Source of the DNA: a virus
DNA length: 59,644 nt
IMG/VR virus record: IMGVR_UViG_3300005563_000039
Coordinates: 1-59,644 of that record
Direction: 5' to 3' (one strand)
Shown here: piece after piece, positions 1 through 59,644 of the stretch
Numbering within the stretch: the stretch's first letter is position 1
How the letters are laid out: each line of letters starts with the position of its first letter
Notes under the pieces: model-generated
Told to the model about the DNA's origin: nothing
Seen by the model: the letters and a program-made list of their open reading frames with translations, nothing else
Databases searched by the model: none
Program-made: the position numbers and the translations under genes

Positions 1-168
1 GGCAGCGTCCCAGGCAGCGTCCCAGGCAGCGTCCCTGGCAGCGTCCCAGGCAGCGTCCCTGGCAGCGTCCCAGGCAGCGTCCCTGGCAGCGGCCCTGGCA
101 GCGTCCCAGGCAGCGGCCCTGGCAGCGTCCCAGGCAGCGGCCCTGGCAGCGGCCCAGGCAGCGGCCAA
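1..168. repeat. 12-bp tandem repeat, left end of map
   Basis: About fourteen copies of a 12-bp unit of the form GGCAGCGTCCCA or GGCAGCGGCCCT, varying at two positions. On the reverse strand each unit reads Ala-Ala-(Trp/Arg)-(Asp/Ala). The same array recurs at the right end of the window, so the map was opened inside the repeat. Direct joining of the two ends gives one 11-bp unit, so one base or some units are missing or the ends overlap; the true copy number cannot be read here. Confidence 0.95.
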
Positions 169-474
169 TTCCTGATCACTTGCCAGACCATCTGAATGCC
201 GCTCAGCAACATCCAGTGCGGCTATGCTTCTTGGGTCATCCATTAAATACTGCACACTGCGTGCACAATCCACCGCAAACAACCGCATTTCGCGGTGATA
301 GCCATCGACTGCCCGCAGGCACCATAGCGCATCATCCAGACCATTGCTGTCTAGGATGAAGGTGATCTTGATGGGCGCATCATCGGCTTTTGTTTTGCCG
401 AGATTTTTCAGCAGCTTTGTCCATCCACTATGGCACGGGCTGTGAGCGCGGATTTTGTTGAGCGTGGTGTACAT
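1..474 (-). CDS. Ala-rich repeat phage protein, N-terminal part (split by window end)
   Basis: The start ATG at 474-472 follows an AAGGAA ribosome site. The first ~100 residues are ordinary globular sequence (LGKTKADDAPIKITF, then SNGLDDALWCLRAVDGYHRE), with no transmembrane segment. They are followed by the Ala-Ala-Trp-Asp/Ala-Ala-Arg-Ala repeat. I recognise this as a family common in phages and prophages of Proteobacteria; its function is unknown. The reading frame runs off the window and its C-terminus lies at 59481-59644, so this is one gene cut by the map ends. It is the third gene of the leftward early operon. The repeat probably forms an amphipathic helix and its copy number likely varies between relatives. 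Confidence 0.85.
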   Translation of the reverse strand, partial: MYTTLNKIRAHSPCHSGWTKLLKNLGKTKADDAPIKITFILDSNGLDDALWCLRAVDGYHREMRLFAVDCARSVQYLMDDPRSIAALDVAERHSDGLASDQELAAAWAAARAAAWDAARAAAWDAARAAARDAAWDAARDAAWDAARDAAWDAAWDAA

Positions 475-487
475 ACAATTCCTTGGT

Positions 488-775
488 TTAAACGTGCACT
501 TGATCAGCAGTGATCACATCGGGTTTTCCATAGACGGACATGGATGCACGTTGTGCAATCAGTGCACGGCGGCGCACTTGGATGATCCGGCCCGCCTCCA
601 TTTCGTCTCCGTCAAGCAGTGCCCGGTTGATATCATCGAAGCTCTCAATCACGATCTGCTGCATGTCGTCAGAGTCGAATGCGAACACATGCTTGTTGAT
701 AGCTTGCGTGATCTCAAATTGAGTGGCCGGCACGCCGTAGAAGGCGTCAAGCTCGGCATTTGTAACGGCGTTCAT
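488..775 (-). CDS. Small hypothetical early protein
   Basis: 95 residues starting at the ATG at 775, chosen because a GAGGA ribosome site lies just upstream; an ATG at 802 in the same frame has none. The protein is acidic in the middle (FAFDSDDMQQIVIESFDDIN) and basic near residues 69-76 (VRRRAL), without membrane segments. I do not recognise a family. It sits 13 bp before the Ala-rich gene in the leftward early operon. Confidence 0.7.
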   Translation of the reverse strand: MNAVTNAELDAFYGVPATQFEITQAINKHVFAFDSDDMQQIVIESFDDINRALLDGDEMEAGRIIQVRRRALIAQRASMSVYGKPDVITADQVHV

Positions 776-855
776 ATCAATCCTCGTTGGTTGAAATCTC
801 ACTCAGCAGCCCTGCGCGCAAGGCTATTGGGTGATGCCCCAGTGGGGCAGGGTGG

Positions 856-1026
856 TTAGGCGATGTAGCGCGGTTCAGTAATGCCAAGCGATTCCGCTTC
901 CCCCATCTTTCTGGCGAGATATTCAATGGAGCCGCTTTCCTTGATGCTGAAGCGAAAAATTGCGCGTTGACGGCGGGCTTGTTTGCGTGGATGTGTTGTG
1001 CGTGCGTTACGAATATTTCCTGCCAT
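856..1026 (-). CDS. Very small basic protein, first gene of leftward operon
   Basis: 56 residues from an ATG at 1026 with GGAG eight bases upstream. The N-terminal half is very basic (HPRKQARRQRAIFRFS), suggesting nucleic-acid contact; the second half contains an amphipathic stretch (IEYLARKMGEAESLGI). It is the first well-supported gene after the PL-like promoter, so an N-like or other early regulatory role is possible by position only. No family recognised. Confidence 0.6.
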   Translation of the reverse strand: MAGNIRNARTTHPRKQARRQRAIFRFSIKESGSIEYLARKMGEAESLGITEPRYIA

Positions 1027-1056
1027 GATTTACTCCAGTTGGTTAAGTTAAACAAC

Positions 1057-1215
1057 AGAGTGATATGTGTTGGCGGCTGGATCGCCACTCCAGCTATTGC
1101 AGCCCACGACAGCCACAGCATTTGCATGCCAATCCAGTACTCACGCGCTGGGACGCTATATTCGTGTGTTACGGTCACTGCTTTGGACCGCACATCTACC
1201 AACACATATCACTCT
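1057..1215. repeat. 17-bp perfect inverted repeat in the PL leader
   Basis: AGAGTGATATGTGTTGG at 1057-1073 is the exact reverse complement of CCAACACATATCACTCT at 1199-1215, with 125 bp between the arms. Both arms lie in the untranslated leader of the leftward operon, so the transcript could close a long stem just before the first gene. A 23-codon open frame (1267 to 1196, reverse, hydrophobic start) ends in the outer arm. No other sign of an invertible segment is seen. Confidence 0.7.
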
Positions 1216-1348
1216 CAACTCTCTCCACCCCAAACAACACCAGGAACATCCTGTACAAGCCAGCCATGGTGATTTGTGGCTGTCTGCCCCTGTCTTACCA
1301 ATCGATCTCGGGGCGCTTGTGCTTTGCGTTGTTTGTTGTGATGGGTGA

Positions 1349-1377
1349 AGTATGCGTCAAAGAATATTTGAAGTCAA
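1349..1377 (-). promoter_or_regulatory. PL-like early leftward promoter
   Basis: On the reverse strand TTGACT (1377-1372) and CATACT (1354-1349) are separated by exactly 17 bp. This is a good sigma-70 match placed upstream of the leftward early operon. A repressor-site candidate (CAAAGAATAT, 1358-1367) fills the spacer, which is where a lambda-type repressor would block polymerase. Confidence 0.7.
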
Positions 1378-1410
1378 GCGCAAAAGAATATTTCGCAGTA
1401 AAATATTTCC
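1357..1410. promoter_or_regulatory. Candidate left operator cluster (three AT-rich sites)
   Basis: Three related sites on the plus strand are spaced about 20 bp apart: CAAAGAATATTTG near 1358, CAAAAGAATATTTCGC at 1381, and GTAAAATATTTCC at 1398. The 11-mer CAAAAGAATAT of the middle site is repeated exactly, inverted, at 3529-3539 beside the repressor and Cro-like genes. This supports shared binding by the same regulators at PL and PR. Which protein binds is inference. Confidence 0.6.
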
Positions 1411-1451
1411 ACACCCAGCCGCCAGGCACTCTCGCCGGTCGGTTTTGGGCG

Positions 1452-1476
1452 TAAAAAAGCCCGCGTGGTGCGGGCT
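1452..1476 (-). terminator. Rho-independent terminator ending the immunity operon
   Basis: A 7-bp stem (1458-1464 with 1470-1476) and 5-base loop are followed, on the reverse strand, by a run of T (1453-1458). It would stop leftward transcripts from the repressor side before they enter PL. Confidence 0.8.
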
Positions 1477-1489
1477 CAAAGGAATTCAC

Positions 1490-1807
1490 ATGTTTGCTGT
1501 TATGCCACCGCGATCACCAGGCGGACAGGTAACGTTGGATGGGTTTGTCGTTCCCCGTGTTGAGGTAGCAGAAGACCCAGCCACTGGCAAGTGGCACGTC
1601 ACCTACGACAATCGATTTGGCATCGTGGCAGACTCACTGGAAGAGCTGCAGCGGTGGGTATGGATAGTTGCCAACGCCCAGGCTGTGGGCGAGGGCTACT
1701 CATGCCACGGTGAGAATTCCGTATGGAGACCAAACCCGCACAAAAAGCGCGTAATGTGCATTGGGTCTATCGAAACTGCGCCGCCTAAGGGCACTCAGGA
1801 AGACTGA
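1490..1807 (+). CDS. Hypothetical protein, lone forward gene in immunity region
   Basis: 105 residues from the ATG at 1490, preceded by AAAGGAATTCAC. The middle part looks like a small folded domain (GKWHVTYDNRFGIVADSLEE, then LQRWVWIVANAQAVG). It has no signal peptide or membrane segment and I do not recognise a family. It is transcribed opposite to its neighbours, and its last 23 bp overlap the tail of the convergent DUF3892 gene. Its promoter would have to lie among the operator sites at 1357-1410, so it may itself be repressor-controlled. Confidence 0.6.
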   Translation: MFAVMPPRSPGGQVTLDGFVVPRVEVAEDPATGKWHVTYDNRFGIVADSLEELQRWVWIVANAQAVGEGYSCHGENSVWRPNPHKKRVMCIGSIETAPPKGTQED

Positions 1808-2072
1808 GCAGGTTGTTCGGATGCACGCCATCGTTCTCGGTTTTGAGATACTTATGGCCCTGTGCAGTGTGCGAAACAATGACATCCACATTTTGCCCGC
1901 CAACACTTACATAAAAGCTGTACTTCCCGGCTTCAATGTCCAAGATGGCTTGTGGCTGTGGAAGCGTCCAGCGCCCGCCATCTGGATTTACCCCGCCAAT
2001 GTTGATAATTCTCTCATGTGGGTTTAGTCTGTTGCTTTTGTTGATGCACTTCACTTGAGCTCTGATCGTCAT
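1785..2072 (-). CDS. DUF3892-like protein
   Basis: 95 residues with ribosome site GGGAGAG before the ATG. The order INKSNRLNPHERIINIGG, then an N-P-D-G-x-x-W segment, AILDIEAGKYSFYV, and VDVIVSHTAQGHKYLKT is the pattern of the DUF3892 family, small cytoplasmic proteins of unknown function common in bacteria and prophages. It follows a terminator (2086-2109), so it is expressed by read-through or from its own promoter. It may be lysogenic cargo. Confidence 0.75.
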   Translation of the reverse strand: MTIRAQVKCINKSNRLNPHERIINIGGVNPDGGRWTLPQPQAILDIEAGKYSFYVSVGGQNVDVIVSHTAQGHKYLKTENDGVHPNNLLSLPECP

Positions 2073-2085
2073 ATAACTCTCCCTG

Positions 2086-2109
2086 AAAAACTCCCACGTT
2101 CCGCGTGGG
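2086..2109 (-). terminator. Rho-independent terminator after the exported HNH gene
   Basis: CCCACG (2093-2098) pairs with CGTGGG (2104-2109) across a 5-base loop. On the reverse strand the hairpin is followed by AG and five T (2086-2090). It lies between the HNH gene and the DUF3892 gene. Confidence 0.7.
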
Positions 2110-2114
2110 CGCGG

Positions 2115-2420
2115 TCATTTTGTGGTGTGTTCCATTTCTTTTAGCCGCTCTTCCCATCCCGGCTTGCATTCCCACCGGTCCTTGGCTTTGGCCTCTGCCA
2201 CGGTCTGCCATTGAAGGTTGGATGGTGTATCAGCACCACCCACACACAATGCTTGCCGGTGGTCAACAATCCAGCCCGGACAGACTCCACGGCGCTGACC
2301 AGTACTTGGGCATGGGTGCCCTCTCCTGAATTCCGCCACGGCCTTGTGGTCACGGTGGATTTTGGCTTGCGCGCTGGTGGAAAGCAGGCAGGCCAGCAGG
2401 ATGATGGTGACTCGGCACAC
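2115..2420 (-). CDS. Exported HNH endonuclease-like protein
   Basis: 101 residues. Residues 1-19 form a signal peptide (hydrophobic IILLACLLS, then SAQA before the likely cut). The mature part carries the small HNH-fold pattern GWIVDHRQALCVGGADTP followed by NLQWQ and a basic tail, as in phage and bacterial HNH nucleases; two further cysteines (HPCP, GVCPG) may bind zinc. The family cuts DNA. An exported version would act in the periplasm, for example on incoming DNA. It lies 3 bp downstream of an exported Rap1a-like gene in the repressor operon. Confidence 0.8.
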   Translation of the reverse strand: MCRVTIILLACLLSTSAQAKIHRDHKAVAEFRRGHPCPSTGQRRGVCPGWIVDHRQALCVGGADTPSNLQWQTVAEAKAKDRWECKPGWEERLKEMEHTTK

Positions 2421-2423
2421 AGC

Positions 2424-2804
2424 CTATTTCACTGGCTTAAATTTTGGCAAGTCATTTTTTTGCTTTGGACAAGGGAACGATTCGTTTATTGCAAGAATAA
2501 TTATTTCGTCGGCAGCCCGATGCCATTTTTCCGGATTTGCGTTTAAATAGTTGTTCACAACCCCCATTAATTGGCGAGAAGTAAGACCATTGGGAGAACA
2601 AAAAGCGGATCTATTGGCGTCATAAGAACCCATGATGTATCCCAAAAACATGGTGCTGTACACTTCATCTTGATTTGCGATCTTCTTCTGTGTGTAACGC
2701 TCATGAGCTTGCGCCCATATGCTTAGTTGGTTGCCGTCGATGAACTGAGCGTTTGCCCAATGCGCAGCCATTGCAAAACCAACAAAAAGCATTGTCTTTT
2801 TCAT
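2424..2804 (-). CDS. Exported Rap1a/Tai-like protein
   Basis: 126 residues with a clear signal peptide (MKKTMLFVGFAMAAHWANA). The mature protein has the features of the Rap1a/Tai4 group: a central helix FLGYIMGSYDANRS, then FCSPNGLTSRQLMGVVNNYL, NANPEKWH and a late cysteine (SFPCP) that can pair with the first. Known members neutralise type VI secretion amidase effectors in the periplasm; many relatives have no known role. It lies between repressor and HNH genes in one transcript, so it is probably made in the lysogen. A ribosome site GGGAG precedes the start. Confidence 0.7.
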   Translation of the reverse strand: MKKTMLFVGFAMAAHWANAQFIDGNQLSIWAQAHERYTQKKIANQDEVYSTMFLGYIMGSYDANRSAFCSPNGLTSRQLMGVVNNYLNANPEKWHRAADEIIILAINESFPCPKQKNDLPKFKPVK

Positions 2805-2828
2805 CTCCCGCCCCCCTTTTTTTAAAGA

Positions 2829-3506
2829 TCAAACCCTCTCCGTCTGTCGGTACACCACTTCCCCAATGATCTGCGTCCCTTCGTGGCAGGCCTTGCGCTG
2901 GTAACGCTTTTGGTCTGGGTTGTCGCTGGTGAGCCACCACTGCCCCATGTCGCGCGCCAGCCGCTTCACCACGATCTCTCCCTCATGGTTCGCCAAAAAA
3001 GCAATGCCTTCTCTGGGGGTCGTTTGATCCGTGTTGACCACCACCACATCGCCCTCATACAGATTGGGGATCATGCTGTCGCCTGAAATTCGCAGCGCCA
3101 GCATCTTTTCTGGGCGGTAGCCCTTGGCCTCATACCAATCGGCACGGAATACGATAGGCGGGCCATCTTCTGGCAAGTCCTCCACTGCAAAGCCAGTCGC
3201 GCCAGCTTGCGCCTTTATGCGGACGCGCCGGACGCCAGGGAATTCAGAGTTTCCATCCAAATTTATTGGCAATGACAGTTTTCCAGAGCGCGTAGTTGGC
3301 AACATCCCACCAACCTCATTTGCCAGCCAATCGGGGTTGCATTGCAGCGCCTTGGCAAGACCAAGGATTTCTGTTGTCTTTTGGATGCCGCCACGTTCAA
3401 TTTTCGAGACATCAGGCTGTTTCAGCCCGGCAAGTTTGGCCACTTGGCCCTGAGTAAGTCCAAGCTCCTCGCGCCGCTCCTTGACTCTTTGAGCAAAAGT
3501 TTTCAT
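2829..3506 (-). CDS. CI-type repressor, XRE helix-turn-helix with S24 peptidase domain
   Basis: 225 residues from ATG 3506; an ATG at 3530 in frame would add eight residues and overlap the operator. Residues 1-65 are an XRE helix-turn-helix (LGLTQGQVAKLAGL, QPDVSKIERG). Residues ~110-220 are a LexA/S24 self-cleaving domain with nucleophile Ser near 144 in SGDSM, base Lys near 181 in IVVKRL, and a possible Ala-Gly cut site in KAQAGAT. It should hold PL and PR off in the lysogen and be inactivated through RecA after DNA damage. It heads the leftward immunity operon and faces the Cro-like gene across a 66-bp switch. Confidence 0.93.
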   Translation of the reverse strand: MKTFAQRVKERREELGLTQGQVAKLAGLKQPDVSKIERGGIQKTTEILGLAKALQCNPDWLANEVGGMLPTTRSGKLSLPINLDGNSEFPGVRRVRIKAQAGATGFAVEDLPEDGPPIVFRADWYEAKGYRPEKMLALRISGDSMIPNLYEGDVVVVNTDQTTPREGIAFLANHEGEIVVKRLARDMGQWWLTSDNPDQKRYQRKACHEGTQIIGEVVYRQTERV

Positions 3507-3524
3507 CCCCGTATTTAATCGCAC

Positions 3525-3570
3525 TTGCATATTCTTTTGGGACTGCTAAAATAGTCGTAAAGGAATACGC
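3525..3570. promoter_or_regulatory. PR-like promoter with right operators (genetic switch)
   Basis: On the plus strand TTGCAT (3525-3530), a 16-bp spacer and TAAAAT (3547-3552) form a good promoter for the Cro-like gene. The left-operator 11-mer occurs here inverted (3529-3539), overlapping the -35 side. A related site (TAAAGGAATAC, 3558-3568) lies at the expected start of transcription. Half-sites GACT/AGTC flank the -10. The opposite-strand promoter for the repressor cannot be placed with confidence. Confidence 0.7.
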
Positions 3571-3572
3571 AA

Positions 3573-3797
3573 ATGGAAGCCAGAGACTACGTTCTTGCTC
3601 TTAAACAGAGCGGGTTGACACAAATTCAGATCGAGGAATGCACCGGAATCCCTCAGCCGACGATCAGCAAGATTGAGCGTGGCGATGTCGCGGATGTCAT
3701 GTCCAAGACCTACCGGGCCTTGCAGGCGGCATACGAGGAATTGCAGTCTGAGCTCATCAAGTCCAAAGGCGCTCCACCCACCAAGACAGACGCCTAA
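3573..3797 (+). CDS. Cro-like helix-turn-helix regulator
   Basis: 74 residues, started by ATG 3573 behind AAAGGAA. Residues 8-40 form a helix-turn-helix (LKQSGLTQIQIEECTGIPQP, then TISKIERG), which matches the XRE/Cro type. The C-terminal part is a short charged helix. Divergent from the repressor and first in the rightward operon, it is in the exact position of Cro and would compete for the same operators. Confidence 0.85.
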   Translation: MEARDYVLALKQSGLTQIQIEECTGIPQPTISKIERGDVADVMSKTYRALQAAYEELQSELIKSKGAPPTKTDA

Positions 3798-3816
3798 GCC
3801 ACCCAAGGAGCCATCA

Positions 3817-4188
3817 ATGCCTAACGCAAGCAAAGCAGGGTACTGCGAAATCAAGTACTTCCCTAGTGAGCGGGTCCGGACTGTTCTTCTCGACGGCGTT
3901 CCTGTCTCAGGAGGAGGAGGGTCGGCCACGCAAGTTCGGATTGTGCAGGTAGACGAGCCACTAACCAACCAACTCCCCCAACCAACCAGGAAAACTGAAA
4001 TGACTGAACACCAAATCCATGAAATCGCCAGCAAAGCAGCAGACGCTGCGCAATACGCAGTCAATGGACGCCCCGCGATGCCAGCGACCCCAGAGCAGGC
4101 AGCTGCTGCTGTTGTCGATGCGTACTTAGCTGCCCAAAAGAAGCTTACCGCCTCTGCTGGCTCCGAAGCTCTGCAACCTGGTGCTTGA
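3817..4188 (+). CDS. Hypothetical early protein
   Basis: 123 residues from ATG 3817 with AAGGAG seven bases upstream. The N-terminal 40 residues contain a glycine run (SGGGGSATQVRIVQVDEP) and a Pro-rich linker. The C-terminal half (from MTEHQIHEIASKAADAAQYA) is Ala-rich helical, and that internal ATG (4001) could be a second start. Function unknown. Its 3' end overlaps a small antisense gene by 44 bp. Confidence 0.65.
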   Translation: MPNASKAGYCEIKYFPSERVRTVLLDGVPVSGGGGSATQVRIVQVDEPLTNQLPQPTRKTEMTEHQIHEIASKAADAAQYAVNGRPAMPATPEQAAAAVVDAYLAAQKKLTASAGSEALQPGA

Positions 4189-4315
4189 GCGTATCCATTT
4201 CGCTCTGCATCACTTTCATCATGTTCTGCATCAACTTTCCAATCTCCCTGATCTGCGGATCGCTGGAGTTGATTAGCTTGTTGTGGATTTCTGTGGTGAC
4301 AAATGAAAAGTTCAT
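4145..4315 (-). CDS. Small coiled-coil protein on the opposite strand
   Basis: 56 residues from ATG 4315, behind a good AAGGACAGG ribosome site. The sequence is helical with heptad-like spacing (IREIGKLMQNMMKVMQSEMD, then TLKHQVAELRSQQ), typical of a short coiled coil. It lies antisense within the rightward operon, between two forward genes. Transcription from it would run against the Cro-operon transcript, so it could be a lysogenic gene or a regulatory antisense unit. No family recognised. Confidence 0.5.
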   Translation of the reverse strand: MNFSFVTTEIHNKLINSSDPQIREIGKLMQNMMKVMQSEMDTLKHQVAELRSQQRR

Positions 4316-4400
4316 GGTCCTGTCCTTTGCTGATGGTTGTGTACAGAACTCCATCGTAAGCCAAAGCGGCAGGGCCACCAATTACACAGGAGCCTAAGCC

Positions 4401-4598
4401 ATGGATCAATCCATCCGCCCCGTCACGCACAAAGAGCTTGCCGAGCGCCAGGCCATCCATGAGCACGCCATTGCCGCCGCTGCAGATGACGGCGCAGGCG
4501 ATGGCGCTAACCCTTTCGATATGGGCACTCGGGCCTATGCCGCCTGGGCTGATGCATACAGAGCCGCCGCAGATGCTGGTGAGGATGTGTGTGTTTGA
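4401..4598 (+). CDS. Small Ala-rich early protein
   Basis: 65 residues from ATG 4401 behind GGAG. It has a helical, Ala-rich and acidic composition (HEHAIAAAADDGAGDG, AYAAWADAYRAAADAGED). No membrane segment and no recognised family. It is second or third in the Cro-led operon. Confidence 0.6.
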   Translation: MDQSIRPVTHKELAERQAIHEHAIAAAADDGAGDGANPFDMGTRAYAAWADAYRAAADAGEDVCV

Positions 4599-4652
4599 CA
4601 TGCATCAATTTTTTTCCACCCTTGTGACAACGACTGACAAGAGGTTTTGTCA

Positions 4653-5015
4653 ATGAATATCAGTGCAAACAAAAACCAGCTGACCCTCGACTTTGAGCCG
4701 GGTCTTGTGGAGCGCCATCGCAATCTGCGCGACGTAATATCAACCGGCATATACCGGCGCGGCCTGAGCACTTGCGCAATTGACCTCAACGAGTCGCCGG
4801 GCAACCTGAGCAACCAGCTGTCTGACGATAGTCAGCGCAAATTTGGGGTGGACGACTTGGAGCTGTATCTGGAGAAGTCCAAGGACTTCACGCCGATTTT
4901 CTACCTGATAGAAAAGTTCCTGGGCAAAGAGCAGAAGGCGGCGCATGCGGATGCCAAGAAGCTGGAGGCGCTTTCGCAAATTCAGGCGCTCATGAAGCAG
5001 GCAGGGCTGGCATAG
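4653..5015 (+). CDS. CII-like phage regulator (Phage_CP76 type), tentative
   Basis: 120 residues from ATG 4653, preceded by AGAGG. The helices around RHRNLRDVISTGIYRRGLST, then DLNESPGNLSNQLSDDSQRK, look like a helix-turn-helix. The following LELYLEKSKDFTPIFYLIEK is the conserved C-terminal pattern I associate with the phage regulatory CII/CP76 group. Position after Cro also fits. Members are activators or copy-control regulators. It would act on the lysis-lysogeny choice. The family call is by eye only. Confidence 0.6.
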   Translation: MNISANKNQLTLDFEPGLVERHRNLRDVISTGIYRRGLSTCAIDLNESPGNLSNQLSDDSQRKFGVDDLELYLEKSKDFTPIFYLIEKFLGKEQKAAHADAKKLEALSQIQALMKQAGLA

Positions 5016-5038
5016 CGGATTTTCAAAGGAAGGCTGAT

Positions 5039-5419
5039 ATGGACTACATCATGAACGGCAGGGTTGTCTCGGAGGGCGAGGTAATGCGTAAGGGCGCTGG
5101 CCAAAAAATGTCACGACCGCGCAAGCCAGAGGCCTCATTTCACAAAGGCTTCCGCGTTGAAGGCCACCCGCCCGGCGCCATGGAGGAAGCGGAAAAGAAG
5201 TGCAAGGAAGAATGTGCGGCATACGTGACCTACCCCATAGGCAAGCCGCCTGTTGCCTTCAATGAGGCCTACTGGCGCAACAACCACAAAAAACGCCCGG
5301 TGCGCGCCAAGCCCTACGAATTGCAGGACGCGGCCAATGTGTGCGCAGAGCTTGCCCGTAAAGCAGGCTGGTTGGATGTTGTTGTGGTCGAGGTCAAAAA
5401 GACGGTGCGTGAATCATGA
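5039..5419 (+). CDS. Hypothetical early protein
   Basis: 126 residues, starting at ATG 5039 behind AAGGAAGG. Basic N-terminus, then a patch with two close cysteines (EKKCKEECAAYVTYP) and a C-terminal helix (LQDAANVCAELARKAGWLDV). The stop overlaps the start of the next gene (ATGA), so the two are translationally coupled. No family recognised. Confidence 0.7.
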   Translation: MDYIMNGRVVSEGEVMRKGAGQKMSRPRKPEASFHKGFRVEGHPPGAMEEAEKKCKEECAAYVTYPIGKPPVAFNEAYWRNNHKKRPVRAKPYELQDAANVCAELARKAGWLDVVVVEVKKTVRES

Positions 5420-6219
5420 AACTCGCCGCCCTAGCCCTATCCATTGCCGCCCTAAGCGCCAGCGCCACAGAAAGCATTTTCGTCCAGCCAGAGCATACGC
5501 CGGTTACAGTGCCTGCTGGCTACGCAGCCCAGGTCTACACCATGCTGGACGGCCTCAGCGCCGATGTAAGCGTGCCATGCAGCCTGCCTGGTCCTCCCGT
5601 GATCATCACCGTAGGACACCCAAGCGCCGACACCGTGGCGCGCTTTCCCGCTTTGCTCGCTGCAGCCGCCGCATGCCCCCATATCATCGGTCTTGATCTC
5701 TCACCAGACGAATACGGATCTGGCAAGTCGGGTGAATCTGGCTATACACCTGGGCAATACGCAACCGAGCTTTGTGATGCGGCGCGGGCCACTAAAGCCA
5801 CTCGACTGCTGGTCACATTTCTGGCATTGGGTCAGGCTGTCCTGCGCGAAGATTTCATCATGCCCCCGTGCATGGATGTGGTTGATGGAGTGGCTTTCGA
5901 CTACTACCCATCGATTCCCGCACCAGGCCAAGCCAGCGCAGACCACATCGTAGGCGAAGTGGCCAGCATCATCAGCAAGCTAAAGGCCCTTGGGGCGCGC
6001 AAAGTCGTTTACGTGTACCAGGCCTTCAAGTTGCAGGGAGAGTCGCATGCAGACCTGTTTACGCGCCTTGCGTGGCAGCGTTTGGCGATTGATGCGGCTG
6101 GGGCACTGGGCGCTGATTATGTCGCGCCGTGGGGCCTCAATCTGAGCGTGCAGCAGATGGCGGCAGAGCCGATTGTGCAGCTTGTCGGGACTGATCTGGA
6201 AGTGCTGGTGAAGCCATGA
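5416..6219 (+). CDS. Exported protein resembling a TIM-barrel glycosidase
   Basis: 267 residues. Residues 1-17 form a signal peptide (MKLAALALSIAALSASA). The rest alternates strands and helices in the manner of a glycosyl-hydrolase-like barrel: PPVIITVGHPSADTVARFPA, HIIGLDLSPDEYG, TRLLVTFLAL, VDGVAFDYYPSIPAPG, RKVVYVYQAF, ADYVAPWGL. Acidic residues sit at strand ends (DLSPDEY, FDYYP), as expected for such enzymes, but I cannot name a family. An exported enzyme in an early replication operon is odd and suggests a lysogen or envelope-modifying role. Confidence 0.6.
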   Translation: MKLAALALSIAALSASATESIFVQPEHTPVTVPAGYAAQVYTMLDGLSADVSVPCSLPGPPVIITVGHPSADTVARFPALLAAAAACPHIIGLDLSPDEYGSGKSGESGYTPGQYATELCDAARATKATRLLVTFLALGQAVLREDFIMPPCMDVVDGVAFDYYPSIPAPGQASADHIVGEVASIISKLKALGARKVVYVYQAFKLQGESHADLFTRLAWQRLAIDAAGALGADYVAPWGLNLSVQQMAAEPIVQLVGTDLEVLVKP

Positions 6220-6380
6220 TCGCTATTTTTTTACCCACCCCAACACAGCCAGGCACAGCCGTCCCCGGCTTCAGTATGGGATTTGGCGCTATGGCTGGTC
6301 TGTGCGCTGCAGGACAAATCGACAGCGCTGGGTGCTTTTTTGACCAGATGGGCGAGATTGACGCCAGGAGTCTTTCATAG
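6216..6380 (+). CDS. Small protein coupled to replication genes
   Basis: 54 residues. The ATG overlaps the previous stop (ATGA) and its TAG stop overlaps the GTG of the replication gene (TAGTG). Such tight coupling on both sides argues that it is translated. Composition is hydrophobic with Gly/Met (FSMGFGAMAGLCAAGQ) and an acidic end. Function unknown. Confidence 0.55.
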   Translation: MIAIFLPTPTQPGTAVPGFSMGFGAMAGLCAAGQIDSAGCFFDQMGEIDARSLS

Positions 6381-7288
6381 TGGCAAACCAATGGTTGCGT
6401 CTTTGGCACGACATGCCGACAGACCCGAAATGGAGGACTATTTCCCGCATCAGCGGGGAGTCTATTTCGCTGGTTATCGCAGTCTATATGCATCTTTTGG
6501 TTGATGCGTCACGCAATGTCACGCGAGGTCACGTGACTGTCACGGTGGAAGATTTGGCTAGCGCATTAGACGTGACAGAGAAGCAAATAGAGTCAATTTT
6601 CAGCGCGATGGATGGTCGCGTAATGACCGGAAAGGCCCTATCGGGATGGGACAAAAGGCAAGTAAAACGCGAGGATTCTGGCGATGATGAGACCGGCGCA
6701 AAGTCTGCTGCTCAGAGGAAGGCTGAGCAAAGAGAGCGTGAAAAACAGGCGATGATCAATGCTTCAAAATCTGTAGCGCCAAAGACATGTCACGATGAGT
6801 CACGCAATGTCACGCTAGATAAGAATAGATTAGATAAAGAATTAATACCTTCTTTGTCGGATTCTGCGAATCCAACCGATCCAGTCATCCAGAACCCCAA
6901 TCCTGAAAAACCAGAATCAAAAAAGTCCGCAATTCCACCATGCCCGTTTGACTCCTTGATTGATGCCTACGAGGCGGCACTGCCAAGCCTGCCATCCGTC
7001 ACCCGTTCACTGTTCCGGGATGGCGTCAACGGCAAGGCTACTGCCCAGCGCTGGGCGTGGGTGATGGTCGCAACCCACGAAAAGGGCAAGAAAAAAGGCG
7101 AGCGCTTGGCGGTCACGCAGCAGGATGGTATCGACTGGTTTACCCGGTTTTTTGACTACGCGGCAGGGTCCGATTTCCTGACCGGTGCTAACGGCAAATT
7201 CACTGGGTGCAGCATGGGCTGGCTGATGGCGAAATCGAACTTTGAGAAGGTTCTGGCCGGAAATTACCACATGGACAAGGCAGCATGA
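6380..7288 (+). CDS. Replication initiator-like protein (lambda O/DnaT analogue)
   Basis: 302 residues from GTG 6380, which overlaps the previous stop. Residues 1-85 resemble a winged-helix module of phage replication proteins (QWLRLWHDMPTDPKWRTISR, then VTVTVEDLASALDVTEKQIE). A long charged linker (KSAAQRKAEQREREKQ) follows, then a C-terminal domain from about residue 195 (LIDAYEAALPSLP, AQRWAWVMV, GIDWFTRFFDYAAGSDFL) of the kind that contacts the helicase loader or helicase. Placed directly before a DnaB-type helicase, it probably recognises the origin, which may lie within this gene as in lambda; I see no clear iterons. Confidence 0.75.
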   Translation: MANQWLRLWHDMPTDPKWRTISRISGESISLVIAVYMHLLVDASRNVTRGHVTVTVEDLASALDVTEKQIESIFSAMDGRVMTGKALSGWDKRQVKREDSGDDETGAKSAAQRKAEQREREKQAMINASKSVAPKTCHDESRNVTLDKNRLDKELIPSLSDSANPTDPVIQNPNPEKPESKKSAIPPCPFDSLIDAYEAALPSLPSVTRSLFRDGVNGKATAQRWAWVMVATHEKGKKKGERLAVTQQDGIDWFTRFFDYAAGSDFLTGANGKFTGCSMGWLMAKSNFEKVLAGNYHMDKAA

Positions 7289-8613
7289 CCACCCAAAAAC
7301 TACCATGGAGCGAGAGCGCCGAGCAAGGCCTTTTGGGCGCTATCTTGAACGACGCACAGAAGGCGTTTGAGCGCATTAAGCCTTTATCGCATGCTCACTT
7401 CCATGACCCGCGCAACGCCAGCATTTTTGCAACCATGGAATCCATGATGGTGCGCAAGGTTCCTGTTGATGTGGTGACCGTTTTCGAGGAATCCAAAGAC
7501 CTTGGCCCTGATGTGCTTGACTACCTGAACGCACTGGCCCACGCGTCTGCAGGCTCCTATGGCGTTGGTAGGTATGCCGATATTTTGCGCGAACAAGCCA
7601 GCAAACGTGCTTTGATGGATGCTGCCGGGCAATCGCTGGAGATTGCGTCCAGTGAGGGCGAGACGAGTCAAAAGATCGACCAAATCACCAGCCTTTTCCT
7701 GGGCCTGCAGCGCCAGCAGATCCAGAAGTCTCCGCGTTCGCTGGCTGAAATTGCGCTGATGCGTACTCAGCACTACGAGGATTTGCAGAGCGGAAGAGCC
7801 ATCGCAGGCTGGTCAACCGGCATCCACAGCATGGACAAAATGCTGAACGGCGGATTTCGTCCTGGGGGGCTGTACATCCTTGCCGCACGCCCCAGCGTAG
7901 GTAAATCCAGCTTTTCGCAGGCGCTGGGCATGACCCAGGCCAAATATGCCCGTAAGGTGCTATTCCTTAGCCAAGAAATGGCATCCGAAGAGCTGGCAGA
8001 CCGTGCAGTATCCAGTTCAGGGAGGATCAGCTATTCAAGCCTACTGTCTGGCGCTTTATCAAACGATGAGTGGAGCCGCGCAAGCACAGCACTGGAGGCG
8101 GACTCGCTGAAAAATTTTCACGTTGACGATCAGGGCGCATTGACCTTGACGGATATCCGGGCAAAGGCAAAGCAAGTTCCCGGTTTGTCAATGCTGATTC
8201 TTGACTACCTTCAATTGTGCGCAGGGGATAGCAGCAATCGCAATAGTGAGATTGAGCAAATCAGCCGGGGCCTGAAGGCACTAGCCAAAGAGCTTGGTAT
8301 CGCGGTACTGGCCTTGTCGCAGCTCAACCGCAAGGTGGAAGAGCGTGCCAACAAGCGCCCAAACCTCTCCGACCTGCGGGATTCTGGAGCCATTGAGCAA
8401 GACGCCGATGTGGTGATGTTTCTATGGCCGGTACGCGATCTTGATGGCGGCGCGAAGCTGATCGGGTTTGGTATAGAAAAGAACCGGCAGGGTCGCACTG
8501 GAGCTTTTGGCCTGCACTTCACCGGAGGCTATCAATCGTGGTTTGAAAGCACTGAAAACATCAATCAAGAAACCGGGCAGCAGAAATCAAACAACCGTGG
8601 ATTTGTGGGCTAA
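7285..8613 (+). CDS. dnaB: Replicative DNA helicase, DnaB family
   Basis: 442 residues, ATG overlapping the previous stop. Residues 8-110 are the N-terminal DnaB domain (SAEQGLLGAILNDAQKAFER, DVVTVFEES). The RecA-like domain has the P-loop AARPSVGKSS near 201-210, FLSQEMASEELADR, a Walker B LILDYLQL and motif ALSQLNRKVEER, then LSDLRDSGAIEQDADVVMFL. The DnaB hexamer unwinds the fork 5' to 3' with ATP. The length is normal for the family, and pairing with the preceding initiator is a lambda O/P or P22 18/12 style module. Confidence 0.97.
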   Translation: MTTQKLPWSESAEQGLLGAILNDAQKAFERIKPLSHAHFHDPRNASIFATMESMMVRKVPVDVVTVFEESKDLGPDVLDYLNALAHASAGSYGVGRYADILREQASKRALMDAAGQSLEIASSEGETSQKIDQITSLFLGLQRQQIQKSPRSLAEIALMRTQHYEDLQSGRAIAGWSTGIHSMDKMLNGGFRPGGLYILAARPSVGKSSFSQALGMTQAKYARKVLFLSQEMASEELADRAVSSSGRISYSSLLSGALSNDEWSRASTALEADSLKNFHVDDQGALTLTDIRAKAKQVPGLSMLILDYLQLCAGDSSNRNSEIEQISRGLKALAKELGIAVLALSQLNRKVEERANKRPNLSDLRDSGAIEQDADVVMFLWPVRDLDGGAKLIGFGIEKNRQGRTGAFGLHFTGGYQSWFESTENINQETGQQKSNNRGFVG

Positions 8614-8617
8614 GCAA

Positions 8618-9130
8618 ATGAACAACTGGCAGTTGATAAAAGAGTTATACGACATGTTCAACCATCGCATCATGCGCGGTGTAAAGAACGAGTGGGCTAT
8701 TGATCCTTATGCATGGGATACCGGCCTTGTCCGCATGACGCCAATTGAAAACTGGTTTTGGCAAGACATTCGACACGCCAATGCTGTGATGTATCCGCAA
8801 TATCCAGTAGCCGGATGCTTTCTGGACTTTGCCAACCCAGTCGCAAAGGTTGGTGTCGAATGCGATGGAAAGGCCTATCACCTGGACGTAGAAAAAGACC
8901 GCCAACGTGATGCGCGCTTAGGCCGTCTTGGTTGGACTATTTACCGAATCAGCGGCTCTGACTGCTACAAAGACTTCGACGAGGAAGAAATGGAGTCATC
9001 GCCAGCAGCAAATCTCATAAAAGAAATTTGCAAAACACATGGAATCTCGCGCAACACCTTGCCGCGTAGCCGTGGACTTGTTCCTATTGGTGAGTTTGTA
9101 CATGAAGCATTGTTGGAGCATATGGCATGA
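8618..9130 (+). CDS. PD-(D/E)XK nuclease-like protein (DUF559/Vsr-like)
   Basis: 170 residues from ATG 8618. The core reads IENWFWQDI, then VGVECDGKAYHLDVEKDRQR, DARLGRLGWTIYRISGSDC. The E-C-D-G, K-D and R-I pattern is that of DUF559/Vsr-type restriction-endonuclease-fold proteins, in which Glu and Asp bind metal. It may process replication or recombination intermediates or nick DNA. The frame is open further upstream inside the helicase gene, but the sequence there is the helicase's other frame. Confidence 0.7.
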   Translation: MNNWQLIKELYDMFNHRIMRGVKNEWAIDPYAWDTGLVRMTPIENWFWQDIRHANAVMYPQYPVAGCFLDFANPVAKVGVECDGKAYHLDVEKDRQRDARLGRLGWTIYRISGSDCYKDFDEEEMESSPAANLIKEICKTHGISRNTLPRSRGLVPIGEFVHEALLEHMA

Positions 9131-9318
9131 AAGCACCCTACGTCACCCTAGAAGAAGCACACCCCAACGAGCATAGGCCAGCAGATCGGCAAATGGCCCT
9201 TGCATTGGTTTTTGCAATGCAGCAAGCGGCTAGACAGGGCAATTTAAAAATCACCGTACCAGAGTCCATGAGGGGCTTTGTGAACACTGCCAGGCGGCAT
9301 AACTATAGGAGTGAGTGA
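9127..9318 (+). CDS. Small hypothetical protein
   Basis: 63 residues; the start overlaps the stop of the nuclease gene (ATGA) and the stop overlaps the next start (TGATG). It contains one helical stretch (RQMALALVFAMQQAARQGNL) and a basic end. No family recognised. Confidence 0.7.
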   Translation: MKAPYVTLEEAHPNEHRPADRQMALALVFAMQQAARQGNLKITVPESMRGFVNTARRHNYRSE

Positions 9319-9737
9319 TGGAAAAGATTAAATACAAATGCTGCGCAACAGTTTTTTATGGAACGCTTATGCATCGCAAAGATTGCGGCAAGACTGCGAA
9401 GTTTGAACGTGATGGAAAGCATTACTGCGGAACTCATGATCCAGTCGCTGTCGCCGCTAGGAACAAACAGCGCGATGCTGAGTTCAAGAAGAGGTGGGAG
9501 GCAGAGCGTCAGGCAAGTGCTACGAAGGCCGCTGCCGCAGCAGAGCAAAAGCGCAGGGCTGATTGCTATGACGAATTGTTAAATTCGCTGAATGACTTGA
9601 ACTCATTGTACGTTCGCGCATGGGATCAGCCAGCAGGCAGTCTATGGTTTTCGCCAGAAAGTGTCCAAAAGTTCGAGGAAATCCATGCGCGTGCTACAGC
9701 TGTTATAGCCAAGGCCACCGGAGCTAGTCATGAATGA
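9318..9737 (+). CDS. Hypothetical protein with Cys/His N-terminus
   Basis: 139 residues from ATG 9318. The first 40 residues have spaced Cys and His (YKCCATVFYG, HRKDCGKTAK, HYCGTHDP) that could bind zinc. A charged Ala-rich helix follows (FKKRWEAERQASATKAAAAA) with a globular C-terminus. Function unknown; part of the ninG-side small gene run. Confidence 0.7.
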   Translation: MEKIKYKCCATVFYGTLMHRKDCGKTAKFERDGKHYCGTHDPVAVAARNKQRDAEFKKRWEAERQASATKAAAAAEQKRRADCYDELLNSLNDLNSLYVRAWDQPAGSLWFSPESVQKFEEIHARATAVIAKATGASHE

Positions 9738-9916
9738 CACCACAAGACTACCTGCAGCACCTGATCGACGTAGCAACCGGGGAAAAGTGGAAAGTGCCAC
9801 CTCAGAAAGAATATGCATGGGCTGCTGCAAAGGCGTATGCGGCGATGGATCCGTACCGGCTGGCGGACCTGCCAGAGCTGCTGAAGGCGGAAATGTTACG
9901 CAGGCAGAATTCGTAG
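9734..9916 (+). CDS. Small hypothetical protein
   Basis: 60 residues from ATG 9734, overlapping the previous stop. The sequence reads like a genuine small helical protein (DYLQHLIDVATGEKWKVPPQ, then AWAAAKAYAAMDPYR). Another ATG four bases earlier (9730) opens a different frame with better ribosome-site spacing (GGAG at 9719), so the two frames compete. Confidence 0.6.
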   Translation: MTPQDYLQHLIDVATGEKWKVPPQKEYAWAAAKAYAAMDPYRLADLPELLKAEMLRRQNS

Positions 9917-10017
9917 CGCTTGTTTTGGCCTATAAACTGGCGGTTGGTTTCACAGCACGCGACAAGATTCTGGATGAAATCTTGGCCGCGCTTACTGCCG
10001 CTGGAGTGCCTGAGTGA
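9817..10017 (+). CDS. Overlapping small ORF before ninG, start uncertain
   Basis: The frame ends at 10017 and overlaps the GTG of ninG. Its C-terminal 40 residues (VTQAEFVALVLAYKLAVGFT, ARDKILDEILAALTAAGV) look like real protein; the N-terminal part lies out of frame over the previous gene and looks poor. Possible starts are ATG 9817 or ATG 9730. A frameshift joining the 9734 gene to this tail is also possible. Confidence 0.4.
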   Translation: MGCCKGVCGDGSVPAGGPARAAEGGNVTQAEFVALVLAYKLAVGFTARDKILDEILAALTAAGVPE

Positions 10018-10604
10018 CCACCAAGCCAGCCAAGTGCAAGGTTTGCAAAGCGCCATTCCAGCGTACTAGGCCGCTACAGACTGTTTGCGGCTACGAATGC
10101 TCCATTGCCATTGCACAAAAGCATGCAGCCAAGTCGGAGAAGATTGCGAAGTCCAAAGCCAAGGCAGAGCGCCGGGATGATGGTGTGCGCAGGCTGGCTA
10201 TCAAGACGCGGGCGGAATGGATCAAGGATTGCCAAGCTGTTGCCAACCGATACGCCAGGGTGCGTGATATCCGCGCTGGCTATGGATGCATATCCTGCGG
10301 CGCGCCGTACCGTGGGGCCTATGGCGGTGCATTTGATGGCGGGCACCTCCGCAGCGTTGGTAGCGCTCCGCATATGCGTTTCTATCTGCCTCAGATCGCT
10401 CTGCAGTGCGTCAAGTGCAATCGTTACCTTGGTGGCAATGTGATCGAGTTCCGGCGTGGACTTGTTGCGCGACGTGGAATTGAGTTTGTTGAGCGCATCG
10501 AATCCATGCAAGGCGAGGGACGCTGGGATGTTGAATATCTTAAGCGGTTTAAGAAGGTTATTAGCAAGCGGGCTAACAGGATTGAAAAAAGGATTTCTGC
10601 ATGA
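10014..10604 (+). CDS. ninG: NinG (Rap) recombination nuclease
   Basis: 196 residues from GTG 10014. Matches the lambda NinG/Rap layout: N-terminal zinc knuckle (CKVCKAPF ... CGYEC), a basic Lys-rich helix (KHAAKSEKIAKSKAKAERRD), then GYGCISCGAP, the conserved FDGGHLRSVGSAPHMRF, and ALQCVKCNRYLGGNVIEFRR. Rap is a structure-specific endonuclease that acts on branched DNA in phage recombination. Position between replication genes and Q matches lambda. Confidence 0.93.
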   Translation: MTTKPAKCKVCKAPFQRTRPLQTVCGYECSIAIAQKHAAKSEKIAKSKAKAERRDDGVRRLAIKTRAEWIKDCQAVANRYARVRDIRAGYGCISCGAPYRGAYGGAFDGGHLRSVGSAPHMRFYLPQIALQCVKCNRYLGGNVIEFRRGLVARRGIEFVERIESMQGEGRWDVEYLKRFKKVISKRANRIEKRISA

Positions 10605-10831
10605 GCACCACAAGGCATCTAACAAATCTCCAATCGCATGTGTTTGACTTCATGCGTGAATTTTTCAGAAAAAACGATCAACTTCCGCCGGTTGATTACA
10701 TAGCGAATGAATTTGGCAGATATCCAAACCAGATCCATGAAATGCTCATTTCGTTTCAGAAAAAAGGCTTGATTGAACGCAATGTCGTCGGGAAGTGGCG
10801 GTTTACAAGATCGCAGGTAGGTGCATCGTGA
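10601..10831 (+). CDS. Winged-helix small protein
   Basis: 76 residues, ATG overlapping the ninG stop. The pattern LQSHVFDFMREFFRKNDQLP, then PVDYIANEFGRYPNQIHEML and KKGLIERNVVGKWRFTR is a winged helix like the LexA N-terminal domain (recognition helix, then GLI-E wing). Likely a DNA-binding regulator; target unknown. Confidence 0.7.
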   Translation: MSTTRHLTNLQSHVFDFMREFFRKNDQLPPVDYIANEFGRYPNQIHEMLISFQKKGLIERNVVGKWRFTRSQVGAS

Positions 10832-11115
10832 TCAAGCCATCACACGACGAAATAGCAAAAGCGATTTACCTGCGGGTCAAGTTCGCTGAATTGCAAGAAA
10901 CCCTTTTCAAGGCAGCAAGTTTTTGCAAGAGCTATGACCGTGCTGCACTGGCTGAAGCAGAGATCATGGGGTGGATGTATGCGCTGACTGCTAATGGCGA
11001 GGTGCGCAGGAATCTGGATGATGTTATGCGCCAAATTGCATGCATATACAAACAACACGACATGCCAGAGTTTTTCGAAAAAGCTTTTGATTCCGATGAA
11101 TGGGGTAATTCATGA
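10828..11115 (+). CDS. Hypothetical helical protein
   Basis: 95 residues from GTG 10828, overlapping the preceding TGA. All-helical appearance (AKAIYLRVKFAELQETLFKA, RAALAEAEIMGWMYALTANG) with an acidic end. Coupled to the next gene by ATGA at 11112. No family recognised. Confidence 0.7.
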   Translation: MIKPSHDEIAKAIYLRVKFAELQETLFKAASFCKSYDRAALAEAEIMGWMYALTANGEVRRNLDDVMRQIACIYKQHDMPEFFEKAFDSDEWGNS

Positions 11116-11516
11116 CAACCCCAGGCCGCAAAGTTCTAGGCAAACGCATGCGCGAAGTATGCCAAGTCCTGCAAGATCACGGTCCCAGCAAAGTGGCAGA
11201 ACTGCAGCGACACATCGGCGACATAGACCGGCGCAATCTATACAAAACATGCAACTTCTTAATATCGATGGGCCTTATTACTACAGCACCTAGATACGAC
11301 TGCAAAGCAAACTATAAAGTCTACAGTTTGACTGCCGATCATTTAAAATTGATAGCTGAATATGAGCGCAGTGTTTGGCGCAATGAAAATAGGAAACCAG
11401 TGCCAATCAGGCCGGAGAAAAAATTGATTGCATTGGGCAATGAGACTATCCCAGATTGGCCGCGCAGTGCTTGGGGTAAGGCGTCTAGTGTGTTTGGATT
11501 TCAGGAGACAGCATGA
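11112..11516 (+). CDS. Winged-helix regulator, copy 1 of a paralogous pair
   Basis: 134 residues. The first 75 residues form a winged helix: GKRMREVCQVLQDHGPSKVA, ELQRHIGDIDRRNLYKTC, FLISMGLITTAP. The same pattern (GPS, then YKTC or YCKR, then S-x-GLLT/GLIT) recurs in the protein at 14021-14359, so these are paralogues within the same operon. They are probably DNA-binding; targets unknown. A basic linker and a globular C-terminus follow. Confidence 0.7.
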   Translation: MTTPGRKVLGKRMREVCQVLQDHGPSKVAELQRHIGDIDRRNLYKTCNFLISMGLITTAPRYDCKANYKVYSLTADHLKLIAEYERSVWRNENRKPVPIRPEKKLIALGNETIPDWPRSAWGKASSVFGFQETA

Positions 11517-11617
11517 GTGATGTTCAATTCCATGATTTGTGTCAACTGGTTGCGATGCTTGGATTTTTTGCTGTATCAGCTTTTTTACTGTGGTTGATTT
11601 TTAGGATCGATAGATGA
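11513..11617 (+). CDS. 34-residue membrane protein
   Basis: ATG 11513 overlaps the previous stop, and its TGA overlaps the next ATG at 11614, with GGAG upstream. After a short polar start it is one hydrophobic segment (LGFFAVSAFLLWLIF) ending in RIDR. Single-pass inner-membrane micropeptide; function unknown. Confidence 0.6.
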   Translation: MSDVQFHDLCQLVAMLGFFAVSAFLLWLIFRIDR

Positions 11618-12060
11618 GTGCTATTCCATGTTCATCAGTCGCGCTGAAAACAATGGCCGACGGCACTCTGCGTATCAGCTTTGATTTTGAGCCGTCACAA
11701 GCGCAAGATGCCTTCAAGCTTTTTGCTAGCCCAGGTACACCCGCAGCGATTGCAGCGCTAAAACAGGGCTATGCGGCTGTTGCTGAGGCATCTACGCCAG
11801 AGCCGGAGATGCCAAAGGGCGGCGCGCTGTCAAAGCTGGCGGGGCTATGGTGTGGCCGGGTTGAGTTTCAAAAATGGTTATGTGACAGCTTCAGTGTCAT
11901 CATTGAGAATGAGTCCGATGCTTCAGAGATTGTGAGAAACATATGCGTCGTAAAAAGCCGCGCAGAACTTGATCACAATGAGGAGTCTGCCAAAAAGTTC
12001 CAAAGAGAAATACGCGGCCCATTTATCAAGCACTGCCAAGCGCGTGGGATTGTTTTGTAA
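11614..12060 (+). CDS. Conserved phage protein of unknown function
   Basis: 148 residues. N-terminal beta-like half (GTLRISFDFEPSQAQDAFKL, SPGTPAAIAALKQGYA) and a C-terminal helical half (LAGLWCGRVEFQKWL, IVRNICVVKSRAELDH, IKHCQARGI). I recognise the overall pattern from other betaproteobacterial phages, in the same place near ninG, but no function is known to me. Confidence 0.75.
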   Translation: MSAIPCSSVALKTMADGTLRISFDFEPSQAQDAFKLFASPGTPAAIAALKQGYAAVAEASTPEPEMPKGGALSKLAGLWCGRVEFQKWLCDSFSVIIENESDASEIVRNICVVKSRAELDHNEESAKKFQREIRGPFIKHCQARGIVL

Positions 12061-12099
12061 CCCTGAGCCAGCAGATCCTGGCGTAAATGAAAGGTAAGT

Positions 12100-12318
12100 A
12101 TGTACAAGTGCAATCAACCCGGATGCAAAAAGACATCTGCAACACGCAGCGGCATTACCTGTAGCCGCTGCGATACGTCAGACGTGACCCGCTCAGACGC
12201 CACAATTTGGGATGTGCCTGTCTTTGATAGTGGACCGAGTTACTCGTCAGATTCCAGCAGCTCATCTTGCGATTCGTCCAGCAGCTCCAGTGACAGCGGC
12301 TGCGGCAGCAGCGATTAA
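12100..12318 (+). CDS. Zinc-ribbon protein with Ser-rich tail
   Basis: 72 residues behind AAAGG. The first 25 residues hold two Cys pairs (YKCNQPGCKK, ITCSRCDT), a small zinc ribbon. The last 30 residues are almost only Ser, Asp, Cys and Gly. Nearly identical tails are common in membrane-associated bacterial proteins of unknown role, and the membrane-anchored next gene may be a partner. Confidence 0.65.
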   Translation: MYKCNQPGCKKTSATRSGITCSRCDTSDVTRSDATIWDVPVFDSGPSYSSDSSSSSCDSSSSSSDSGCGSSD

Positions 12319-12330
12319 CCAAGGAAAACC

Positions 12331-13152
12331 ATGAAGCGCTTTTTAACCATTCCAAACGTCTGCATTTTTGTTGCGGCTGTGTTTCTGATGTTCTTCCTGG
12401 CGGTTGCCGCGCATGCCCGCGCTGGCGGCGGCTCTTCCGTGGGCCGCTCGTCGCCATCGCCATCATTCTCGCGGCCTGCGCCATCATATAGCACGCCACG
12501 CTATTCCGCCCCGACTGCACCAGCACCATATGTCGGCAACCGAACCACCATCATTCACAATAACGGAGGTGGTGGAGTTGGTAGCGGTGCAGGCGGGGCC
12601 TTTGTCGGTGGCCTGGCTGGTGCGGTGGTTGGAAATGCACTGACCCAGTCTCATGGCGGATACGCCGCTGGAGGATATCCAGTAGCAGCACCTGTTGCAA
12701 CGGCTGCACCCGTTATGTCTAACGGCGAGCCATACGCGCCAGTTGTGGCGGTACAGACCCAGAGCGGAGCGGGGATTCTGTGGTTATTCCTGATATTGGC
12801 CGTCATCATTCTGGGTTGTATTTGTTTTTTCTACTTGCGCTCATCACGGCGCGCCCAAGGTGACACCATGGAATTTGATCCTCTGCAATTTTTCTACGAA
12901 GTACAGCAAGCGGCCATGAACGATGATTCTGCTGCGTTACGCAGGCTGTGCACGCCTGGGATGGCTATGGCCCTATCTGGATCCCCAGAGCCTGACAGTA
13001 TCGCTACAAAAGTCCTCAAGTCCGTGGTATGGGCTGACCTAGGCGAAGACTCCATCGAATACCGTTTCACTGACACGAAAACTGATACAGGCCTCGTTTG
13101 TGAGCACTGGCAATTTGATGGCGGCAAGCTCGCTGGCATAGAAGTCAGATAA
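12331..13152 (+). CDS. Membrane protein with Tim44-like C-terminal domain
   Basis: 273 residues. Residues 8-30 are a signal or anchor (VCIFVAAVFLMFFLAVAAHA). Then comes a Ser/Pro/Gly-rich region with a glycine zipper (GAGGAFVGGLAGAVVGNALT), a second membrane segment near 150 (ILWLFLILAVIILGCICFFY), and a C-terminal domain (FDPLQFFYEVQQAAMNDDSA, LRRLCTPGMAMAL) that resembles the Tim44-like domain of betaproteobacterial envelope proteins. It looks host-derived. Both membrane passes and the low-complexity linker put the Tim44-like part in the cytoplasm or periplasm depending on signal processing. It may alter the lysogen's envelope. Confidence 0.7.
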   Translation: MKRFLTIPNVCIFVAAVFLMFFLAVAAHARAGGGSSVGRSSPSPSFSRPAPSYSTPRYSAPTAPAPYVGNRTTIIHNNGGGGVGSGAGGAFVGGLAGAVVGNALTQSHGGYAAGGYPVAAPVATAAPVMSNGEPYAPVVAVQTQSGAGILWLFLILAVIILGCICFFYLRSSRRAQGDTMEFDPLQFFYEVQQAAMNDDSAALRRLCTPGMAMALSGSPEPDSIATKVLKSVVWADLGEDSIEYRFTDTKTDTGLVCEHWQFDGGKLAGIEVR

Positions 13153-13187
13153 CCCAACCCCGCAGCAATGCATTTTGAAAGAGAAGC

Positions 13188-13577
13188 ATGAACCAAATAG
13201 TATTCACAGACGCCAACGCCAAAGGCATCATCCCACTGAACGAAACATGCATAGGCATACCAGCCCTGAAAGCCGAGATGCAGAGGCTAATGATGGAGAG
13301 TGATGCCATCCCCGCAATTGGCGAAGCAAAATCTAAGCCGTCTGAAGATCACCGTAACATAGAGGTTGGCGAGGCAAAGGTCATCTGGGCAGAGCGTCAT
13401 GGCTGGATGCCCGCCGGGTGGGTGATGCCTGGGGGTTTGCGTACAACAGACCGCCACGAAGCCTATGTATGCGCGGTTCGCATGAACACCCTGATGGGTG
13501 GAGTGTCCACATACCGCAACGACTTCGACATGGCGCACTCCGAGGCTATGGAAAAGTTCAGAGAGGCCGGTGTGTGA
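13188..13577 (+). CDS. Hypothetical protein
   Basis: 129 residues behind GAGAAGC. Mixed fold (LKAEMQRLMMESDAIPAIGE, AERHGWMPAGWVMPGG, HEAYVCAVRMNTLMGGVST). No domain recognised. Stop TGA at 13575-13577 overlaps the next ATG. Confidence 0.65.
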   Translation: MNQIVFTDANAKGIIPLNETCIGIPALKAEMQRLMMESDAIPAIGEAKSKPSEDHRNIEVGEAKVIWAERHGWMPAGWVMPGGLRTTDRHEAYVCAVRMNTLMGGVSTYRNDFDMAHSEAMEKFREAGV

Positions 13578-13834
13578 TGGAGGTCTTTCTTATCGTTGCA
13601 TCTTTGTGCTTTGTGGCTTATTGCTACTGCATTTTTATGTTGATCAGGAACAGGTGCATCTATGCAGTGCGTCTTCAATTCCTGAATGATGATGAGCTTT
13701 GGCGCACCCACTACGAGGCGTTGCCAGAATATGACCAAATGCTTGAAAACCCAAAGTACTGGCTACTCTGGACGCCAGAGCACTGGATCGAGTGGGTGAA
13801 CCGCCAAGAGATAGGAGTGCATGATGGACTCTGA
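13577..13834 (+). CDS. Small membrane-anchored protein
   Basis: 85 residues starting at ATG 13577, which overlaps the previous stop. Residues 2-22 are hydrophobic (EVFLIVASLCFVAYCYCIFM), followed by a cytoplasmic-looking Trp-rich part (PKYWLLWTPEHWIEWVNRQE). Function unknown. Confidence 0.65.
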   Translation: MEVFLIVASLCFVAYCYCIFMLIRNRCIYAVRLQFLNDDELWRTHYEALPEYDQMLENPKYWLLWTPEHWIEWVNRQEIGVHDGL

Positions 13835-14024
13835 CAACGGCTACGGCGCAGCATGGCGCACATGTCCAGACTGCGGGAATGTGTACGTGCTACAGCACTA
13901 CTGCAAGGCGCTACAAAAGCAGCAGAGCGCAGAGGGTGGTTGCAAGCCAGCGCCACCGCTGACAGAGCAAGACGTGCGCCGGATCGTGCGCGATGAAATG
14001 AAACTGGCTGGCTTGCTGAAGTGA
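13821..14024 (+). CDS. Small zinc-ribbon protein
   Basis: 67 residues; starts at ATG 13821 or 13824. A single CPDC pair plus downstream His/Cys (TCPDCGNVYVLQHYC) suggests a minimal zinc site, followed by an acidic helix (EQDVRRIVRDEMKLAGLLK). Overlaps both neighbours. Confidence 0.6.
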   Translation: MMDSDNGYGAAWRTCPDCGNVYVLQHYCKALQKQQSAEGGCKPAPPLTEQDVRRIVRDEMKLAGLLK

Positions 14025-14359
14025 GTGCGATTATGGCCCAACAAGTTGGCAGCAGGATCATCAGGATTTGCGAAATACTGGAGATTCTGGGGCCTAGTAC
14101 AAGCGCAGAGGTGCATGTGTACATTGACCAGTGCAGCATTCAAAACGTGCGCACCTATTGCAAGCGGGCGGTGTCGCTTGGATTGCTGACCGTTAGCGAT
14201 GGCAACCACACAAGGTATCTGCCCAATATTTATTCAATCGCACCGAACTGGCGGCAGATTGTTGACTCCAAGAAAGCAAAGCCAGTACAGCCAAAGAAGA
14301 TTGCAAAGCTATCCGGAAAGTTTGCGGTGAACAGTGTTTTTCAGTTGGGAGGGCTATGA
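14021..14359 (+). CDS. Winged-helix regulator, copy 2 of a paralogous pair
   Basis: 112 residues from GTG 14021. RIIRICEILEILGPSTSAEV, then IQNVRTYCKRAVSLGLLTVS matches the winged-helix half of the protein at 11112-11516. The C-terminus has a basic linker (KKAKPVQPKKIAKLSGKF) ending in SVFQLGG, again like copy 1 (SSVFGF). DNA-binding regulator of unknown target. Confidence 0.7.
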   Translation: MSAIMAQQVGSRIIRICEILEILGPSTSAEVHVYIDQCSIQNVRTYCKRAVSLGLLTVSDGNHTRYLPNIYSIAPNWRQIVDSKKAKPVQPKKIAKLSGKFAVNSVFQLGGL

Positions 14360-14556
14360 GTCGGAGCAAATTAAGCAAATTCAACGCCGCCAAGCTGGGA
14401 GACCCTGTTTATGCAATAAAAGCGCCAAATGTACCGGCTTGGTTCAAGATGCTTGGGCACGATGGATACATTGTTATCACTTATGAGCACCCAGACGGCA
14501 GTAAGCGCGATGCCATTGTTCCAGGGAGAGATATAGAAATGAAGGATGTGAAATGA
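14356..14556 (+). CDS. Small hypothetical protein
   Basis: 66 residues, ATG overlapping the previous stop (ATGA). Beta-rich appearance (DGYIVITYEHPDGSKRDAIV). No family recognised. Its stop overlaps the next start. Confidence 0.65.
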   Translation: MSRSKLSKFNAAKLGDPVYAIKAPNVPAWFKMLGHDGYIVITYEHPDGSKRDAIVPGRDIEMKDVK

Positions 14557-14966
14557 AATCCAAGATCATCAACCGCATACGCGAGCGGCAGAGTATGGTG
14601 GTGCGCAAAGAACTTGTCCGGCTGACCGATCAGATTGAGCGGGAATCTGCCAAAGAACAAGAGACCATGCGGGCGTCTCTAAAGCATAAATATTCAGAAT
14701 TTCTGGCAGGAGCTATCGTTAACAACGAAAAGAGCATACGTGATTTGGACGCTCAATACATCATACCGTCATATCACGATGTAGAGGTTTCGTACGCAGG
14801 CAAACGGTTCCGACCCTTTGACGTGAGCGAAAGTGTGCGGCTTGTTTGCAGTCGCTGCGGAGGCTGGGAACTTTGGAGCACCTGGGGCGGGGTAGAGAAG
14901 CTTCTCGCTGGCGAATATCACGAAACGAAACTAAGCGTGTTCGTCAGAGGGGTACAGATATGCTGA
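14553..14966 (+). CDS. Hypothetical coiled-coil protein with CxxC
   Basis: 137 residues. The N-terminal 75 residues form a charged coiled coil (RQSMVVRKELVRLTDQIERE, SAKEQETMRASLKHKYSEFL). The C-terminal part has one CSRC pair and aromatic residues (GGWELWSTWGG). No family recognised. A hairpin terminator of the opposite strand follows. Confidence 0.65.
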   Translation: MKSKIINRIRERQSMVVRKELVRLTDQIERESAKEQETMRASLKHKYSEFLAGAIVNNEKSIRDLDAQYIIPSYHDVEVSYAGKRFRPFDVSESVRLVCSRCGGWELWSTWGGVEKLLAGEYHETKLSVFVRGVQIC

Positions 14967-14973
14967 GCCGGAA

Positions 14974-15006
14974 ATAAAAAAAGCCACCAGGCGGCAACCT
15001 GATGGC
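14974..15006 (-). terminator. Reverse-strand terminator beneath the Q-like gene
   Basis: Arms 14983-14991 and 14998-15006 form a 9-bp stem with a 6-base loop. The one mismatch on the plus strand becomes a G-U pair on the reverse strand, and only the reverse strand has a long T run (14976-14982). It therefore ends leftward transcripts that have passed antisense through the Q-like gene. Confidence 0.75.
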
Positions 15007-15056
15007 CTTTGAGGAACCAACGTCTAGCAGACCAGATTCTAACTGAAAGGCCGCGC

Positions 15057-15452
15057 ATGAAAGACGACACAAACGATCTGTTAAACGATCTGCTGATTCA
15101 ATGGCACCGCTGGGCTACCGGCTATCGCTACAGCGCGGATATCAATTCAAGCCCGACATTCCGGGAATTCAAGGCTTATCGTGGGTGGGAGACACTGGAC
15201 GAGATTGCAGAGGAAGACACCTCGACCCAGGAGGCTGTCCAGTTGGCCGTAATGGGCGATTGCGGGGGGTTTGGGGCCATGGAGCCACCATCCTATAGGA
15301 CAGCCCTCCAATTGCAGGCCAGGAACCTGCATACGGGACGTAGCGTGTGGACTAGCGCCAGACTGCCGCAGGATCTGGAGCAGCGGGCGCAGATATTGGG
15401 TTTGGCCCGGGTTGAGTTGTTGCGGCGACTGCATGCTGCTGGAGTTTTGTGA
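15057..15452 (+). CDS. Conserved phage protein in the position of antiterminator Q
   Basis: 131 residues from ATG 15057 behind AAAGG. LLNDLLIQWHRWATGYRY near the start recalls the N-terminus of Q-type antiterminators. The C-terminal part (PSYRTALQLQARNLHTG, VWTSARLPQDLEQRAQILGL, ARVELLRRLHAAGVL) is a pattern shared by a family found last in the early operon of many phages. By place and resemblance it probably turns on late transcription at a site just downstream. No biochemical function can be read from sequence alone. Confidence 0.6.
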   Translation: MKDDTNDLLNDLLIQWHRWATGYRYSADINSSPTFREFKAYRGWETLDEIAEEDTSTQEAVQLAVMGDCGGFGAMEPPSYRTALQLQARNLHTGRSVWTSARLPQDLEQRAQILGLARVELLRRLHAAGVL

Positions 15453-15896
15453 AGCCCATAGGACAACCCCGAGACTCCCGACCTGTAGGTATTTGGAAGT
15501 CCTTGCCCAGCTATCGCCCAGCACTCGCATGACGGTCACATTCAAATTGTCGAGCGCCCTATCGTGGGCCAAGCGCTGAATATCGGTTTGCTTGCTCGTT
15601 TTTGCAGTCGCTGTGCAACGCTGCGCCGCCGGGGTTGTTAGTTAAGCGGCATCTGTACATGAGAACTGCCCAGACATGGCCCGTGAACTTGCGCCATGGG
15701 GTGACTCAGACCCCAGAACGCAAAAGGGCTATTTCTGCTGCGTTCTGGTGCCGACACACCACCCTTGCGGGGAAAACGCATGAGAAATAGCCCTCATGTA
15801 GATTGTCGTCGTGTGTCGGCACTTTGACAAGCTGATTTTATTTGCAGTGCTGTGTTTGTGAACAGTTGAGAGGAAAGTACCACACTTTGGCGCGCT
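15453..15896. other. Non-coding, structured region downstream of the Q-like gene
   Basis: 444 bp without a convincing gene on either strand. It contains a 6-bp hairpin (15697-15702 with 15710-15715), two interleaved perfect 12-bp inverted repeats (15725-15822), and a consensus -35 (TTGACA, 15824-15829) without a good -10. In lambda the matching place holds the late promoter and a short terminated leader RNA, so a late promoter here is plausible but not proven. Confidence 0.6.
15725..15822. repeat. Two interleaved 12-bp inverted repeats (pseudoknot order)
   Basis: AGGGCTATTTCT (15725-15736) pairs with AGAAATAGCCCT (15783-15794), and GTGCCGACACAC (15748-15759) pairs with GTGTGTCGGCAC (15811-15822). 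Both pairs are perfect. Their order a-b-a'-b' means the two stems can coexist only as a pseudoknot, or exclude one another as a switch. Confidence 0.85.
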
Positions 15897-16106
15897 TTAG
15901 ATTTCCGGCTTCTGCGGCAGTGAAAGCATGCGCTTGAGCCAGTGGCTGGACCCCCAGTCTTTCCAGCGCTTGTACTGCTCGGGCGTGACTTTGACGGTGA
16001 TCATCTTGCTTGCGGGGTTTGTTGCAGGTGGGCGGCCAGCGCCAGGGCGTTTACCACCTTTGGGCACGACTTCGCGGGCGGCGCGGATTTCTGTGGGGGT
16101 TGGCCG
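15897..16106 (-). CDS. Small basic protein of a reverse-strand cassette
   Basis: 69 residues from ATG 16106 (GGAG eight bases upstream); a GTG at 16118 overlapping the previous stop is an alternative. Basic Pro/Gly stretch (KGGKRPGAGRPPATNP) resembling an AT-hook, then a strand-helix motif (MITVKVTPEQYKRWKDWGSS, HWLKRML) in the style of small ribbon-helix-helix regulators. Probably DNA-binding. Last gene of a three-gene leftward unit. Confidence 0.65.
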   Translation of the reverse strand, partial: RPTPTEIRAAREVVPKGGKRPGAGRPPATNPASKMITVKVTPEQYKRWKDWGSSHWLKRMLSLPQKPEI

Positions 16107-16114
16107 CATTGGAG

Positions 16115-16297
16115 TCACTCCGTCCAGTCGCCAATCTCAATGTTCCCAACTGCGCCGATTGCCTCAGCTTCGTCGTATGCCAGCTCCATCAGCTCATCAT
16201 CTGGAAGATCGGCATGCTGTGGCCCGGTAAGCACTGTTCCAACGCCATTTGAGCCGCGTTCTGCGGGGATGTAAGCTGCGCGATAGGTTGTTGCCAT
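16115..16297 (-). CDS. Small acidic protein of reverse cassette
   Basis: 60 residues from ATG 16297, chosen for AAGGAG spacing (ATG 16303 is too close to it). Strongly acidic (DLPDDELMELAYDEAEAIGA) after a beta-like start (TTYRAAYIPAERG). I have a sense of similar small phage proteins but no function. The stop overlaps the alternative GTG start of the next gene. Confidence 0.6.
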   Translation of the reverse strand: MATTYRAAYIPAERGSNGVGTVLTGPQHADLPDDELMELAYDEAEAIGAVGNIEIGDWTE

Positions 16298-16355
16298 TTT
16301 CATTTCTCCTTGGTTAAAAATCCCACTGGAAAGCCCGCAGGCTTTGCGCTGGAAT

Positions 16356-16583
16356 TTAGGAGCTCAATCCAGTGTTCAGAGAGCCATCTGGATGCCAAAT
16401 TTTTGCATCAATGTCGGATGAGCCGGTAAATCCAAGCAGGTACCAGCCGATTCGATTTGTGTTGGGCATCCGGCCTTTTACGTGGATTTCTCCGTTTTTT
16501 GTCACCCTGGCGTTTGGGGCGCCAAATATCGTTTTGACAGCGGAACGGATTTCAGAATCAGTCTTTGTGGTGTGAGTTGTCAT
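16356..16583 (-). CDS. Small hypothetical protein, first of reverse cassette
   Basis: 75 residues from ATG 16583 behind GGAG. Beta-rich fold (ARVTKNGEIHVKGRMPNTN, RIGWYLLGFTGSSDIDAKIW) of unknown function; resembles small proteins encoded by other phages. Driven by the reverse promoter at 16615-16642, away from the rest of the early genes. Confidence 0.65.
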   Translation of the reverse strand: MTTHTTKTDSEIRSAVKTIFGAPNARVTKNGEIHVKGRMPNTNRIGWYLLGFTGSSDIDAKIWHPDGSLNTGLSS

Positions 16584-16614
16584 TTTCATTCTCCAGTTGT
16601 GTTGCGATGATTGA

Positions 16615-16642
16615 AGTATATACCAATATCGAGAGATTGCAA
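16615..16642 (-). promoter_or_regulatory. Promoter of the reverse cassette
   Basis: On the reverse strand TTGCAA (16642-16637), a 16-bp spacer and TATACT (16620-16615) make a good sigma-70 promoter about 30 bp before the first cassette gene. Expressed apart from early and late operons, the cassette could be active in the lysogen. Confidence 0.65.
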
Positions 16643-16671
16643 GAAGTATTTGCATAGGGAAAACACCTATA

Positions 16672-16700
16672 TTGCAATTTCCCAAAATCTGTGGCATAGT
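16672..16700 (+). promoter_or_regulatory. Candidate promoter of the large RNA
   Basis: TTGCAA (16672-16677), a 17-bp spacer and CATAGT (16695-16700) give four of six matches in each box. It would start a rightward RNA near 16707. It is divergent from the reverse-cassette promoter, with a partial inverted repeat (TTGCATAGG ... CCTATATTGCAA) between them that may bind a regulator. Confidence 0.45.
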
Positions 16701-16704
16701 CGTT

Positions 16705-17510
16705 GCCAGTTGGCGGAGCCTGCGCGAAACATTTTGCAGGCGTCAAACGCATGCTGATTTGCCATGCCAGGAAATGGGTGGATCGCAGTTGAAATCACTG
16801 CCTAGGTCAGTCGGCAGCCGTTTGATAGCGTCGTCAAAAGTAAGCCACCTTGGAACCAGCCAGTAGGCCACTGGATAAACTGGGTACTTTGTCGGCTTAC
16901 TTTTGGCGGATGGCGAGACAGGGAAATGGCTGTGTTAGCTCAAAGCGTAAAGAGCACCAGCAAAAATGCTGGAGGGTAGGGGTGCAGATCGAACTCCCTA
17001 TGCGGCACTGGAAACAGATAGAAAACCCTGACAACGGATCGACCGCCAATTGATTTGGTGAATGCGCAGTGCGATGCGCAACACTACCCAGGCCGCAACA
17101 CATATCGTGTTGCGCGAGCTCTAATCCTGGGGTGTGTGGCAAAGCCGGAGATCGCAACCGGCCACCAAAACCATCACATCAGCGGCGGCGTGGAAAGTGA
17201 GCACGCATCCCTCGACGGGGCCGCAGTCGTCATAAACGACCCGGAACTATCGGAATGACGCGAGACCCGTCGCTGATGGGGGCGTAGGGACGATAAGTGA
17301 CTGCAGTAGCTGGATTAACGCCCAGCCCGCTGATGTGATGGTAGACGGCCAGACGGCAGGCGCGCCCTGTCTGGTTCGAGACAAACTCAATTCGTGTAGC
17401 CGCTCGGTGGCTCAAGGCGAGTGAGCCATCAAAATTTATAGCTCATCTACCACGAGTAGACGGAGTATCCGAAGCCCTGATGCAGCAATGTATCGGGGCT
17501 TCAGTCTTTT
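16705..17510 (+). ncRNA. Large ornate structured RNA, GOLLD/ROOL-like candidate
   Basis: About 800 bases without a convincing gene, preceded by a promoter candidate and ended by a strong terminator. Many perfect or near-perfect helices are visible: 16836-16846 with 16894-16904; a tRNA-like arm set at 16936-17000; 17076-17084 with 17107-17115; GCCGG/CCGGC at 17144-17162; a three-way unit 17182-17224; GTCGT/ACGAC at 17226-17240; GCTGG/CCAGC near 17310; a bulged stem 17349-17374; GGCTCA/TGAGCC at 17409-17427; TCTAC/GTAGA at 17446-17460. Giant phage RNAs of the GOLLD and ROOL classes are similar in size and sit beside tRNA genes, as here. Membership of a named class is inference; it could be new. 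Confidence 0.6.
17471..17510 (+). terminator. Rho-independent terminator of the large RNA
   Basis: An 11-bp stem (17471-17481 with 17492-17502, one G-U) and 10-base loop are followed by AGTCTTTT. It is among the strongest hairpin terminators in the window and gives the large RNA a clear 3' end. Confidence 0.85.
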
Positions 17511-17589
17511 AGCCGTTAAGCAACTAGCTTGACGGACATGCGTGGTAGGCCACGACAAGCACTCCAGCTGCAAGCGCTGGAACTATTTT

Positions 17590-17689
17590 GCTGCTGTAGC
17601 TCAGTTGGTTAGAGCGCCCAGCTTGGATTGATCGGTGCCCAGGTCAATCTCTGGGAGGTCGCAGGTTCGAGCCCTGCCAGTTCAGCACC
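17590..17689 (+). tRNA. tRNA-like gene with inserted anticodon arm (possible Pro-TGG)
   Basis: Canonical D arm (TAGCTCAGTTGGTTAGAGC) and T arm (GCAGG TTCGAGC CCTGC) with a normal variable loop AGGTC. The anticodon stem CCCAG/CTGGG encloses 29 instead of 7 bases. If 22 bases are removed after position 37, the loop is CTTGGAT with anticodon TGG. The inserted part has its own inverted repeat (TTGA ... TCAA) and a second CCCAG. The acceptor pairs GCTGCTG with CAG-TT-CAGC, two extra bases on the 3' side. Either a degenerate tRNA, a split or intron-like one, or an RNA that mimics tRNA. Confidence 0.6.
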
Positions 17690-17708
17690 CAGTTTTACGT
17701 GAGCATTT

Positions 17709-18011
17709 ATGAATCTGAAACTCGAAATTCGCCGCAATGCTGATGGAGTAGTGGTTACCGATCTTTGGCCAGACTGGGACTTTAATGTCTTCTGGTGGAA
17801 AGAGGGTAATGCATCGTGCGATTGCAATCGTGGAGAGTTTTTCAATTCTGCACACGGAGACAGCGATTCGGAGTCTGAGTGCGGCGAGGGCCGTTATTCG
17901 GTGCGTCTCTCGGATGCTGATACAGGCGTCTTGCTTTACGATGATTTTAGGCACATGGCGAAAGTGGAAGAACGCGGGGGAGTCGAGGCCCCTGGAAGCA
18001 ATTCCGTGTAG
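17709..18011 (+). CDS. Conserved phage protein, C-terminus running into a tRNA-like gene
   Basis: 100 residues from ATG 17709. LKLEIRRNADGVVVTDLWPD, WDFNVFWWKEGNASCDCNRG and SECGEGRYSVRLSDADTGVL form a compact domain that I recognise from many phages (function unknown; four Cys may bind metal). The natural domain seems to end near residue 80 (LLYDDF). The last ~20 residues are encoded by the tRNA-like gene at 17950-18031 and look unconstrained, so a stop has probably been lost. Confidence 0.75.
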   Translation: MNLKLEIRRNADGVVVTDLWPDWDFNVFWWKEGNASCDCNRGEFFNSAHGDSDSESECGEGRYSVRLSDADTGVLLYDDFRHMAKVEERGGVEAPGSNSV

Positions 18012-18031
18012 GTTCGAATCCTACTGTGCCG
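17950..18031 (+). tRNA. Class II tRNA-like gene (possible Ser-CGA)
   Basis: GGCACA (17950-17955) pairs with TGTGCC (18025-18030), followed by G as discriminator. The D arm is TGGCGAAAGTGGAAGAACGC; the T arm is perfect (GTAGG TTCGAAT CCTAC); a long variable arm GGAA-GCAA-TTCC marks the Ser/Leu class. The anticodon loop can be read GTCGAGG (anticodon CGA, serine), but the stem has an A-C mismatch. Acceptor has six rather than seven pairs, and no CCA is encoded. The 5' part overlaps the end of the preceding protein gene. Confidence 0.6.
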
Positions 18032-18140
18032 AACAGTTTGCGGCGGCGATCAATCAACTAAATGCATGACTTTGCACCAGTGATCGACCGCCGCGATTAA
18101 TTTCTAAGTCTCCCTGATCGGTTGTTACGTCCGATCCTTC

Positions 18141-18171
18141 GCCGCCCCTGGACAACTCGGGCGGCTTTTTT
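18141..18171 (+). terminator. Rho-independent terminator before the late genes
   Basis: GCCGCCC (18141-18147) pairs with GGGCGGC (18159-18165), 11-base loop, then six T. It ends the tRNA-like transcript and insulates, or is antiterminated before, the late operon. Confidence 0.9.
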
Positions 18172-18188
18172 ATTTTCGAAAGCAATCT

Positions 18189-18482
18189 ATGCCTCCAATG
18201 CCCCCTGACATGATGCAAGGCCAGCCACAAGCGCCAGGCCCAGACGATCAATCCCCGCAGGGCATGTCTGTGACCATCACAAAGATGCCAGACGGCACTT
18301 TCTCGGTCGGCCCAGACGATGACAGCCAGGGCGGCGAGCAAGTAGAAGGCGGACAGCCAGAAGGCCAGGAGCCTGGAATGCAGACCGTCAAATCTCTGGA
18401 CGAGGCCCTTAGTCTGGCTGGGCAGATGCTGTCTGGCGGGCCAGATCGGGGTGAGATCGCAAAACAAGTATGGAGCACATGA
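18189..18482 (+). CDS. Hypothetical protein at start of late operon
   Basis: 97 residues from ATG 18189; ribosome site weak. N-terminus is Pro/Met/Gln-rich, the middle reads GMSVTITKMPDGTFSVGPDD, and a helix follows (MQTVKSLDEALSLAGQML). Similar small acidic proteins lie near terminase genes in other phages. Role unknown. Overlaps the next gene by ATGA. Confidence 0.65.
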   Translation: MPPMPPDMMQGQPQAPGPDDQSPQGMSVTITKMPDGTFSVGPDDDSQGGEQVEGGQPEGQEPGMQTVKSLDEALSLAGQMLSGGPDRGEIAKQVWST

Positions 18483-18799
18483 TGGGAGACCAACAGCCCG
18501 AAACAACTCAAGCAGAGCAGGCTGAGGCCGAACTGGCCCATGCGACAAGCATCGAAGGTGCGAATGACGAGCTGTTGAAAATGGCCGCTGCACTCACAGA
18601 ATCGGCAATGATGGTGCACAACATCCCTGTTGACTTCGCTGGGCTGTCCATGAACATCCTGCGCTGCCCTGACACCCATAGGCTGGAAGCGATCTTCGTC
18701 ACTCCAGTGGATCTGATTGGGGACAAGCCATTCCCCCGCTACGACCCCGTGAAGAAGGTCCGGGAGGTTGGAAAGCCGAAGATTGTGCTTGCGTCATGA
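18479..18799 (+). CDS. Hypothetical late protein
   Basis: 106 residues from ATG 18479 (ATG 18482 also possible). Acidic helical N-terminus (TTQAEQAEAELAHATSIEGA) and a C-terminal beta part (LSMNILRCPDTHRLEAIFVT). No family recognised. Confidence 0.65.
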   Translation: MMGDQQPETTQAEQAEAELAHATSIEGANDELLKMAAALTESAMMVHNIPVDFAGLSMNILRCPDTHRLEAIFVTPVDLIGDKPFPRYDPVKKVREVGKPKIVLAS

Positions 18800-18856
18800 T
18801 TCTGAGACGCATAACGCGGCCACGGCGATCATGGCTGGGAATTTGGGGCATCAGCC

Positions 18857-19117
18857 ATGAGTGAAATGCTTGAGTCTGTAGCCCGCAAATTGCAAGACGA
18901 CGCTTTTTGGGAAACGCGAGCTGACATTATGCGTCACCTGGAGGCAATCGTTAGGGTGCTGTCAGACGCTACTGGTAGCTATGGACCTTTGCCAAGCGAG
19001 TCTTGGAATTCTGTTGCCAACGAAATATGTGATTCGCTGATGAAACAGGCAAAGCCATACATCGAAGAAAACGCCAAAAAGCATATGTATGCGAAGTTGG
19101 TTGAATTGCTGAAATGA
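18857..19117 (+). CDS. Hypothetical helical late protein
   Basis: 86 residues, all-helical (ARKLQDDAFWETRADIMRHL, ICDSLMKQAKPYIEENAKKH). A 57-bp gap separates it from the preceding gene; no ribosome site of note. Function unknown. Confidence 0.6.
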   Translation: MSEMLESVARKLQDDAFWETRADIMRHLEAIVRVLSDATGSYGPLPSESWNSVANEICDSLMKQAKPYIEENAKKHMYAKLVELLK

Positions 19118-19130
19118 CGGTGCACTGAGT

Positions 19131-19580
19131 ATGGGCGCTCCTGGTAGAAAGAACGTAAGCAATAAAATGGACTATCCGCGCCGCGACTCGTCTACCCCAA
19201 TTGAGCCCAGCGGCCCATATTGGAAGGACAGAAGCGACCCGATGGGCCTAGTCCATGCGCGTGAAAAGCTCGAAATGCAGGATAAGAAATTCGCAGCCGC
19301 TCTGTACCTGATTTTGAAGGCAGCTGATATTGACGCTGCAAATATGTATTTCGACCTATGCCATAGGCACGGTGTTTTTGGCGCTGATGAGCTTTTTGAA
19401 ATTGGTCAGGAAATGAGCCGGATGATCATGGCGACAAAGGGCGAAAAGGCCGAAATCAACTGGGAAGCAGTAGCACTGCGGCACCGGGCTGACAAGAAAG
19501 TTCGAGACGAGTGGGCCGGATTGGATGCAGCGGATCTCCGCGTCATCGCATCAAAATCGCTGCTGGGGTGCCATGACTGA
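19131..19580 (+). CDS. Hypothetical protein before small terminase
   Basis: 149 residues. Polar N-terminus (STPIEPSGPYWKDRSDPMGL), then a helical body (KFAAALYLILKAADIDAANM, YFDLCHRHGVFGADELFEIG). Overlaps the small terminase start. It may belong to the packaging module by position; no family recognised. Confidence 0.65.
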   Translation: MGAPGRKNVSNKMDYPRRDSSTPIEPSGPYWKDRSDPMGLVHAREKLEMQDKKFAAALYLILKAADIDAANMYFDLCHRHGVFGADELFEIGQEMSRMIMATKGEKAEINWEAVALRHRADKKVRDEWAGLDAADLRVIASKSLLGCHD

Positions 19581-20184
19581 GGTCAAGCTGCCGGATTGGG
19601 CAAGGATAGAGGCAGATTTCCGTGCTGGCATCAAAACCCTCCGGCAGATGGCTTCAGAACACGGGTTGTCCGAAGGTGCGATACGTAAGCGCGCCAAGCG
19701 AGAAGATTGGGAGCGTGACCTTGCGGCGAAGATACGCGAAAAGGCCGACTCGCTGGTACGCAAAGAAGCGGTACGCAAAGAGGTACGCAAAGAACAAGGC
19801 GTACCAGAAAAAGAGGTTGTTGAAGCCAATGCAGAGCTTCAGGCGCGCATCCGTAGGGAGCAGCGGACCGACATATCCAGAGGCCGAAAGCTGGTTATGA
19901 CCCTGCTGGAAGAGTTAGAAATGCAGACCGGCAGTATCGGCCTACTTGAGCAGCTATCGGAATTGCTGTACGACAAAAATGACGATATGACAGCGGCACA
20001 GCAAGCCGCGCAAGACAAGCGCATCGAGTTATTCAACAAGGTTATTTCCCTGAGTGGCCGCACTGGCACCATGAAAAGCCTAGCCGAATCGCTTAAAACG
20101 CTGGTTGCCCTGGAGCGTGAAGCCTTCGGTATAGACGAGAAGCGTACAAACGACTCTCAAACCGTGTTCAACATGCAATTCTGA
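19573..20184 (+). CDS. Terminase small subunit
   Basis: 203 residues from ATG 19573. Residues 3-42 carry a DNA-binding helix-turn-helix (WARIEADFRAGIKTLRQMAS, HGLSEGAIRKRAKRE) of the type seen in small terminases. Residues 50-80 include a tandem KEAVRKEVRKEQ, encoded by direct repeats of TACGCAAAGA. The helical C-terminus probably oligomerises. It would recognise the packaging site and load the large subunit, whose start shares a base with this stop. Confidence 0.85.
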   Translation: MTEVKLPDWARIEADFRAGIKTLRQMASEHGLSEGAIRKRAKREDWERDLAAKIREKADSLVRKEAVRKEVRKEQGVPEKEVVEANAELQARIRREQRTDISRGRKLVMTLLEELEMQTGSIGLLEQLSELLYDKNDDMTAAQQAAQDKRIELFNKVISLSGRTGTMKSLAESLKTLVALEREAFGIDEKRTNDSQTVFNMQF

Positions 20185-21638
20185 TGGCTACCATCACTTA
20201 CGTTGCCGAGGCCACGGCCAAACTATTTCACCGGTCAAACGCCTTTGTTCGTGGGCTGCGTGGCCCGATTGGAACCGGCAAATCGGTGACGTGCTGCATG
20301 GAAATCATGCGCAGGGCGCGTGAGCAGGAGCCTTTCGAGGGTGTTCGCCACTCTCGCTGGGCGGCAATCCGGAATTCGTATCCAGAACTGAAGTCCACGA
20401 CGATTAAGACGTGGCAAGACTGGGTTCCGGATGATGTTGCTCCTATGCGATGGGATGCCCCAATCACCAGCGTTTTCACGGCCAAGCTGCCAGATGGCAC
20501 ACGGATTGAATGCGAAGTGATGTTCATATCACTGGACCGTCCAGCGGATGTGAAGAAGCTGAAATCCCTGGATCTTACTGGCGGATGGATTAACGAGGCG
20601 TCAGAGCTTCCGAAGGCTATTTTGGACATGTTGACGGGTCGTGTTGGTCGCTATCCGTCGAAGGCTCAGGGGGGCGCAAGCTGGTCGGGCATCATCATGG
20701 ACACCAATTCACCGGATGATGACCACTGGTGGTATGAGATTGCCGAGACGAATAGGCCGGATGGGTATGAGTTTTTTGCCCAGCCTGGGGCGCTGTTGAA
20801 GGTCGGAGAGAAGTACATACCGAACCCAGCTGCTGAGAATGTGAAAAACCATATCCTTGGCTATGACTACTGGATGCGCCAGATCCCCGGCAAGGATGCT
20901 CAGTGGATCAAGGTCTTTGTTCTGGGCGAGTACGGTAGCGTGCATGATGGCAAGCCGGTCTATCCGGAGTACAACGATTCTCTGCATGTCGGCGAGCTGC
21001 AACCATTGCCAGGAGTCCCACTCCAGATTGGTCTGGACTTTGGCCTTACGCCTGCGGCTGTGATCGTCCAGAACGACGCACGCGGCAGGTTGCTGGTGAT
21101 CGATGAGCTTTGTGGCGAAGACATGGGAATCAGCGGGTTCCTGGAGGATGTGTTGATTCCACAGCTGATGCGGGTCTATCCAGAGTGGTGGGATAAAAAA
21201 GACGAAATGATCGAATGCTTCGGTGACCCAGCAGGAGCACAGCGGGCGCAGACGGATGAAAAATCCTGCTTTGATGAGGTCAAGGCTGTGAAGCTGAAGA
21301 TCCGAGGGGCTAGAAGCAATGCATGGCTCCCACGGCGCGGCGCAGTGGCGTGGTTCCTGTCAAAGCTATCCGGTGGTCAGCCGATGTTTTTGATAGACCC
21401 ATGCTGCAAGGTGTTGCGAAAGGGTTTAAACGGCGGCTACAAATACCGCCGCATTCAGGTGGTTGGCGAAGAGCGATACACCGAAGAGCCCATGAAGAAC
21501 AGCTACTCTCACCCGCATGACGCTCTGCAGTATGTGGCTATGGAGTCTGGTGGATTGCAAGCCACAAAAGAGAAAAACAAGCCACGCGAAAAGGGCCGCT
21601 CAGCCCGCGAAGTGCTAGACGATGTAGTGGGCTACTAG
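20184..21638 (+). CDS. terL: Terminase large subunit
   Basis: 484 residues. ATPase P-loop GPIGTGKS at about 27-34. Walker B region near LDLTGGWINEAS (~133-142), where the acidic residues are in INEAS. The nuclease domain starts near QIGLDFGLTPAAVIVQND, with further acidic residues at IDELCGED and ECFGDPAG, and SYSHPHDALQYVA near the end. It cuts concatemers and pumps DNA into proheads. Length and motif order fit podovirus terminases of the Terminase_6 type. Confidence 0.93.
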   Translation: MATITYVAEATAKLFHRSNAFVRGLRGPIGTGKSVTCCMEIMRRAREQEPFEGVRHSRWAAIRNSYPELKSTTIKTWQDWVPDDVAPMRWDAPITSVFTAKLPDGTRIECEVMFISLDRPADVKKLKSLDLTGGWINEASELPKAILDMLTGRVGRYPSKAQGGASWSGIIMDTNSPDDDHWWYEIAETNRPDGYEFFAQPGALLKVGEKYIPNPAAENVKNHILGYDYWMRQIPGKDAQWIKVFVLGEYGSVHDGKPVYPEYNDSLHVGELQPLPGVPLQIGLDFGLTPAAVIVQNDARGRLLVIDELCGEDMGISGFLEDVLIPQLMRVYPEWWDKKDEMIECFGDPAGAQRAQTDEKSCFDEVKAVKLKIRGARSNAWLPRRGAVAWFLSKLSGGQPMFLIDPCCKVLRKGLNGGYKYRRIQVVGEERYTEEPMKNSYSHPHDALQYVAMESGGLQATKEKNKPREKGRSAREVLDDVVGY

Positions 21639-21658
21639 CCCAACAAAACACAAACCAG

Positions 21659-21679
21659 ACCGCCCCAGTGGCGGTTTTT
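21659..21679 (+). terminator. Hairpin terminator between terminase and portal
   Basis: ACCGCC (21659-21664) and GGCGGT (21670-21675) with a 5-base loop, then four more T. It lies within the late operon and probably limits read-through from terminase to the virion genes, or requires Q-type antitermination. Confidence 0.75.
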
Positions 21680-21695
21680 GCATTTAAGGACACCT

Positions 21696-23987
21696 TTGGA
21701 AGATCCAATCGACCCGCAGCAGGCTCAGGACGAGATAGATGCCCGCCTAGCCAGTCTTGCGGAATCCCTGTTGCTGACCCGCAATGAAGCGATTGAAGGC
21801 CGAGCCGCGTCTGGAATTGAACGGCAGTGGCGTGCAGACCAGAAGGCATTCGAGGGTCTGGATGGAACATCTGGACGCCAGGATATGTTGGATTACGCTA
21901 CTGGAAACGCGTGGCTGGAGCCAAAGGACAAGAAGCAAAAGCAATCGCGGGTGATTGTGAACATCATCCGAGGCAAGTGCGAGACGGCAGAGGGCAGGTT
22001 CAGCGAACTGCAGTTCCCAACAGATGACAAGAACTGGGGTCTGTTGCCGTCTCCAGTGCCGGAAAGCGCAGTCGAACTCAACTTTACCAAGGCTACCGCT
22101 CAGCCTGCGCCTCAAATGCCAGGCCAGCCGCCCATGCCGCAATCAAGTCAGATGCAGCCTGCCAGCCAGCAGGACAAAGACGATGATGTGAAGAAGCGTT
22201 GCGCGGCCATGGAGCAGGAGATTGCGGACCAGCTGGAGGAATGCAGCTTCAATGGTGAGTGCCGTAAGGCTGTGCGTAGTGCTGTTCGGCTTGGCACAGG
22301 GATCCTGAAGGGGCCGAACGTAGTCAAAAACGTGCGCAAAGCGTGGTTTCGGCAGGAAGACTCGACCGGCGTCACGTACATCATGAAGATGGTGGAGGAA
22401 TTCGCGCCGTCTACCAAGGCTTGTGATATCTGGAATGTATATCCAGACCCGCACTGTGGCAGTGACCCAAAGCGCGGCGCATACATCTGGGAGCGCGATC
22501 ACATCCTGCCGCGTGAGGTGCGTGCGCTCATTGGTGTGACTGGCTATAACACCCGCCAACTGATGCGAGTGCTGGAAGAAGAGCCGCTGCGCACTACTGT
22601 GGACTTGGACAAAGGCGGAAGCCAGGGCAATCGCGTGCAATCAACCGCAGCCAAGCGGGGCGCACCTTATGAGCGCTGGGAATACCACGGCGATGTGAAT
22701 AAGGATGATCTGGAGGCCATCGGATGCTCTTGCCCTGATGGTCCTGGTAGCACGTATTCGGCATGCATCGTGTTTATCAACGATAGGCCAGTCAAGGTCA
22801 CGTTGAACTCAATCGACACAGGAGAACTTCCTTACGATTTCTTCCAGTACGTGGAGATTGAGGATAGCCCATGGGGTATTGGTGAGGTCCGAAAGATCAT
22901 ATGGCAACAGCGGATCATCACTGCAGCATGGCGGGCCATGATGGACAACGCCGGAGCGTCTGCCGGGACCATTCTGGTGCTTGGCAAGGATGTGGAACCA
23001 GAGGATGACGATTGGGGCCTGAATGGCAACAAGATCTTTGTGAACTACGCCGACGATCAGGACGTTTCCAAGGCTTTTGCACAGTACCAGGTGGCGAACA
23101 ATCAAGTTCCCCTGCAAAACATCATTGAACTGGCGCTGAAGTTTACCGACCTGGAGAGCGGCACTCCAGCCCTGGCTCAGGGGGAAAAGGGCTCTTCGCC
23201 GGAAACACTGGGCGGCATGCAGTTGCTCATGCAGGGCGCAGACACCGGACGTAGACGCCTGGTAAAGCAGTGGGATGACCAGATCACAAGACCGCACATC
23301 ACGCGGTATTACGACTGGAACATGCAATACAACAAGAAGCAGGAGATCAAGGGCGACTATCAAGTGGATGCCCGTGGTACTTCTGTGCTGCTGGTCAAGG
23401 ATCAGGCTGTGCAATCTCTTGGGCAGCTGATGCAGATGCGTAGTGTCCCTGAGTTTGCCCTGTTGGTTGACTGGGAAAAGGCTGCAAAACAGATGTTGCA
23501 GGCCACCCATCTGGATGTGCTGAAAGACGACAAGGCTATAGAGCAGGCCAAGCAACAGGCGGCACAGCAACAACCTCCAGTCGCGCCACAGGTGCAGGCC
23601 GCACAGATCCGTGCGCAAGTGGATACGCAAATTGCCGCCGCCAAGCTCAAAGCAGATGCAGACCACGCAGCGGCAGAGGCACATATCGAAGTGGCTCGCC
23701 AGCAATTTGAGGCAAGCGAGGCCCAGAAAGACAGGCAATTGCAACTGGTCGTCGAGCAGATCAACGAGCGCATTCAGTCGATCAAGGAAGGAAACGCCAA
23801 GGAAATCAGCTTTGACGAAATCAAGGCAATGCTGGCTAGCACTTCTATGAAGCTAAAGACCCAGCAGGATTTGTCCATAGGAGGGCACATGGTCGATGTT
23901 CACAAGCACTACAACACGCCGCAGGTCATGACGCCGCCAACAGAGCCCGCAGGCCGTGCGCCCAACGGGCAGGCATTCTCAGCATAA
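21696..23987 (+). CDS. Portal protein, P22-like long type
   Basis: 763 residues from TTG 21696, chosen because AAGGA lies five bases upstream; an upstream TTG at 21678 has none. The first half includes a Pro/Gln-rich insertion (residues ~132-160), then a conserved core (SAVRLGTGILKGPNVVKNVR, DIWNVYPDPHCG, PWGIGEVRKIIWQQRIITAA, WRAMMDNAGAS). C-terminal residues ~610-720 are a Gln/Ala-rich coiled coil, likely the barrel. Twelve copies form the DNA gate of the head and bind the terminase and adaptor. TTG starts are rare and may lower expression. Confidence 0.9.
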   Translation: MEDPIDPQQAQDEIDARLASLAESLLLTRNEAIEGRAASGIERQWRADQKAFEGLDGTSGRQDMLDYATGNAWLEPKDKKQKQSRVIVNIIRGKCETAEGRFSELQFPTDDKNWGLLPSPVPESAVELNFTKATAQPAPQMPGQPPMPQSSQMQPASQQDKDDDVKKRCAAMEQEIADQLEECSFNGECRKAVRSAVRLGTGILKGPNVVKNVRKAWFRQEDSTGVTYIMKMVEEFAPSTKACDIWNVYPDPHCGSDPKRGAYIWERDHILPREVRALIGVTGYNTRQLMRVLEEEPLRTTVDLDKGGSQGNRVQSTAAKRGAPYERWEYHGDVNKDDLEAIGCSCPDGPGSTYSACIVFINDRPVKVTLNSIDTGELPYDFFQYVEIEDSPWGIGEVRKIIWQQRIITAAWRAMMDNAGASAGTILVLGKDVEPEDDDWGLNGNKIFVNYADDQDVSKAFAQYQVANNQVPLQNIIELALKFTDLESGTPALAQGEKGSSPETLGGMQLLMQGADTGRRRLVKQWDDQITRPHITRYYDWNMQYNKKQEIKGDYQVDARGTSVLLVKDQAVQSLGQLMQMRSVPEFALLVDWEKAAKQMLQATHLDVLKDDKAIEQAKQQAAQQQPPVAPQVQAAQIRAQVDTQIAAAKLKADADHAAAEAHIEVARQQFEASEAQKDRQLQLVVEQINERIQSIKEGNAKEISFDEIKAMLASTSMKLKTQQDLSIGGHMVDVHKHYNTPQVMTPPTEPAGRAPNGQAFSA

Positions 23988-23996
23988 GGAAAAGGT

Positions 23997-24299
23997 ATGG
24001 CAACGCTTTACATCACAGAGTTCACCAGTCTCAAGAAAGACTTCAACTTTCACATCCCTCAAGCAGCAGTTATGCCAGCCAATGCAGAGCAGACCGTGGC
24101 TATTGGTGCAGGGAGCGTACAAAGCGCTGCCTTTTCAAACGGCACCAAGATTGTGCGACTTGAAAGCGATGCAATTTGTTCTGTGACGTTCGGGCCGAAC
24201 CCAACCGCTACAGCCGGGAAGATGCGGATGGCCGCTGATTCGCCAGAGTACTTCATGGTCAATGCTGGTGACAAAGTTGCCGTAATCAGCAACACATAA
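23997..24299 (+). CDS. Small structural protein
   Basis: 100 residues behind AAGGAAAAGG. Beta-rich (AVAIGAGSVQSAAFS-like strands, KIVRLESDAICSVTFGPNPT, YFMVNAGDKVAVISNT). Similar ~100-residue proteins lie between portal and fibre or scaffold in podovirus head operons. It is probably a decoration or fibre-base protein; unproven. Confidence 0.65.
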   Translation: MATLYITEFTSLKKDFNFHIPQAAVMPANAEQTVAIGAGSVQSAAFSNGTKIVRLESDAICSVTFGPNPTATAGKMRMAADSPEYFMVNAGDKVAVISNT

Positions 24300-24300
24300 C

Positions 24301-26694
24301 ATGCTTGGTTTCCCTGTTGGTAGGTTGGGCGCAAGTAACAAACATGCATCCAACCCGCTTAAGCTCGACCTGAATTTAGCTCTGGACCCCGGCTCTTCGC
24401 TGGACAGCAGGATAACGTTCAGCAGCCCTGCTCGCACATATTTGAATGCAGGCGTACTGACTTCCATCTCTGCGAACCAGCCGACATTCGAAAGCTGGGA
24501 CGGTGTAAATCGTGGACTGGCACTTGAACCAGCCTTCACGAACCTAGTGCCATACAGCAACGACCCGACACACGCAACATTGATCACTGAGGTGACGATA
24601 GCATCTGGTGACGTTGGGCCCGGCCTTATAACGCAGCTAAATCAAATCTCAGCCACTGTTAACTCCAGCTTTCATAAATTTTCATGGAAGCCAGGATCGC
24701 AAGCGGCTGGTTTGACGCAGACGCACAGTGCATATTTCAAGGCAGTAGCAGGAGCTACCAGCTATTCGTGTTGGCTACAAGTTTCTGCAGAGTTTAATAA
24801 CGGAGGCGCTGTCTACCATTTCCGAATCGATGGAAACGAAGGCTTCTATTTCGACAATGACAATGCAAATGCAACGACCGTCACATATGGGTGGAAAAAG
24901 CTCTCTGGCGGCATTTACCAAGTCTGGATCACAGCAACGTGGCTAGCCACTGGCAACAAGCAATTCATGATCGGCGTTTCGGCAAAGACCGCGCCAGAGG
25001 CTAGGAATTACGCTGGTGCAACTACTCAGGCGGTACAGGTTTTTGGAGCTCAGATCGCGACAGCAAACGGACCGACTAGCTATGTGGCCACATCAGGGGC
25101 AACGGCATCAATAGCGGCTACCACGGCAGCATTCAACGACACATCGTGGTTGACGACTTCGCAGGGCACTTTTGTTGTAGAGCACGATTGCTCATCAGGT
25201 CCTGTTATTGGATCTGGGGCCAACACAATCATCTCTAGCGCTGGCGTTTCTCCATACGGAACCACAAAGGTGGCGCTGGCATGGAGTGGGTCCACATCTG
25301 ACTTGGTGACAAACGGCGGATCTTCGACTGCTGGCGGACTTCCGACATTCTCAGGTACTGACATACGCTTACTAGCAACATCTGGGGCCAACTCGGCGGG
25401 GCACATAAAGAGAATCCGGTTCTACAACACGCGGCTGACAGTCCAGCAGATGCAGGCATTGACTTCGCCTTCTATGGCATCGACTGCGCAACCTGGAATA
25501 CTTAGGACGGCTAGTGTTGATAACCACGTTCCTACATCGCTCAACACCACAAGCGGAACGGCATTGACATTCTTGTCACGCTTCCGTCTGAAACTCGGCG
25601 GAACAGGCTATGACTGCTCATCGTTGCAGCTTGATTTCCCAAATTTCCAGGGCATTGTTGGTGCAACAGGCAATGCATTGAACATCACTGGATGCTATTT
25701 GGAGCGTGTAACTGGTGTTTCGGAGAGTGTGCAAGTCAAAGTCGGCGGATCTGGAACATTCACTGTTGCAGATGGGGCATCTGGAACGGTTCTTAGTGAT
25801 GCCATCTTGCCTAGTGCATTTACGAACTTGTCAACCTTCCCGGCAAATATGGAGTTTTATGTTCGCGTGCAGGGCACAGTAGCCAGCGCAGGCATGAAGA
25901 TCCCAGGCGCACGGCAGGCAGAGACATACACCAGCACTACCGGATTCGGTCGCATATACGATCCTGCTGCAGTCAGTTTCAGCGCTGTTTCTGGTACTGG
26001 TGCAATTTCCAAACTATCAGGCACGGACCCCGGGCAATTGACAGTTAGTTACTGCCCGGTGCTAGTCGGCAATTTTGTTACCGGTGATCCGGTAACGAAT
26101 TTCCACTTAGGCGATTCAATCATTGAGGGCACGCAAAACCTTGGGCAAACCGGTACGTTCCTGACTTTGTGTGCGCTGAATCTTGGAATCCCAAGGATAG
26201 AAATGGCACGCGGCGGATCTTCTCAACTTGAGGCCGAGAACTCTAATTCATATTGGAACCCGTATTTGAAGTATTGCCGAGTTCTGTGGGATGAAATGGG
26301 CACAAATAACCAGAACGCGACCCTCAGCCACGCGAGCTATTGGAACTATTTCAGGAAGACTGCTTTGGGCGACAAGATCGTACGGATAGGCCTGTTCCCC
26401 AAGGCTAGTAGCACTGACAGCTTTGCGACAGAGGCAAATCAAACCATCGTTCGACCATACCCCACAGCCTATCCAGACAGAATAAATCTTGCATGGCTGG
26501 CATATGGCCCTTCACAGGGCGGGACCGATTACAACATTGATCCGCAATCAATTCGTGGAACGAACAAAGGAAAGTGGTGGACTGACGGTACGGCGTTCTA
26601 CGGGACACCAGATGGCACGCACCCATCCACAAACAGCACAACCGCTCTGCAATCAGAAGTCCAGCCGCTTATGGCTGCAGTAACGGTGACGTGA
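24301..26694 (+). CDS. Head-module fibre/spike with SGNH hydrolase domain
   Basis: 797 residues. N-terminal ~120-260 looks like phage head-spike or fibre repeats (EPAFTNLVPYSNDP, then a beta-sandwich HSAYFKAVAGATSYSCWLQV). Residues ~280-390 resemble a second lectin-like sandwich. The C-terminal ~600-790 is an SGNH/GDSL hydrolase: nucleophile Ser606 in LGDSIIEG and the Asp771/His774 pair in TPDGTHPS. SGNH phage enzymes deacetylate surface polysaccharide. Lying between portal and scaffold genes, it may decorate the head or serve as receptor-destroying spike. Confidence 0.75.
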   Translation: MLGFPVGRLGASNKHASNPLKLDLNLALDPGSSLDSRITFSSPARTYLNAGVLTSISANQPTFESWDGVNRGLALEPAFTNLVPYSNDPTHATLITEVTIASGDVGPGLITQLNQISATVNSSFHKFSWKPGSQAAGLTQTHSAYFKAVAGATSYSCWLQVSAEFNNGGAVYHFRIDGNEGFYFDNDNANATTVTYGWKKLSGGIYQVWITATWLATGNKQFMIGVSAKTAPEARNYAGATTQAVQVFGAQIATANGPTSYVATSGATASIAATTAAFNDTSWLTTSQGTFVVEHDCSSGPVIGSGANTIISSAGVSPYGTTKVALAWSGSTSDLVTNGGSSTAGGLPTFSGTDIRLLATSGANSAGHIKRIRFYNTRLTVQQMQALTSPSMASTAQPGILRTASVDNHVPTSLNTTSGTALTFLSRFRLKLGGTGYDCSSLQLDFPNFQGIVGATGNALNITGCYLERVTGVSESVQVKVGGSGTFTVADGASGTVLSDAILPSAFTNLSTFPANMEFYVRVQGTVASAGMKIPGARQAETYTSTTGFGRIYDPAAVSFSAVSGTGAISKLSGTDPGQLTVSYCPVLVGNFVTGDPVTNFHLGDSIIEGTQNLGQTGTFLTLCALNLGIPRIEMARGGSSQLEAENSNSYWNPYLKYCRVLWDEMGTNNQNATLSHASYWNYFRKTALGDKIVRIGLFPKASSTDSFATEANQTIVRPYPTAYPDRINLAWLAYGPSQGGTDYNIDPQSIRGTNKGKWWTDGTAFYGTPDGTHPSTNSTTALQSEVQPLMAAVTVT

Positions 26695-26915
26695 TGGATC
26701 GCATAGACCAGTCATCCAGAACCTGGGGCTTGGTGGAGGAATGGGCCAAGTCCCAACTCGCCAAGGCCAGGGAAGAAAACGACTCGCCCATAAAAACAGA
26801 GGTGCAGACCGCTGTGCTGCGTGGGCGAATCAAGATGCTCAAGGATTTGATCGCACTGCCACTTCCTCCAAAGGAAAGAAAGCAGAGGGATAGTGCAGAC
26901 GACGATGAATATTGA
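26694..26915 (+). CDS. Small charged late protein
   Basis: 73 residues from ATG 26694, overlapping the esterase stop. Highly charged helix (LVEEWAKSQLAKAREENDSP, RGRIKMLKDLIALPLP) with an acidic end. Possibly an assembly factor; unknown. Confidence 0.6.
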   Translation: MDRIDQSSRTWGLVEEWAKSQLAKAREENDSPIKTEVQTAVLRGRIKMLKDLIALPLPPKERKQRDSADDDEY

Positions 26916-26976
26916 ACCAGCTCAGGCTGGTTTTCTTTTTTAGGCCCCACTCCGGAGCCTTTTTTACGGGCCGAGC
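26915..26976 (+). terminator. Tandem terminators before scaffold and capsid
   Basis: AACCAGC/GCTGGTT (26915-26932, loop TCAG) followed by TTCTTTTTT, then a second hairpin GGCCCC...GGAGCC (26943-26959) with six T. Two terminators in tandem inside the late operon mark a sharp expression boundary before the capsid genes. Confidence 0.8.
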
Positions 26977-27034
26977 AATCGCCCCATTTCAATGCTCGCC
27001 GGATTCCGCCGGGCCAATCTAGGAGATTTACGAA

Positions 27035-27889
27035 ATGACAGTGGAGCAAACAGACCGCGCCGCCATCGCCAACGAGGTGTTTGGAGACCAACCCGCCGAG
27101 CAATCGCCGGAAGTTATCCAGCCCGAAGTTGTGAAGGATGCGGGTCAGCCGGTCATCGATTCGACAGCGACGCCTGAAGCCAAAGAGGTTGATCCGTGGG
27201 CCGGTGTACCGACCGCCCTGCGTGAGCAATTCGAAGGCATGCAGGCAAAGCTGCAAAGTCTCGAAAAGTTTGATTACCGCTTGAAGCAGGCAGAAAGCCG
27301 CGTCGGTAGTGTGCAGAACGAATTGCATGCCGCAAGAGAGGCCGCGAAAGCGGTAACGAATGCGCCAAGCAAGGAGCAGATTGCGGACGCATCGGCAAGC
27401 CAGGCTGACTGGGATCAGCTAAAGGAAGACTTCCCCGAGTGGACTAAGGCAATTGGAGGACGTATCGCCGCCGAGCGCGCCGAGATTCTGAAGAGCATGC
27501 CTGATATCAACAAGGCCAGGAGTGAAATCCAAGCTGATTACGACAAGAAACTGGTTGTCACTCAAGCGCGACTAGGCGGCGACATTGTTGCCATGAAGCA
27601 TCCTGAATGGAGGAAGACTCAGACGAGTCCAGACTTCCAGCAGTGGTTTGTGGAGAACAAGAAAGAAGACAGTCTTGTACCCGCCGAGATCATCAAACTT
27701 TTCGATGACTACGAAGCTCACATTGCAAATCGTAAATCAGTAGCAGAAATCGAAGCTGAACGCCAGAAACGGCTGGAGGCATCGCAATCCACACCGGGGC
27801 GTCGTCTGCCTGCTGCCAAGTCTCAGGCAGACATGACCCCATCAGAGCTTCGGGCAGAAATTGCCCGGCAGACCTGGAACAACCCATAA
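27035..27889 (+). CDS. Scaffold-type protein
   Basis: 284 residues directly before the capsid gene. Acidic, disordered N-terminus, long helical centre (LREQFEGMQAKLQSLEKFDY, RLKQAESRVGSVQNELHAAR), and C-terminal basic/helical tail (EAERQKRLEASQSTPGRRLP). This composition and place fit a head scaffold that is removed before DNA packaging. No sequence signature is decisive. Confidence 0.75.
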   Translation: MTVEQTDRAAIANEVFGDQPAEQSPEVIQPEVVKDAGQPVIDSTATPEAKEVDPWAGVPTALREQFEGMQAKLQSLEKFDYRLKQAESRVGSVQNELHAAREAAKAVTNAPSKEQIADASASQADWDQLKEDFPEWTKAIGGRIAAERAEILKSMPDINKARSEIQADYDKKLVVTQARLGGDIVAMKHPEWRKTQTSPDFQQWFVENKKEDSLVPAEIIKLFDDYEAHIANRKSVAEIEAERQKRLEASQSTPGRRLPAAKSQADMTPSELRAEIARQTWNNP

Positions 27890-27901
27890 GGAAATTGAAT
27901 C

Positions 27902-28942
27902 ATGGCTACCCAAAATTACGGCACAGTTGCCTCGCGCAACCTAATCCGTGCGGAAATGGAACTGCTGAAGATGGTAGAGACTATCCAAGTCTTGGGCCTG
28001 TTCGGAGAGCAGAAACAACAACCAATGAACAAGACGGACACCGTTGTATTCCGGCGTCTCAACCCGTTCAACATGTCGGCCACCACGGGCGCTCCGCAGA
28101 TCACTGCGGCCAACTTCATCACGTCTGAAGGCACTACGCCAACGGCAAACACGATCAGCTGGACTGACGTTTCGGCCACACTGGAGCAGTACAGCATTCT
28201 CTTCAAATTCAGCTCCAAGGCTGAACTGATGTACGAGGATGATATCCCTGCCGCCCAGAAGAAGGTAACCGCGCAGACACTGGCTGAAGTTGCTGAACTG
28301 GTTGCTTACGGCCAGGTGAAGGGCGGAACCTCGGTGATCTATGCCAACGGCACTACCCGTGCAGGCGTGAATACCGCAATCAGCTTGCGCAAGCTGCAGC
28401 AAGCTGCACGCTCGATGGAGACGAACCGCGCCACCCACATCACCGACATGGTGAAGCCCGGTCCGAACTTCGGCACCGCGCCTGTGGAGCCTGCATACCT
28501 GGTGTTCTTCCATACGGATGGCTCCAGTGATGTGCGCGCCCTGGCTGGGTTCACCAAGCGCGTGGAATATGGCTCTGCCATCAAGCCAGTGCACCCGCGT
28601 GAAATCGGCGCATGCGAGGAATTCCGGTTCATCCCAAGCCCTCTGTTTGCTCCGTACCTGACTGCAGGCTCCGCAACCACCAACGGCATGTTGGCTACGT
28701 CCGGCAGCGTTGATGTGTACCCATACATCATCCTTGCGGAGAATGCATTGGGTCACATCAGCCTGAAGGGTACCGCCGATTACTCCGGCATCAGCCCCAC
28801 CATCATCTCGTCCAAGGTGAAGAACCACGCCAACCCATCCGGCATGTTTGGTTATGTCGGCGCAGACTTCTGGTACGCATGCGTTCGCCTGAATGAAAAC
28901 TGGATGACGCGTATTGAGTGCGGCTGCACCGATTTGGCCTAA
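27902..28942 (+). CDS. Major capsid protein, N4-gp56 type
   Basis: 346 residues behind AAGGAAATTG. Pattern ATQNYGTVASRNLIRAEMEL at the start, NKTDTVVFRRLNPF, AELVAYGQVKGGT, FHTDGSSDVRALAGF, HPREIGACEEFRFIPSPLFA, NPSGMFGYVGADFWYACVRL matches the N4-gp56 family (HK97 fold). It forms the icosahedral shell. Length is typical. Confidence 0.92.
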   Translation: MATQNYGTVASRNLIRAEMELLKMVETIQVLGLFGEQKQQPMNKTDTVVFRRLNPFNMSATTGAPQITAANFITSEGTTPTANTISWTDVSATLEQYSILFKFSSKAELMYEDDIPAAQKKVTAQTLAEVAELVAYGQVKGGTSVIYANGTTRAGVNTAISLRKLQQAARSMETNRATHITDMVKPGPNFGTAPVEPAYLVFFHTDGSSDVRALAGFTKRVEYGSAIKPVHPREIGACEEFRFIPSPLFAPYLTAGSATTNGMLATSGSVDVYPYIILAENALGHISLKGTADYSGISPTIISSKVKNHANPSGMFGYVGADFWYACVRLNENWMTRIECGCTDLA

Positions 28943-28993
28943 CCATGTGGCCGTGTAACAGCGGCCATTTCTCAACTCTCAAAGGAAATCAAA

Positions 28994-29470
28994 ATGGATA
29001 ACTTCAACAACGAAGGGAAGGGCGGCACGTTCTGCTTTTCCAAGGCTGGTCTGGCGATTGGCGACGGTGCAAAGACGGGTATCTCCCTGGCCTCCACGGT
29101 CGGCACTGGTATCGACTACTGCATTGACGGCATCATGTACAACGTTGCCGACTCCGCCACCAACAAGCCGTTTACGGCGGATACCGTTCAAGCGGTTCTG
29201 ACAAAGTGCCTTTACTTGGTGGTGGTTGACAGTGCTGGCACGGTGACAACCATCAAAGGCACTGCGGTGCTTTCCGCCGATCTGACGGCTGGAACCAAGG
29301 TGCTGAAGTGGCCGGAACTGCCAGCCAACAAGGCCCCATTGGGAGCGGTCAAGATCGCCCTAGCCAGTACTGCCACGTTCACGCCAGGCACTACCGCCTT
29401 GGACGCAACGAACGTCACGGCAACGTACTACGACCTGCACAGCGTGCCGACTGCTCCGCTGACTTCTTAA
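28994..29470 (+). CDS. Capsid-associated structural protein
   Basis: 158 residues behind AAAGGAAATC. Beta-rich, Thr/Ala/Gly-rich (VDSAGTVTTIKGTAVLSADL, VKIALASTATFTPGTTALDA). The position right after the major capsid gene and before a terminator suggests a decoration or head-stabilising protein. Family not recognised. Confidence 0.7.
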   Translation: MDNFNNEGKGGTFCFSKAGLAIGDGAKTGISLASTVGTGIDYCIDGIMYNVADSATNKPFTADTVQAVLTKCLYLVVVDSAGTVTTIKGTAVLSADLTAGTKVLKWPELPANKAPLGAVKIALASTATFTPGTTALDATNVTATYYDLHSVPTAPLTS

Positions 29471-29490
29471 CCATCACTCACTCAACCCAA

Positions 29491-29514
29491 AGCCGCCTAA
29501 CCAGCGGCTTTTTT
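29491..29514 (+). terminator. Terminator after the capsid module
   Basis: AGCCGC (29491-29496) pairs with GCGGCT (29504-29509), 7-base loop, then T run (29510-29514). It caps the abundant capsid message. Confidence 0.85.
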
Positions 29515-29530
29515 ATTTGGAGAAACGGAA

Positions 29531-29983
29531 ATGCGTAGAGGACAGCAACGAGACATTGCATCGGGAACAGCAAAGACGTTGGCCGAGATTGGCAGTGGCG
29601 TCGGTATTGAAACCGAGATCGAGCCGGTGAATATGAGCAATGAAGAACTGGAAAAGTTCATGGCAGAGCCGGTGACCATCGTGGTTCACAAGACCAACGA
29701 AAAGGGCGCGCTCAACATCATCACGCCGAGTGTGAATGGCCGCAACCAGCCAATCATTCGCGGCATCAAGCAGACCGTCAGGCGCTGCTATGTGGAAGCA
29801 TTGATTGGAAGCCACCAGATTGAGTACGAACAGCAAATCAACCCGCTGAGCCCGGACCAATTCAAGATGAATCCAAAGGCAACACCTTCCTACCCCTTTG
29901 ATGTGGTCAACGACACGGAGGAAGGGTACGCATGGAAGGAGCGCTTGGAGCGCAGGCTTGATCAAGAGATCGCACGGATCTAG
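29531..29983 (+). CDS. Hypothetical head-module protein
   Basis: 150 residues behind GGAGAAACGG. Core EPVTIVVHKTNEKGALNIIT, RNQPIIRGIKQTVRRCYVEA, YEQQINPLSPDQFKM is shared by podovirus structural operons at this location. Likely virion or assembly role; unknown. Confidence 0.65.
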   Translation: MRRGQQRDIASGTAKTLAEIGSGVGIETEIEPVNMSNEELEKFMAEPVTIVVHKTNEKGALNIITPSVNGRNQPIIRGIKQTVRRCYVEALIGSHQIEYEQQINPLSPDQFKMNPKATPSYPFDVVNDTEEGYAWKERLERRLDQEIARI

Positions 29984-30031
29984 ACCAATCGATTAACAAA
30001 GGGCGAGAGCCCACTCTCTATAGGTGAAATC

Positions 30032-31165
30032 ATGAGACTTTGGGAAGTATTTACGAATCTGCGAGTGCAGGGCATTCTGCGCATGGGGCGCAATGCCCGT
30101 ATTGTTGTTGTCAACTCTGACGCGTCGGAATCGACCGTTGACCTGACGGAGTTCGGAGCGCTGGATGTTACGCCAGGCACAGCAACGGCTTCGAAAGCAT
30201 TGGTGCTGGATGCATCGAAGGGCATTGCGACCATCACGACAGCGACCATTTCCACGTTGACTACTGGTGCGATTGCATCGGCTGATTCTTCGTTGGACAT
30301 TACAGGCATTGCCGCCGCACAGGGTGGCTCAATTACCGCAACTGGAGGCACATCCAGCACTGCTGGTAATGCTGGCGGCGCTGTTGCTTTGGTTGGCGGA
30401 ACTCCTGGCGCGACTGGCATCGGTGGTGGCGCATCGGTTACTGGTGGCGCTGGTGGTGCAACCTCTGGTGCTGGCGGCGCTGTTGCAATGACTGGCGGTG
30501 CGGGAACTGCCGGTAACGCTGCTGGCGGGGCCGCATCGCTGATTGGCGGTGCTGGACAGGGTTCCGCTGCTGGTGGTGCCATCACGGTCACGTCTGGTGC
30601 GGCTGGCGCTACTGGTGTTGCTGGTGTTGTACAGATTTCTGTCGGCGCTGCAACTGCTGGCAATGGATCGGCAATGACGCTGACGGCTGGCAATGGTGCG
30701 GGCGGAACGGCATCTGGTGGTAATTTGAATCTTGTCCCTGGCGCTGCCGTTTCCACTGGCACACCGGGAGAGGTGCAAATCAATGGCACTGCGGGCACGA
30801 CCCAGGCAGGATGGCGGCAAATGCTGGCAGCAAGCGTGCCTGTGTCTGGTCAAAACAATACCATCTTCATGGCCGAGCGCGCATACCGTGTGAAGGCCGC
30901 GCATGTCATTTGCTCCAGCACTGGTACTGTTCCAACGGTCGATGTGACGAAAGAAACCGGCACCACTGCCCCCGGCAGCGGAACGACGGTTCTCACCGGC
31001 GTGATGACATTCTCCGGCACGGCAAACACACGTGTTGCCGGTACGTTGACCAGCACGGTTGCCACTCTGACCCTTGCGGCGGGTGATCGGCTTTCTGTCA
31101 AGTGGGCTGGCACGGTGGGCGCTATCACCGATGCATGCGTAGAGGTTCTGTTGGTTCCGGTCTAA
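30032..31165 (+). CDS. Glycine-rich fibre-like virion protein
   Basis: 377 residues. N-terminal ~70 residues look like an attachment domain. Residues ~85-235 are a Gly/Ala/Thr repeat (SITATGGTSSTAGNAGGAVA, then LVGGTPGATGIGGGASVTGG), as in polyglycine or beta-solenoid fibres. The C-terminal ~130 residues form a beta domain (IFMAERAYRVKAAHVICSST, LSVKWAGTVGAITDACVEVL) like a head or baseplate fibre tip. It is encoded between the head and the adaptor genes. Confidence 0.7.
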   Translation: MRLWEVFTNLRVQGILRMGRNARIVVVNSDASESTVDLTEFGALDVTPGTATASKALVLDASKGIATITTATISTLTTGAIASADSSLDITGIAAAQGGSITATGGTSSTAGNAGGAVALVGGTPGATGIGGGASVTGGAGGATSGAGGAVAMTGGAGTAGNAAGGAASLIGGAGQGSAAGGAITVTSGAAGATGVAGVVQISVGAATAGNGSAMTLTAGNGAGGTASGGNLNLVPGAAVSTGTPGEVQINGTAGTTQAGWRQMLAASVPVSGQNNTIFMAERAYRVKAAHVICSSTGTVPTVDVTKETGTTAPGSGTTVLTGVMTFSGTANTRVAGTLTSTVATLTLAAGDRLSVKWAGTVGAITDACVEVLLVPV

Positions 31166-31174
31166 GACTGACGC

Positions 31175-31852
31175 ATGAACTTCTTGCAAATCTGCCAGAG
31201 AACAGCCCAGGAGTGTGGCGTAAGCCGTGGCACTTCTGGGCCTGTCAGTGTCCTTTCGCAAACTGGCGAGATGGGGAAGATTGTCGACTGGGTTTCAACC
31301 GCCTATGAAGACATTCAAGAGGAAAGCAAGGCGTGGATGTTCCTGCGCTTTGATTTCGGCTTTCCCACTATCGCAGGGTCTTCGACCTATCTACCGTCAG
31401 CAGTCTCACTGACCGAGCACATTCGATGGAAGTCTGATTCACTGCGCGCCTATCTCACATCGACTGGCGTTAGCGATGAGCAGCAGCTTGTTGAATGGGA
31501 TTGGCAAACGTTTCGTGATGTGCGCCTTATTGGGACAATCCAGAGTGGAAGACCTACAGACTTCGCCATCAGACCAGATGAGTCCATTGTTTTGTGGCCT
31601 ACGCCTGACGCCATATACACCATTGTCGGCGAGTACTGGAAGCGACCCCAGGTGATGAGTGCGAATGCCGATGAACCGTTGTTTGATCGCTCGTTTCACA
31701 TGGCAATCGTCTGGAAGGCGTGTATGTACTACGCAACCGACCAGGGAGCCGCAGAGCTTTACGCAACATCAGAGCGTGAATTCAAGCGGGTGCTTAGGAA
31801 GATCAAACGCAAATACATGACTCCATTTACGCTTGGAGGACCTTTGGTGTGA
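31175..31852 (+). CDS. Head-tail adaptor protein
   Basis: 225 residues. MNFLQICQRTAQECGVSRGT at the start, IVDWVSTAYEDIQEESKAWM, FGFPTIAGSSTYLP and the C-terminal SEREFKRVLRKIKRKYM match the phage adaptor family (P22 gp4-like position). It docks under the portal and connects to the tail. The stop overlaps the next gene's GTG. Confidence 0.85.
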   Translation: MNFLQICQRTAQECGVSRGTSGPVSVLSQTGEMGKIVDWVSTAYEDIQEESKAWMFLRFDFGFPTIAGSSTYLPSAVSLTEHIRWKSDSLRAYLTSTGVSDEQQLVEWDWQTFRDVRLIGTIQSGRPTDFAIRPDESIVLWPTPDAIYTIVGEYWKRPQVMSANADEPLFDRSFHMAIVWKACMYYATDQGAAELYATSEREFKRVLRKIKRKYMTPFTLGGPLV

Positions 31853-33891
31853 AGATGCCGCAGGTTCCAATCCAAACAAACTACGTCAAGTTTGCCCGTG
31901 GCCTAGATCTGATTTCCCCTGTTCTGTCGATCAACCCAGGAATGTGCCTATCGGCCATGAACTATGAGCCGGGGATTGATGGGGGTTACACAAGGGTCGA
32001 TGGCTTTGAGCGCTTTGATGGCAGGCCCAGCCCTTCTGCGGCAGTGTATTACTACCTGAGCTACACGCTTACCGGTTCGGTGGCGGTAGGCAACACCATC
32101 ACTGGAGTAACCAGCGGGGCCACTGGCTATGTGATGCAGGTAGGCACGGGCTATTTGACCATCACAAAGCTTACCGGGGTGTTTGTGTCCGGCGAAGTCA
32201 TCAACGTGGCGGCGGCTCCACAAGGCACACTCACCGCTGCGCCAATTCTTGGTGGGTATCGATCTGGCTACGATGATGCCGTTGCCTTGAATGCAGCGGC
32301 TGACGTGTATCGGGCTGACATTCTTAAGGTCAATGGCGCAGCCAGGCCGATACGTGGTGGGCACTTGTACAAAGGAACCAACTACGTATTCCAGGACAAC
32401 GCCGGGGGTACTGCATGCGACATGTACAAATCCACTGCAGGCGGGTGGGTTGCTGTGGCGTTGGGCCGGGAGCTTGCCTTCACCAGTGGCGGTACGTATG
32501 TCACGGTTGAAGGCAACACCATAACCGGGGCCACATCGGGTGCAACCGCAGTCATCACGCGGGTGGTGCTCGAAAGTGGATCTTGGGCCGGTGGCGATGC
32601 TGCAGGACGCTTCATCTTCGCCAGCCAGACCGGGACATTCCAGGCTGAGAACCTGAACGTAGGCGCAAACCTGAACGTTGCGACGATTGCCGGGAACGGC
32701 AGCGCGATAACGCTCTCTCCACTCGGTACGTACAAGTGCGTGAACTACAACTTTACGGGCTCTACCGACACTCTGCGGATGTACGGGGTAAACGGTGTTG
32801 ACCGTGGGTTTGAATTCGATGGCACTGTGTTTGTGCCAATCCGCACTGGGATGGCGGTTGACAAGCCAGTGAACGTTGCCTGCTACAAGAAGCAGTTGTT
32901 TTTCTCTTTCTATGGGTCAAGCCAGAACAGTGCCGTTGGGACTCCGTACATTTGGACGGTTTCGCTTGGCGCTTCGGAAATTGGCATAGGCGACACCATC
33001 ACTGGGTACGCTTCAAACCCTAAAGCATTGTTGATCTTCTCAAGGAACAAGGCCAGTCAGTTGACAGGCTCCAGCACATCGGATTTTGTTCTGGACGAGC
33101 TGAGTGAGACGGCTGGTGCCATCAGCAATACCATTCAGGTACTGGGTGCCACCTATGTTCTGGATGATCAGGGCATACGAGAGATTGCAAGATCACAGGC
33201 ATTCGGCAACTTCGAAGAAGGGACCGTAAGCCACCAGATACAAAGTGTGATCGACTCCATCAGAACTAAGGTGGTTGCGTCCAGTGTCTACAGAGCACGC
33301 GGTCAGTACCGTCTTTATGCATCTGACGGAAGCGGTTTGATCATGACCGTGAAGAACGATCAGGTCATTGGCTTCACTGAGTTTCAGTACCCCGTGAATG
33401 TCACCTGTGCATGGTCTGGAGAGGACTCGACCGGCAAGGATGTGGTGTTCTTCGGGGCTAGTAACGGGTACGTCTACCAAGCTGACAAGGGGTCCAGCTT
33501 TGATGGCGAAGACATTGAGGCCTATCTGCGGCTGCCGTTCAACAACCTGAACAGCCCACGGATCATCAAGCGGTACCGAAAAGCCATCCTGGAGATGAGT
33601 TCCGTTGGATACACATCGGTGCGGTTCCAGCCCGAATTCGACTACGGTGATTCCTACTTCTCGCCTCACATGATCAACACGTCTACATCGCAAGGCGCTG
33701 GCGGTTATTGGGATGTGAGCACCTGGGGGCAGTTCTTCTACGACGCCAGAACGGTCAACTCTCCAGAGTTCGACATCACTGGCACGGGTCTGAATATGGC
33801 CCTGATTTTTTACAGCAAATCTGACATTGACCTGGGGCACAAGCTGCAGGGCATGCAGGTTCATTACACACCAAGAAGGCTATCACGATGA
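31849..33891 (+). CDS. Tail/stabilisation protein (P22 gp10-like)
   Basis: 680 residues from GTG 31849 (ATG 31855 also possible); GGAGG lies ten bases upstream. Features: start NYVKFARGLDLISPVLSINP, beta-rich repeats of the type GNTITGVTSGATGYV and GNTITGATSGATAVI (two internal copies), and MYGVNGVDRGFEFDGTVF. Such proteins plug the portal-adaptor channel in podoviruses. Family resemblance is by layout and motif; length is long but normal. Confidence 0.75.
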   Translation: MKMPQVPIQTNYVKFARGLDLISPVLSINPGMCLSAMNYEPGIDGGYTRVDGFERFDGRPSPSAAVYYYLSYTLTGSVAVGNTITGVTSGATGYVMQVGTGYLTITKLTGVFVSGEVINVAAAPQGTLTAAPILGGYRSGYDDAVALNAAADVYRADILKVNGAARPIRGGHLYKGTNYVFQDNAGGTACDMYKSTAGGWVAVALGRELAFTSGGTYVTVEGNTITGATSGATAVITRVVLESGSWAGGDAAGRFIFASQTGTFQAENLNVGANLNVATIAGNGSAITLSPLGTYKCVNYNFTGSTDTLRMYGVNGVDRGFEFDGTVFVPIRTGMAVDKPVNVACYKKQLFFSFYGSSQNSAVGTPYIWTVSLGASEIGIGDTITGYASNPKALLIFSRNKASQLTGSSTSDFVLDELSETAGAISNTIQVLGATYVLDDQGIREIARSQAFGNFEEGTVSHQIQSVIDSIRTKVVASSVYRARGQYRLYASDGSGLIMTVKNDQVIGFTEFQYPVNVTCAWSGEDSTGKDVVFFGASNGYVYQADKGSSFDGEDIEAYLRLPFNNLNSPRIIKRYRKAILEMSSVGYTSVRFQPEFDYGDSYFSPHMINTSTSQGAGGYWDVSTWGQFFYDARTVNSPEFDITGTGLNMALIFYSKSDIDLGHKLQGMQVHYTPRRLSR

Positions 33892-34982
33892 CAAGCGGCC
33901 TGTATTCCTCACCAACCGATATCGCAGCGGTAACCAAGGCACTGTCCGTCGATATCAACAACATCGATGCAGCGGTTGCGGTTGCCTTTGACAAACTCCC
34001 AACAGAGGTGGAAATCAAGCGCGGGACCATCAACTATGCGGTTGACACCGGGGCTGTCAATGCCTACGTGGTTGCTTTGCCCTATGTTCCATCTGGATAT
34101 GTCGATGGTCTGGCCGTTGTATTCCGTCCTTTAAACACCAATACAGGCGTTTCCACCATCAATGTAAACAGCCTGGGTGTGAAATCGATCAGGCGATCAG
34201 ATGGTTCTGCCGTGAGTGCTGGTGATATCGTCGTTGGCGTTCCACTGACTGCCAGGTACTCCACGGCAACCGGGTTTTTTCACATTCCGTCAAACTCTTC
34301 GGCGGACGCTGCCAACGCGGCGGCGGCAGCAGCGGCAGCGGCAGTGAGCGCATCAGGTGCAAGCACATCAGAAGCCAATGCGACTGCAAGTGCCGCCCTT
34401 GCAAGCTCTATCGCTGCTGGTCTAAATGCAACCAGTACTAGCAGTCTGGCAATTGGAACTGGATCAAAGTCATTCACAACTCAGTCCGGGAAGCAGTTTG
34501 CAGCTGGGCAGTTCATCTCTGCAGCCAGCGCGGCAAACAGCGCGAACTACATGCACGGCCAGGTGACAAGTTACTCCAGCACAAACCTGGTGGTAAATGT
34601 TACCGACATTGGCGGAAGCGGAACGCTTGCAGACTGGAATATCTCGGTAAGCGGGTCTCAGGGATCCATCGGTCCAACCGGCGCTACTGGCACAGGAATA
34701 CTCACCAAAGTAGAAGTATCTGGAACCACCCAGACAGCCACCAGCGGCAACGACTACTTTCTGGGAAACGTCAGCCTCACAGCAGTAACAGCACCAGCTA
34801 GCGCGGATGGTGCGCACTTCGCTGTAACTCCGGGCAACGGGCTGCTGACCAACACCATAGATTTTGGTGCTGCAACCGTTCGCGGTCCCGCTGGCACTGC
34901 ATCTGGTGTTATCACAATAAACCTTGGAGCGAGAATGGAATTCATATATTCGTCAACACTTTCTAAGTGGGTGCTCCTATGA
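33888..34982 (+). CDS. Tail fibre with collagen-like segment
   Basis: 364 residues. Begins LYSSPTDIAAVTKALSVDIN, like the N-terminal anchor of podovirus tail fibres, then an Ala-run coiled coil (DAANAAAAAAAAAVSASGAS), a short collagen-like GSQGSIGPTGATGTG and a beta-sandwich tip (VSLTAVTAPASADGAHFAVT, GARMEFIYSSTLSKWVLL). It probably binds the receptor together with the Gly-rich next gene, whose ATG overlaps this stop. Confidence 0.8.
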   Translation: MTSGLYSSPTDIAAVTKALSVDINNIDAAVAVAFDKLPTEVEIKRGTINYAVDTGAVNAYVVALPYVPSGYVDGLAVVFRPLNTNTGVSTINVNSLGVKSIRRSDGSAVSAGDIVVGVPLTARYSTATGFFHIPSNSSADAANAAAAAAAAAVSASGASTSEANATASAALASSIAAGLNATSTSSLAIGTGSKSFTTQSGKQFAAGQFISAASAANSANYMHGQVTSYSSTNLVVNVTDIGGSGTLADWNISVSGSQGSIGPTGATGTGILTKVEVSGTTQTATSGNDYFLGNVSLTAVTAPASADGAHFAVTPGNGLLTNTIDFGAATVRGPAGTASGVITINLGARMEFIYSSTLSKWVLL

Positions 34983-35917
34983 GCGGCACTCAATCGGCAT
35001 TGCTTGGCGGAGGTGCTATTACTGGATATACGCAATCTGCAACCATCACCGCCTCTGGGGCATTGGCTGTTCCAGCTGGTACAAAATACATGCAAGCCAT
35101 GCTTTGTGGCGGTGGTGGCGGTGGCGGTCTTACTGGAGGCGGTGGCTTTGGCGGCTGTCAAATCTATGAAATACCAGTCACCGGCTCGCAGCTTGACATT
35201 GTTATCGGTGCCGGTGGTGGCAGCGCAACTGCTGGCGGGACAACTACAGTGGCATCTGCTGGTGTTGTCTATGCTGCTGTCGGCGGTGGGGGCAGAGGGG
35301 GTAGCACATCAACAGGTGGACCTGGTGTATATGGTGGCGGTGGTGGCGGAGGCAGCACTGGAAATCAAGGAGGCTCTGGTGGAGCGCCATTCTGTGTTGG
35401 GAAGTTGCTATGGTCTGCCCTGGAAAACGTTACCAGTAAGACCGGCGTTTCTCCAGGCACGCTCTATACATCTAATTCAACAACCTTGATAGTTCCGCTT
35501 GGAATGCCTGGAAATGCTGCTGCATTATTGGGCGCGAATGCAAGTCTTGGTTGGGGTGGAGGTGGAGGTGGAGGGTCTAGTTCTGCCACTTCTGGTGGAA
35601 CGGGCGGCGGCTCATGCGCTGGCACCAGCGATACAGCAACTTCTGGGTCTGGTGGTGGTGGCGGGGTTGGCGCTGCTTCCGCAAGCGCAGGTGGCTCCAT
35701 GGCTGGTGCCAGCGCCTGGGGTATATCTGGGTTTGCTGGTGCAGCACAGGTCGGAACCACATCTGGCGGTGGTGGCGGCGGCATGCTTGGCGCAGGCGCA
35801 ACGGGCTCAGGCACAACTGGCGGAGCTGGTGGCAATGGCGGTGGTGGCGGCGGCGCTGGTTCTGTAACTGGCGGTACCGGTGGAAATGGCTTTGTGATCG
35901 TGAGGTTCTTCTCGTGA
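34979..35917 (+). CDS. Glycine-rich adhesin (T-even gp38-like architecture)
   Basis: 312 residues. After a short N-terminal domain it is built from many glycine runs separated by variable loops (LCGGGGGGGLTGGGGFGG, GVYGGGGGGGSTGNQGG, GGGGGGMLGAGATGS), ending in GNGFVIVRFFS. This is the pattern of polyglycine-II adhesins such as gp38 of T-even phages, where variable loops choose the receptor. It follows a fibre gene, as gp38 follows gp37. Function by analogy only. Confidence 0.7.
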   Translation: MSGTQSALLGGGAITGYTQSATITASGALAVPAGTKYMQAMLCGGGGGGGLTGGGGFGGCQIYEIPVTGSQLDIVIGAGGGSATAGGTTTVASAGVVYAAVGGGGRGGSTSTGGPGVYGGGGGGGSTGNQGGSGGAPFCVGKLLWSALENVTSKTGVSPGTLYTSNSTTLIVPLGMPGNAAALLGANASLGWGGGGGGGSSSATSGGTGGGSCAGTSDTATSGSGGGGGVGAASASAGGSMAGASAWGISGFAGAAQVGTTSGGGGGGMLGAGATGSGTTGGAGGNGGGGGGAGSVTGGTGGNGFVIVRFFS

Positions 35918-36294
35918 AGTACGCAATCGTAAAAAATGGCGTGGTGGTGAATACCGCAATATCGACTTCACCAATTACCGAAGAATGGATTGCCTGCAGT
36001 GACACGGTTGGCCCTGGCGATACTTACTATGGCGGAGTTTTCTCCAAGCCGCCAACACCAGAAACTCCGCGTGAGCCAATCTCCAAAATTGAGTACCTGC
36101 GTCGGTTCACTCAGGATGAGCGCGTGGCGATCCGACTTGCTGCCGCATCAAACCACATCGTCAATGACTATGTGGAGCTTCTGAATGCAACCACCACCCT
36201 GCACCTGGACGATCCAGACGTGATTGCCGGTGTGAACCAACTTGAACAGGCTGGCTTGCTGGCTGCTGGACGTGCTGCGGAGATTCTGGCATGA
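35914..36294 (+). CDS. Tail fibre assembly-like or minor virion protein
   Basis: 126 residues from GTG 35914, overlapping the adhesin stop. N-terminal KYAIVKNGVVVNTAISTSPI, then IEYLRRFTQDERVAIRLAAA and DPDVIAGVNQLEQAGLLAAG. The same arrangement is found behind fibre genes in many phages, where such proteins are chaperones or bind the fibre tip. Confidence 0.7.
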   Translation: MKYAIVKNGVVVNTAISTSPITEEWIACSDTVGPGDTYYGGVFSKPPTPETPREPISKIEYLRRFTQDERVAIRLAAASNHIVNDYVELLNATTTLHLDDPDVIAGVNQLEQAGLLAAGRAAEILA

Positions 36295-36533
36295 GCGACC
36301 AAGAAAAAGAACCAGAACGCTGGCACCTGAAAAAAGAGATACAGCTAGGCCACCTGATCACTACTGTGACCGTTGCAGTCTCAGCCATTCTTTACATCAA
36401 CAAGATAGAGCAGCGGGTGGCCGTGGTAGAGGTGCAAGTCGCGTCTCAACATGATGGAGCAATCATCCTGCGTGCTCAGCTTGAAAAGATTAACGACAAG
36501 CTCGACCGCCTTATAGAACGGGGCAACAAGTGA
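36291..36533 (+). CDS. Membrane-anchored coiled-coil protein of lysis module
   Basis: 80 residues. One membrane segment (LITTVTVAVSAILYI) and a coiled coil (IEQRVAVVEVQVASQHDGAI, LRAQLEKINDKLDRLIERGN). It may act with the holin-like protein that follows, for example as antiholin. The start overlaps the previous stop (ATGA). Confidence 0.65.
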   Translation: MSDQEKEPERWHLKKEIQLGHLITTVTVAVSAILYINKIEQRVAVVEVQVASQHDGAIILRAQLEKINDKLDRLIERGNK

Positions 36534-36772
36534 GCACATGGCATTGGAGAGACCTGTTTGTAGACCACCAAACAGGAAAGCTGCGGGAAACGGCTGTGTG
36601 GTCAAACATCGGGAAAGCCGCCATGACGTTTGGCTTTCTGCTGACGATATGGCGCGGTGCCAGTTCAGAATGGTTGTGGGCAAGCTTCGGAGGCGTGGTT
36701 GTCTTGCATGAAGTTGCCGCCCGTGTGATGAATCAGAAACAGCAGGTTATTGACAAGGAGCCTACACAATGA
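36530..36772 (+). CDS. Holin-like membrane protein
   Basis: 80 residues from GTG 36530. Two hydrophobic segments (IGKAAMTFGFLLTIWR and LWASFGGVVVLHEVAARV) after a charged N-terminus (HWRDLFVDHQTGKLRETAVW). Size and place just before the endolysin fit a class II holin, which opens the inner membrane at the lysis time. Family name unsure. Confidence 0.75.
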   Translation: MSTWHWRDLFVDHQTGKLRETAVWSNIGKAAMTFGFLLTIWRGASSEWLWASFGGVVVLHEVAARVMNQKQQVIDKEPTQ

Positions 36773-37209
36773 ATGAAAACCTCGAATTCGACCGAGACGG
36801 CATTGATCTGGTCCAAATGGCAGAAGGCTGCAGGCTGACCGCATACCGAGATTCTGTTGGAGTTCTCACCATCGGCTATGGACATACAGGCCGTGATGTG
36901 TACGAAGGCCAGACAATCACCCAGGAAGAGGCTGTAAGCCTGCTGATGCGTGATGTTCGGATTGCAGAGCTCGACGTTAAGGCGGCGGTCAAGGTCCCCA
37001 TCAGCCAACATCAGTACGATGCCTTGGTTGACTTTGCATTCAACCTTGGCGGTCCAGCACTGCACGGGTCTACGCTGTTGCGCTTGCTAAACAGTGGCGA
37101 CTATGAGGGAGCGAGTGCTGAATTTAAAAAGTGGGACCATGCTGGCGGTAAGGTTCTGCCCGGTCTAACTAAGAGGCGTGCTGCAGAAGCTGCGCTGTTT
37201 GCACGATGA
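36769..37209 (+). CDS. Endolysin, T4-lysozyme type (GH24)
   Basis: 146 residues. Catalytic triad of the GH24 muramidases is visible: Glu19 (MAEGCRLTAYRDS), Asp28, Thr34 (VGVLTIGYGHT). Conserved ITQEEAVSLLMRDV, FAFNLGGPAL, LLRLLNSGDYEGA and GLTKRRAAEAALF follow. Cleaves peptidoglycan glycan strands. No signal peptide, so it needs the holin. Confidence 0.95.
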   Translation: MNENLEFDRDGIDLVQMAEGCRLTAYRDSVGVLTIGYGHTGRDVYEGQTITQEEAVSLLMRDVRIAELDVKAAVKVPISQHQYDALVDFAFNLGGPALHGSTLLRLLNSGDYEGASAEFKKWDHAGGKVLPGLTKRRAAEAALFAR

Positions 37210-37700
37210 GTGCAATTCTGGCTTTCCTCAACCTCATTCCGCGTTGGGCGCTGGCTGTGGCAATCGCCGCACTAGCCGTAACAAGTGGCCGTCTGCTATG
37301 GACAAACAAAGGCCTTGTCGCAGACCTAGCCACAGCGAACACCAGCATTGCCAACTACCAAAACGCCATAGCCCAGGCAAACGCCAGAGCAGCACAGCAA
37401 GCCGCAACCCTAACCCAAAAAGTATTGGACGCCCAAAATGAAGCAAAGAAACGCGAAACCGCTCTGCGTGCTGATGTGCAGTCTGCTCGCAATGCTCTTG
37501 ACAGCCTGCGCCACGCAGCCGACCTGTCCCGTGCCGCCTACCGTCTTACCGGCGCTCCCCCAAATGCCGCAGCTGACACAGCCGATGCCGCAATCAACCT
37601 ACTCGTCAGATGCAGCGAAAGATATTCAGAGTTGGCAATGCGTGCTGATGGGCACGTGTCCGACCTCAAAACCTTAACACAGGCTTGGCCAAATCCATGA
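37206..37700 (+). CDS. Rz: Inner-membrane spanin subunit, Rz-like
   Basis: 164 residues. One N-terminal membrane anchor (ALAVAIAALAVTSGRLLW), then a long periplasmic coiled coil (LATANTSIANYQNAIAQANA, RAAQQAATLTQKVLDAQNEA, KKRETALRADVQSARNALDS) and a C-terminal tail. It fuses inner and outer membranes at the last step of lysis with the partner encoded inside this gene. Confidence 0.9.
   Translation: MSAILAFLNLIPRWALAVAIAALAVTSGRLLWTNKGLVADLATANTSIANYQNAIAQANARAAQQAATLTQKVLDAQNEAKKRETALRADVQSARNALDSLRHAADLSRAAYRLTGAPPNAAADTADAAINLLVRCSERYSELAMRADGHVSDLKTLTQAWPNP
37438..37677 (+). CDS. Rz1: Outer-membrane spanin lipoprotein, Rz1-like (nested)
   Basis: 79 residues, entirely inside Rz in another frame. 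Lipobox LLTAC at residues ~20-24 after a hydrophobic signal (LCVLMCSLLAMLLTAC). The mature part is Pro-rich (PTCPVPPTVLPALPQMPQLT), as in Rz1. It forms the outer part of the spanin complex. Nested Rz/Rz1 is a known lambda-type arrangement. Confidence 0.88.
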   Translation: MKQRNAKPLCVLMCSLLAMLLTACATQPTCPVPPTVLPALPQMPQLTQPMPQSTYSSDAAKDIQSWQCVLMGTCPTSKP

Positions 37701-38062
37701 GCAAATTTTTATCACACCTAGTCCTGCAGGCCGACGATACCGATGACGGGAAATGGACTGTGATGCAGCCACTGATCTACCAGTCCGACGTAGCTGGGCG
37801 CACGATCACCGTGCCTGTTGGCTTTGTCACCGACCTGGCCAGCGTGCCGCGCCTGCCATTCATTTACCTGTTGGCGGGAGACACCAGTTCAGAAGCAGCC
37901 GTGGTACATGACTATCTGTACTCCACCAAAGCGGTACCACGCGATGTGGCCGACAAGGTGTTGCGCGAAGCCTCGGAGGTAACCGGCGTTCCAGCCTGGC
38001 GGCGCTGGATGATGTGGTGCGGTGTTCGGCTTGGTGGTTCTTCGCATTATTTCGCAAGGTAG
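37697..38062 (+). CDS. DUF1353 protein
   Basis: 121 residues from ATG 37697 (overlaps the Rz stop). Motifs: VPVGFVTDLASVPRLPF, SEAAVVHDYLYST, VADKVLREASEVTGVPAWRR, MMWCGVRLGG. These are the DUF1353 pattern, found beside lysis genes in many phages; role unknown. Confidence 0.88.
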   Translation: MSKFLSHLVLQADDTDDGKWTVMQPLIYQSDVAGRTITVPVGFVTDLASVPRLPFIYLLAGDTSSEAAVVHDYLYSTKAVPRDVADKVLREASEVTGVPAWRRWMMWCGVRLGGSSHYFAR

Positions 38063-38067
38063 AAATC

Positions 38068-38277
38068 ATGGAAACACTGATGATCGTGATTGTACTCACC
38101 TTCACCCCATTGAAGGGCGGTCAAGTAGCCATCGAATATGAGGCGAAGCTAGGCGTAAAGCCAAACCTTCAGGCTTGCCAAGCGGTTGCAAAGGCATTCG
38201 ATGAATCTCCGACCAAGGGCAAGAAAGTCATCGTCTTGTGTGCCGAGTCCAAGGCGCAAAAATCTAAAGAAGTGTAA
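38068..38277 (+). CDS. Small exported or membrane protein
   Basis: 69 residues from ATG 38068. Short hydrophobic start (LMIVIVLTFTP), then a domain with two cysteines (NLQACQAVAKAFDESPTKGK, VIVLCAESK). Possibly exported. Unknown role. Confidence 0.6.
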   Translation: METLMIVIVLTFTPLKGGQVAIEYEAKLGVKPNLQACQAVAKAFDESPTKGKKVIVLCAESKAQKSKEV

Positions 38278-38285
38278 GGAACAAC

Positions 38286-39902
38286 ATGCCAATTACCGCA
38301 GCAAACGGACAGACGTACTCTGATGACCAGATCAGAAACTATTTCGCCAGTAGCCCAACAAATGACGCCATTGCAAAACAAGCGCAATCTCTTGGGTTGA
38401 ATGCGGATCAAATTGCACAGGCTGCAAACATCGCAGGCAAGAGTTGGACGAGAAACGATGTGACCAATGCGGCCCAAGGCCTTGGGTACAACTTCGGCGG
38501 CGCAAATGGCGGCATCCTAAGCAATGCATCCAGCCAGCAGCCTACCAGTCTTCAGGTTGGGAATAACAACTACACATCCGACCAAGTGAGGGGTTGGATG
38601 AACGGCAAGACGCCGGAGCAAGTAGCCCAGCAGGCTGTCAGTATGGGGTTGACGCAAGACCAGATCCGGCAAGCCTACCAGATGAGCGGGCAGACTATTG
38701 GTGCCAACGATATCAGCAACTACGCCAACAGAATCGGCGTTAATTTCAATGGCGCTGGTGGTGGCGCTGCATACAACGCAAATGCGAATGCGGCAGGCTG
38801 GAACGCTCAGGGCGGCTCCAATGGCATGGAAAATGGCACCCTTACAACCAGGGGTGGAAAGCAAGTCTCACACGCGCAATTGGCTGCGTTTGCTGCATCA
38901 AACCCGACAGATCAGCAAATCCTGGCACAGGCTGCGCAATGGGGCATGAGTCAGTCCGACATTGCTACAGCTTTGAACAACCTGGGATTGCTCTACAACG
39001 GAAGTCCAACCTCGGTGCAAATGAACGACCCAAAAAATGGGTCCATTTACAACCGACTTGGCAACGAGCTGTACACTGGTGGGCTTGGTTATTCACCGGC
39101 CTATTCTGCAAATTTCAACCCCAACGCCATAATCACCACTGGCAACGGACACAATCTGGTCGATAACGGTGACGGCAGTTTCCACTGGGACCAATTCGGC
39201 ACCAATGCAACCCCAGTCTACGGCAATGGTGATGGCACAAACCCCGGAGGTGGTGGAGCGGTAGGCGGAGGCGTTCCGGGCGGTGGTGTTACCGGTGGAG
39301 GTGGAACGGGAGGAACAGTTACCGCATCCGGAAGTTCTGGGGTAACTCCGTGGAATGTCACACCAGAACAGACTGTCGAACAACGAATTGCCGGGATACT
39401 GTCCGCTAACAATCCACTGATCCAGCAGGCACGCGCACGATCTGATCAGGCCATGAACCAGCGGGGTCTGCTGAACTCCAGCATCGCAAATAGTGCAGCA
39501 GACTCTGCAGCCTACCAGGCCGCACTGCCAATCGCCCAGGCAGATGCTGCAACGTTCGCAGACTCAGCCAAGTTCAATGCGAGTGCAAAAAACCAGTTTG
39601 CTTACCAAGCCCAGGCTCAGGCCAACACCGTGGCGAACATGTTGCAAAGCGCAGACATTGCAAAAGACCTGCAGCGCGCCACGGCTCTTTACGGCAATCT
39701 TCAATCTCAGACCTCGTCGGCAAACTCCATTCAAAACTGGGGTCTGCAAACACTATCATCCATCATGGTTTCCGATCTGTCGCCAGAGGCGAAGAATGCA
39801 GCAACCGCCCAAATCACTCGTTACATGAACGATAGCTACCAGATTCAAGGCGATTGGCACACCAGTGCAGCCCAATTGATTGACCAGATTTTTGGGAAAT
39901 AA
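38286..39902 (+). CDS. Internal virion protein with three repeats
   Basis: 538 residues. Three repeats of about 40-45 residues near 1-50, 90-140 and 190-245 share the pattern [Y/V]SxxQ[I/V/L]xx[Y/W/F], then QA..[L/M]G[L/M]..[D/S]QI..A..[I/M/L] (DQIRNYFASSPTNDAIAKQA; DQVRGWMNGKTPEQVAQQAV; AQLAAFAASNPTDQQILAQA). A Gly-rich hinge follows near 320-360, then a long helical C-terminus (VEQRIAGILSANNPLIQQAR). Likely ejected or tail-associated in the podovirus manner; no family identified. Confidence 0.65.
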   Translation: MPITAANGQTYSDDQIRNYFASSPTNDAIAKQAQSLGLNADQIAQAANIAGKSWTRNDVTNAAQGLGYNFGGANGGILSNASSQQPTSLQVGNNNYTSDQVRGWMNGKTPEQVAQQAVSMGLTQDQIRQAYQMSGQTIGANDISNYANRIGVNFNGAGGGAAYNANANAAGWNAQGGSNGMENGTLTTRGGKQVSHAQLAAFAASNPTDQQILAQAAQWGMSQSDIATALNNLGLLYNGSPTSVQMNDPKNGSIYNRLGNELYTGGLGYSPAYSANFNPNAIITTGNGHNLVDNGDGSFHWDQFGTNATPVYGNGDGTNPGGGGAVGGGVPGGGVTGGGGTGGTVTASGSSGVTPWNVTPEQTVEQRIAGILSANNPLIQQARARSDQAMNQRGLLNSSIANSAADSAAYQAALPIAQADAATFADSAKFNASAKNQFAYQAQAQANTVANMLQSADIAKDLQRATALYGNLQSQTSSANSIQNWGLQTLSSIMVSDLSPEAKNAATAQITRYMNDSYQIQGDWHTSAAQLIDQIFGK

Positions 39903-39905
39903 GCC

Positions 39906-41231
39906 ATGTCATGGGATGATGAATCGAATGGCGGGTGGGCCGACCCGAAACCGGATGACCGGTATGCGCAGGAGCAAAACCGGTTTAAACCAGCTGCAAA
40001 TCCGACGAAGCCAACGCAGCAGCAGATGGCTGATTTTTGGAACGCAAACCGGAAAGACCCGGCAAAAGTCTATGAGGCAATGCAGCAGAACGGCGTTACA
40101 ACAAAGGATGTAGCAAACTTGCTGGGCGTTAGCCAAGATGATGTAGTTGGATACCTGGACATTGGACAAAAAGACCTGACAAAGGACCGCAAAAACTCCA
40201 CTGAAAACCCGCTTGGCTGGGATCAGGAGATGGCCCCGGTCCTCAATTATGAGCAACCCAAAATTGTTCCGCAGACTCGCGCCGAGTTTGACGCCAGCAT
40301 CAAGCCAGAAATGCTGGATGCCAATGGTCGTTTCAAGGGTCCGTCAGCTGGGGTCCACTACTCGCTTGAGGGTCTGACGCCTGATCAAGTTTGGCAGTCG
40401 CGCACAAGCCCGGTCCAGCACTACGATGACAACACTGGACGGATGGAAACCGCAGTGCCCAAGGGCGAGTCCATCAACGTAAATTGGGAGCCGGGTTATG
40501 ACAGCGGCGGCGGTTGGACTGGACATGTGCTCCGGCAAATCGGAAACGCAGGAACTGCCATCGCGCACAACCCGCCACTGATGATGGCTATCACGGCTGG
40601 GATTGGCGACTACATGAATGCACCTCCCGCTGCGGCTGAAGGCGCAAGCTCTACAGGCTCTGCAGCAGAGGGCGCAGAGGGTGCGAGCGCTGGATCTGGA
40701 TCTGGAGAAGCGGCCCATGGAGGCGGATCTGATTGGTTTGGCTCCAGCGTAGGAAATTGGGTGGGCACAAATGGCAAGGCTTTGCTTAACACTGTTGCAA
40801 AGACACCAGGTGTTGTAAACGGAATCATCGACTATGCACAAAACCACGATCTAAACCATGCCGTACAAACCGGAGTAATTAGCAACGTTGGCTCTAAAAT
40901 TGGCGGAGTGGTTGGAGATGCAACTGGCTCCCAAGGGGTTGGCAATATAGTCGGGTCTGCAGCAACGTCTATATTGAGTGGAAGGAACCCGATCAATGCC
41001 TTGGTGAGTGGCGGTGTGAATATGGGCGTGAGAGCCATTACTGGAAATATTGATGGGTTTTCATCCCTTCCTTTGGATCAACAGAATGCAATCAACGGCT
41101 CTGTGGCAGCAATGATCAGCGGCAAGAGCCCAACACAGGCACTCATTGATCAAGCGACAAGTTTTGCTATTGGGCAGGTCAACAGCAAAAAGCCAAAAAA
41201 AGGTTCAGCAACTGGCGGTTGGGCAGATTAG
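39906..41231 (+). CDS. Internal virion protein, Gly/Ala-rich
   Basis: 441 residues. The N-terminal 90 residues again contain a DQI-like repeat motif (PTQQQMADFWNANRKDPAKV, TTKDVANLLGVSQDDVVGYL), related to the repeats of the preceding protein. The C-terminal part is glycine zipper-like (GAHGGGSDWFGSSVGNW-type, KIGGVVGDATGSQGVGNIVG), suggesting membrane insertion during genome entry. Ends with a basic tail (KKPKKGSATGGWAD). Confidence 0.65.
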   Translation: MSWDDESNGGWADPKPDDRYAQEQNRFKPAANPTKPTQQQMADFWNANRKDPAKVYEAMQQNGVTTKDVANLLGVSQDDVVGYLDIGQKDLTKDRKNSTENPLGWDQEMAPVLNYEQPKIVPQTRAEFDASIKPEMLDANGRFKGPSAGVHYSLEGLTPDQVWQSRTSPVQHYDDNTGRMETAVPKGESINVNWEPGYDSGGGWTGHVLRQIGNAGTAIAHNPPLMMAITAGIGDYMNAPPAAAEGASSTGSAAEGAEGASAGSGSGEAAHGGGSDWFGSSVGNWVGTNGKALLNTVAKTPGVVNGIIDYAQNHDLNHAVQTGVISNVGSKIGGVVGDATGSQGVGNIVGSAATSILSGRNPINALVSGGVNMGVRAITGNIDGFSSLPLDQQNAINGSVAAMISGKSPTQALIDQATSFAIGQVNSKKPKKGSATGGWAD

Positions 41232-41241
41232 GAGTTAAGAA

Positions 41242-41826
41242 ATGGCAATGGTTTACGATCCGGATTCAGGAACGTTCTATGATGATGGAGCGCCCGATGT
41301 TGATACGGGTAACTTCAACAGCGAAACAGGTGTTTTTGACAATGTTCCAACGACCTCTGGGAGCACCCCGAACGGAGGCGGCAGCGGGAGCAGCAATGAC
41401 AATATCGACTTCTCACAGAACCCCGACCAAACGTCCAACGAAACTGCCAGAAATCAGCGGCAGAACGACAGTATTGATTGGCAGCACTTCATCAACAACG
41501 CGGCTGCTTCCGGTGTTGATGCACCCTGGATGCAGGCGCTGAAGAGCGTATGGGGCGGCGCAAGTTCTTTTTTGAGAGATAACCCCAAATTAGCGGAAGC
41601 GGCACTGGCTGGACTTGGGAACGCCCAAAAGCAAAAGGCTGATATGGAGCTCGCCGAGAAAAAACATCAGTGGGATGTTGAAAAAACAGCAGAGCAGCGT
41701 GCGAATGAGAAAATGCTTTATGACCGCCGCAATCAATCCATTATTGACATGCAACCGGCCAACCTTGGCATTCTTGGAGGTGGTATGTACGACTCCCAAA
41801 AGGCCTATTTCAATAGCAGGAAGTAA
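41242..41826 (+). CDS. Hypothetical virion protein
   Basis: 194 residues. Disordered Ser/Gly/Asn-rich N-terminus (TTSGSTPNGGGSGSSNDNID) and a helical C-terminus (KLAEAALAGLGNAQKQKADM, ELAEKKHQWDVEKTAEQRAN). Place among internal virion genes suggests an ejected or connector protein. Confidence 0.6.
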   Translation: MAMVYDPDSGTFYDDGAPDVDTGNFNSETGVFDNVPTTSGSTPNGGGSGSSNDNIDFSQNPDQTSNETARNQRQNDSIDWQHFINNAAASGVDAPWMQALKSVWGGASSFLRDNPKLAEAALAGLGNAQKQKADMELAEKKHQWDVEKTAEQRANEKMLYDRRNQSIIDMQPANLGILGGGMYDSQKAYFNSRK

Positions 41827-41828
41827 CC

Positions 41829-42239
41829 ATGCATCCAAACAATGACCTGTTGACCAAATTCACAGTGCTGGCGAAGAGTGTCATCTACGACAAGCAGCGC
41901 ATGGAAAAATTCATGAATATGATGGGCACTGCGGATGGTGCCTTGGTTGCCGTGCAGACGGTGATTGGAGCTATCGAGCAGGCCAAGCCAATACCACCTG
42001 ATGTGCTGCAACAATTGGGTGTGAACATCTACCTGCTGTTGGTGGACATGGCGCAGCACATTACTGGCGTGAAGCCGGGTCCCAACCGTTTGAAGCAAGT
42101 GATATCAAAGATCATTGACACCTTGAGCAAGCCGCAAAGCCCGCAACCAGCGCAGGGCCAGATGCCGCCGCAAGCCCAGGCACAACCACCGCAGCAGCAG
42201 CGCCCAATGGGAATACTGGCAGGAGGTGCACAGGCATGA
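41829..42239 (+). CDS. Hypothetical virion-module protein
   Basis: 136 residues. Helical N-terminal domain (LTKFTVLAKSVIYDKQRMEK, FMNMMGTADGALVAVQTVIG, LGVNIYLLLVDMAQHITGV) and a Pro/Gln tail (PPQAQAQPPQQQRP). Similar compact helical proteins lie among internal virion genes of related phages. Overlaps the next gene by ATGA. Confidence 0.65.
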   Translation: MHPNNDLLTKFTVLAKSVIYDKQRMEKFMNMMGTADGALVAVQTVIGAIEQAKPIPPDVLQQLGVNIYLLLVDMAQHITGVKPGPNRLKQVISKIIDTLSKPQSPQPAQGQMPPQAQAQPPQQQRPMGILAGGAQA

Positions 42240-43597
42240 GCTTCTTTGACGCATTCATAGGCGGTGCTGCCGATGCTGGAGCGGGCATACTTGCCAATCA
42301 AATCAAAAGCGATTCCGAACTTGAGCGGCAAAAGGCGGTGGCCGAGTTCAATTCGCAGCTTGAGATTCAAAAAACCAAGGTGCTAGAACAGTTTCGGCAA
42401 GAGCAGCGTGACGCGCCATTGAATCGGATCCGGGACAAGGAGCAGGAGTTCTCTGGTCAGGATATACCACTTGAGGCGCAGCCAGTGCCCCCTGTAACTC
42501 AAACTGGCGGCATTCTGAATCGCGGTGCCATGACCGGTAACGATGGACAACCGATTCAGGGACAGGGCGATGGTGATGTTGGGTTGGTTGGTAACGTCGA
42601 TACCCTGAAAACCAGGATGCAAGATCCCAAAGACAGCATGTATATAGCGGACCCGACAGAGCGGGCAGGCGCACTGTCTCAGTTGCAAAAGCAGGTTGAC
42701 CAGCAAACCCAGGCGAACCAGGCTCTTGCCAACGCAGCCAACGCCGGGAAGACGCGCAAGCGCACTGCAGATGAGTCCCGAGATGCTGCGCTTGACTGGG
42801 CCAAGGTCAACGATCTTCCGGCCTACGCCGCCTATCAGCGCGACATTGGCAGACCGGAGCGTGAACAGCAGCGCCTGGAGCAGAACGACACCAACCAAAA
42901 CCGCAGGCTTGATATACAGCAAAGCTTCAACGAAGCCCGCTCCAAGATTCAAGATCGTCTGGCTGATATTGCAGAAGCCAGAGCCAACCGTTTGGAGGGT
43001 AGGCAAGACGATCAAGCAACAAAGGCCGAAATGCAAAACACGCGTAATGCCTTGCAATCGGTCCTAAAAGATATTGGCTCTCAGGAGGACAAGCTTAGCG
43101 TCAAGATGCTTGACCCGACCATATCGCCAGAGCAGAAAGCCGTTCTAGACAAACAGTTGAAATCACTCGACGCCGAAAGACAACGAGCCCGCACAGAACT
43201 GCTGCATTTGGCTGGAGTTGAGCCGCAGCCAATATCTGACACAAAACCAGTTCCAAGTCAGGCTGCGCTCGATTACTTGGCGAAGAACCCGGACACCAAG
43301 GACAAGTTCATTGCCATGTATGGCGCTGATGCCTTGCCGAAACAATCCACTGCTGCGCCGACCCCAGCAAAACCAGAAAAGCCTGGATACACCGCACCAC
43401 CAACCATGGAAGAGGTTCAGGCGTTTTACAGGGAAAAGACCAAGCAGATGAAAATAGCACAGGATAAGATGGCAAATGATCCAAGAATCGCCGACCTTAA
43501 AGCCAAGCAAGCAGATGCTTTGCGTCGTTCCAAGCCCATAGAGGCAAACGGTTACCTGCAGCAGATCAAAGACATTGAAAAGAGCTACGGACTTTAA
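42236..43597 (+). CDS. Long coiled-coil virion protein
   Basis: 453 residues. Short amphipathic N-terminus (SFFDAFIGGAADAGAGILAN), then almost continuous charged helix, for example LERQKAVAEFNSQLEIQKTK and KIQDRLADIAEARANRLEGR. A C-terminal region ends in KTKQMKIAQDKMANDPRIAD. Likely an ejection or assembly factor next to the giant protein. Starts by ATGA overlap. Confidence 0.65.
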   Translation: MSFFDAFIGGAADAGAGILANQIKSDSELERQKAVAEFNSQLEIQKTKVLEQFRQEQRDAPLNRIRDKEQEFSGQDIPLEAQPVPPVTQTGGILNRGAMTGNDGQPIQGQGDGDVGLVGNVDTLKTRMQDPKDSMYIADPTERAGALSQLQKQVDQQTQANQALANAANAGKTRKRTADESRDAALDWAKVNDLPAYAAYQRDIGRPEREQQRLEQNDTNQNRRLDIQQSFNEARSKIQDRLADIAEARANRLEGRQDDQATKAEMQNTRNALQSVLKDIGSQEDKLSVKMLDPTISPEQKAVLDKQLKSLDAERQRARTELLHLAGVEPQPISDTKPVPSQAALDYLAKNPDTKDKFIAMYGADALPKQSTAAPTPAKPEKPGYTAPPTMEEVQAFYREKTKQMKIAQDKMANDPRIADLKAKQADALRRSKPIEANGYLQQIKDIEKSYGL

Positions 43598-43599
43598 AA

Positions 43600-46500
43600 A
43601 TGGATAACCCATACGAACAGTTCAACACTGGCAATCCATATGAGCAGTTCACCAATCCGCCACCCCAGCCAGCCAAGGACGATAGCGATTTCAATCGTGG
43701 TGTAAGGGAATCATTCCAGCAATTGCCACAGATGGGTTATGGCTTGCTGGCCGGTGTTGGCGCTGCCGCAGAGTCTGCATTCGGTGAAGGTGGAATCAGC
43801 ACAGGCCTAAAAAAGGCCAGTATCTCTGGATACAAGGAGTGGGGAGACAAGATGGCGTCCAACGCCAAGGAGTCAGATTCCTGGAACTACTCTTATGACC
43901 AAGCCAAGCAAGGCAACTTTGGCGCGCTGGTGGACTGGTTGCAACATGGCATTGGCTATGTAGGCGGTCAGGCCGTCACCACATTGGCAACCGGTGGTAT
44001 GGGCGGGGCTATTGCCAAGGTTGCGGCCAAGACTACAGCAAGACAAATCGCTGAAGGCATGGTTGCCAAGGAAGCAGCAAAGATTGCAGCCGAGGATGCT
44101 GGCGGCGCACTGGCAGCTGATCAGGTCACAAAAATGGCGACCGCCAATGTTGCTGAGAAATTCGCAACACTGGGTCAGCATGTGGCCTTGGGCGGGCATG
44201 CGGTAGGCATGGAGGGTGGGGAGATTTATGGAGACTTGACTTCAGCCAACAAAGACCGCGCCTTGACTGGTGAAGAGATTGGCAAGGCTTTCGCCGCATC
44301 GCTTGGTGCCGGGGCGCTGGAATTCGTTGGTGACAAGCTGGGCCTGGATATCATGCTTGGCAAATCCAGCCTTCTGAAGCCCGCAGAGGGTGCGCTTGGG
44401 TTGCACGGCAGGCTGGCCCGTGGCGGGATTGCGGCGGCTGGTGCGGCACCAATCGAAGGCGGTACGGAATACGCCCAAACGCTCGCGGAAGAGTACGGCA
44501 AGGGCAATGACCCACTCAGCCATGCATCGCTAAAACAGGCGCAGGACGCGGCTGCATTGGGCTTTCTGGGGGGAACTGTGGTGGGTAGCGCGGGTGGTGC
44601 CATTCGCGGACCAAAAACTGCCGAGCAAGCTACCACGGCCACATCTCCCCAGGCAGACCCGTTGCGCATTGGCAACACGCCAGACCCCATGATCAGCTTC
44701 CCGGATGGAACGGTTGCCAGAAAGTCTGAGATTGAAGCCCACATTGCCAGCCTTCCAGAAAACCAACAAGCGGCCATGCGTGCGCAAATGATGGGGCTTG
44801 GCCCGCAGAGGGCAAAGGTTGACCACGTGCAGCAGGTGATGAGTGCAGGGAGCGTAGACGAGGCCATTGCCGCTGCGCAGCAATCCCTGAACGCTGACCA
44901 TGTGGACTTCAACGACCTGCTGCAGACCGAGCAAAGAAACCTGCAGGTGATGGATGCCCAGATGGCGCAGGAGCGGGTGAAACAGCAGCAGCTTGACCAG
45001 CTTCACGCCCAATCGGTTGAAACTCTCGGACGCCTGCCTGATCAGCAGGTTGCCGCCGCCCGCGCCGCGACGGACGAAACACCCACATCAATGCAGCTTG
45101 CCATGCAGCGGGCGCTGGAGAAATTCAATGGCGCAGCTAATGCAGTTCAATCAATACCTCCAGCCAGCAGTGGAAATGTTGGCCCTGTCTCCACAGGAGG
45201 CGTGGAATCTGCAATACCTGATGGACAACGACCTGGAGCCAACCAGGCAGGACGAATTGAAAATAGCGTGGATCAATCTGGTGAACACGCCAAGCCACTA
45301 CCTGCAACCCCAATAAAGTTTGAGTACACAAAAAACCCGTCTGGCACTGTACTGGTGAACGGAGATCCTCAGGCCATTCGCGCCGCGTTCCCTGGCGTCA
45401 ATGGCATGGTGAAGCAATCCAATGGTAAGCCATCTGGAGTACTGTATGGCATAAGCGCAGCCCCTTCTGTTCTCGCAAAACTGGAGCCCAACAGTGTCAA
45501 GAACTCAGCGCCAAGATTCGCCCCGCCAACGCCAGCCAAAGCCGCGCCAGTTGAAGCGCCAGCGGTTGCAAGAACTGGAACAACGGGACAGCCCGCAGCC
45601 AGAACCGAGGCCAGAGCCGGTACACTGGAGCCCACTGGGGTAGCCCCAAAGCCACGGCCTGTAGCTGAACAGCCAGCTATCGAACCAGTCCAGCCAAGGA
45701 CCAGCTTCCCGGCCCCAGTGCCAAAACGCACACCAGAGCCGCCAGCCAAGGCTAATCCACCAGCAGCAAAAGCCGAGCCAGCACCAGTCAACCAAGGCAA
45801 GGAAGTCTCCCGCTACAACGGGAAGTTTGGTAAAGGTATGGGCCGGGATGCTGCGCGTCTGGAGGCCATGCGCCTGAACAAGGTGAGTGCTGACAAAAAT
45901 GTCACATATTCAGCCGAAGAGCACAACGACCCAAGCCTGGAAAACCCATACTCCGTGGTGGGCCGGAAGGCGGAGAAACAAGTTCAAGGAAAGGCAAAAG
46001 AGTCCTATACTGACAAAGGCGATGTGAATTTCAGCATTGCCGACAAAGGAGAGACAAAAAATGGACTCCAATCAGGAACAAAGCACCAGCAAGACCTCGC
46101 CGACAAACTCGCAGAGCGCATCAATGCAAACAAGCCAGACGGAAGCCCTGATATCGTGCTACACGCCCATTCTGAACGAGTGGCCGACGACGACAGAGCC
46201 AGTAGAAGTCTTGCTGAAACGCAAGCTGTCGCAAAGAAACTCTTCGGGCACGAAGTAGTTTACGTTTCCTTCGATGGCGCTCCGCTGTTCAACGGGGCAA
46301 TGTCGAAAAAGATCCCTGGTGTGGTGTTCATCAATGCCAACTCTCAGCACCCACACATGGCCGTGCTGGGCCATGAACTGCTGCACACCCTGCGTGAAAA
46401 TAATCCAGAGGCATACGCAGCCCTGGATAAGACGCTATCCGGCCTATTGAGTGCAGAGGGCACATCCAAATTCTTGAACAAACTGGAGAGCCAGTACAAG

Positions 46501-49410
46501 AAACAGGGCCGGGAAATGCCTAGCAATTGGGATGAAGAGCTGTTTGCTGATGTGGTTGGCGACAACTTTACAGACCCTGAATTTTGGAAGGCGATGGCCC
46601 AAGAGCAGCCGTCTGCATTTCGGCGCATCGCCAATGCTGTGATTGAGTTCCTGAATGATGTTGTCGAAAAGATGACAGGCAGCAAGCCATTTGGAACCGA
46701 CAAGATGCTTACCGATGTGGAGGCGGCGAGAGAGGCTGTGGTGCAGGCCATGCGTGAGTACAGCGGTTCGCAGGTTGGTGCTATCACCGAGAATGAAAAC
46801 TCCAACAATGACGTGAAGTTCAGCATAGCCGGACAGACCAGCCGGGAATACACACCCGATCAGCAGCGCGCCATGAAAAACGTCGGCTTCGACGTGAAGC
46901 AACCGACCGTAAAAGAGCGTGCCCAAGCCCTATGGAAAGACGCCGGGAAGAAGCTAGCCCAAGGCATTGTTGACCAGTTTGTCCCCGTCAAAGACCTGGA
47001 CAAGGAGGCCTATGGCTTACTGCGTCTTGCGAAGGGTGCGGCGGGTGCATTTGAAACCATCCTCAAGGGCGGCATGCTCAAGCTGACAGATGGTGTTTAC
47101 AACTTTGACGAAAAGCATAAAGGCGGCGTCATTGACCGGCTGTTGATGCCGCTGCAGGGCGAGCATCACGACTTCCTGCGTTGGGTTGCTGCAAACCGGG
47201 CAGAGCGGCTGATGGGCGAGGGCAGAGAACATCTTTTTAACCCTCAGGATATTGCCGACCTTAAAACCCTGGCAGATGGCGTTACAAACTTCGACTACAC
47301 AATTCGGACCGGACCAGCCAAGGGCAAGGTCACACGCGACCGCACACTGATTTATGCAGACGCCAACCGGATCTTTAATGAATTCCACCGTAATGTATTG
47401 GACATGGCAGAACAATCTGGGCTGATTGACCCAGTGAGTCGGAAGTATTGGGAGAACGAGTTTTACGTGCCCTTCTACCGCGTTGCTGACGAGGCAGATG
47501 GGGGTGTGCGCGGCATGAACATCAAGGGTGGCGCAGTCCGGCAACAGGCCTTCAAAGAGCTGAAGGGCGGCAAGAACGCGCTCAACGCCGATCTGCTGGA
47601 CAACACGCTGATGAATTGGTCCCACTTGCTAGATGCCGCTGCAAAGAACAGGGCGGCGAAGGCCACTATTGAGGCTGCAGAGCGCATGGGAATCGCAACT
47701 GGTGGCGACCAGTCAACCCTGGCGGAAATGGGCTCCAGCATCAACAATAAAAATGGTGTGGTGTGGTTCATGGATGGTGGCAAGAAGCGCTACAGCATGA
47801 TTGACAACACAGGGGAGGGGCCGTACCTGATGACGGCCATCAACGCCCTTGAATATGCGGGCATGCGCAATCCGGTCATGAACGCCATGGGTTCCATGAA
47901 GCATGCCCTTACCGTGGGCGTAACATCATCCCCCTTCTTCAAGGTACGAAACCTGATCCGCGATAGCGTGCAGGCTATTGGCACGGGCAATCTGTCATAC
48001 AACCCAGCAAAGAATATTGCAGAGGGCTGGAAGTTGACGGACCCAAAGAGCGATGCCTACTTCCGACTGCTGGCTGGTGGCGGGACAATCCACTTTGGAA
48101 CTATGTATGAGGGCTCTGAGGCCAAGCGGGTGCAGGCCTTGGTAGAGTCTGGCGTTGACAAGTCAACCATCCTGGACAGCCCAAACAAGCTGAAGTCCTT
48201 CTACAGGCAATTTATCGAGCCTGGCGTAACGGCATACAACGAACTGGGCAACAGGGGCGAAGCGATCAACCGCGCAGCGCTGTACAACCAGCTACGAGAG
48301 CAGGGCCTAAGCCACGCAGACGCGAGCTTGCAGGCCCGTGACCTGATGGACTTCAGTATGCAGGGAAGCTTCGCCACAATCCGGTTTTTGACCCAAGTTG
48401 TCCCATTCCTCAACGCCCGCATTCAAGGCCTGTACAAGCTTGGAAAATCGGCAAAGGAGAACCCGGCCCGCTTTGGCGCTGTGCTGGGCGCTGCTGCACT
48501 CATGTCCATCGGGTTGCTGATGGCCTATGGTGATGATGACGACTGGAAGAAGCGGGAGGACTGGGACCGCAATAACTACTGGTGGTTCAAGTTTGGTGGC
48601 ACTGCATTCCGCATTCCGAAGCCGTTCGAAATTGGAGCCATCGCCACCCTCGCAGAACGCGGTTTCGAATTGGCCTTCGATAAGGAGATGACCAACAAGC
48701 GCTTCCGCACTCAGGTGATGGCACTGCTGGCCGACAATCTCTCTATGAATCCAGTTCCCCAACTGGTAAAACCCATGTTGGATGTGTACGCCAACACCGA
48801 CAGTTTCAGCGGGCGACCTATTGAAACACTGGGGATGGACAAGCTGAAGTCTGAATACCGGTTCACCGACAACACCAGCATGGCAGCGCGGGGCATGAGC
48901 ACGGGAATGAACGCACTAACGGGGTTGGTCGGCAAAGAGGCCCTGTCTCCAGTTCAAATCGACAGCATGTTGCGCGGCTACTTTGGATGGCTTGGATCAT
49001 TTGTGGTGCAGGCAAGCGATATCATTGCACGTCCTGCAACAAGCCAAAGCGAACATCCATCCACTGACATGTGGAAGATGGCGACTGGTGGCATGGTAAG
49101 CGATCTGCGCGATGCTCCAAGCCGGTATGTGAGCCAGATGTACACCCAGGCCAAAGAGGTGGAACAGGCCTATGGTACATGGCGCGCATTGCTGAAAGAA
49201 GGAAAGACTCAGGAGGCGCAGGAATTCTTCAACGACAACAAGGCCGATATCACGAAGTACAAGAGTGTTGAAGCGGTGAAGCGGTCTGAGGCCAAGTTCA
49301 ACGAGCAAATGCGCATGATAGAGCGCAGCGCCTTGCCTCCAGACGAAAAGCGCTCAAGGATTCAATCCATCAAGGATAGTAAGGACCGGGTTTCCAGGGT
49401 GCTTAACTAG
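43600..49410 (+). CDS. Giant polyvalent virion protein with HExxH peptidase and LPD38-like end
   Basis: 1936 residues, one uninterrupted gene. Starts with a tandem NPYEQF repeat. Residues ~30-330 are Gly/Ala-rich and membrane-active looking (GYGLLAGVGAAAESAFGEGG). After a Pro-rich linker (~660-740) comes a metallopeptidase-like region: HELLH at 925-929 (zinc ligands His925/His929, catalytic Glu926) with EELFADVVGD at 979-988 as possible third ligand. The C-terminal ~1070-1936 resembles the large polyvalent associated domain LPD38 (ETILKGGMLKLTDGVYNFDE, RVANLIRDSVQAIGTG-like, MDFSMQGSFATIRFLTQVVP). Such proteins are injected with DNA and may counter host defences. Confidence 0.8.
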   Translation: MDNPYEQFNTGNPYEQFTNPPPQPAKDDSDFNRGVRESFQQLPQMGYGLLAGVGAAAESAFGEGGISTGLKKASISGYKEWGDKMASNAKESDSWNYSYDQAKQGNFGALVDWLQHGIGYVGGQAVTTLATGGMGGAIAKVAAKTTARQIAEGMVAKEAAKIAAEDAGGALAADQVTKMATANVAEKFATLGQHVALGGHAVGMEGGEIYGDLTSANKDRALTGEEIGKAFAASLGAGALEFVGDKLGLDIMLGKSSLLKPAEGALGLHGRLARGGIAAAGAAPIEGGTEYAQTLAEEYGKGNDPLSHASLKQAQDAAALGFLGGTVVGSAGGAIRGPKTAEQATTATSPQADPLRIGNTPDPMISFPDGTVARKSEIEAHIASLPENQQAAMRAQMMGLGPQRAKVDHVQQVMSAGSVDEAIAAAQQSLNADHVDFNDLLQTEQRNLQVMDAQMAQERVKQQQLDQLHAQSVETLGRLPDQQVAAARAATDETPTSMQLAMQRALEKFNGAANAVQSIPPASSGNVGPVSTGGVESAIPDGQRPGANQAGRIENSVDQSGEHAKPLPATPIKFEYTKNPSGTVLVNGDPQAIRAAFPGVNGMVKQSNGKPSGVLYGISAAPSVLAKLEPNSVKNSAPRFAPPTPAKAAPVEAPAVARTGTTGQPAARTEARAGTLEPTGVAPKPRPVAEQPAIEPVQPRTSFPAPVPKRTPEPPAKANPPAAKAEPAPVNQGKEVSRYNGKFGKGMGRDAARLEAMRLNKVSADKNVTYSAEEHNDPSLENPYSVVGRKAEKQVQGKAKESYTDKGDVNFSIADKGETKNGLQSGTKHQQDLADKLAERINANKPDGSPDIVLHAHSERVADDDRASRSLAETQAVAKKLFGHEVVYVSFDGAPLFNGAMSKKIPGVVFINANSQHPHMAVLGHELLHTLRENNPEAYAALDKTLSGLLSAEGTSKFLNKLESQYKKQGREMPSNWDEELFADVVGDNFTDPEFWKAMAQEQPSAFRRIANAVIEFLNDVVEKMTGSKPFGTDKMLTDVEAAREAVVQAMREYSGSQVGAITENENSNNDVKFSIAGQTSREYTPDQQRAMKNVGFDVKQPTVKERAQALWKDAGKKLAQGIVDQFVPVKDLDKEAYGLLRLAKGAAGAFETILKGGMLKLTDGVYNFDEKHKGGVIDRLLMPLQGEHHDFLRWVAANRAERLMGEGREHLFNPQDIADLKTLADGVTNFDYTIRTGPAKGKVTRDRTLIYADANRIFNEFHRNVLDMAEQSGLIDPVSRKYWENEFYVPFYRVADEADGGVRGMNIKGGAVRQQAFKELKGGKNALNADLLDNTLMNWSHLLDAAAKNRAAKATIEAAERMGIATGGDQSTLAEMGSSINNKNGVVWFMDGGKKRYSMIDNTGEGPYLMTAINALEYAGMRNPVMNAMGSMKHALTVGVTSSPFFKVRNLIRDSVQAIGTGNLSYNPAKNIAEGWKLTDPKSDAYFRLLAGGGTIHFGTMYEGSEAKRVQALVESGVDKSTILDSPNKLKSFYRQFIEPGVTAYNELGNRGEAINRAALYNQLREQGLSHADASLQARDLMDFSMQGSFATIRFLTQVVPFLNARIQGLYKLGKSAKENPARFGAVLGAAALMSIGLLMAYGDDDDWKKREDWDRNNYWWFKFGGTAFRIPKPFEIGAIATLAERGFELAFDKEMTNKRFRTQVMALLADNLSMNPVPQLVKPMLDVYANTDSFSGRPIETLGMDKLKSEYRFTDNTSMAARGMSTGMNALTGLVGKEALSPVQIDSMLRGYFGWLGSFVVQASDIIARPATSQSEHPSTDMWKMATGGMVSDLRDAPSRYVSQMYTQAKEVEQAYGTWRALLKEGKTQEAQEFFNDNKADITKYKSVEAVKRSEAKFNEQMRMIERSALPPDEKRSRIQSIKDSKDRVSRVLN

Positions 49411-49511
49411 AAGCCCACAAACGGTAGGTGCATTCGCCCGGTGAAAATGCAGGAGAGCAGGTTCAGGGTAATTGCCGCGAACACCAGCCAATGGACGAGC
49501 TTTTTAAGCAC
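49407..49511 (-). CDS. 34-residue membrane protein
   Basis: From GTG 49511, overlapping the end of the previous reverse gene. One hydrophobic segment (LVHWLVFAAITLNLLSCIF) and a short tail. Its stop overlaps, on the other strand, the stop of the giant protein (CTAG). Similar tiny genes follow the Tat-like protein in related phages, by my recollection; function unknown. Confidence 0.5.
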   Translation of the reverse strand: MLKKLVHWLVFAAITLNLLSCIFTGRMHLPFVGF

Positions 49512-49770
49512 TCCGCACCCACTGCGCAGTATCCTTGAGATACGCATCCATCGAAGTCCAGTGATGCATGCGCCCGGTGCTGCGGTTGAATTCCATGATG
49601 AAGTCTTGAATAATCCATTTCGCATTGACATAGCCATACTGGCCAAACGGATCAACGATTGGTTTTGGAGCAATGATCTGCTTCACCGGCATCAGCACGC
49701 CAGCCCGCACAAACGCTGGTGCAACGCCAGCGGACAGGATGCCAAGGAGCAGGGAGCGGCGGTGGATCAT
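49504..49770 (-). CDS. Small exported protein with Tat-like signal
   Basis: 88 residues. N-terminus MIHRRSLLLGILSAGVAPAF has a twin-Arg motif followed by a hydrophobic stretch and an Ala-rich cut region, so it is probably exported, perhaps folded. Mature part (KPIVDPFGQYGYVNAKWIIQ, MHHWTSMDAYLKDTAQWVRS) shows no known domain. It is in a four-gene reverse unit upstream of integrase. Confidence 0.65.
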   Translation of the reverse strand: MIHRRSLLLGILSAGVAPAFVRAGVLMPVKQIIAPKPIVDPFGQYGYVNAKWIIQDFIMEFNRSTGRMHHWTSMDAYLKDTAQWVRSA

Positions 49771-49772
49771 AA

Positions 49773-50024
49773 TTAAATTGCAGGGTCAGTATTGACAGTA
49801 CTGAAGACTCTGCATCCGCCAGCACCATTACCCGCTTGCGCCCCTCCACCTCCGCCACCGATGTAACGAAACTCTGCCACTCTGGATGTGCAATTTTCGA
49901 GGCCAGAAAACCGGTAGACGTCGTCTCCGATCTTTTCAATTTTCACACCAGGGCCTGGCGAAATAAAGACACTTCCTTTTTCGCAAAACACTGAAAGCTT
50001 CTGCACTGGAGTCACTTTTTTCAT
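49773..50024 (-). CDS. Hypothetical protein with glycine run
   Basis: 83 residues from ATG 50024 (GAGGA upstream). Beta-type body (LSVFCEKGSVFISPGPGVKI, DDVYRFSGLENCTSRVAEFR) ending in a Gly-rich tail (YIGGGGGGAQAGNGAGG). The start overlaps the previous stop by ATGA. No family recognised. Confidence 0.55.
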   Translation of the reverse strand: MKKVTPVQKLSVFCEKGSVFISPGPGVKIEKIGDDVYRFSGLENCTSRVAEFRYIGGGGGGAQAGNGAGGCRVFSTVNTDPAI

Positions 50025-50254
50025 GCCAGATCCTCGGTATAAATAAACTTGATCGTCTTTTGCCGTGGATGAATGAGGTTCTGAATCCGGCCAAAAGCCT
50101 GCTCTTCGTCCCGCGCAGCACACGGAGCAACGTGCACAACCTCTTCAATGCCGCAAATTCCCCTGTTGTGCGGCCTCATGAGCTTGTAGTCAATCATGCC
50201 ATCAGGCCGCTTGGTGGCAAGGATGTAATCGGGTGCATCGCCCAGGTAGCTCAT
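50021..50254 (-). CDS. Hypothetical protein, first of a reverse unit
   Basis: 77 residues. Beta-rich (PDYILATKRPDGMIDYKLMR) with a helix (CAARDEEQAFGRIQNLIHPR). It faces the integrase upstream region across ~265 bp. Role unknown. Confidence 0.6.
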   Translation of the reverse strand: MSYLGDAPDYILATKRPDGMIDYKLMRPHNRGICGIEEVVHVAPCAARDEEQAFGRIQNLIHPRQKTIKFIYTEDLA

Positions 50255-50295
50255 GCCGCATTGTCACATGAACAGATTCAAAACTCAAGCAATGC

Positions 50296-50490
50296 GTTGT
50301 GCAAATTTGTGCAGCGGCTGAGTACCTCACTCTGGGCATTTGAACAGGCTTTGTACGCCAAAGTTCTTGTAACTCGTTGATTTTGTTGGGTGGTGTCTGC
50401 AAATGCCACCAGACCGTTATCCTGAACCGGGGTAATCAATTTTGCGAATTCTCCAATGAAGCAGATTATTCTGTTGTGCAAAGTTGTGCA
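50296..50490. repeat. Two 18-bp direct repeats upstream of integrase
   Basis: GTTGTGCAAATTTGTGCA (50296-50313) and GTTGTGCAAAGTTGTGCA (50473-50490) differ at one base. Each contains two TTGTGCA half-sites 9 bp apart. They flank 160 bp and lie between two divergent units. They are candidates for integrase arm sites in attP or for operators. The gap 50255-50519 holds no gene. Confidence 0.7.
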
Positions 50491-50519
50491 TTTTTCTCCA
50501 AAAAGGATTAAGGTACGAT

Positions 50520-51545
50520 ATGCGCATGGCATCAATAAAACAGTACCGAGGCAAGACCTGGAGGGCGATTGTGCGCCGCAAGGGATTCCCGCCACAATCG
50601 AAAACGTTTGAGCGCAAGGCAGAGGCGGAGGCCTGGGCGGCATCCATTGAGGCAAGGATGGGCGTGTCTGAATTCGACGGACTGCAGCTGAAAGCGGCCA
50701 AAACAGCCACTGTCTTGTCAATTTTCCAACGCTACGCGGCTGAGGTAGCGCCGAAAATGAAAGGCAAGGGTGAATCCAACATTTTAAAGCGGCTGATCCG
50801 GGATGCCAGCTTCATGCCGCTGCTGTTGAGCAGGGTTTCGCCGCAAGACATTCGACAATGGCGAGACGATCGGGTGACAGAGGTTCAGCCCCAGTCCGTT
50901 CACCGGGAGCTAAACACCATCAGCGGTGTTTTTACCTACGCGATGAAGGAATGGGGCGCGCCGCTGGCAGCCAACCCCTGCCATCTGGTCAGCAGATTCA
51001 AGGGCGCAGACAAGCCGCGCAATAAGCGCTGGATGCAGCCAGACATTGACCTATTTCTAAAAACATGCGAGTGGTCGGCAGATTCCAAGCCCAAAAAGGG
51101 CCGCGACTATGTTGGTTGGGCGCTGCTGCTGGCGGTCGAAACAGCGATGCGCGAGGGTGAGCTATGCATGTTGTTAGTCTCAGACTTCAGACCCAAAGAA
51201 AAATGCGTGCACCTGAAAGACACCAAGAACGGCGATGAGCGCAATGTGCCTTTGTCAAAAAAGGCACTGGAATACTTCAAGCACTTGTGCGACGGACGTG
51301 GAGACGATGAAAAAATATTCCCCATCAAGGCTACCACGCTTTGTGAGTACGTGCTGAAAGTGCGTAGAGCCTGCGGACTTGAGCATTTGGTTTTTCATGA
51401 TGCGCGGCATGAAGCTGCAACCAGGTTATCAGCAAAGCTGTCCAACGTGTTGGAGTTGTCTGCCGTAACAGGTCACAGGTCCCTGCGTTCGCTCAAGAGG
51501 TACTATCACCCAACCCCTGCGGATATTGCCGGGAAGCTTGACTAG
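50520..51545 (+). CDS. int: Integrase, tyrosine recombinase
   Basis: 341 residues from ATG 50520 behind AAGG. N-terminal arm-binding part (IKQYRGKTWRAIVRRKGFPP), SAM-like core near 60-170 (VLSIFQRYAAEVAP, VHRELNTISGVFTYAMKEWG), then the catalytic domain: Arg in LAVETAMREGELCML, Lys in LKDTKNGDERNVP, HxxR in HDARHEAATR, His in TGHRSL, and Tyr in KRYYHPTP. It integrates the phage into the host chromosome with the adjacent excisionase-like protein. The attP core is not identified. Confidence 0.95.
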   Translation: MRMASIKQYRGKTWRAIVRRKGFPPQSKTFERKAEAEAWAASIEARMGVSEFDGLQLKAAKTATVLSIFQRYAAEVAPKMKGKGESNILKRLIRDASFMPLLLSRVSPQDIRQWRDDRVTEVQPQSVHRELNTISGVFTYAMKEWGAPLAANPCHLVSRFKGADKPRNKRWMQPDIDLFLKTCEWSADSKPKKGRDYVGWALLLAVETAMREGELCMLLVSDFRPKEKCVHLKDTKNGDERNVPLSKKALEYFKHLCDGRGDDEKIFPIKATTLCEYVLKVRRACGLEHLVFHDARHEAATRLSAKLSNVLELSAVTGHRSLRSLKRYYHPTPADIAGKLD

Positions 51546-51768
51546 GCCTACCCGGCTTTTTCTTCCCTGCATCCCTTTTGGGCCTGAATGAATTCAGCCA
51601 GTCCAGCACATCGGCTTCAATCCATCGCAATTTTTTATGCCCAGGTAGCACAAGCCTTGGAGGTAGCGACTCGGGCTTGCGGCGAGCGTCAACCTTGATG
51701 GTCGATAGTTCCATTCCAAGCAGCTCCGCAATGTACTCTGGCCCAACGATATTTGGTTTCTCAATCAT
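51493..51768 (-). CDS. Excisionase-like helix-turn-helix protein
   Basis: 91 residues from ATG 51768 behind AGGAAGG. VGPEYIAELLGMELSTIKVD, ARRKPESLPPRLVLPGHKKL and RWIEADVLDWLNSF match small winged DNA-binders of the AlpA/Xis type. A basic tail follows (KRDAGKKKPGRP). It lies convergent with integrase, overlapping it by 53 bp, as last gene of the leftward operon; excision control is likely. Confidence 0.75.
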   Translation of the reverse strand: MIEKPNIVGPEYIAELLGMELSTIKVDARRKPESLPPRLVLPGHKKLRWIEADVLDWLNSFRPKRDAGKKKPGRPSQASRQYPQGLGDSTS

Positions 51769-52133
51769 CAAGCGCCTTCCTCTCTTTGCTTTGCCTCGAA
51801 CCTGTTGCAGCCGAAGTCTGCAGGCGGCGTGAGCCATATGGGGCCTTCATGAGGCTCTCTGTAGCTCCTGATCTCGTGATCATCACACCCGCCACGCCCA
51901 GTTTGCTGGTTTGCCTCATTCCACTTTTTGCAGTTCTTGCAAACCCGCTCAACCTCTGAGCATTCCATTGTCACGATCAAGTCAACATCGTTTACCTTTT
52001 GGAAATCGCTATCGCACAGCCCCATTGATTCTGTAAGCTCTACAAGCTCCTGCAATGGATCCTTCTTGCCAAAGATGCGATCCCAGCCGTCTGCGTAGCC
52101 GGTGCCTTTGCGTTGCTTGCTACCCTTTGACAT
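51768..52133 (-). CDS. Conserved phage protein with cysteine cluster
   Basis: 121 residues. N-terminus KGSKQRKGTGYADGWDRIFG is typical of a family seen in betaproteobacterial phages. It also has a cysteine set (VCKNCKKWNEAN, GCDDHEIR, FGCNRF) that may bind zinc. Function unknown. Overlaps the excisionase start. Confidence 0.65.
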   Translation of the reverse strand: MSKGSKQRKGTGYADGWDRIFGKKDPLQELVELTESMGLCDSDFQKVNDVDLIVTMECSEVERVCKNCKKWNEANQQTGRGGCDDHEIRSYREPHEGPIWLTPPADFGCNRFEAKQREEGA

Positions 52134-52524
52134 TACTGGACTCCTTCCGTGCTGTCGCCAGCATTATTTTAAAAATGTCAGCGAGAACCAGCGAAAATCC
52201 ATCAGGCACCTGCATTGTCTGCCCGTTGAGTTGTCGCGCAATGCCTTTTGCGTAGGAAAGTTTCAAGGCATCGTCTCCAAAATCGCCAAGAATTTTCAGA
52301 CACACGTCATGGGTGAAGTCGTCGCTATCGACATACGTTCCTTCATGCGAATGTCTAGCCGTCCACGGCCCATTATCGACATGCTCATCCAGCACCAGGG
52401 CGGCGAAGCGCTCAAGCACATCAATGTTTGTCCCAACCCAAGTGCCTGGCAGATCGGCAGTGACTGGCAAGTGATAGCCTAACCCAGCCTCACGCGCCAG
52501 CCTCAACGCAGTTTCACGATCCAT
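52120..52524 (-). CDS. Hypothetical early protein
   Basis: 134 residues from ATG 52524 behind GAAGGA. Helical and acidic (LERFAALVLDEHVDNGPWTA, DSDDFTHDVCLKILGDFGDD, FSLVLADIFKIMLATARKES). Start overlaps the next gene's end. No family recognised. Confidence 0.6.
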   Translation of the reverse strand: MDRETALRLAREAGLGYHLPVTADLPGTWVGTNIDVLERFAALVLDEHVDNGPWTARHSHEGTYVDSDDFTHDVCLKILGDFGDDALKLSYAKGIARQLNGQTMQVPDGFSLVLADIFKIMLATARKESSNVKG

Positions 52525-52765
52525 GGTGCGGATCCTTCTCGATATTGAATAAATGCCGCAGCCACGACTGTGCACCGGCTTTGGTTAGGTCGCTAATTGT
52601 GTAGTCTCGCTTTGGCAAGTCATCGCACCATGTTGGCCAAAATGGGTAGCCGCATGCGTCCATGTGTGCCTTCATGGCTGCAACTGAGGAAATTCCACAG
52701 CCTCCATAGCCCATCAAAAATGCGCGCACAGCTTTGTTCTCGCCGTCTTTGTCAACAAGCTCCAT
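52514..52765 (-). CDS. Hypothetical early protein
   Basis: 83 residues from ATG 52765 (GGGAGGGAAG upstream; TGATG overlap with the previous stop). GYGGCGISSVAAMKAHMDAC, then YPFWPTWCDDLPKRDYTISD. Cysteine-containing small domain; no family recognised. Confidence 0.6.
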   Translation of the reverse strand: MELVDKDGENKAVRAFLMGYGGCGISSVAAMKAHMDACGYPFWPTWCDDLPKRDYTISDLTKAGAQSWLRHLFNIEKDPHHGS

Positions 52766-52959
52766 CACTTCCCTCCCTTGCATGCTGCAATTGCCGCACG
52801 AACAATCGAATAAGTGGAGTCATCACCATCTTGCCGACACTTATAGACTATTGCGTCAATTTCAGCAGGGCTAAGCTCCCGCGCTTGTGCTGGCTGCGCG
52901 ACTGGGGCGGCGCATGATATCGCTTCTGTTGCTAAGTTTCTGACTTTGAAGCTATCCAT
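52765..52959 (-). CDS. Small hypothetical protein
   Basis: 64 residues. Ala-rich, one helix (DSTYSIVRAAIAACKGG) and a linker (AAPVAQPAQARELSPAEIDA). Ends in a TGATG overlap with the next gene. Function unknown. Confidence 0.6.
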   Translation of the reverse strand: MDSFKVRNLATEAISCAAPVAQPAQARELSPAEIDAIVYKCRQDGDDSTYSIVRAAIAACKGGK

Positions 52960-53449
52960 GGAAAAACTCTCCGTGTAATTTCATTGCGGCCCGCAGATAT
53001 GCTTGGTGCGCCTCCTCTGGATTTTCAAACAAACCAAGGTGCTTATTTCGCTTATCTATTTTTATTGCTGCTCTGTATGGTTTAATGCAATCGGCTTGAA
53101 ATCGTACGCCTTTGATTCCTAGCTTGTTATTTGACTGCGAACCCCTGTTCATCAGGTTTTGCGATCTTGTTGCAGCCCTTAGGTTAACTATTCTGTTATC
53201 AGACCTAACACCATTTACATGGTCAATCATTTCTGGCTGCTCACCACAGTGCATGAACCATATTATTCTGTGAACAGTAAATGTGTAGCCGCTTATTTTT
53301 GTCGAGAAGTACCCGCGAGAATTTATTCTGCCAACCGGCATCCCAACTTTGCAAGGTCTATATTTGCAAGATTTATGGTACAGAATTCCAGATTCTGGGT
53401 CATAGGTAAATAGATCATTTGATCTCAAAATGGCTTCATCTCTTGTCAT
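52952..53449 (-). CDS. HNH homing endonuclease with AP2 domain
   Basis: 165 residues from ATG 53449 behind AAGGAA. Central HNH: YTFTVHRIIWFMHCGEQPEM, then IDHVNGVRSDNRIVNLRAAT. The C-terminal AP2 DNA-binding domain follows (GVRFQADCIKPYRAAIKIDK, KHLGLFENPEEAHQAYLRAA). Its DNA is noticeably more AT-rich than its neighbours (around 53.0-53.4 kb), a sign of recent arrival. Free-standing homing nuclease; it promotes its own spread. Confidence 0.9.
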   Translation of the reverse strand: MTRDEAILRSNDLFTYDPESGILYHKSCKYRPCKVGMPVGRINSRGYFSTKISGYTFTVHRIIWFMHCGEQPEMIDHVNGVRSDNRIVNLRAATRSQNLMNRGSQSNNKLGIKGVRFQADCIKPYRAAIKIDKRNKHLGLFENPEEAHQAYLRAAMKLHGEFFHG

Positions 53450-53681
53450 TTGATGATTCCTTAAATACCGCAAGCTCAGCGGCCAGCCGGTCACGCGTCT
53501 CTCTAGTTGCGGCAAGATGCTCGCAAATAACCCGAGCCGCAATCTCCTGAGATTTCAGTTTATCTTGCAGTCGCGCATTCTCAGCCGCCGCAGCTTCCAG
53601 GGCGTTGGCGGCTTTGACTGCTGTCACAGTGCCGTAGTCCATCGCGCGCAGCCGTGCTATCAATTCCTTGGTGTCGGTCAT
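53436..53681 (-). CDS. Small coiled-coil early protein
   Basis: 81 residues. Helical throughout (ALEAAAAENARLQDKLKSQE, HLAATRETRDRLAAELAVFK); short versions are common in early operons of such phages. It overlaps the homing nuclease start by 14 bp, possibly because the nuclease gene was inserted here. Function unknown. Confidence 0.65.
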   Translation of the reverse strand: MTDTKELIARLRAMDYGTVTAVKAANALEAAAAENARLQDKLKSQEIAARVICEHLAATRETRDRLAAELAVFKESSNDKR

Positions 53682-54061
53682 TTCATATTCCTTCCTATTT
53701 CTGCGGCTGCGCGGACAATAGCGCGGCGGGTGGCTGAATAGGCGTCTACACCTATAGACTCCTTATGATCATTGATTGGACGTGTGTACTCGCCCTGTAG
53801 CGGTATACCCCTACCTGCGCCAATGTACGTTTTTGCCAAAACGTGATTCTTGTATAGACACAACAACAGGTCAATTCGCAGATATACAGCGAGCCGCAAC
53901 GCGTCGCCATCGTCTGTGAGTGGGCTCCATTCGCCTATCTCGTCTCCAGGTTCTTCGCCGTAAAGATACGGGACCACATATCCACCTCCACCGTCTTCAA
54001 ATGTCAGAGTGCAGTTGATGGCCTTCGCAGCCAGCTCCAGCAATTCGCGGTCTGTGGTCAT
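53678..54061 (-). CDS. Conserved phage protein
   Basis: 127 residues. Pattern LLELAAKAINCTLTFEDGGG, EWSPLTDDGDALRLAVYLRI and SATRRAIVRAAAEIGRNM is common in Burkholderiales phages; no function is known. Overlaps both neighbours by ATGA. Confidence 0.7.
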   Translation of the reverse strand: MTTDRELLELAAKAINCTLTFEDGGGGYVVPYLYGEEPGDEIGEWSPLTDDGDALRLAVYLRIDLLLCLYKNHVLAKTYIGAGRGIPLQGEYTRPINDHKESIGVDAYSATRRAIVRAAAEIGRNMK

Positions 54062-54366
54062 GGCTTTACTCCTGCGGCTTTGAGTGCGGCAATCGCTGAG
54101 TTTAAAGAAGCATCAGCAGTAGAGTGCAAGTCAATCGCTTCAAGCGAAAGCTCCAGCGCACCCAGCGCCAGCCGTGCCGCATCCATTAGCACTTGCACGT
54201 CACATTCAGCCGTTGCTATGCATTGCGATTTCTCGGCCAGCGCCGCCCGCAGTTCGTCTATCTCGGCTTGCGCGGCACCAAGCTTTAGAAGGCTTATTGT
54301 TTCTGGTATATCTGTAAGCCGCTCTACTTCAGCATAACGCTCCCGCCACGTCTTGATAGTGCTCAT
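54058..54366 (-). CDS. Coiled-coil protein
   Basis: 102 residues, helical with a central coil (AAQAEIDELRAALAEKSQCI) and Ala-rich helix (ARLALGALELSLEAIDLHST). Function unknown; part of the tightly overlapping early run. Confidence 0.65.
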   Translation of the reverse strand: MSTIKTWRERYAEVERLTDIPETISLLKLGAAQAEIDELRAALAEKSQCIATAECDVQVLMDAARLALGALELSLEAIDLHSTADASLNSAIAALKAAGVKP

Positions 54367-54707
54367 GGTGTCTTTTCCTTTGCAATGGCTGCGTCTACAG
54401 CCTCGTCAATAGTGGCACCGCGTATATCGCGCAACTGTATTTGCCAAAAATGCATGCCATCAATGTTCAGCGACATGGGTCGGCTGAACTGCTTCACCTT
54501 CTTCCAGCGGACCGCACCCACCTCCGCCGCCCGCAGCCGCTCTGCAAGCTGGGCCTGGGCGGCTTGCCAAGAATTCCATGCAAGTTCAACAGACAGGTGA
54601 CGATACGATGATCCAGTCCACAAGCCTGGATCGGTTTCCTTGAAGTTCCAGTACTGTTTGCAGAACCAAGCCTCAAACGCCGCCCGTTGCGTTTCTTTGT
54701 CGATCAT
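54363..54707 (-). CDS. Hypothetical early protein
   Basis: 114 residues. N-terminal helix with aromatics (RAAFEAWFCKQYWNFKETDP, LAWNSWQAAQAQLAERLRAA). FEAW and AW.. WQAA patterns are typical of small phage proteins with the same unknown role. C-terminal beta part (FWQIQLRDIRGATIDEAVDA). Confidence 0.65.
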   Translation of the reverse strand: MIDKETQRAAFEAWFCKQYWNFKETDPGLWTGSSYRHLSVELAWNSWQAAQAQLAERLRAAEVGAVRWKKVKQFSRPMSLNIDGMHFWQIQLRDIRGATIDEAVDAAIAKEKTP

Positions 54708-55108
54708 TTGAGATACCTTTCTATCGCTTTTTCAAAATGGATTGCTGCACCGGTCCCGTATTCTCTGGCTGCAATTCGCACGCAATCTTCAATCGCCTGC
54801 TTGCGCGCAGCATCGGCGCAGGCTTGGCCGAACATGAGCATTTGCTCTTCATCAAATGCGGCCTCGCCGCTATCAAAATGCGAAACTCGTTCCAAGCCAA
54901 GCATGGGTTCCGGCAAATCAGGTAGTACAAACTCCACCCCATTGACCATCACAGTCTCGGGCTTTACACGGAGATAGGTCCAACAACCAGAATAAATCGC
55001 CTCAAGGGCTCGCTTTGCGGTGCAGTCCTCAAAACATGTTGTGCCATATTGCATTTGTTTGCCATCAGCAATAGCCCGCAGTAACTCAGCTTGTGGGTGC
55101 TCTTTCAT
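54704..55108 (-). CDS. Conserved early protein
   Basis: 134 residues from ATG 55108 (ATGA overlap). HPQAELLRAIADGKQMQYGT at the start, YSGCWTYLRVKPETVMVNGV and DSGEAAFDEEQMLMFGQACA. The frame is open further upstream but there it is the antisense of nothing recognisable. Family common in phages, unknown role. Confidence 0.65.
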   Translation of the reverse strand: MKEHPQAELLRAIADGKQMQYGTTCFEDCTAKRALEAIYSGCWTYLRVKPETVMVNGVEFVLPDLPEPMLGLERVSHFDSGEAAFDEEQMLMFGQACADAARKQAIEDCVRIAAREYGTGAAIHFEKAIERYLK

Positions 55109-55311
55109 TTGTCGATCCCCAGTGCGCGTCGGATATTGCGCTGTGCCTGCTGATATCCAAGGTTGTACGCCTGGTTCAAGGCCATTGCTGCAACATGTGG
55201 CTTTGCTGGCATATCCTCCGGACGGATGGCGTACGTTCCTGTAATTCCTTCGTTCGGCTGGAATAAGACCGCTACCTCGTTTTCGCTTGGCCGATATACA
55301 TAAAAGTTCAT
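55105..55311 (-). CDS. Small hypothetical protein
   Basis: 68 residues. Beta start (NFYVYRPSENEVAVLFQPNE) and C-terminal helix (ALNQAYNLGYQQAQRNIRRA). No family recognised; overlaps neighbours by four bases at each end. Confidence 0.65.
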   Translation of the reverse strand: MNFYVYRPSENEVAVLFQPNEGITGTYAIRPEDMPAKPHVAAMALNQAYNLGYQQAQRNIRRALGIDK

Positions 55312-55532
55312 GCTTTGTCCCTCGTAACAATTTCCAGAATAGGCCGCACAACCGGCGTTGCAACATCGACGCCGACCGATCCAAGTGCATGCACATAGTT
55401 GATCGCCGCCTTTTCCGGCAATGCGAAAGTGTCAACCCGGCCCAGACTGTCGCACGGGAAGCACAGCGCACGGCCAGGGTCGAATAGCGAAGTGAAGCGC
55501 AGTTCGTAGGCGGTTGTTTGGATTGTGGTCAT
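55308..55532 (-). CDS. Small hypothetical protein
   Basis: 74 residues from ATG 55532. Beta-rich (TAYELRFTSLFDPGRALCFP, then CDSLGRVDTFALPEKAAINY). A small conserved phage fold by appearance; role unknown. Confidence 0.65.
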   Translation of the reverse strand: MTTIQTTAYELRFTSLFDPGRALCFPCDSLGRVDTFALPEKAAINYVHALGSVGVDVATPVVRPILEIVTRDKA

Positions 55533-55765
55533 GGTTTGTGCCTGCAAAATGTTTGGCAATCTTGTGCGCCTGGACCGCCCTTTTCGCCATAGTCATATTG
55601 GCCGCAGGTTGTGCAGCGGTAGACGGCTTGGCTGCATTCATTGGTGAGGTCTTGCGGGCATGCTCGGCCACCATCGGACTCCCATTGGTGGCGACCAGCG
55701 CGACAGGCGTCGCTGCCCAGCTCCATGCTGGCTTCGCGGATCAGGGATTCGAGTTGGAAGGTCAC
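55529..55765 (-). CDS. Zinc-ribbon protein
   Basis: 78 residues from GTG 55765, which overlaps the previous TGA; ATG 55726 is another option. Cys/His pattern: DACRAGRHQWESDGG, CPQDLTNECSQAVYRCTTCG, DCQTFCRHKP suggests two zinc sites. Known shape in other phages, function unknown. Confidence 0.65.
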   Translation of the reverse strand: MTFQLESLIREASMELGSDACRAGRHQWESDGGRACPQDLTNECSQAVYRCTTCGQYDYGEKGGPGAQDCQTFCRHKP

Positions 55766-55962
55766 AGCGCAACACCCATACACCGTGCCTCACCATCCCC
55801 AACACGGTACACCGCCCGCATGCTCGCATTAACCCACTCACGGCTGCCCGCTGCATCTGGATGGCGCGGCTCAGGCTTGCACGGAGGGCCGAGCTTTAGC
55901 GCCTTGCGCTGGGTATCAGTCGGCTTGTCCTGCGGCTTTAGGTATTTGGGGTGCTTGCTCAT
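55762..55962 (-). CDS. Small basic hypothetical protein
   Basis: 66 residues from ATG 55962 behind AAAGG. Lys/Pro-rich start (SKHPKYLKPQDKPTDTQRKA), then EWVNASMRAVYRVGDGEARC. Possibly nucleic-acid binding; unknown. Confidence 0.6.
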   Translation of the reverse strand: MSKHPKYLKPQDKPTDTQRKALKLGPPCKPEPRHPDAAGSREWVNASMRAVYRVGDGEARCMGVAL

Positions 55963-55975
55963 GACTTGCGGCCTT

Positions 55976-56332
55976 TCAGTCATAGCAAGGATGCAAGCCG
56001 CCACCATCTGCGTAATCTTTGCGCGATACATCCCACTCCTCTTGCCGGTGCTGCTCTCCAGCCTTGTAGATGTAGTCGTCCAGGCTCACCACAAACCGCA
56101 AAGCCATGGCCGCAGTTTGCAGCGCTTCTTTGCGCACGTTCTCGGCGTTGGTCTTTCCGGGTTCGTAGCTCATTTGCAAAACATCTTTCGTCAACTCTCC
56201 AAACTCCTCACCCAGTACGGCCAGTGCATGGAGTGGATCTGTAGGCCAAGTCGGAAACTTAGCAAGTGCCTTTTCCAGCTCGTTGTACACGGCGAACATA
56301 ACGGTTCTGGGTTTAACTGTTTCGGTGCTCAT
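55976..56332 (-). CDS. MazG-like NTP pyrophosphohydrolase-type protein
   Basis: 118 residues. Pattern DPLHALAVLGEEFGELTKDV (E-E-x-x-E), then NVRKEALQTAAMALRFVVSL matches the all-alpha MazG-like fold, which removes or checks nucleotides with Mg2+. Phage versions are thought to adjust the nucleotide pool or ppGpp. Here it lies between SSB and small early genes. Confidence 0.75.
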   Translation of the reverse strand: MSTETVKPRTVMFAVYNELEKALAKFPTWPTDPLHALAVLGEEFGELTKDVLQMSYEPGKTNAENVRKEALQTAAMALRFVVSLDDYIYKAGEQHRQEEWDVSRKDYADGGGLHPCYD

Positions 56333-56356
56333 GATGTTCTTTCAGTTGGTTGGTGG

Positions 56357-56821
56357 TCAGAAGGGTGGCAGATCGTCGTCCATATCATCAAAGCCACTTG
56401 AAGGCCTTGGCGCTTGCCTTGGTGCTGGTGAAGCCTGCGCAGGAGTTTGACGCGGCATAGGCCCGCTACGGCTCTTTGGTGCATCATCTGCACCGCCAAG
56501 TAGCTGCAGTTCAGTAGCAACAATGTCGCAGGTGTTTTTCTCAACACCGTCTTTGTCGGTGTACTTGCCGTACTTCAAACGGCCTTCGACATAGATGGAC
56601 TTCCCCTTCTTGACGTACTCGCCTGCAATCTCAGCCAAGCGGTCATAGAACGTGACACGGTGCCACTCGGTGGACTCGATGGTCTCGCCGGTGTTTTTGT
56701 CCTTGCGGCGGCTGCTGGTGGCCACGCTGACATTGGCAACGGCCTGGCCGGAGGGCAAATAACGGATTTCAGGGTCCCTGCCGCAATTTCCAACAAGAAT
56801 GACACGATTAACTGACGCCAT
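56357..56821 (-). CDS. ssb: Single-stranded DNA-binding protein
   Basis: 154 residues. OB-fold core [60 protein letters not shown], then a Pro/Gln linker and acidic tip [10 protein letters not shown], the normal bacterial SSB end. It coats ssDNA during phage replication and recombination. The TAA/ATG junction with the recT gene is immediate. Confidence 0.97.
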
Positions 56822-57867
56822 TACGCAGCCTCCTTCAATTGTTTTTCTTTCGCCTCAACTTCAGCGCCATGCTTTTTGATTGCAGTCCGCGCCTTAGATG
56901 GCAATTTGCGCCACACGTAAGCACGCTCATCGTGCCCGGTGTCGTTGATGCCCATGTACTCTTCGTAGGCACCCATCACATCATCCCTATTGAAATGATC
57001 AATGATTGCCGTGGCGACAGCCTCTAGCACTTGCTTTGTTTCAACCGGCAAATCATCGCCAATGCCGTCCATCGCGGCCTGCTTTACGGCGATTACCCTG
57101 TTGCCCAATGTCTTGGGCTCTTGCTCTGGTGCTGCAAGTTCCGCAAGCCCTTCTCCTGATTCGGTGTTCAGGTGATGTATAGCTGTGTCGAGCCGCTCGG
57201 TCTTGGGCCAGTATTTGTAAGCCTGCTTGACGCATGTTTTCTTGATCATTTCGCCCTCGTCAGACTGCCATGGTCCACCGCTCTTTGTCTTGCCGTCCAT
57301 GTAGGCCTTCCATGCGCTTGACCTGTCGCGTATTGAGTACACATCGGCGATTGCCATTGTGTGTGTCAAGTATTCGCCGAATGCCGTCTTGATGACAACA
57401 TACACGCCGACAATGCTTCCGCGATCCGTTGCAAACGGGCTGAATACGTGCTCTGGCGGCTTGTCGTAGCCCATGAGCCTGAAAGTGTCGCCAGAGTATA
57501 CGATTGCAGCCTGGGCCCACTTGACAGATCCAGATGCCAGGGCCAACTCGATCAAACCCATGTAGCTGATATCAAGGCATATTTGCGCTGGCTGGTCGTG
57601 GCGCGGCTTGCGCGGCACTAGATAAGCCTGCTTCTTTGCTGGGTTCAGACTCAGCCCAATGGCCGCGATGTTCACCACCGCATCAACAACGGATTGCCTG
57701 TTGTTCAATGCTGTGGACATGGCGTAATCGTTTGCCGATAAAACTTGTATGGCAAATCCGGCTTCTCGCTCAAAGTTGATCGACTTGTCAGAGAGTACCG
57801 TATTGAATTGGTCTTTGACCGCGTATATGTCGTTTGAAATTGTTGTCAGTGCTGTAGAAACGTTCAT
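56821..57867 (-). CDS. recT: RecT family single-strand annealing recombinase
   Basis: 348 residues from ATG 57867 behind [85 protein letters not shown] is the RecT core. [20 protein letters not shown] near 200 also fits. RecT anneals complementary ssDNA. No RecE/exonuclease is seen next to it; the PD-(D/E)XK protein at 8618 or host nucleases may replace it. Confidence 0.93.
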
Positions 57868-57877
57868 TTTGTACCTT

Positions 57878-58054
57878 TCAATAAATCCCACGCTTTATCC
57901 GCAGCGCCTCACGCCACGCATTGCGCACTGTGTAGCCAGCCTGCCGCCGCGCCCGGTACGTGCGGTATAGCGGGTGCTGCTTGATAGCGATCTTGAGTAG
58001 CTGGTAAGCAAGGCAAAACACAAAGCAGGAAATCAGGGCTATGGCGTCTGTCAT
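57878..58054 (-). CDS. Small membrane protein
   Basis: 58 residues from ATG 58054 (ATGA). One hydrophobic segment (IALISCFVFCLAYQLLKIAI) followed by a basic tail (RTYRARRQAGYTVRNAWREA). Orientation by the positive tail: inside. Unknown role. Confidence 0.6.
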   Translation of the reverse strand: MTDAIALISCFVFCLAYQLLKIAIKQHPLYRTYRARRQAGYTVRNAWREALRIKRGIY

Positions 58055-58404
58055 GATGTTGCTCTCTTTCCGTGTGCAGCCTTCAACCATTGTCCAAATG
58101 ACATCGTCCCATCTTCCGCAAGCCAGTCTTCATAGCGCTTCTGGCTGCGCGTGAGCTTTGGCGGCTTGGGGCTGTTGGCGGCGACAAAATCAACGCCCTT
58201 TGGGGTGACCACGAATAAATCGTTGCCGCCAGTAAGCATGTTTCCTGGATGTTTCGTCATAAGTCCATCTGCGACAAGCGAGACACAATGGTCGTAATCG
58301 TCAGTGCCAGGGCTTGTTACAAAACGGTTTCTGTACTGCCTGCCTTGACCGTATTCGTCGACGCCAAGCGAGTGCTGGAGAATGGAGAGTTTCTGGTCTA
58401 TCAC
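58051..58404 (-). CDS. Conserved early protein
   Basis: 117 residues. QKLSILQHSLGVDEYGQGRQ, YRNRFVTSPGTDDYDHCVSL, LFVVTPKGVDFVAANSP: a family frequent in phages of this type. It resembles a winged-helix protein in shape (strand VVTPKG). Function unknown. Confidence 0.7.
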   Translation of the reverse strand: MIDQKLSILQHSLGVDEYGQGRQYRNRFVTSPGTDDYDHCVSLVADGLMTKHPGNMLTGGNDLFVVTPKGVDFVAANSPKPPKLTRSQKRYEDWLAEDGTMSFGQWLKAAHGKRATS

Positions 58405-58583
58405 AGCACACCCCCACCCAACCGCACCCGCGCATCCACATCACGATTAGCCCGCTGCAATGCCTCTTGCGCGTCCTGCCATGCTTGCTGCTGCGGTGAT
58501 GCTGGGCAAGCGAAACGGTTAAAGCACCATGCGGCTGTCACGAGGAAGGTGACAAACAGGGCTAGGTAGTAAATGGTGGTCAT
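58401..58583 (-). CDS. Small membrane protein
   Basis: 60 residues. N-terminal hydrophobic segment (IYYLALFVTFLVTAAWCFN), then an amphipathic helix (QQQAWQDAQEALQRANRDVD). Starts by ATGA overlap. Unknown. Confidence 0.6.
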   Translation of the reverse strand: MTTIYYLALFVTFLVTAAWCFNRFACPASPQQQAWQDAQEALQRANRDVDARVRLGGGVL

Positions 58584-58924
58584 TTGCTGGACTCCTTTGC
58601 GATGGCCAAATCAATCATGTCGTCAAGCTCTTTGCCTTCGATATACGACACTTCGAAATCTGTCCCTTCAACATCGCGGACAACGCCCAGGATTTCACTG
58701 GTGTTTTCCATCCTGTTTCTGAGCTTTAGATACCGCGCCGCATCCTGCTTTTCAATAGCCAATACATAACGCAAATCCTCAATCTCCCGGTCACGTGATG
58801 CGATCAACTCAACCAGGGCAGCGGCCAAGCTATTTTGATCATCTCGATCAATGTATCGACCATTTTCGCGCTCACACATACTGCCTGGGTAGGCACTATC
58901 GTATGCAACAACGTTCTGTTTCAT
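58580..58924 (-). CDS. Hypothetical early protein with coiled coil
   Basis: 114 residues. Central helix AAALVELIASRDREIEDLRY, VLAIEKQDAARYLKLRNRME, acidic C-terminal part (VEGTDFEVSYIEGKELDDM, IDLAIAKESSK). The end resembles that of other small phage proteins (D-x-AI-x-K-E). Unknown role. Confidence 0.65.
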   Translation of the reverse strand: MKQNVVAYDSAYPGSMCERENGRYIDRDDQNSLAAALVELIASRDREIEDLRYVLAIEKQDAARYLKLRNRMENTSEILGVVRDVEGTDFEVSYIEGKELDDMIDLAIAKESSK

Positions 58925-59046
58925 CTCAACAACCCCTCACAAATCAAAACCAGCCAAACAAACCCAACATATCCAGCACCACACATGACAATGCGGTCTT
59001 GCAGGTCGATAGGGCGCTTATAAATGTCGCAGTAGTGCTGTCTCAT
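58921..59046 (-). CDS. 41-residue early protein
   Basis: From ATG 59046 to a TGA overlapping the next start. Basic first half (MRQHYCDIYKRPIDLQDRIV), hydrophobic second half (YVGFVWLVLICEGLL), so a small membrane protein. Coupled on one side; upstream gap of ~30 bp contains GGAAG. Confidence 0.55.
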   Translation of the reverse strand: MRQHYCDIYKRPIDLQDRIVMCGAGYVGFVWLVLICEGLLR

Positions 59047-59073
59047 TTCATTCGACTTCCGATTGCAGCAGCT

Positions 59074-59484
59074 TCATGATTGGGCCTTTGGCGCTGGTGG
59101 CAGTGGTGACCAATGGGTTACAGAGCAATTGATATGATTTGCACCACAGCTGTCTAATTCTGTGTATTTCCAAATTCCATCCATGCTTAGCTGCGCCTCG
59201 CAGCAATAGTCTGTTGGCCGTGGATAGACGAGAACCTCTGTAAATGGCTCTGGCAGTCGGTCACTGACAGCAATCCACTCAGGCGCTGCGGGCTGTTGTG
59301 GTTCGGCGCTGATCGCCTCAATAACAGCCCTGCGCAATTCTTCTTTCGTGGCCTGCGAATCATTAAACAATTCGCCGTTATCAAATTGGCCTCCAACTAA
59401 AGACCAAGTGCTGGCAAAGCATTGCGCCAGTTCCATGATTTTTTCAACTTGCGCCTCACGCGCCTGCTGTGCTGGTGTAGTCAT
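59074..59484 (-). CDS. DUF551-containing early protein
   Basis: 136 residues. Helical N-terminus, then EWIAVSDRLPEPFTEVLVYP and a C-terminal VTHWSPLPPAP, the signature of DUF551, a domain common in phage accessory proteins; role unknown. Its ATG overlaps the stop of the Ala-rich gene. Confidence 0.85.
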   Translation of the reverse strand: MTTPAQQAREAQVEKIMELAQCFASTWSLVGGQFDNGELFNDSQATKEELRRAVIEAISAEPQQPAAPEWIAVSDRLPEPFTEVLVYPRPTDYCCEAQLSMDGIWKYTELDSCGANHINCSVTHWSPLPPAPKAQS

Positions 59485-59644
59485 GCCGTCACCTCGCGCT
59501 GCTCAATTTCAGCGCAGACAATGCGCAGCAAGTCGGATTGCACGTCCCTGGCAGCGTCCCTGGCAGCGTCCCAGGCAGCGTCCCTGGCAGCGTCCCAGGC
59601 AGCGGCCCTGGCAGCGGCCCTGGCAGCGTCCCAGGCAGCGGCCC
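59481..59644 (-). CDS. Ala-rich repeat phage protein, C-terminal part (split by window end)
   Basis: Continues the gene at 1-474 across the map junction: about nine more AARD/AAWD-type units, then the end RDVQSDLLRIVCAEIEQREV and TA. The last residues look globular and are expected for this family. The stop overlaps the DUF551 gene's start by ATGA. Confidence 0.85.
   Translation of the reverse strand, partial: AAAWDAARAAARAAAWDAARDAAWDAARDAARDVQSDLLRIVCAEIEQREVTA
59543..59644. repeat. 12-bp tandem repeat, right end of map
   Basis: About eight to nine copies of the same 12-bp unit as at 1-168, with the same two variable positions. The order of variants differs from the left array, so the two ends do not simply repeat one another. 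Confidence 0.95.

Follow-up and report, generated by a model that had tools for sequence, protein, structure and literature searches.

A large structured phage RNA built around a tRNA-shaped core, and its relatives in phages and prophages of Proteobacteria

What is encoded by the stretch without a recognizable protein that lies between a small leftward ORF and the terminase genes of a phage? The window analyzed here is the whole virus record, of 59.6 kb, and all coordinates are positions in it unless another locus is named. It carries phage genes, among them an integrase (50484-51545) and the small and large terminase subunits (19525-20184 and 20184-21638). The initial annotation had taken the stretch to be non-coding, and in line with this the ORFs inside 16672-17573 had no PHROG match. 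It had also proposed a large folded RNA gene, which our folding analysis confirms: the 841 nt from 16690 to 17530 fold far beyond chance on the + strand (MFE -348.5 kcal/mol, z -7.2, with 0 of 20 shuffles as good), whereas the - strand folds much less well (z -3.7).

The gene as we propose it runs from 16707 to 17502 on the + strand, like all the features described below, and consists of a 5' domain, a tRNA-shaped core, a second domain, and a terminator; we infer its exact 5' and 3' ends, and its core and second domain have homologues in other phages. The 5' domain (P0-1, 16707-17052) is closed in the MFE structure by a 10-bp helix (16707-16716/17043-17052) and abuts the core. It contains a long hairpin (16835-16905), of which the initial annotation had listed the arms 16836-16846 and 16894-16904; these pair perfectly at 11 of 11 positions, and the helix really has 12 bp (16835-16846/16894-16905). 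A possible tRNA-derived cloverleaf in the same domain (16929-17006) is weak, was traced by eye from its pairing, and was found by neither ARAGORN nor the Rfam tRNA model. The second domain (P0-2, 17171-17341) is closed by a 15-bp helix (17171-17185/17327-17341). A shorter helix suggested earlier, 17182-17186/17220-17224, is indeed complementary, but it probably does not form because its 5' side lies within the 15-bp helix. Two further hairpins listed at the outset are present, one at 17349-17374 (CCAGAC..GUCUGG) and one at 17409-17427. The latter has a 5-bp stem and a 9-nt loop and, with the helix 17336-17341/17426-17431, may form a degenerate second core (17336-17431), a low-confidence reading from sequence inspection that model R2 (see below) does not detect. 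The strong intrinsic terminator (17471-17510) held up, with 14 pairs at 17471-17502 and then a T-rich tail, and the promoter placed at 16672-16700 was unsupported in a consensus scan.

The tRNA-like genes said to lie nearby are there. The first (17594-17680) matches the Rfam tRNA model with 42.6 bits and is not called by ARAGORN; it has an irregular acceptor stem and an extended anticodon arm (17617-17655, 39 nt), and is unlikely to be an ordinary decoder. The second is a tRNA-Ser(CGA) at 17948-18034 that overlaps the end of a 100-aa ORF (17709-18011). The protein of this ORF, used as bait, had no relatives.

With the window RNA as query, blastn against phage and plasmid sequences returned tRNA tails only. 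The closest phage with enough flanking sequence (L003, TerL 77%) has a 570-nt non-coding stretch directly upstream of tRNA-Phe and tRNA-Gly, and it has two short motifs in common with the window. A 24-base pattern made of the two motifs, searched over 2.9 million viral contigs, was found only in the contig of L003 and in one other locus, L084. Beyond the searched pattern, L084 and the window have further motifs in common: an 18-mer that forms one helix with a 14-mer, and a 13-mer that lengthens the second motif. Blastn with the L084 RNA led to named phages and to Burkholderiales genomes, and one further pattern gave over 100 viral loci. A covariance model (R2), built from 28 sequences that include neither the window nor L084, matches the window at 17053-17170 with 51 bits (E 1.2e-9), the next best match in the neighborhood scoring 6.9 bits. 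The same model matches L084 twice, the second copy lying 7 nt before a tRNA-Asn, and several loci hold two or three cores. The window RNA almost certainly belongs to this broad class of phage and prophage RNAs, whose members show no conserved protein in the stretch; the presence of such a protein had been named at the start as speaking against an RNA.

The second domain of the window also has a counterpart in other phages, namely the P0 domain that adjoins the core on its 5' side in L084, L148, and L118, with which it shares the loops GGAARG and AUYAA and stems altered with compensation. Since a domain of this type follows the core in the window and precedes it elsewhere, either the order is permuted in the window or a second, degenerate unit (17336-17431) is present. 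R2 did not find L003, which is probably a divergent member since it shares a homologous upstream hairpin (75% over 118 nt, E 1e-19) with Aeromonas ST4, a phage that has a core. The upstream gaps of L016 and L011 gave no convincing member, and a weak blastn match in L008 (68% over 69 nt) was rejected as a chance match in coding sequence.

The diagnostic core (118 nt, 17053-17170) is a tRNA-shaped cloverleaf. In the window, a closing helix P1 (17053-17060/17163-17170) encloses a D-arm-like hairpin (17063-17079), a variable arm with its own hairpins where a tRNA has its anticodon arm (17080-17143; its length differs widely among members), and a T-arm-like hairpin GCCGG-AGAUCGCAA-CCGGC (17144-17162). 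The layout is constant in 76 distinct cores: an 8-bp P1 that ends in GGUG/CACC, AA, a D-like hairpin with the consensus GCGNA-6 nt-UNCGC, the variable arm, and, next to the 3' strand of P1, a T-like hairpin whose sequence is commonly GCCGG-AGAUCAGCA-CCGGC. The loops of the D-like and the T-like hairpin form a 5-bp kiss that is fully paired in 74 of these cores. Five kissing types occur (GCUGA/UCAGC, GUCGA/UCGAC, ACUGA/UCAGU, UCUGA/UCAGA, and UGCGA/UCGCA), the last of which, made by 17070-17074 and 17152-17156, is unique to the window and complementary at 5 of 5 positions.

The check for covariation on aligned homologues that had been proposed for this RNA came out in favor of the fold. Among 42 aligned sequences, 97.8% of the cells are paired, against 89.8% in shuffles, where entry into alignment A2 required at least 6 of the 8 pairs of P1 and a completely paired T stem, the kiss being unselected. 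Compensatory changes on both sides affect 11 of the 23 pairs (4.6 in shuffles), and 69 cells carry double changes (20.7 in shuffles), these cells counting sequences and not events; 0 of 500 shuffles match. When the partner columns are slid by 1-3 positions, pairing falls to 27-50%. The first search pattern had constrained a portion of the D-like hairpin and left the T-like loop free, and the core also has conserved unpaired bases. At the level of sequence comparison, this establishes the core fold as a cloverleaf locked by a kiss between D-loop and T-loop.

The class is wide in phages and prophages of Proteobacteria, uncurated, and absent from Rfam. The core occurs in HK620, where it lies in the late leader between the annotated pR' and tQ, in mEp460, Klebsiella Magnus, Aeromonas ST4, and many others, and its isolated carriers are phages of Klebsiella, Escherichia, Salmonella, Pseudomonas, Hafnia, Erwinia, Enterobacter, Aeromonas, and others. 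The mEp460 version alone is found in 851 of 5,426 complete E. coli genomes (about 16%), on chromosomes and plasmids; the listed matches have no annotated feature under them, and one example lies between ymfK and yfdP. The core was also found in 8 of 399 genomes of the order of genome G001 (the order being taken from a Chitinimonas record) and in 7 of 398 genomes of its phylum. The carriers include classic laboratory phages (HK620, HK633, mEp460), the recent BASEL coliphages Bas77-80, and plasmids, yet the class has stayed unannotated.

Upstream, unrelated sequences in different phages form a helix, P0, that ends at the core; the longest such helix averages 10.6 bp over 73 loci, against 8.1 in shuffles. 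The 5' hexamer of P1 has an exact upstream complement in 19 of 74 loci (3.4 in shuffles, 6.5 with permuted strands), and judging from these complements the 5' strand of P1 can in many loci pair into P0 instead. In the 200 nt that follow the core, terminators are enriched eightfold (25/75 against 15/375 in the background). Of 78 non-redundant loci, 10 have a tRNA on the same strand no more than 1 kb away, compared with 2.8% in the background, and none is called in the other 68, so that a tRNA neighborhood is enriched, but not the rule; in four loci the tRNA starts 6-12 nt past the core. In CWW26, phi3.2, and Bas80, the RNA lies on the strand opposite to both of its neighbors.

Other elements occur in and around these loci. 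Seven of 77 loci (L106, L108, L111, L124, L138, L194, and L220) have a second conserved module, GGCACAUGCGUCG..AGCGGUCCGGGG..GGGUAGCCGGAAUGUGCAAG, which lies 165-525 nt before the core and looks like a further structured domain. The related phage L008 is without the core. Its positions 1140-1530 are non-coding and fold strongly (z -7.9 in one 200-nt segment); a terminator-like hairpin ends this stretch and a tRNA-like element comes next, and a different RNA may occupy the site there. In Klebsiella Magnus (L105, 1400-4660), some 3 kb annotated with tiny hypothetical ORFs only precede tRNA-Met and tRNA-Arg and hold the core, tRNA-like pieces, and the known small RNA STnc100.

A minority of members, to which the window does not belong, contain pieces that resemble tmRNA or 16S rRNA. 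Tag frames like those of tmRNA lie upstream of the core in five loci (HK620, L109 2797-2832; Klebsiella Magnus, L105; L137; L149; L171). They read ANEEMYLAVA, ANDDVVLMAA, ANDEQFLAVA (twice), and ANDDLMLMAA, each up to a stop, with the open frame intact and a PK1-like stretch before it. ARAGORN called no tmRNA in any scanned locus, including L105, L109, L149, and L171, and these loci possibly encode an unrecognized phage tmRNA. In L106 (about 2445-2484), L194, L203, and L220, the variable arm of the core contains, in sense orientation, a look-alike of positions 243-282 of E. coli 16S rRNA (82.5% over 40 nt, E 1e-7). This is the region of h11, which is bound by the proteins uS17 and bS20. A general mimicry of rRNA and tRNA was rejected: apart from the 243-282 piece, blastn matches to rrnH and to the ssrA region were weak and only somewhat above those of shuffles.

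What might such an RNA do? We lean, by a little, towards a late, stable, trans-acting RNA of a class related to STnc100 that carries mimics of translation RNAs; the mechanism of mimicry in trans is the economical reading and, taken alone, seems to us about evenly balanced. The RNA would be transcribed late, accumulate as a stable species, and act in trans on the host translation apparatus, presenting tRNA-like and other mimics that may bind or distract factors directed at tRNAs or ribosomes. Its core has the shape of a tRNA with a reinforced elbow and sits inside a longer RNA, surrounded by variable domains that differ between phages. Action in trans is supported by the RNAs that oppose both neighbors, by the enrichment of terminators, and by the several copies in some loci, while the link to translation is supported by the tRNA shape, the tRNA neighbors, the tag frames, and the 16S look-alike. 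On the other side stand the restriction of tag frames and 16S look-alike to a minority that excludes the window, the 68 of 78 loci with no tRNA called nearby, and the missing CCA end of the core. The initial annotation had the RNA expressed apart from the protein operons, which agrees with the several isolated phages where it runs against both flanking genes, but not with HK620, whose copy in the late leader also allows a role in cis.

As an account of the class, a cis-acting leader that controls or processes its own late transcript (by termination, antitermination, or release of a downstream tRNA) through exchange between P0 and P1 is unlikely. The position in HK620, the upstream complements of the P1 hexamer, and the tRNAs that begin just past the core speak for it; the orientation against both flanking genes in several phages, the failure to find a downstream gene in common, and the P0-1 domain of the window, which does not overlap P1, speak against it. 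We also find it rather improbable that the cloverleaf is a sacrificial target for defense nucleases or toxins that cut tRNAs (PrrC-, VapC-, or colicin-like). A decoy would suit the tRNA shape, the fast-changing arm in the anticodon-arm position, the multiple copies, and the presence in phages and prophages, but conservation is highest in the elbow and the closing helix, not in an anticodon loop. A recombination hotspot that gathers pieces of tRNA, tmRNA, and rRNA without any RNA function would produce tmRNA-like and 16S-like pieces, a modular mosaic, and a permuted order as in the window; it is very improbable because the core covaries strongly, including in the kiss, and the conserved unpaired bases and intact tag frames also argue against it. 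A bolder reading, which we hold to be less likely than not, is that in this widespread and undescribed class the kissing-elbow core serves very different phages as an adaptable platform for mimics of tRNA, tmRNA, and 16S rRNA that act on the ribosome or tRNA pool of the host. With members in laboratory coliphages, the role of large phage RNAs becomes testable in well-studied E. coli systems.

The window RNA has next to no likelihood of being a divergent GOLLD or ROOL, which its size, phage location, and nearby tRNA might suggest, as these families, OLE, HEARO, and other large RNAs have no match over 16500-18200 (1.7 kb) at E <= 10 with permissive filters, and GOLLD and ROOL none in HK620 at E <= 5. 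At the gathering threshold, the RNA matches no Rfam 15 family, and the only Rfam matches are the two tRNA-like genes downstream. To our knowledge, a tRNA-shaped core is not a feature of GOLLD or ROOL. Both are large ornate RNAs of phages and prophages, often near tRNA islands (PMC12286853); the window RNA resembles them in being large, ornate, phage-borne, and close to a tRNA, but has no match to them in sequence or structure. The initial annotation is thus partly supported: assigning the RNA to the GOLLD/ROOL type was wrong, while its alternative, a new giant RNA next to tRNAs, was right in substance, given covarying homologues and no conserved protein.

With tRNA, the core shares the cloverleaf and the contact between D-loop and T-loop. 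It differs in that a five-bp kiss replaces the usual tertiary contacts, the T-like loop has 9 nt, an arm of very variable length replaces the anticodon arm, and the whole is internal to a longer RNA. Neither the Rfam tRNA model nor ARAGORN gives a match over the core, which is not an aminoacylated tRNA because a CCA end in a constant position is lacking. tmRNA (ssrA) is similar in its tRNA-like domain and in the tag-like frames beside the core in five members; unlike tmRNA, the core lacks a CCA end and the window a tag, and neither ARAGORN nor Rfam detects a tmRNA in the window.

The closest known relative is STnc100 (RF02076), a little-studied sRNA of gammaproteobacterial prophages whose expression was verified by Northern blot in EHEC (PMC5331693). 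Its Rfam consensus, compared with alignment A2, has the core layout of the class: an 8-bp closing helix that ends in GGUG/CACC, an AA spacer, a 5-bp hairpin with a 6-nt loop, a variable middle, and a 5-bp hairpin, CCGGGAGGCACCCGG, directly before the 3' strand, as well as the location in prophages. The best match of R2 in that part of Klebsiella Magnus is exactly its STnc100 (17.9 bits, E 4e-4 in 800 nt). The STnc100 model has no match in the window at E <= 10 and none in HK620; the T-like loop of STnc100 has 5 nt against 9 in the class, and the window RNA is far larger. We read STnc100 and the class of the window, from their shared layout, as sister families, and the class gives STnc100 a structural frame.
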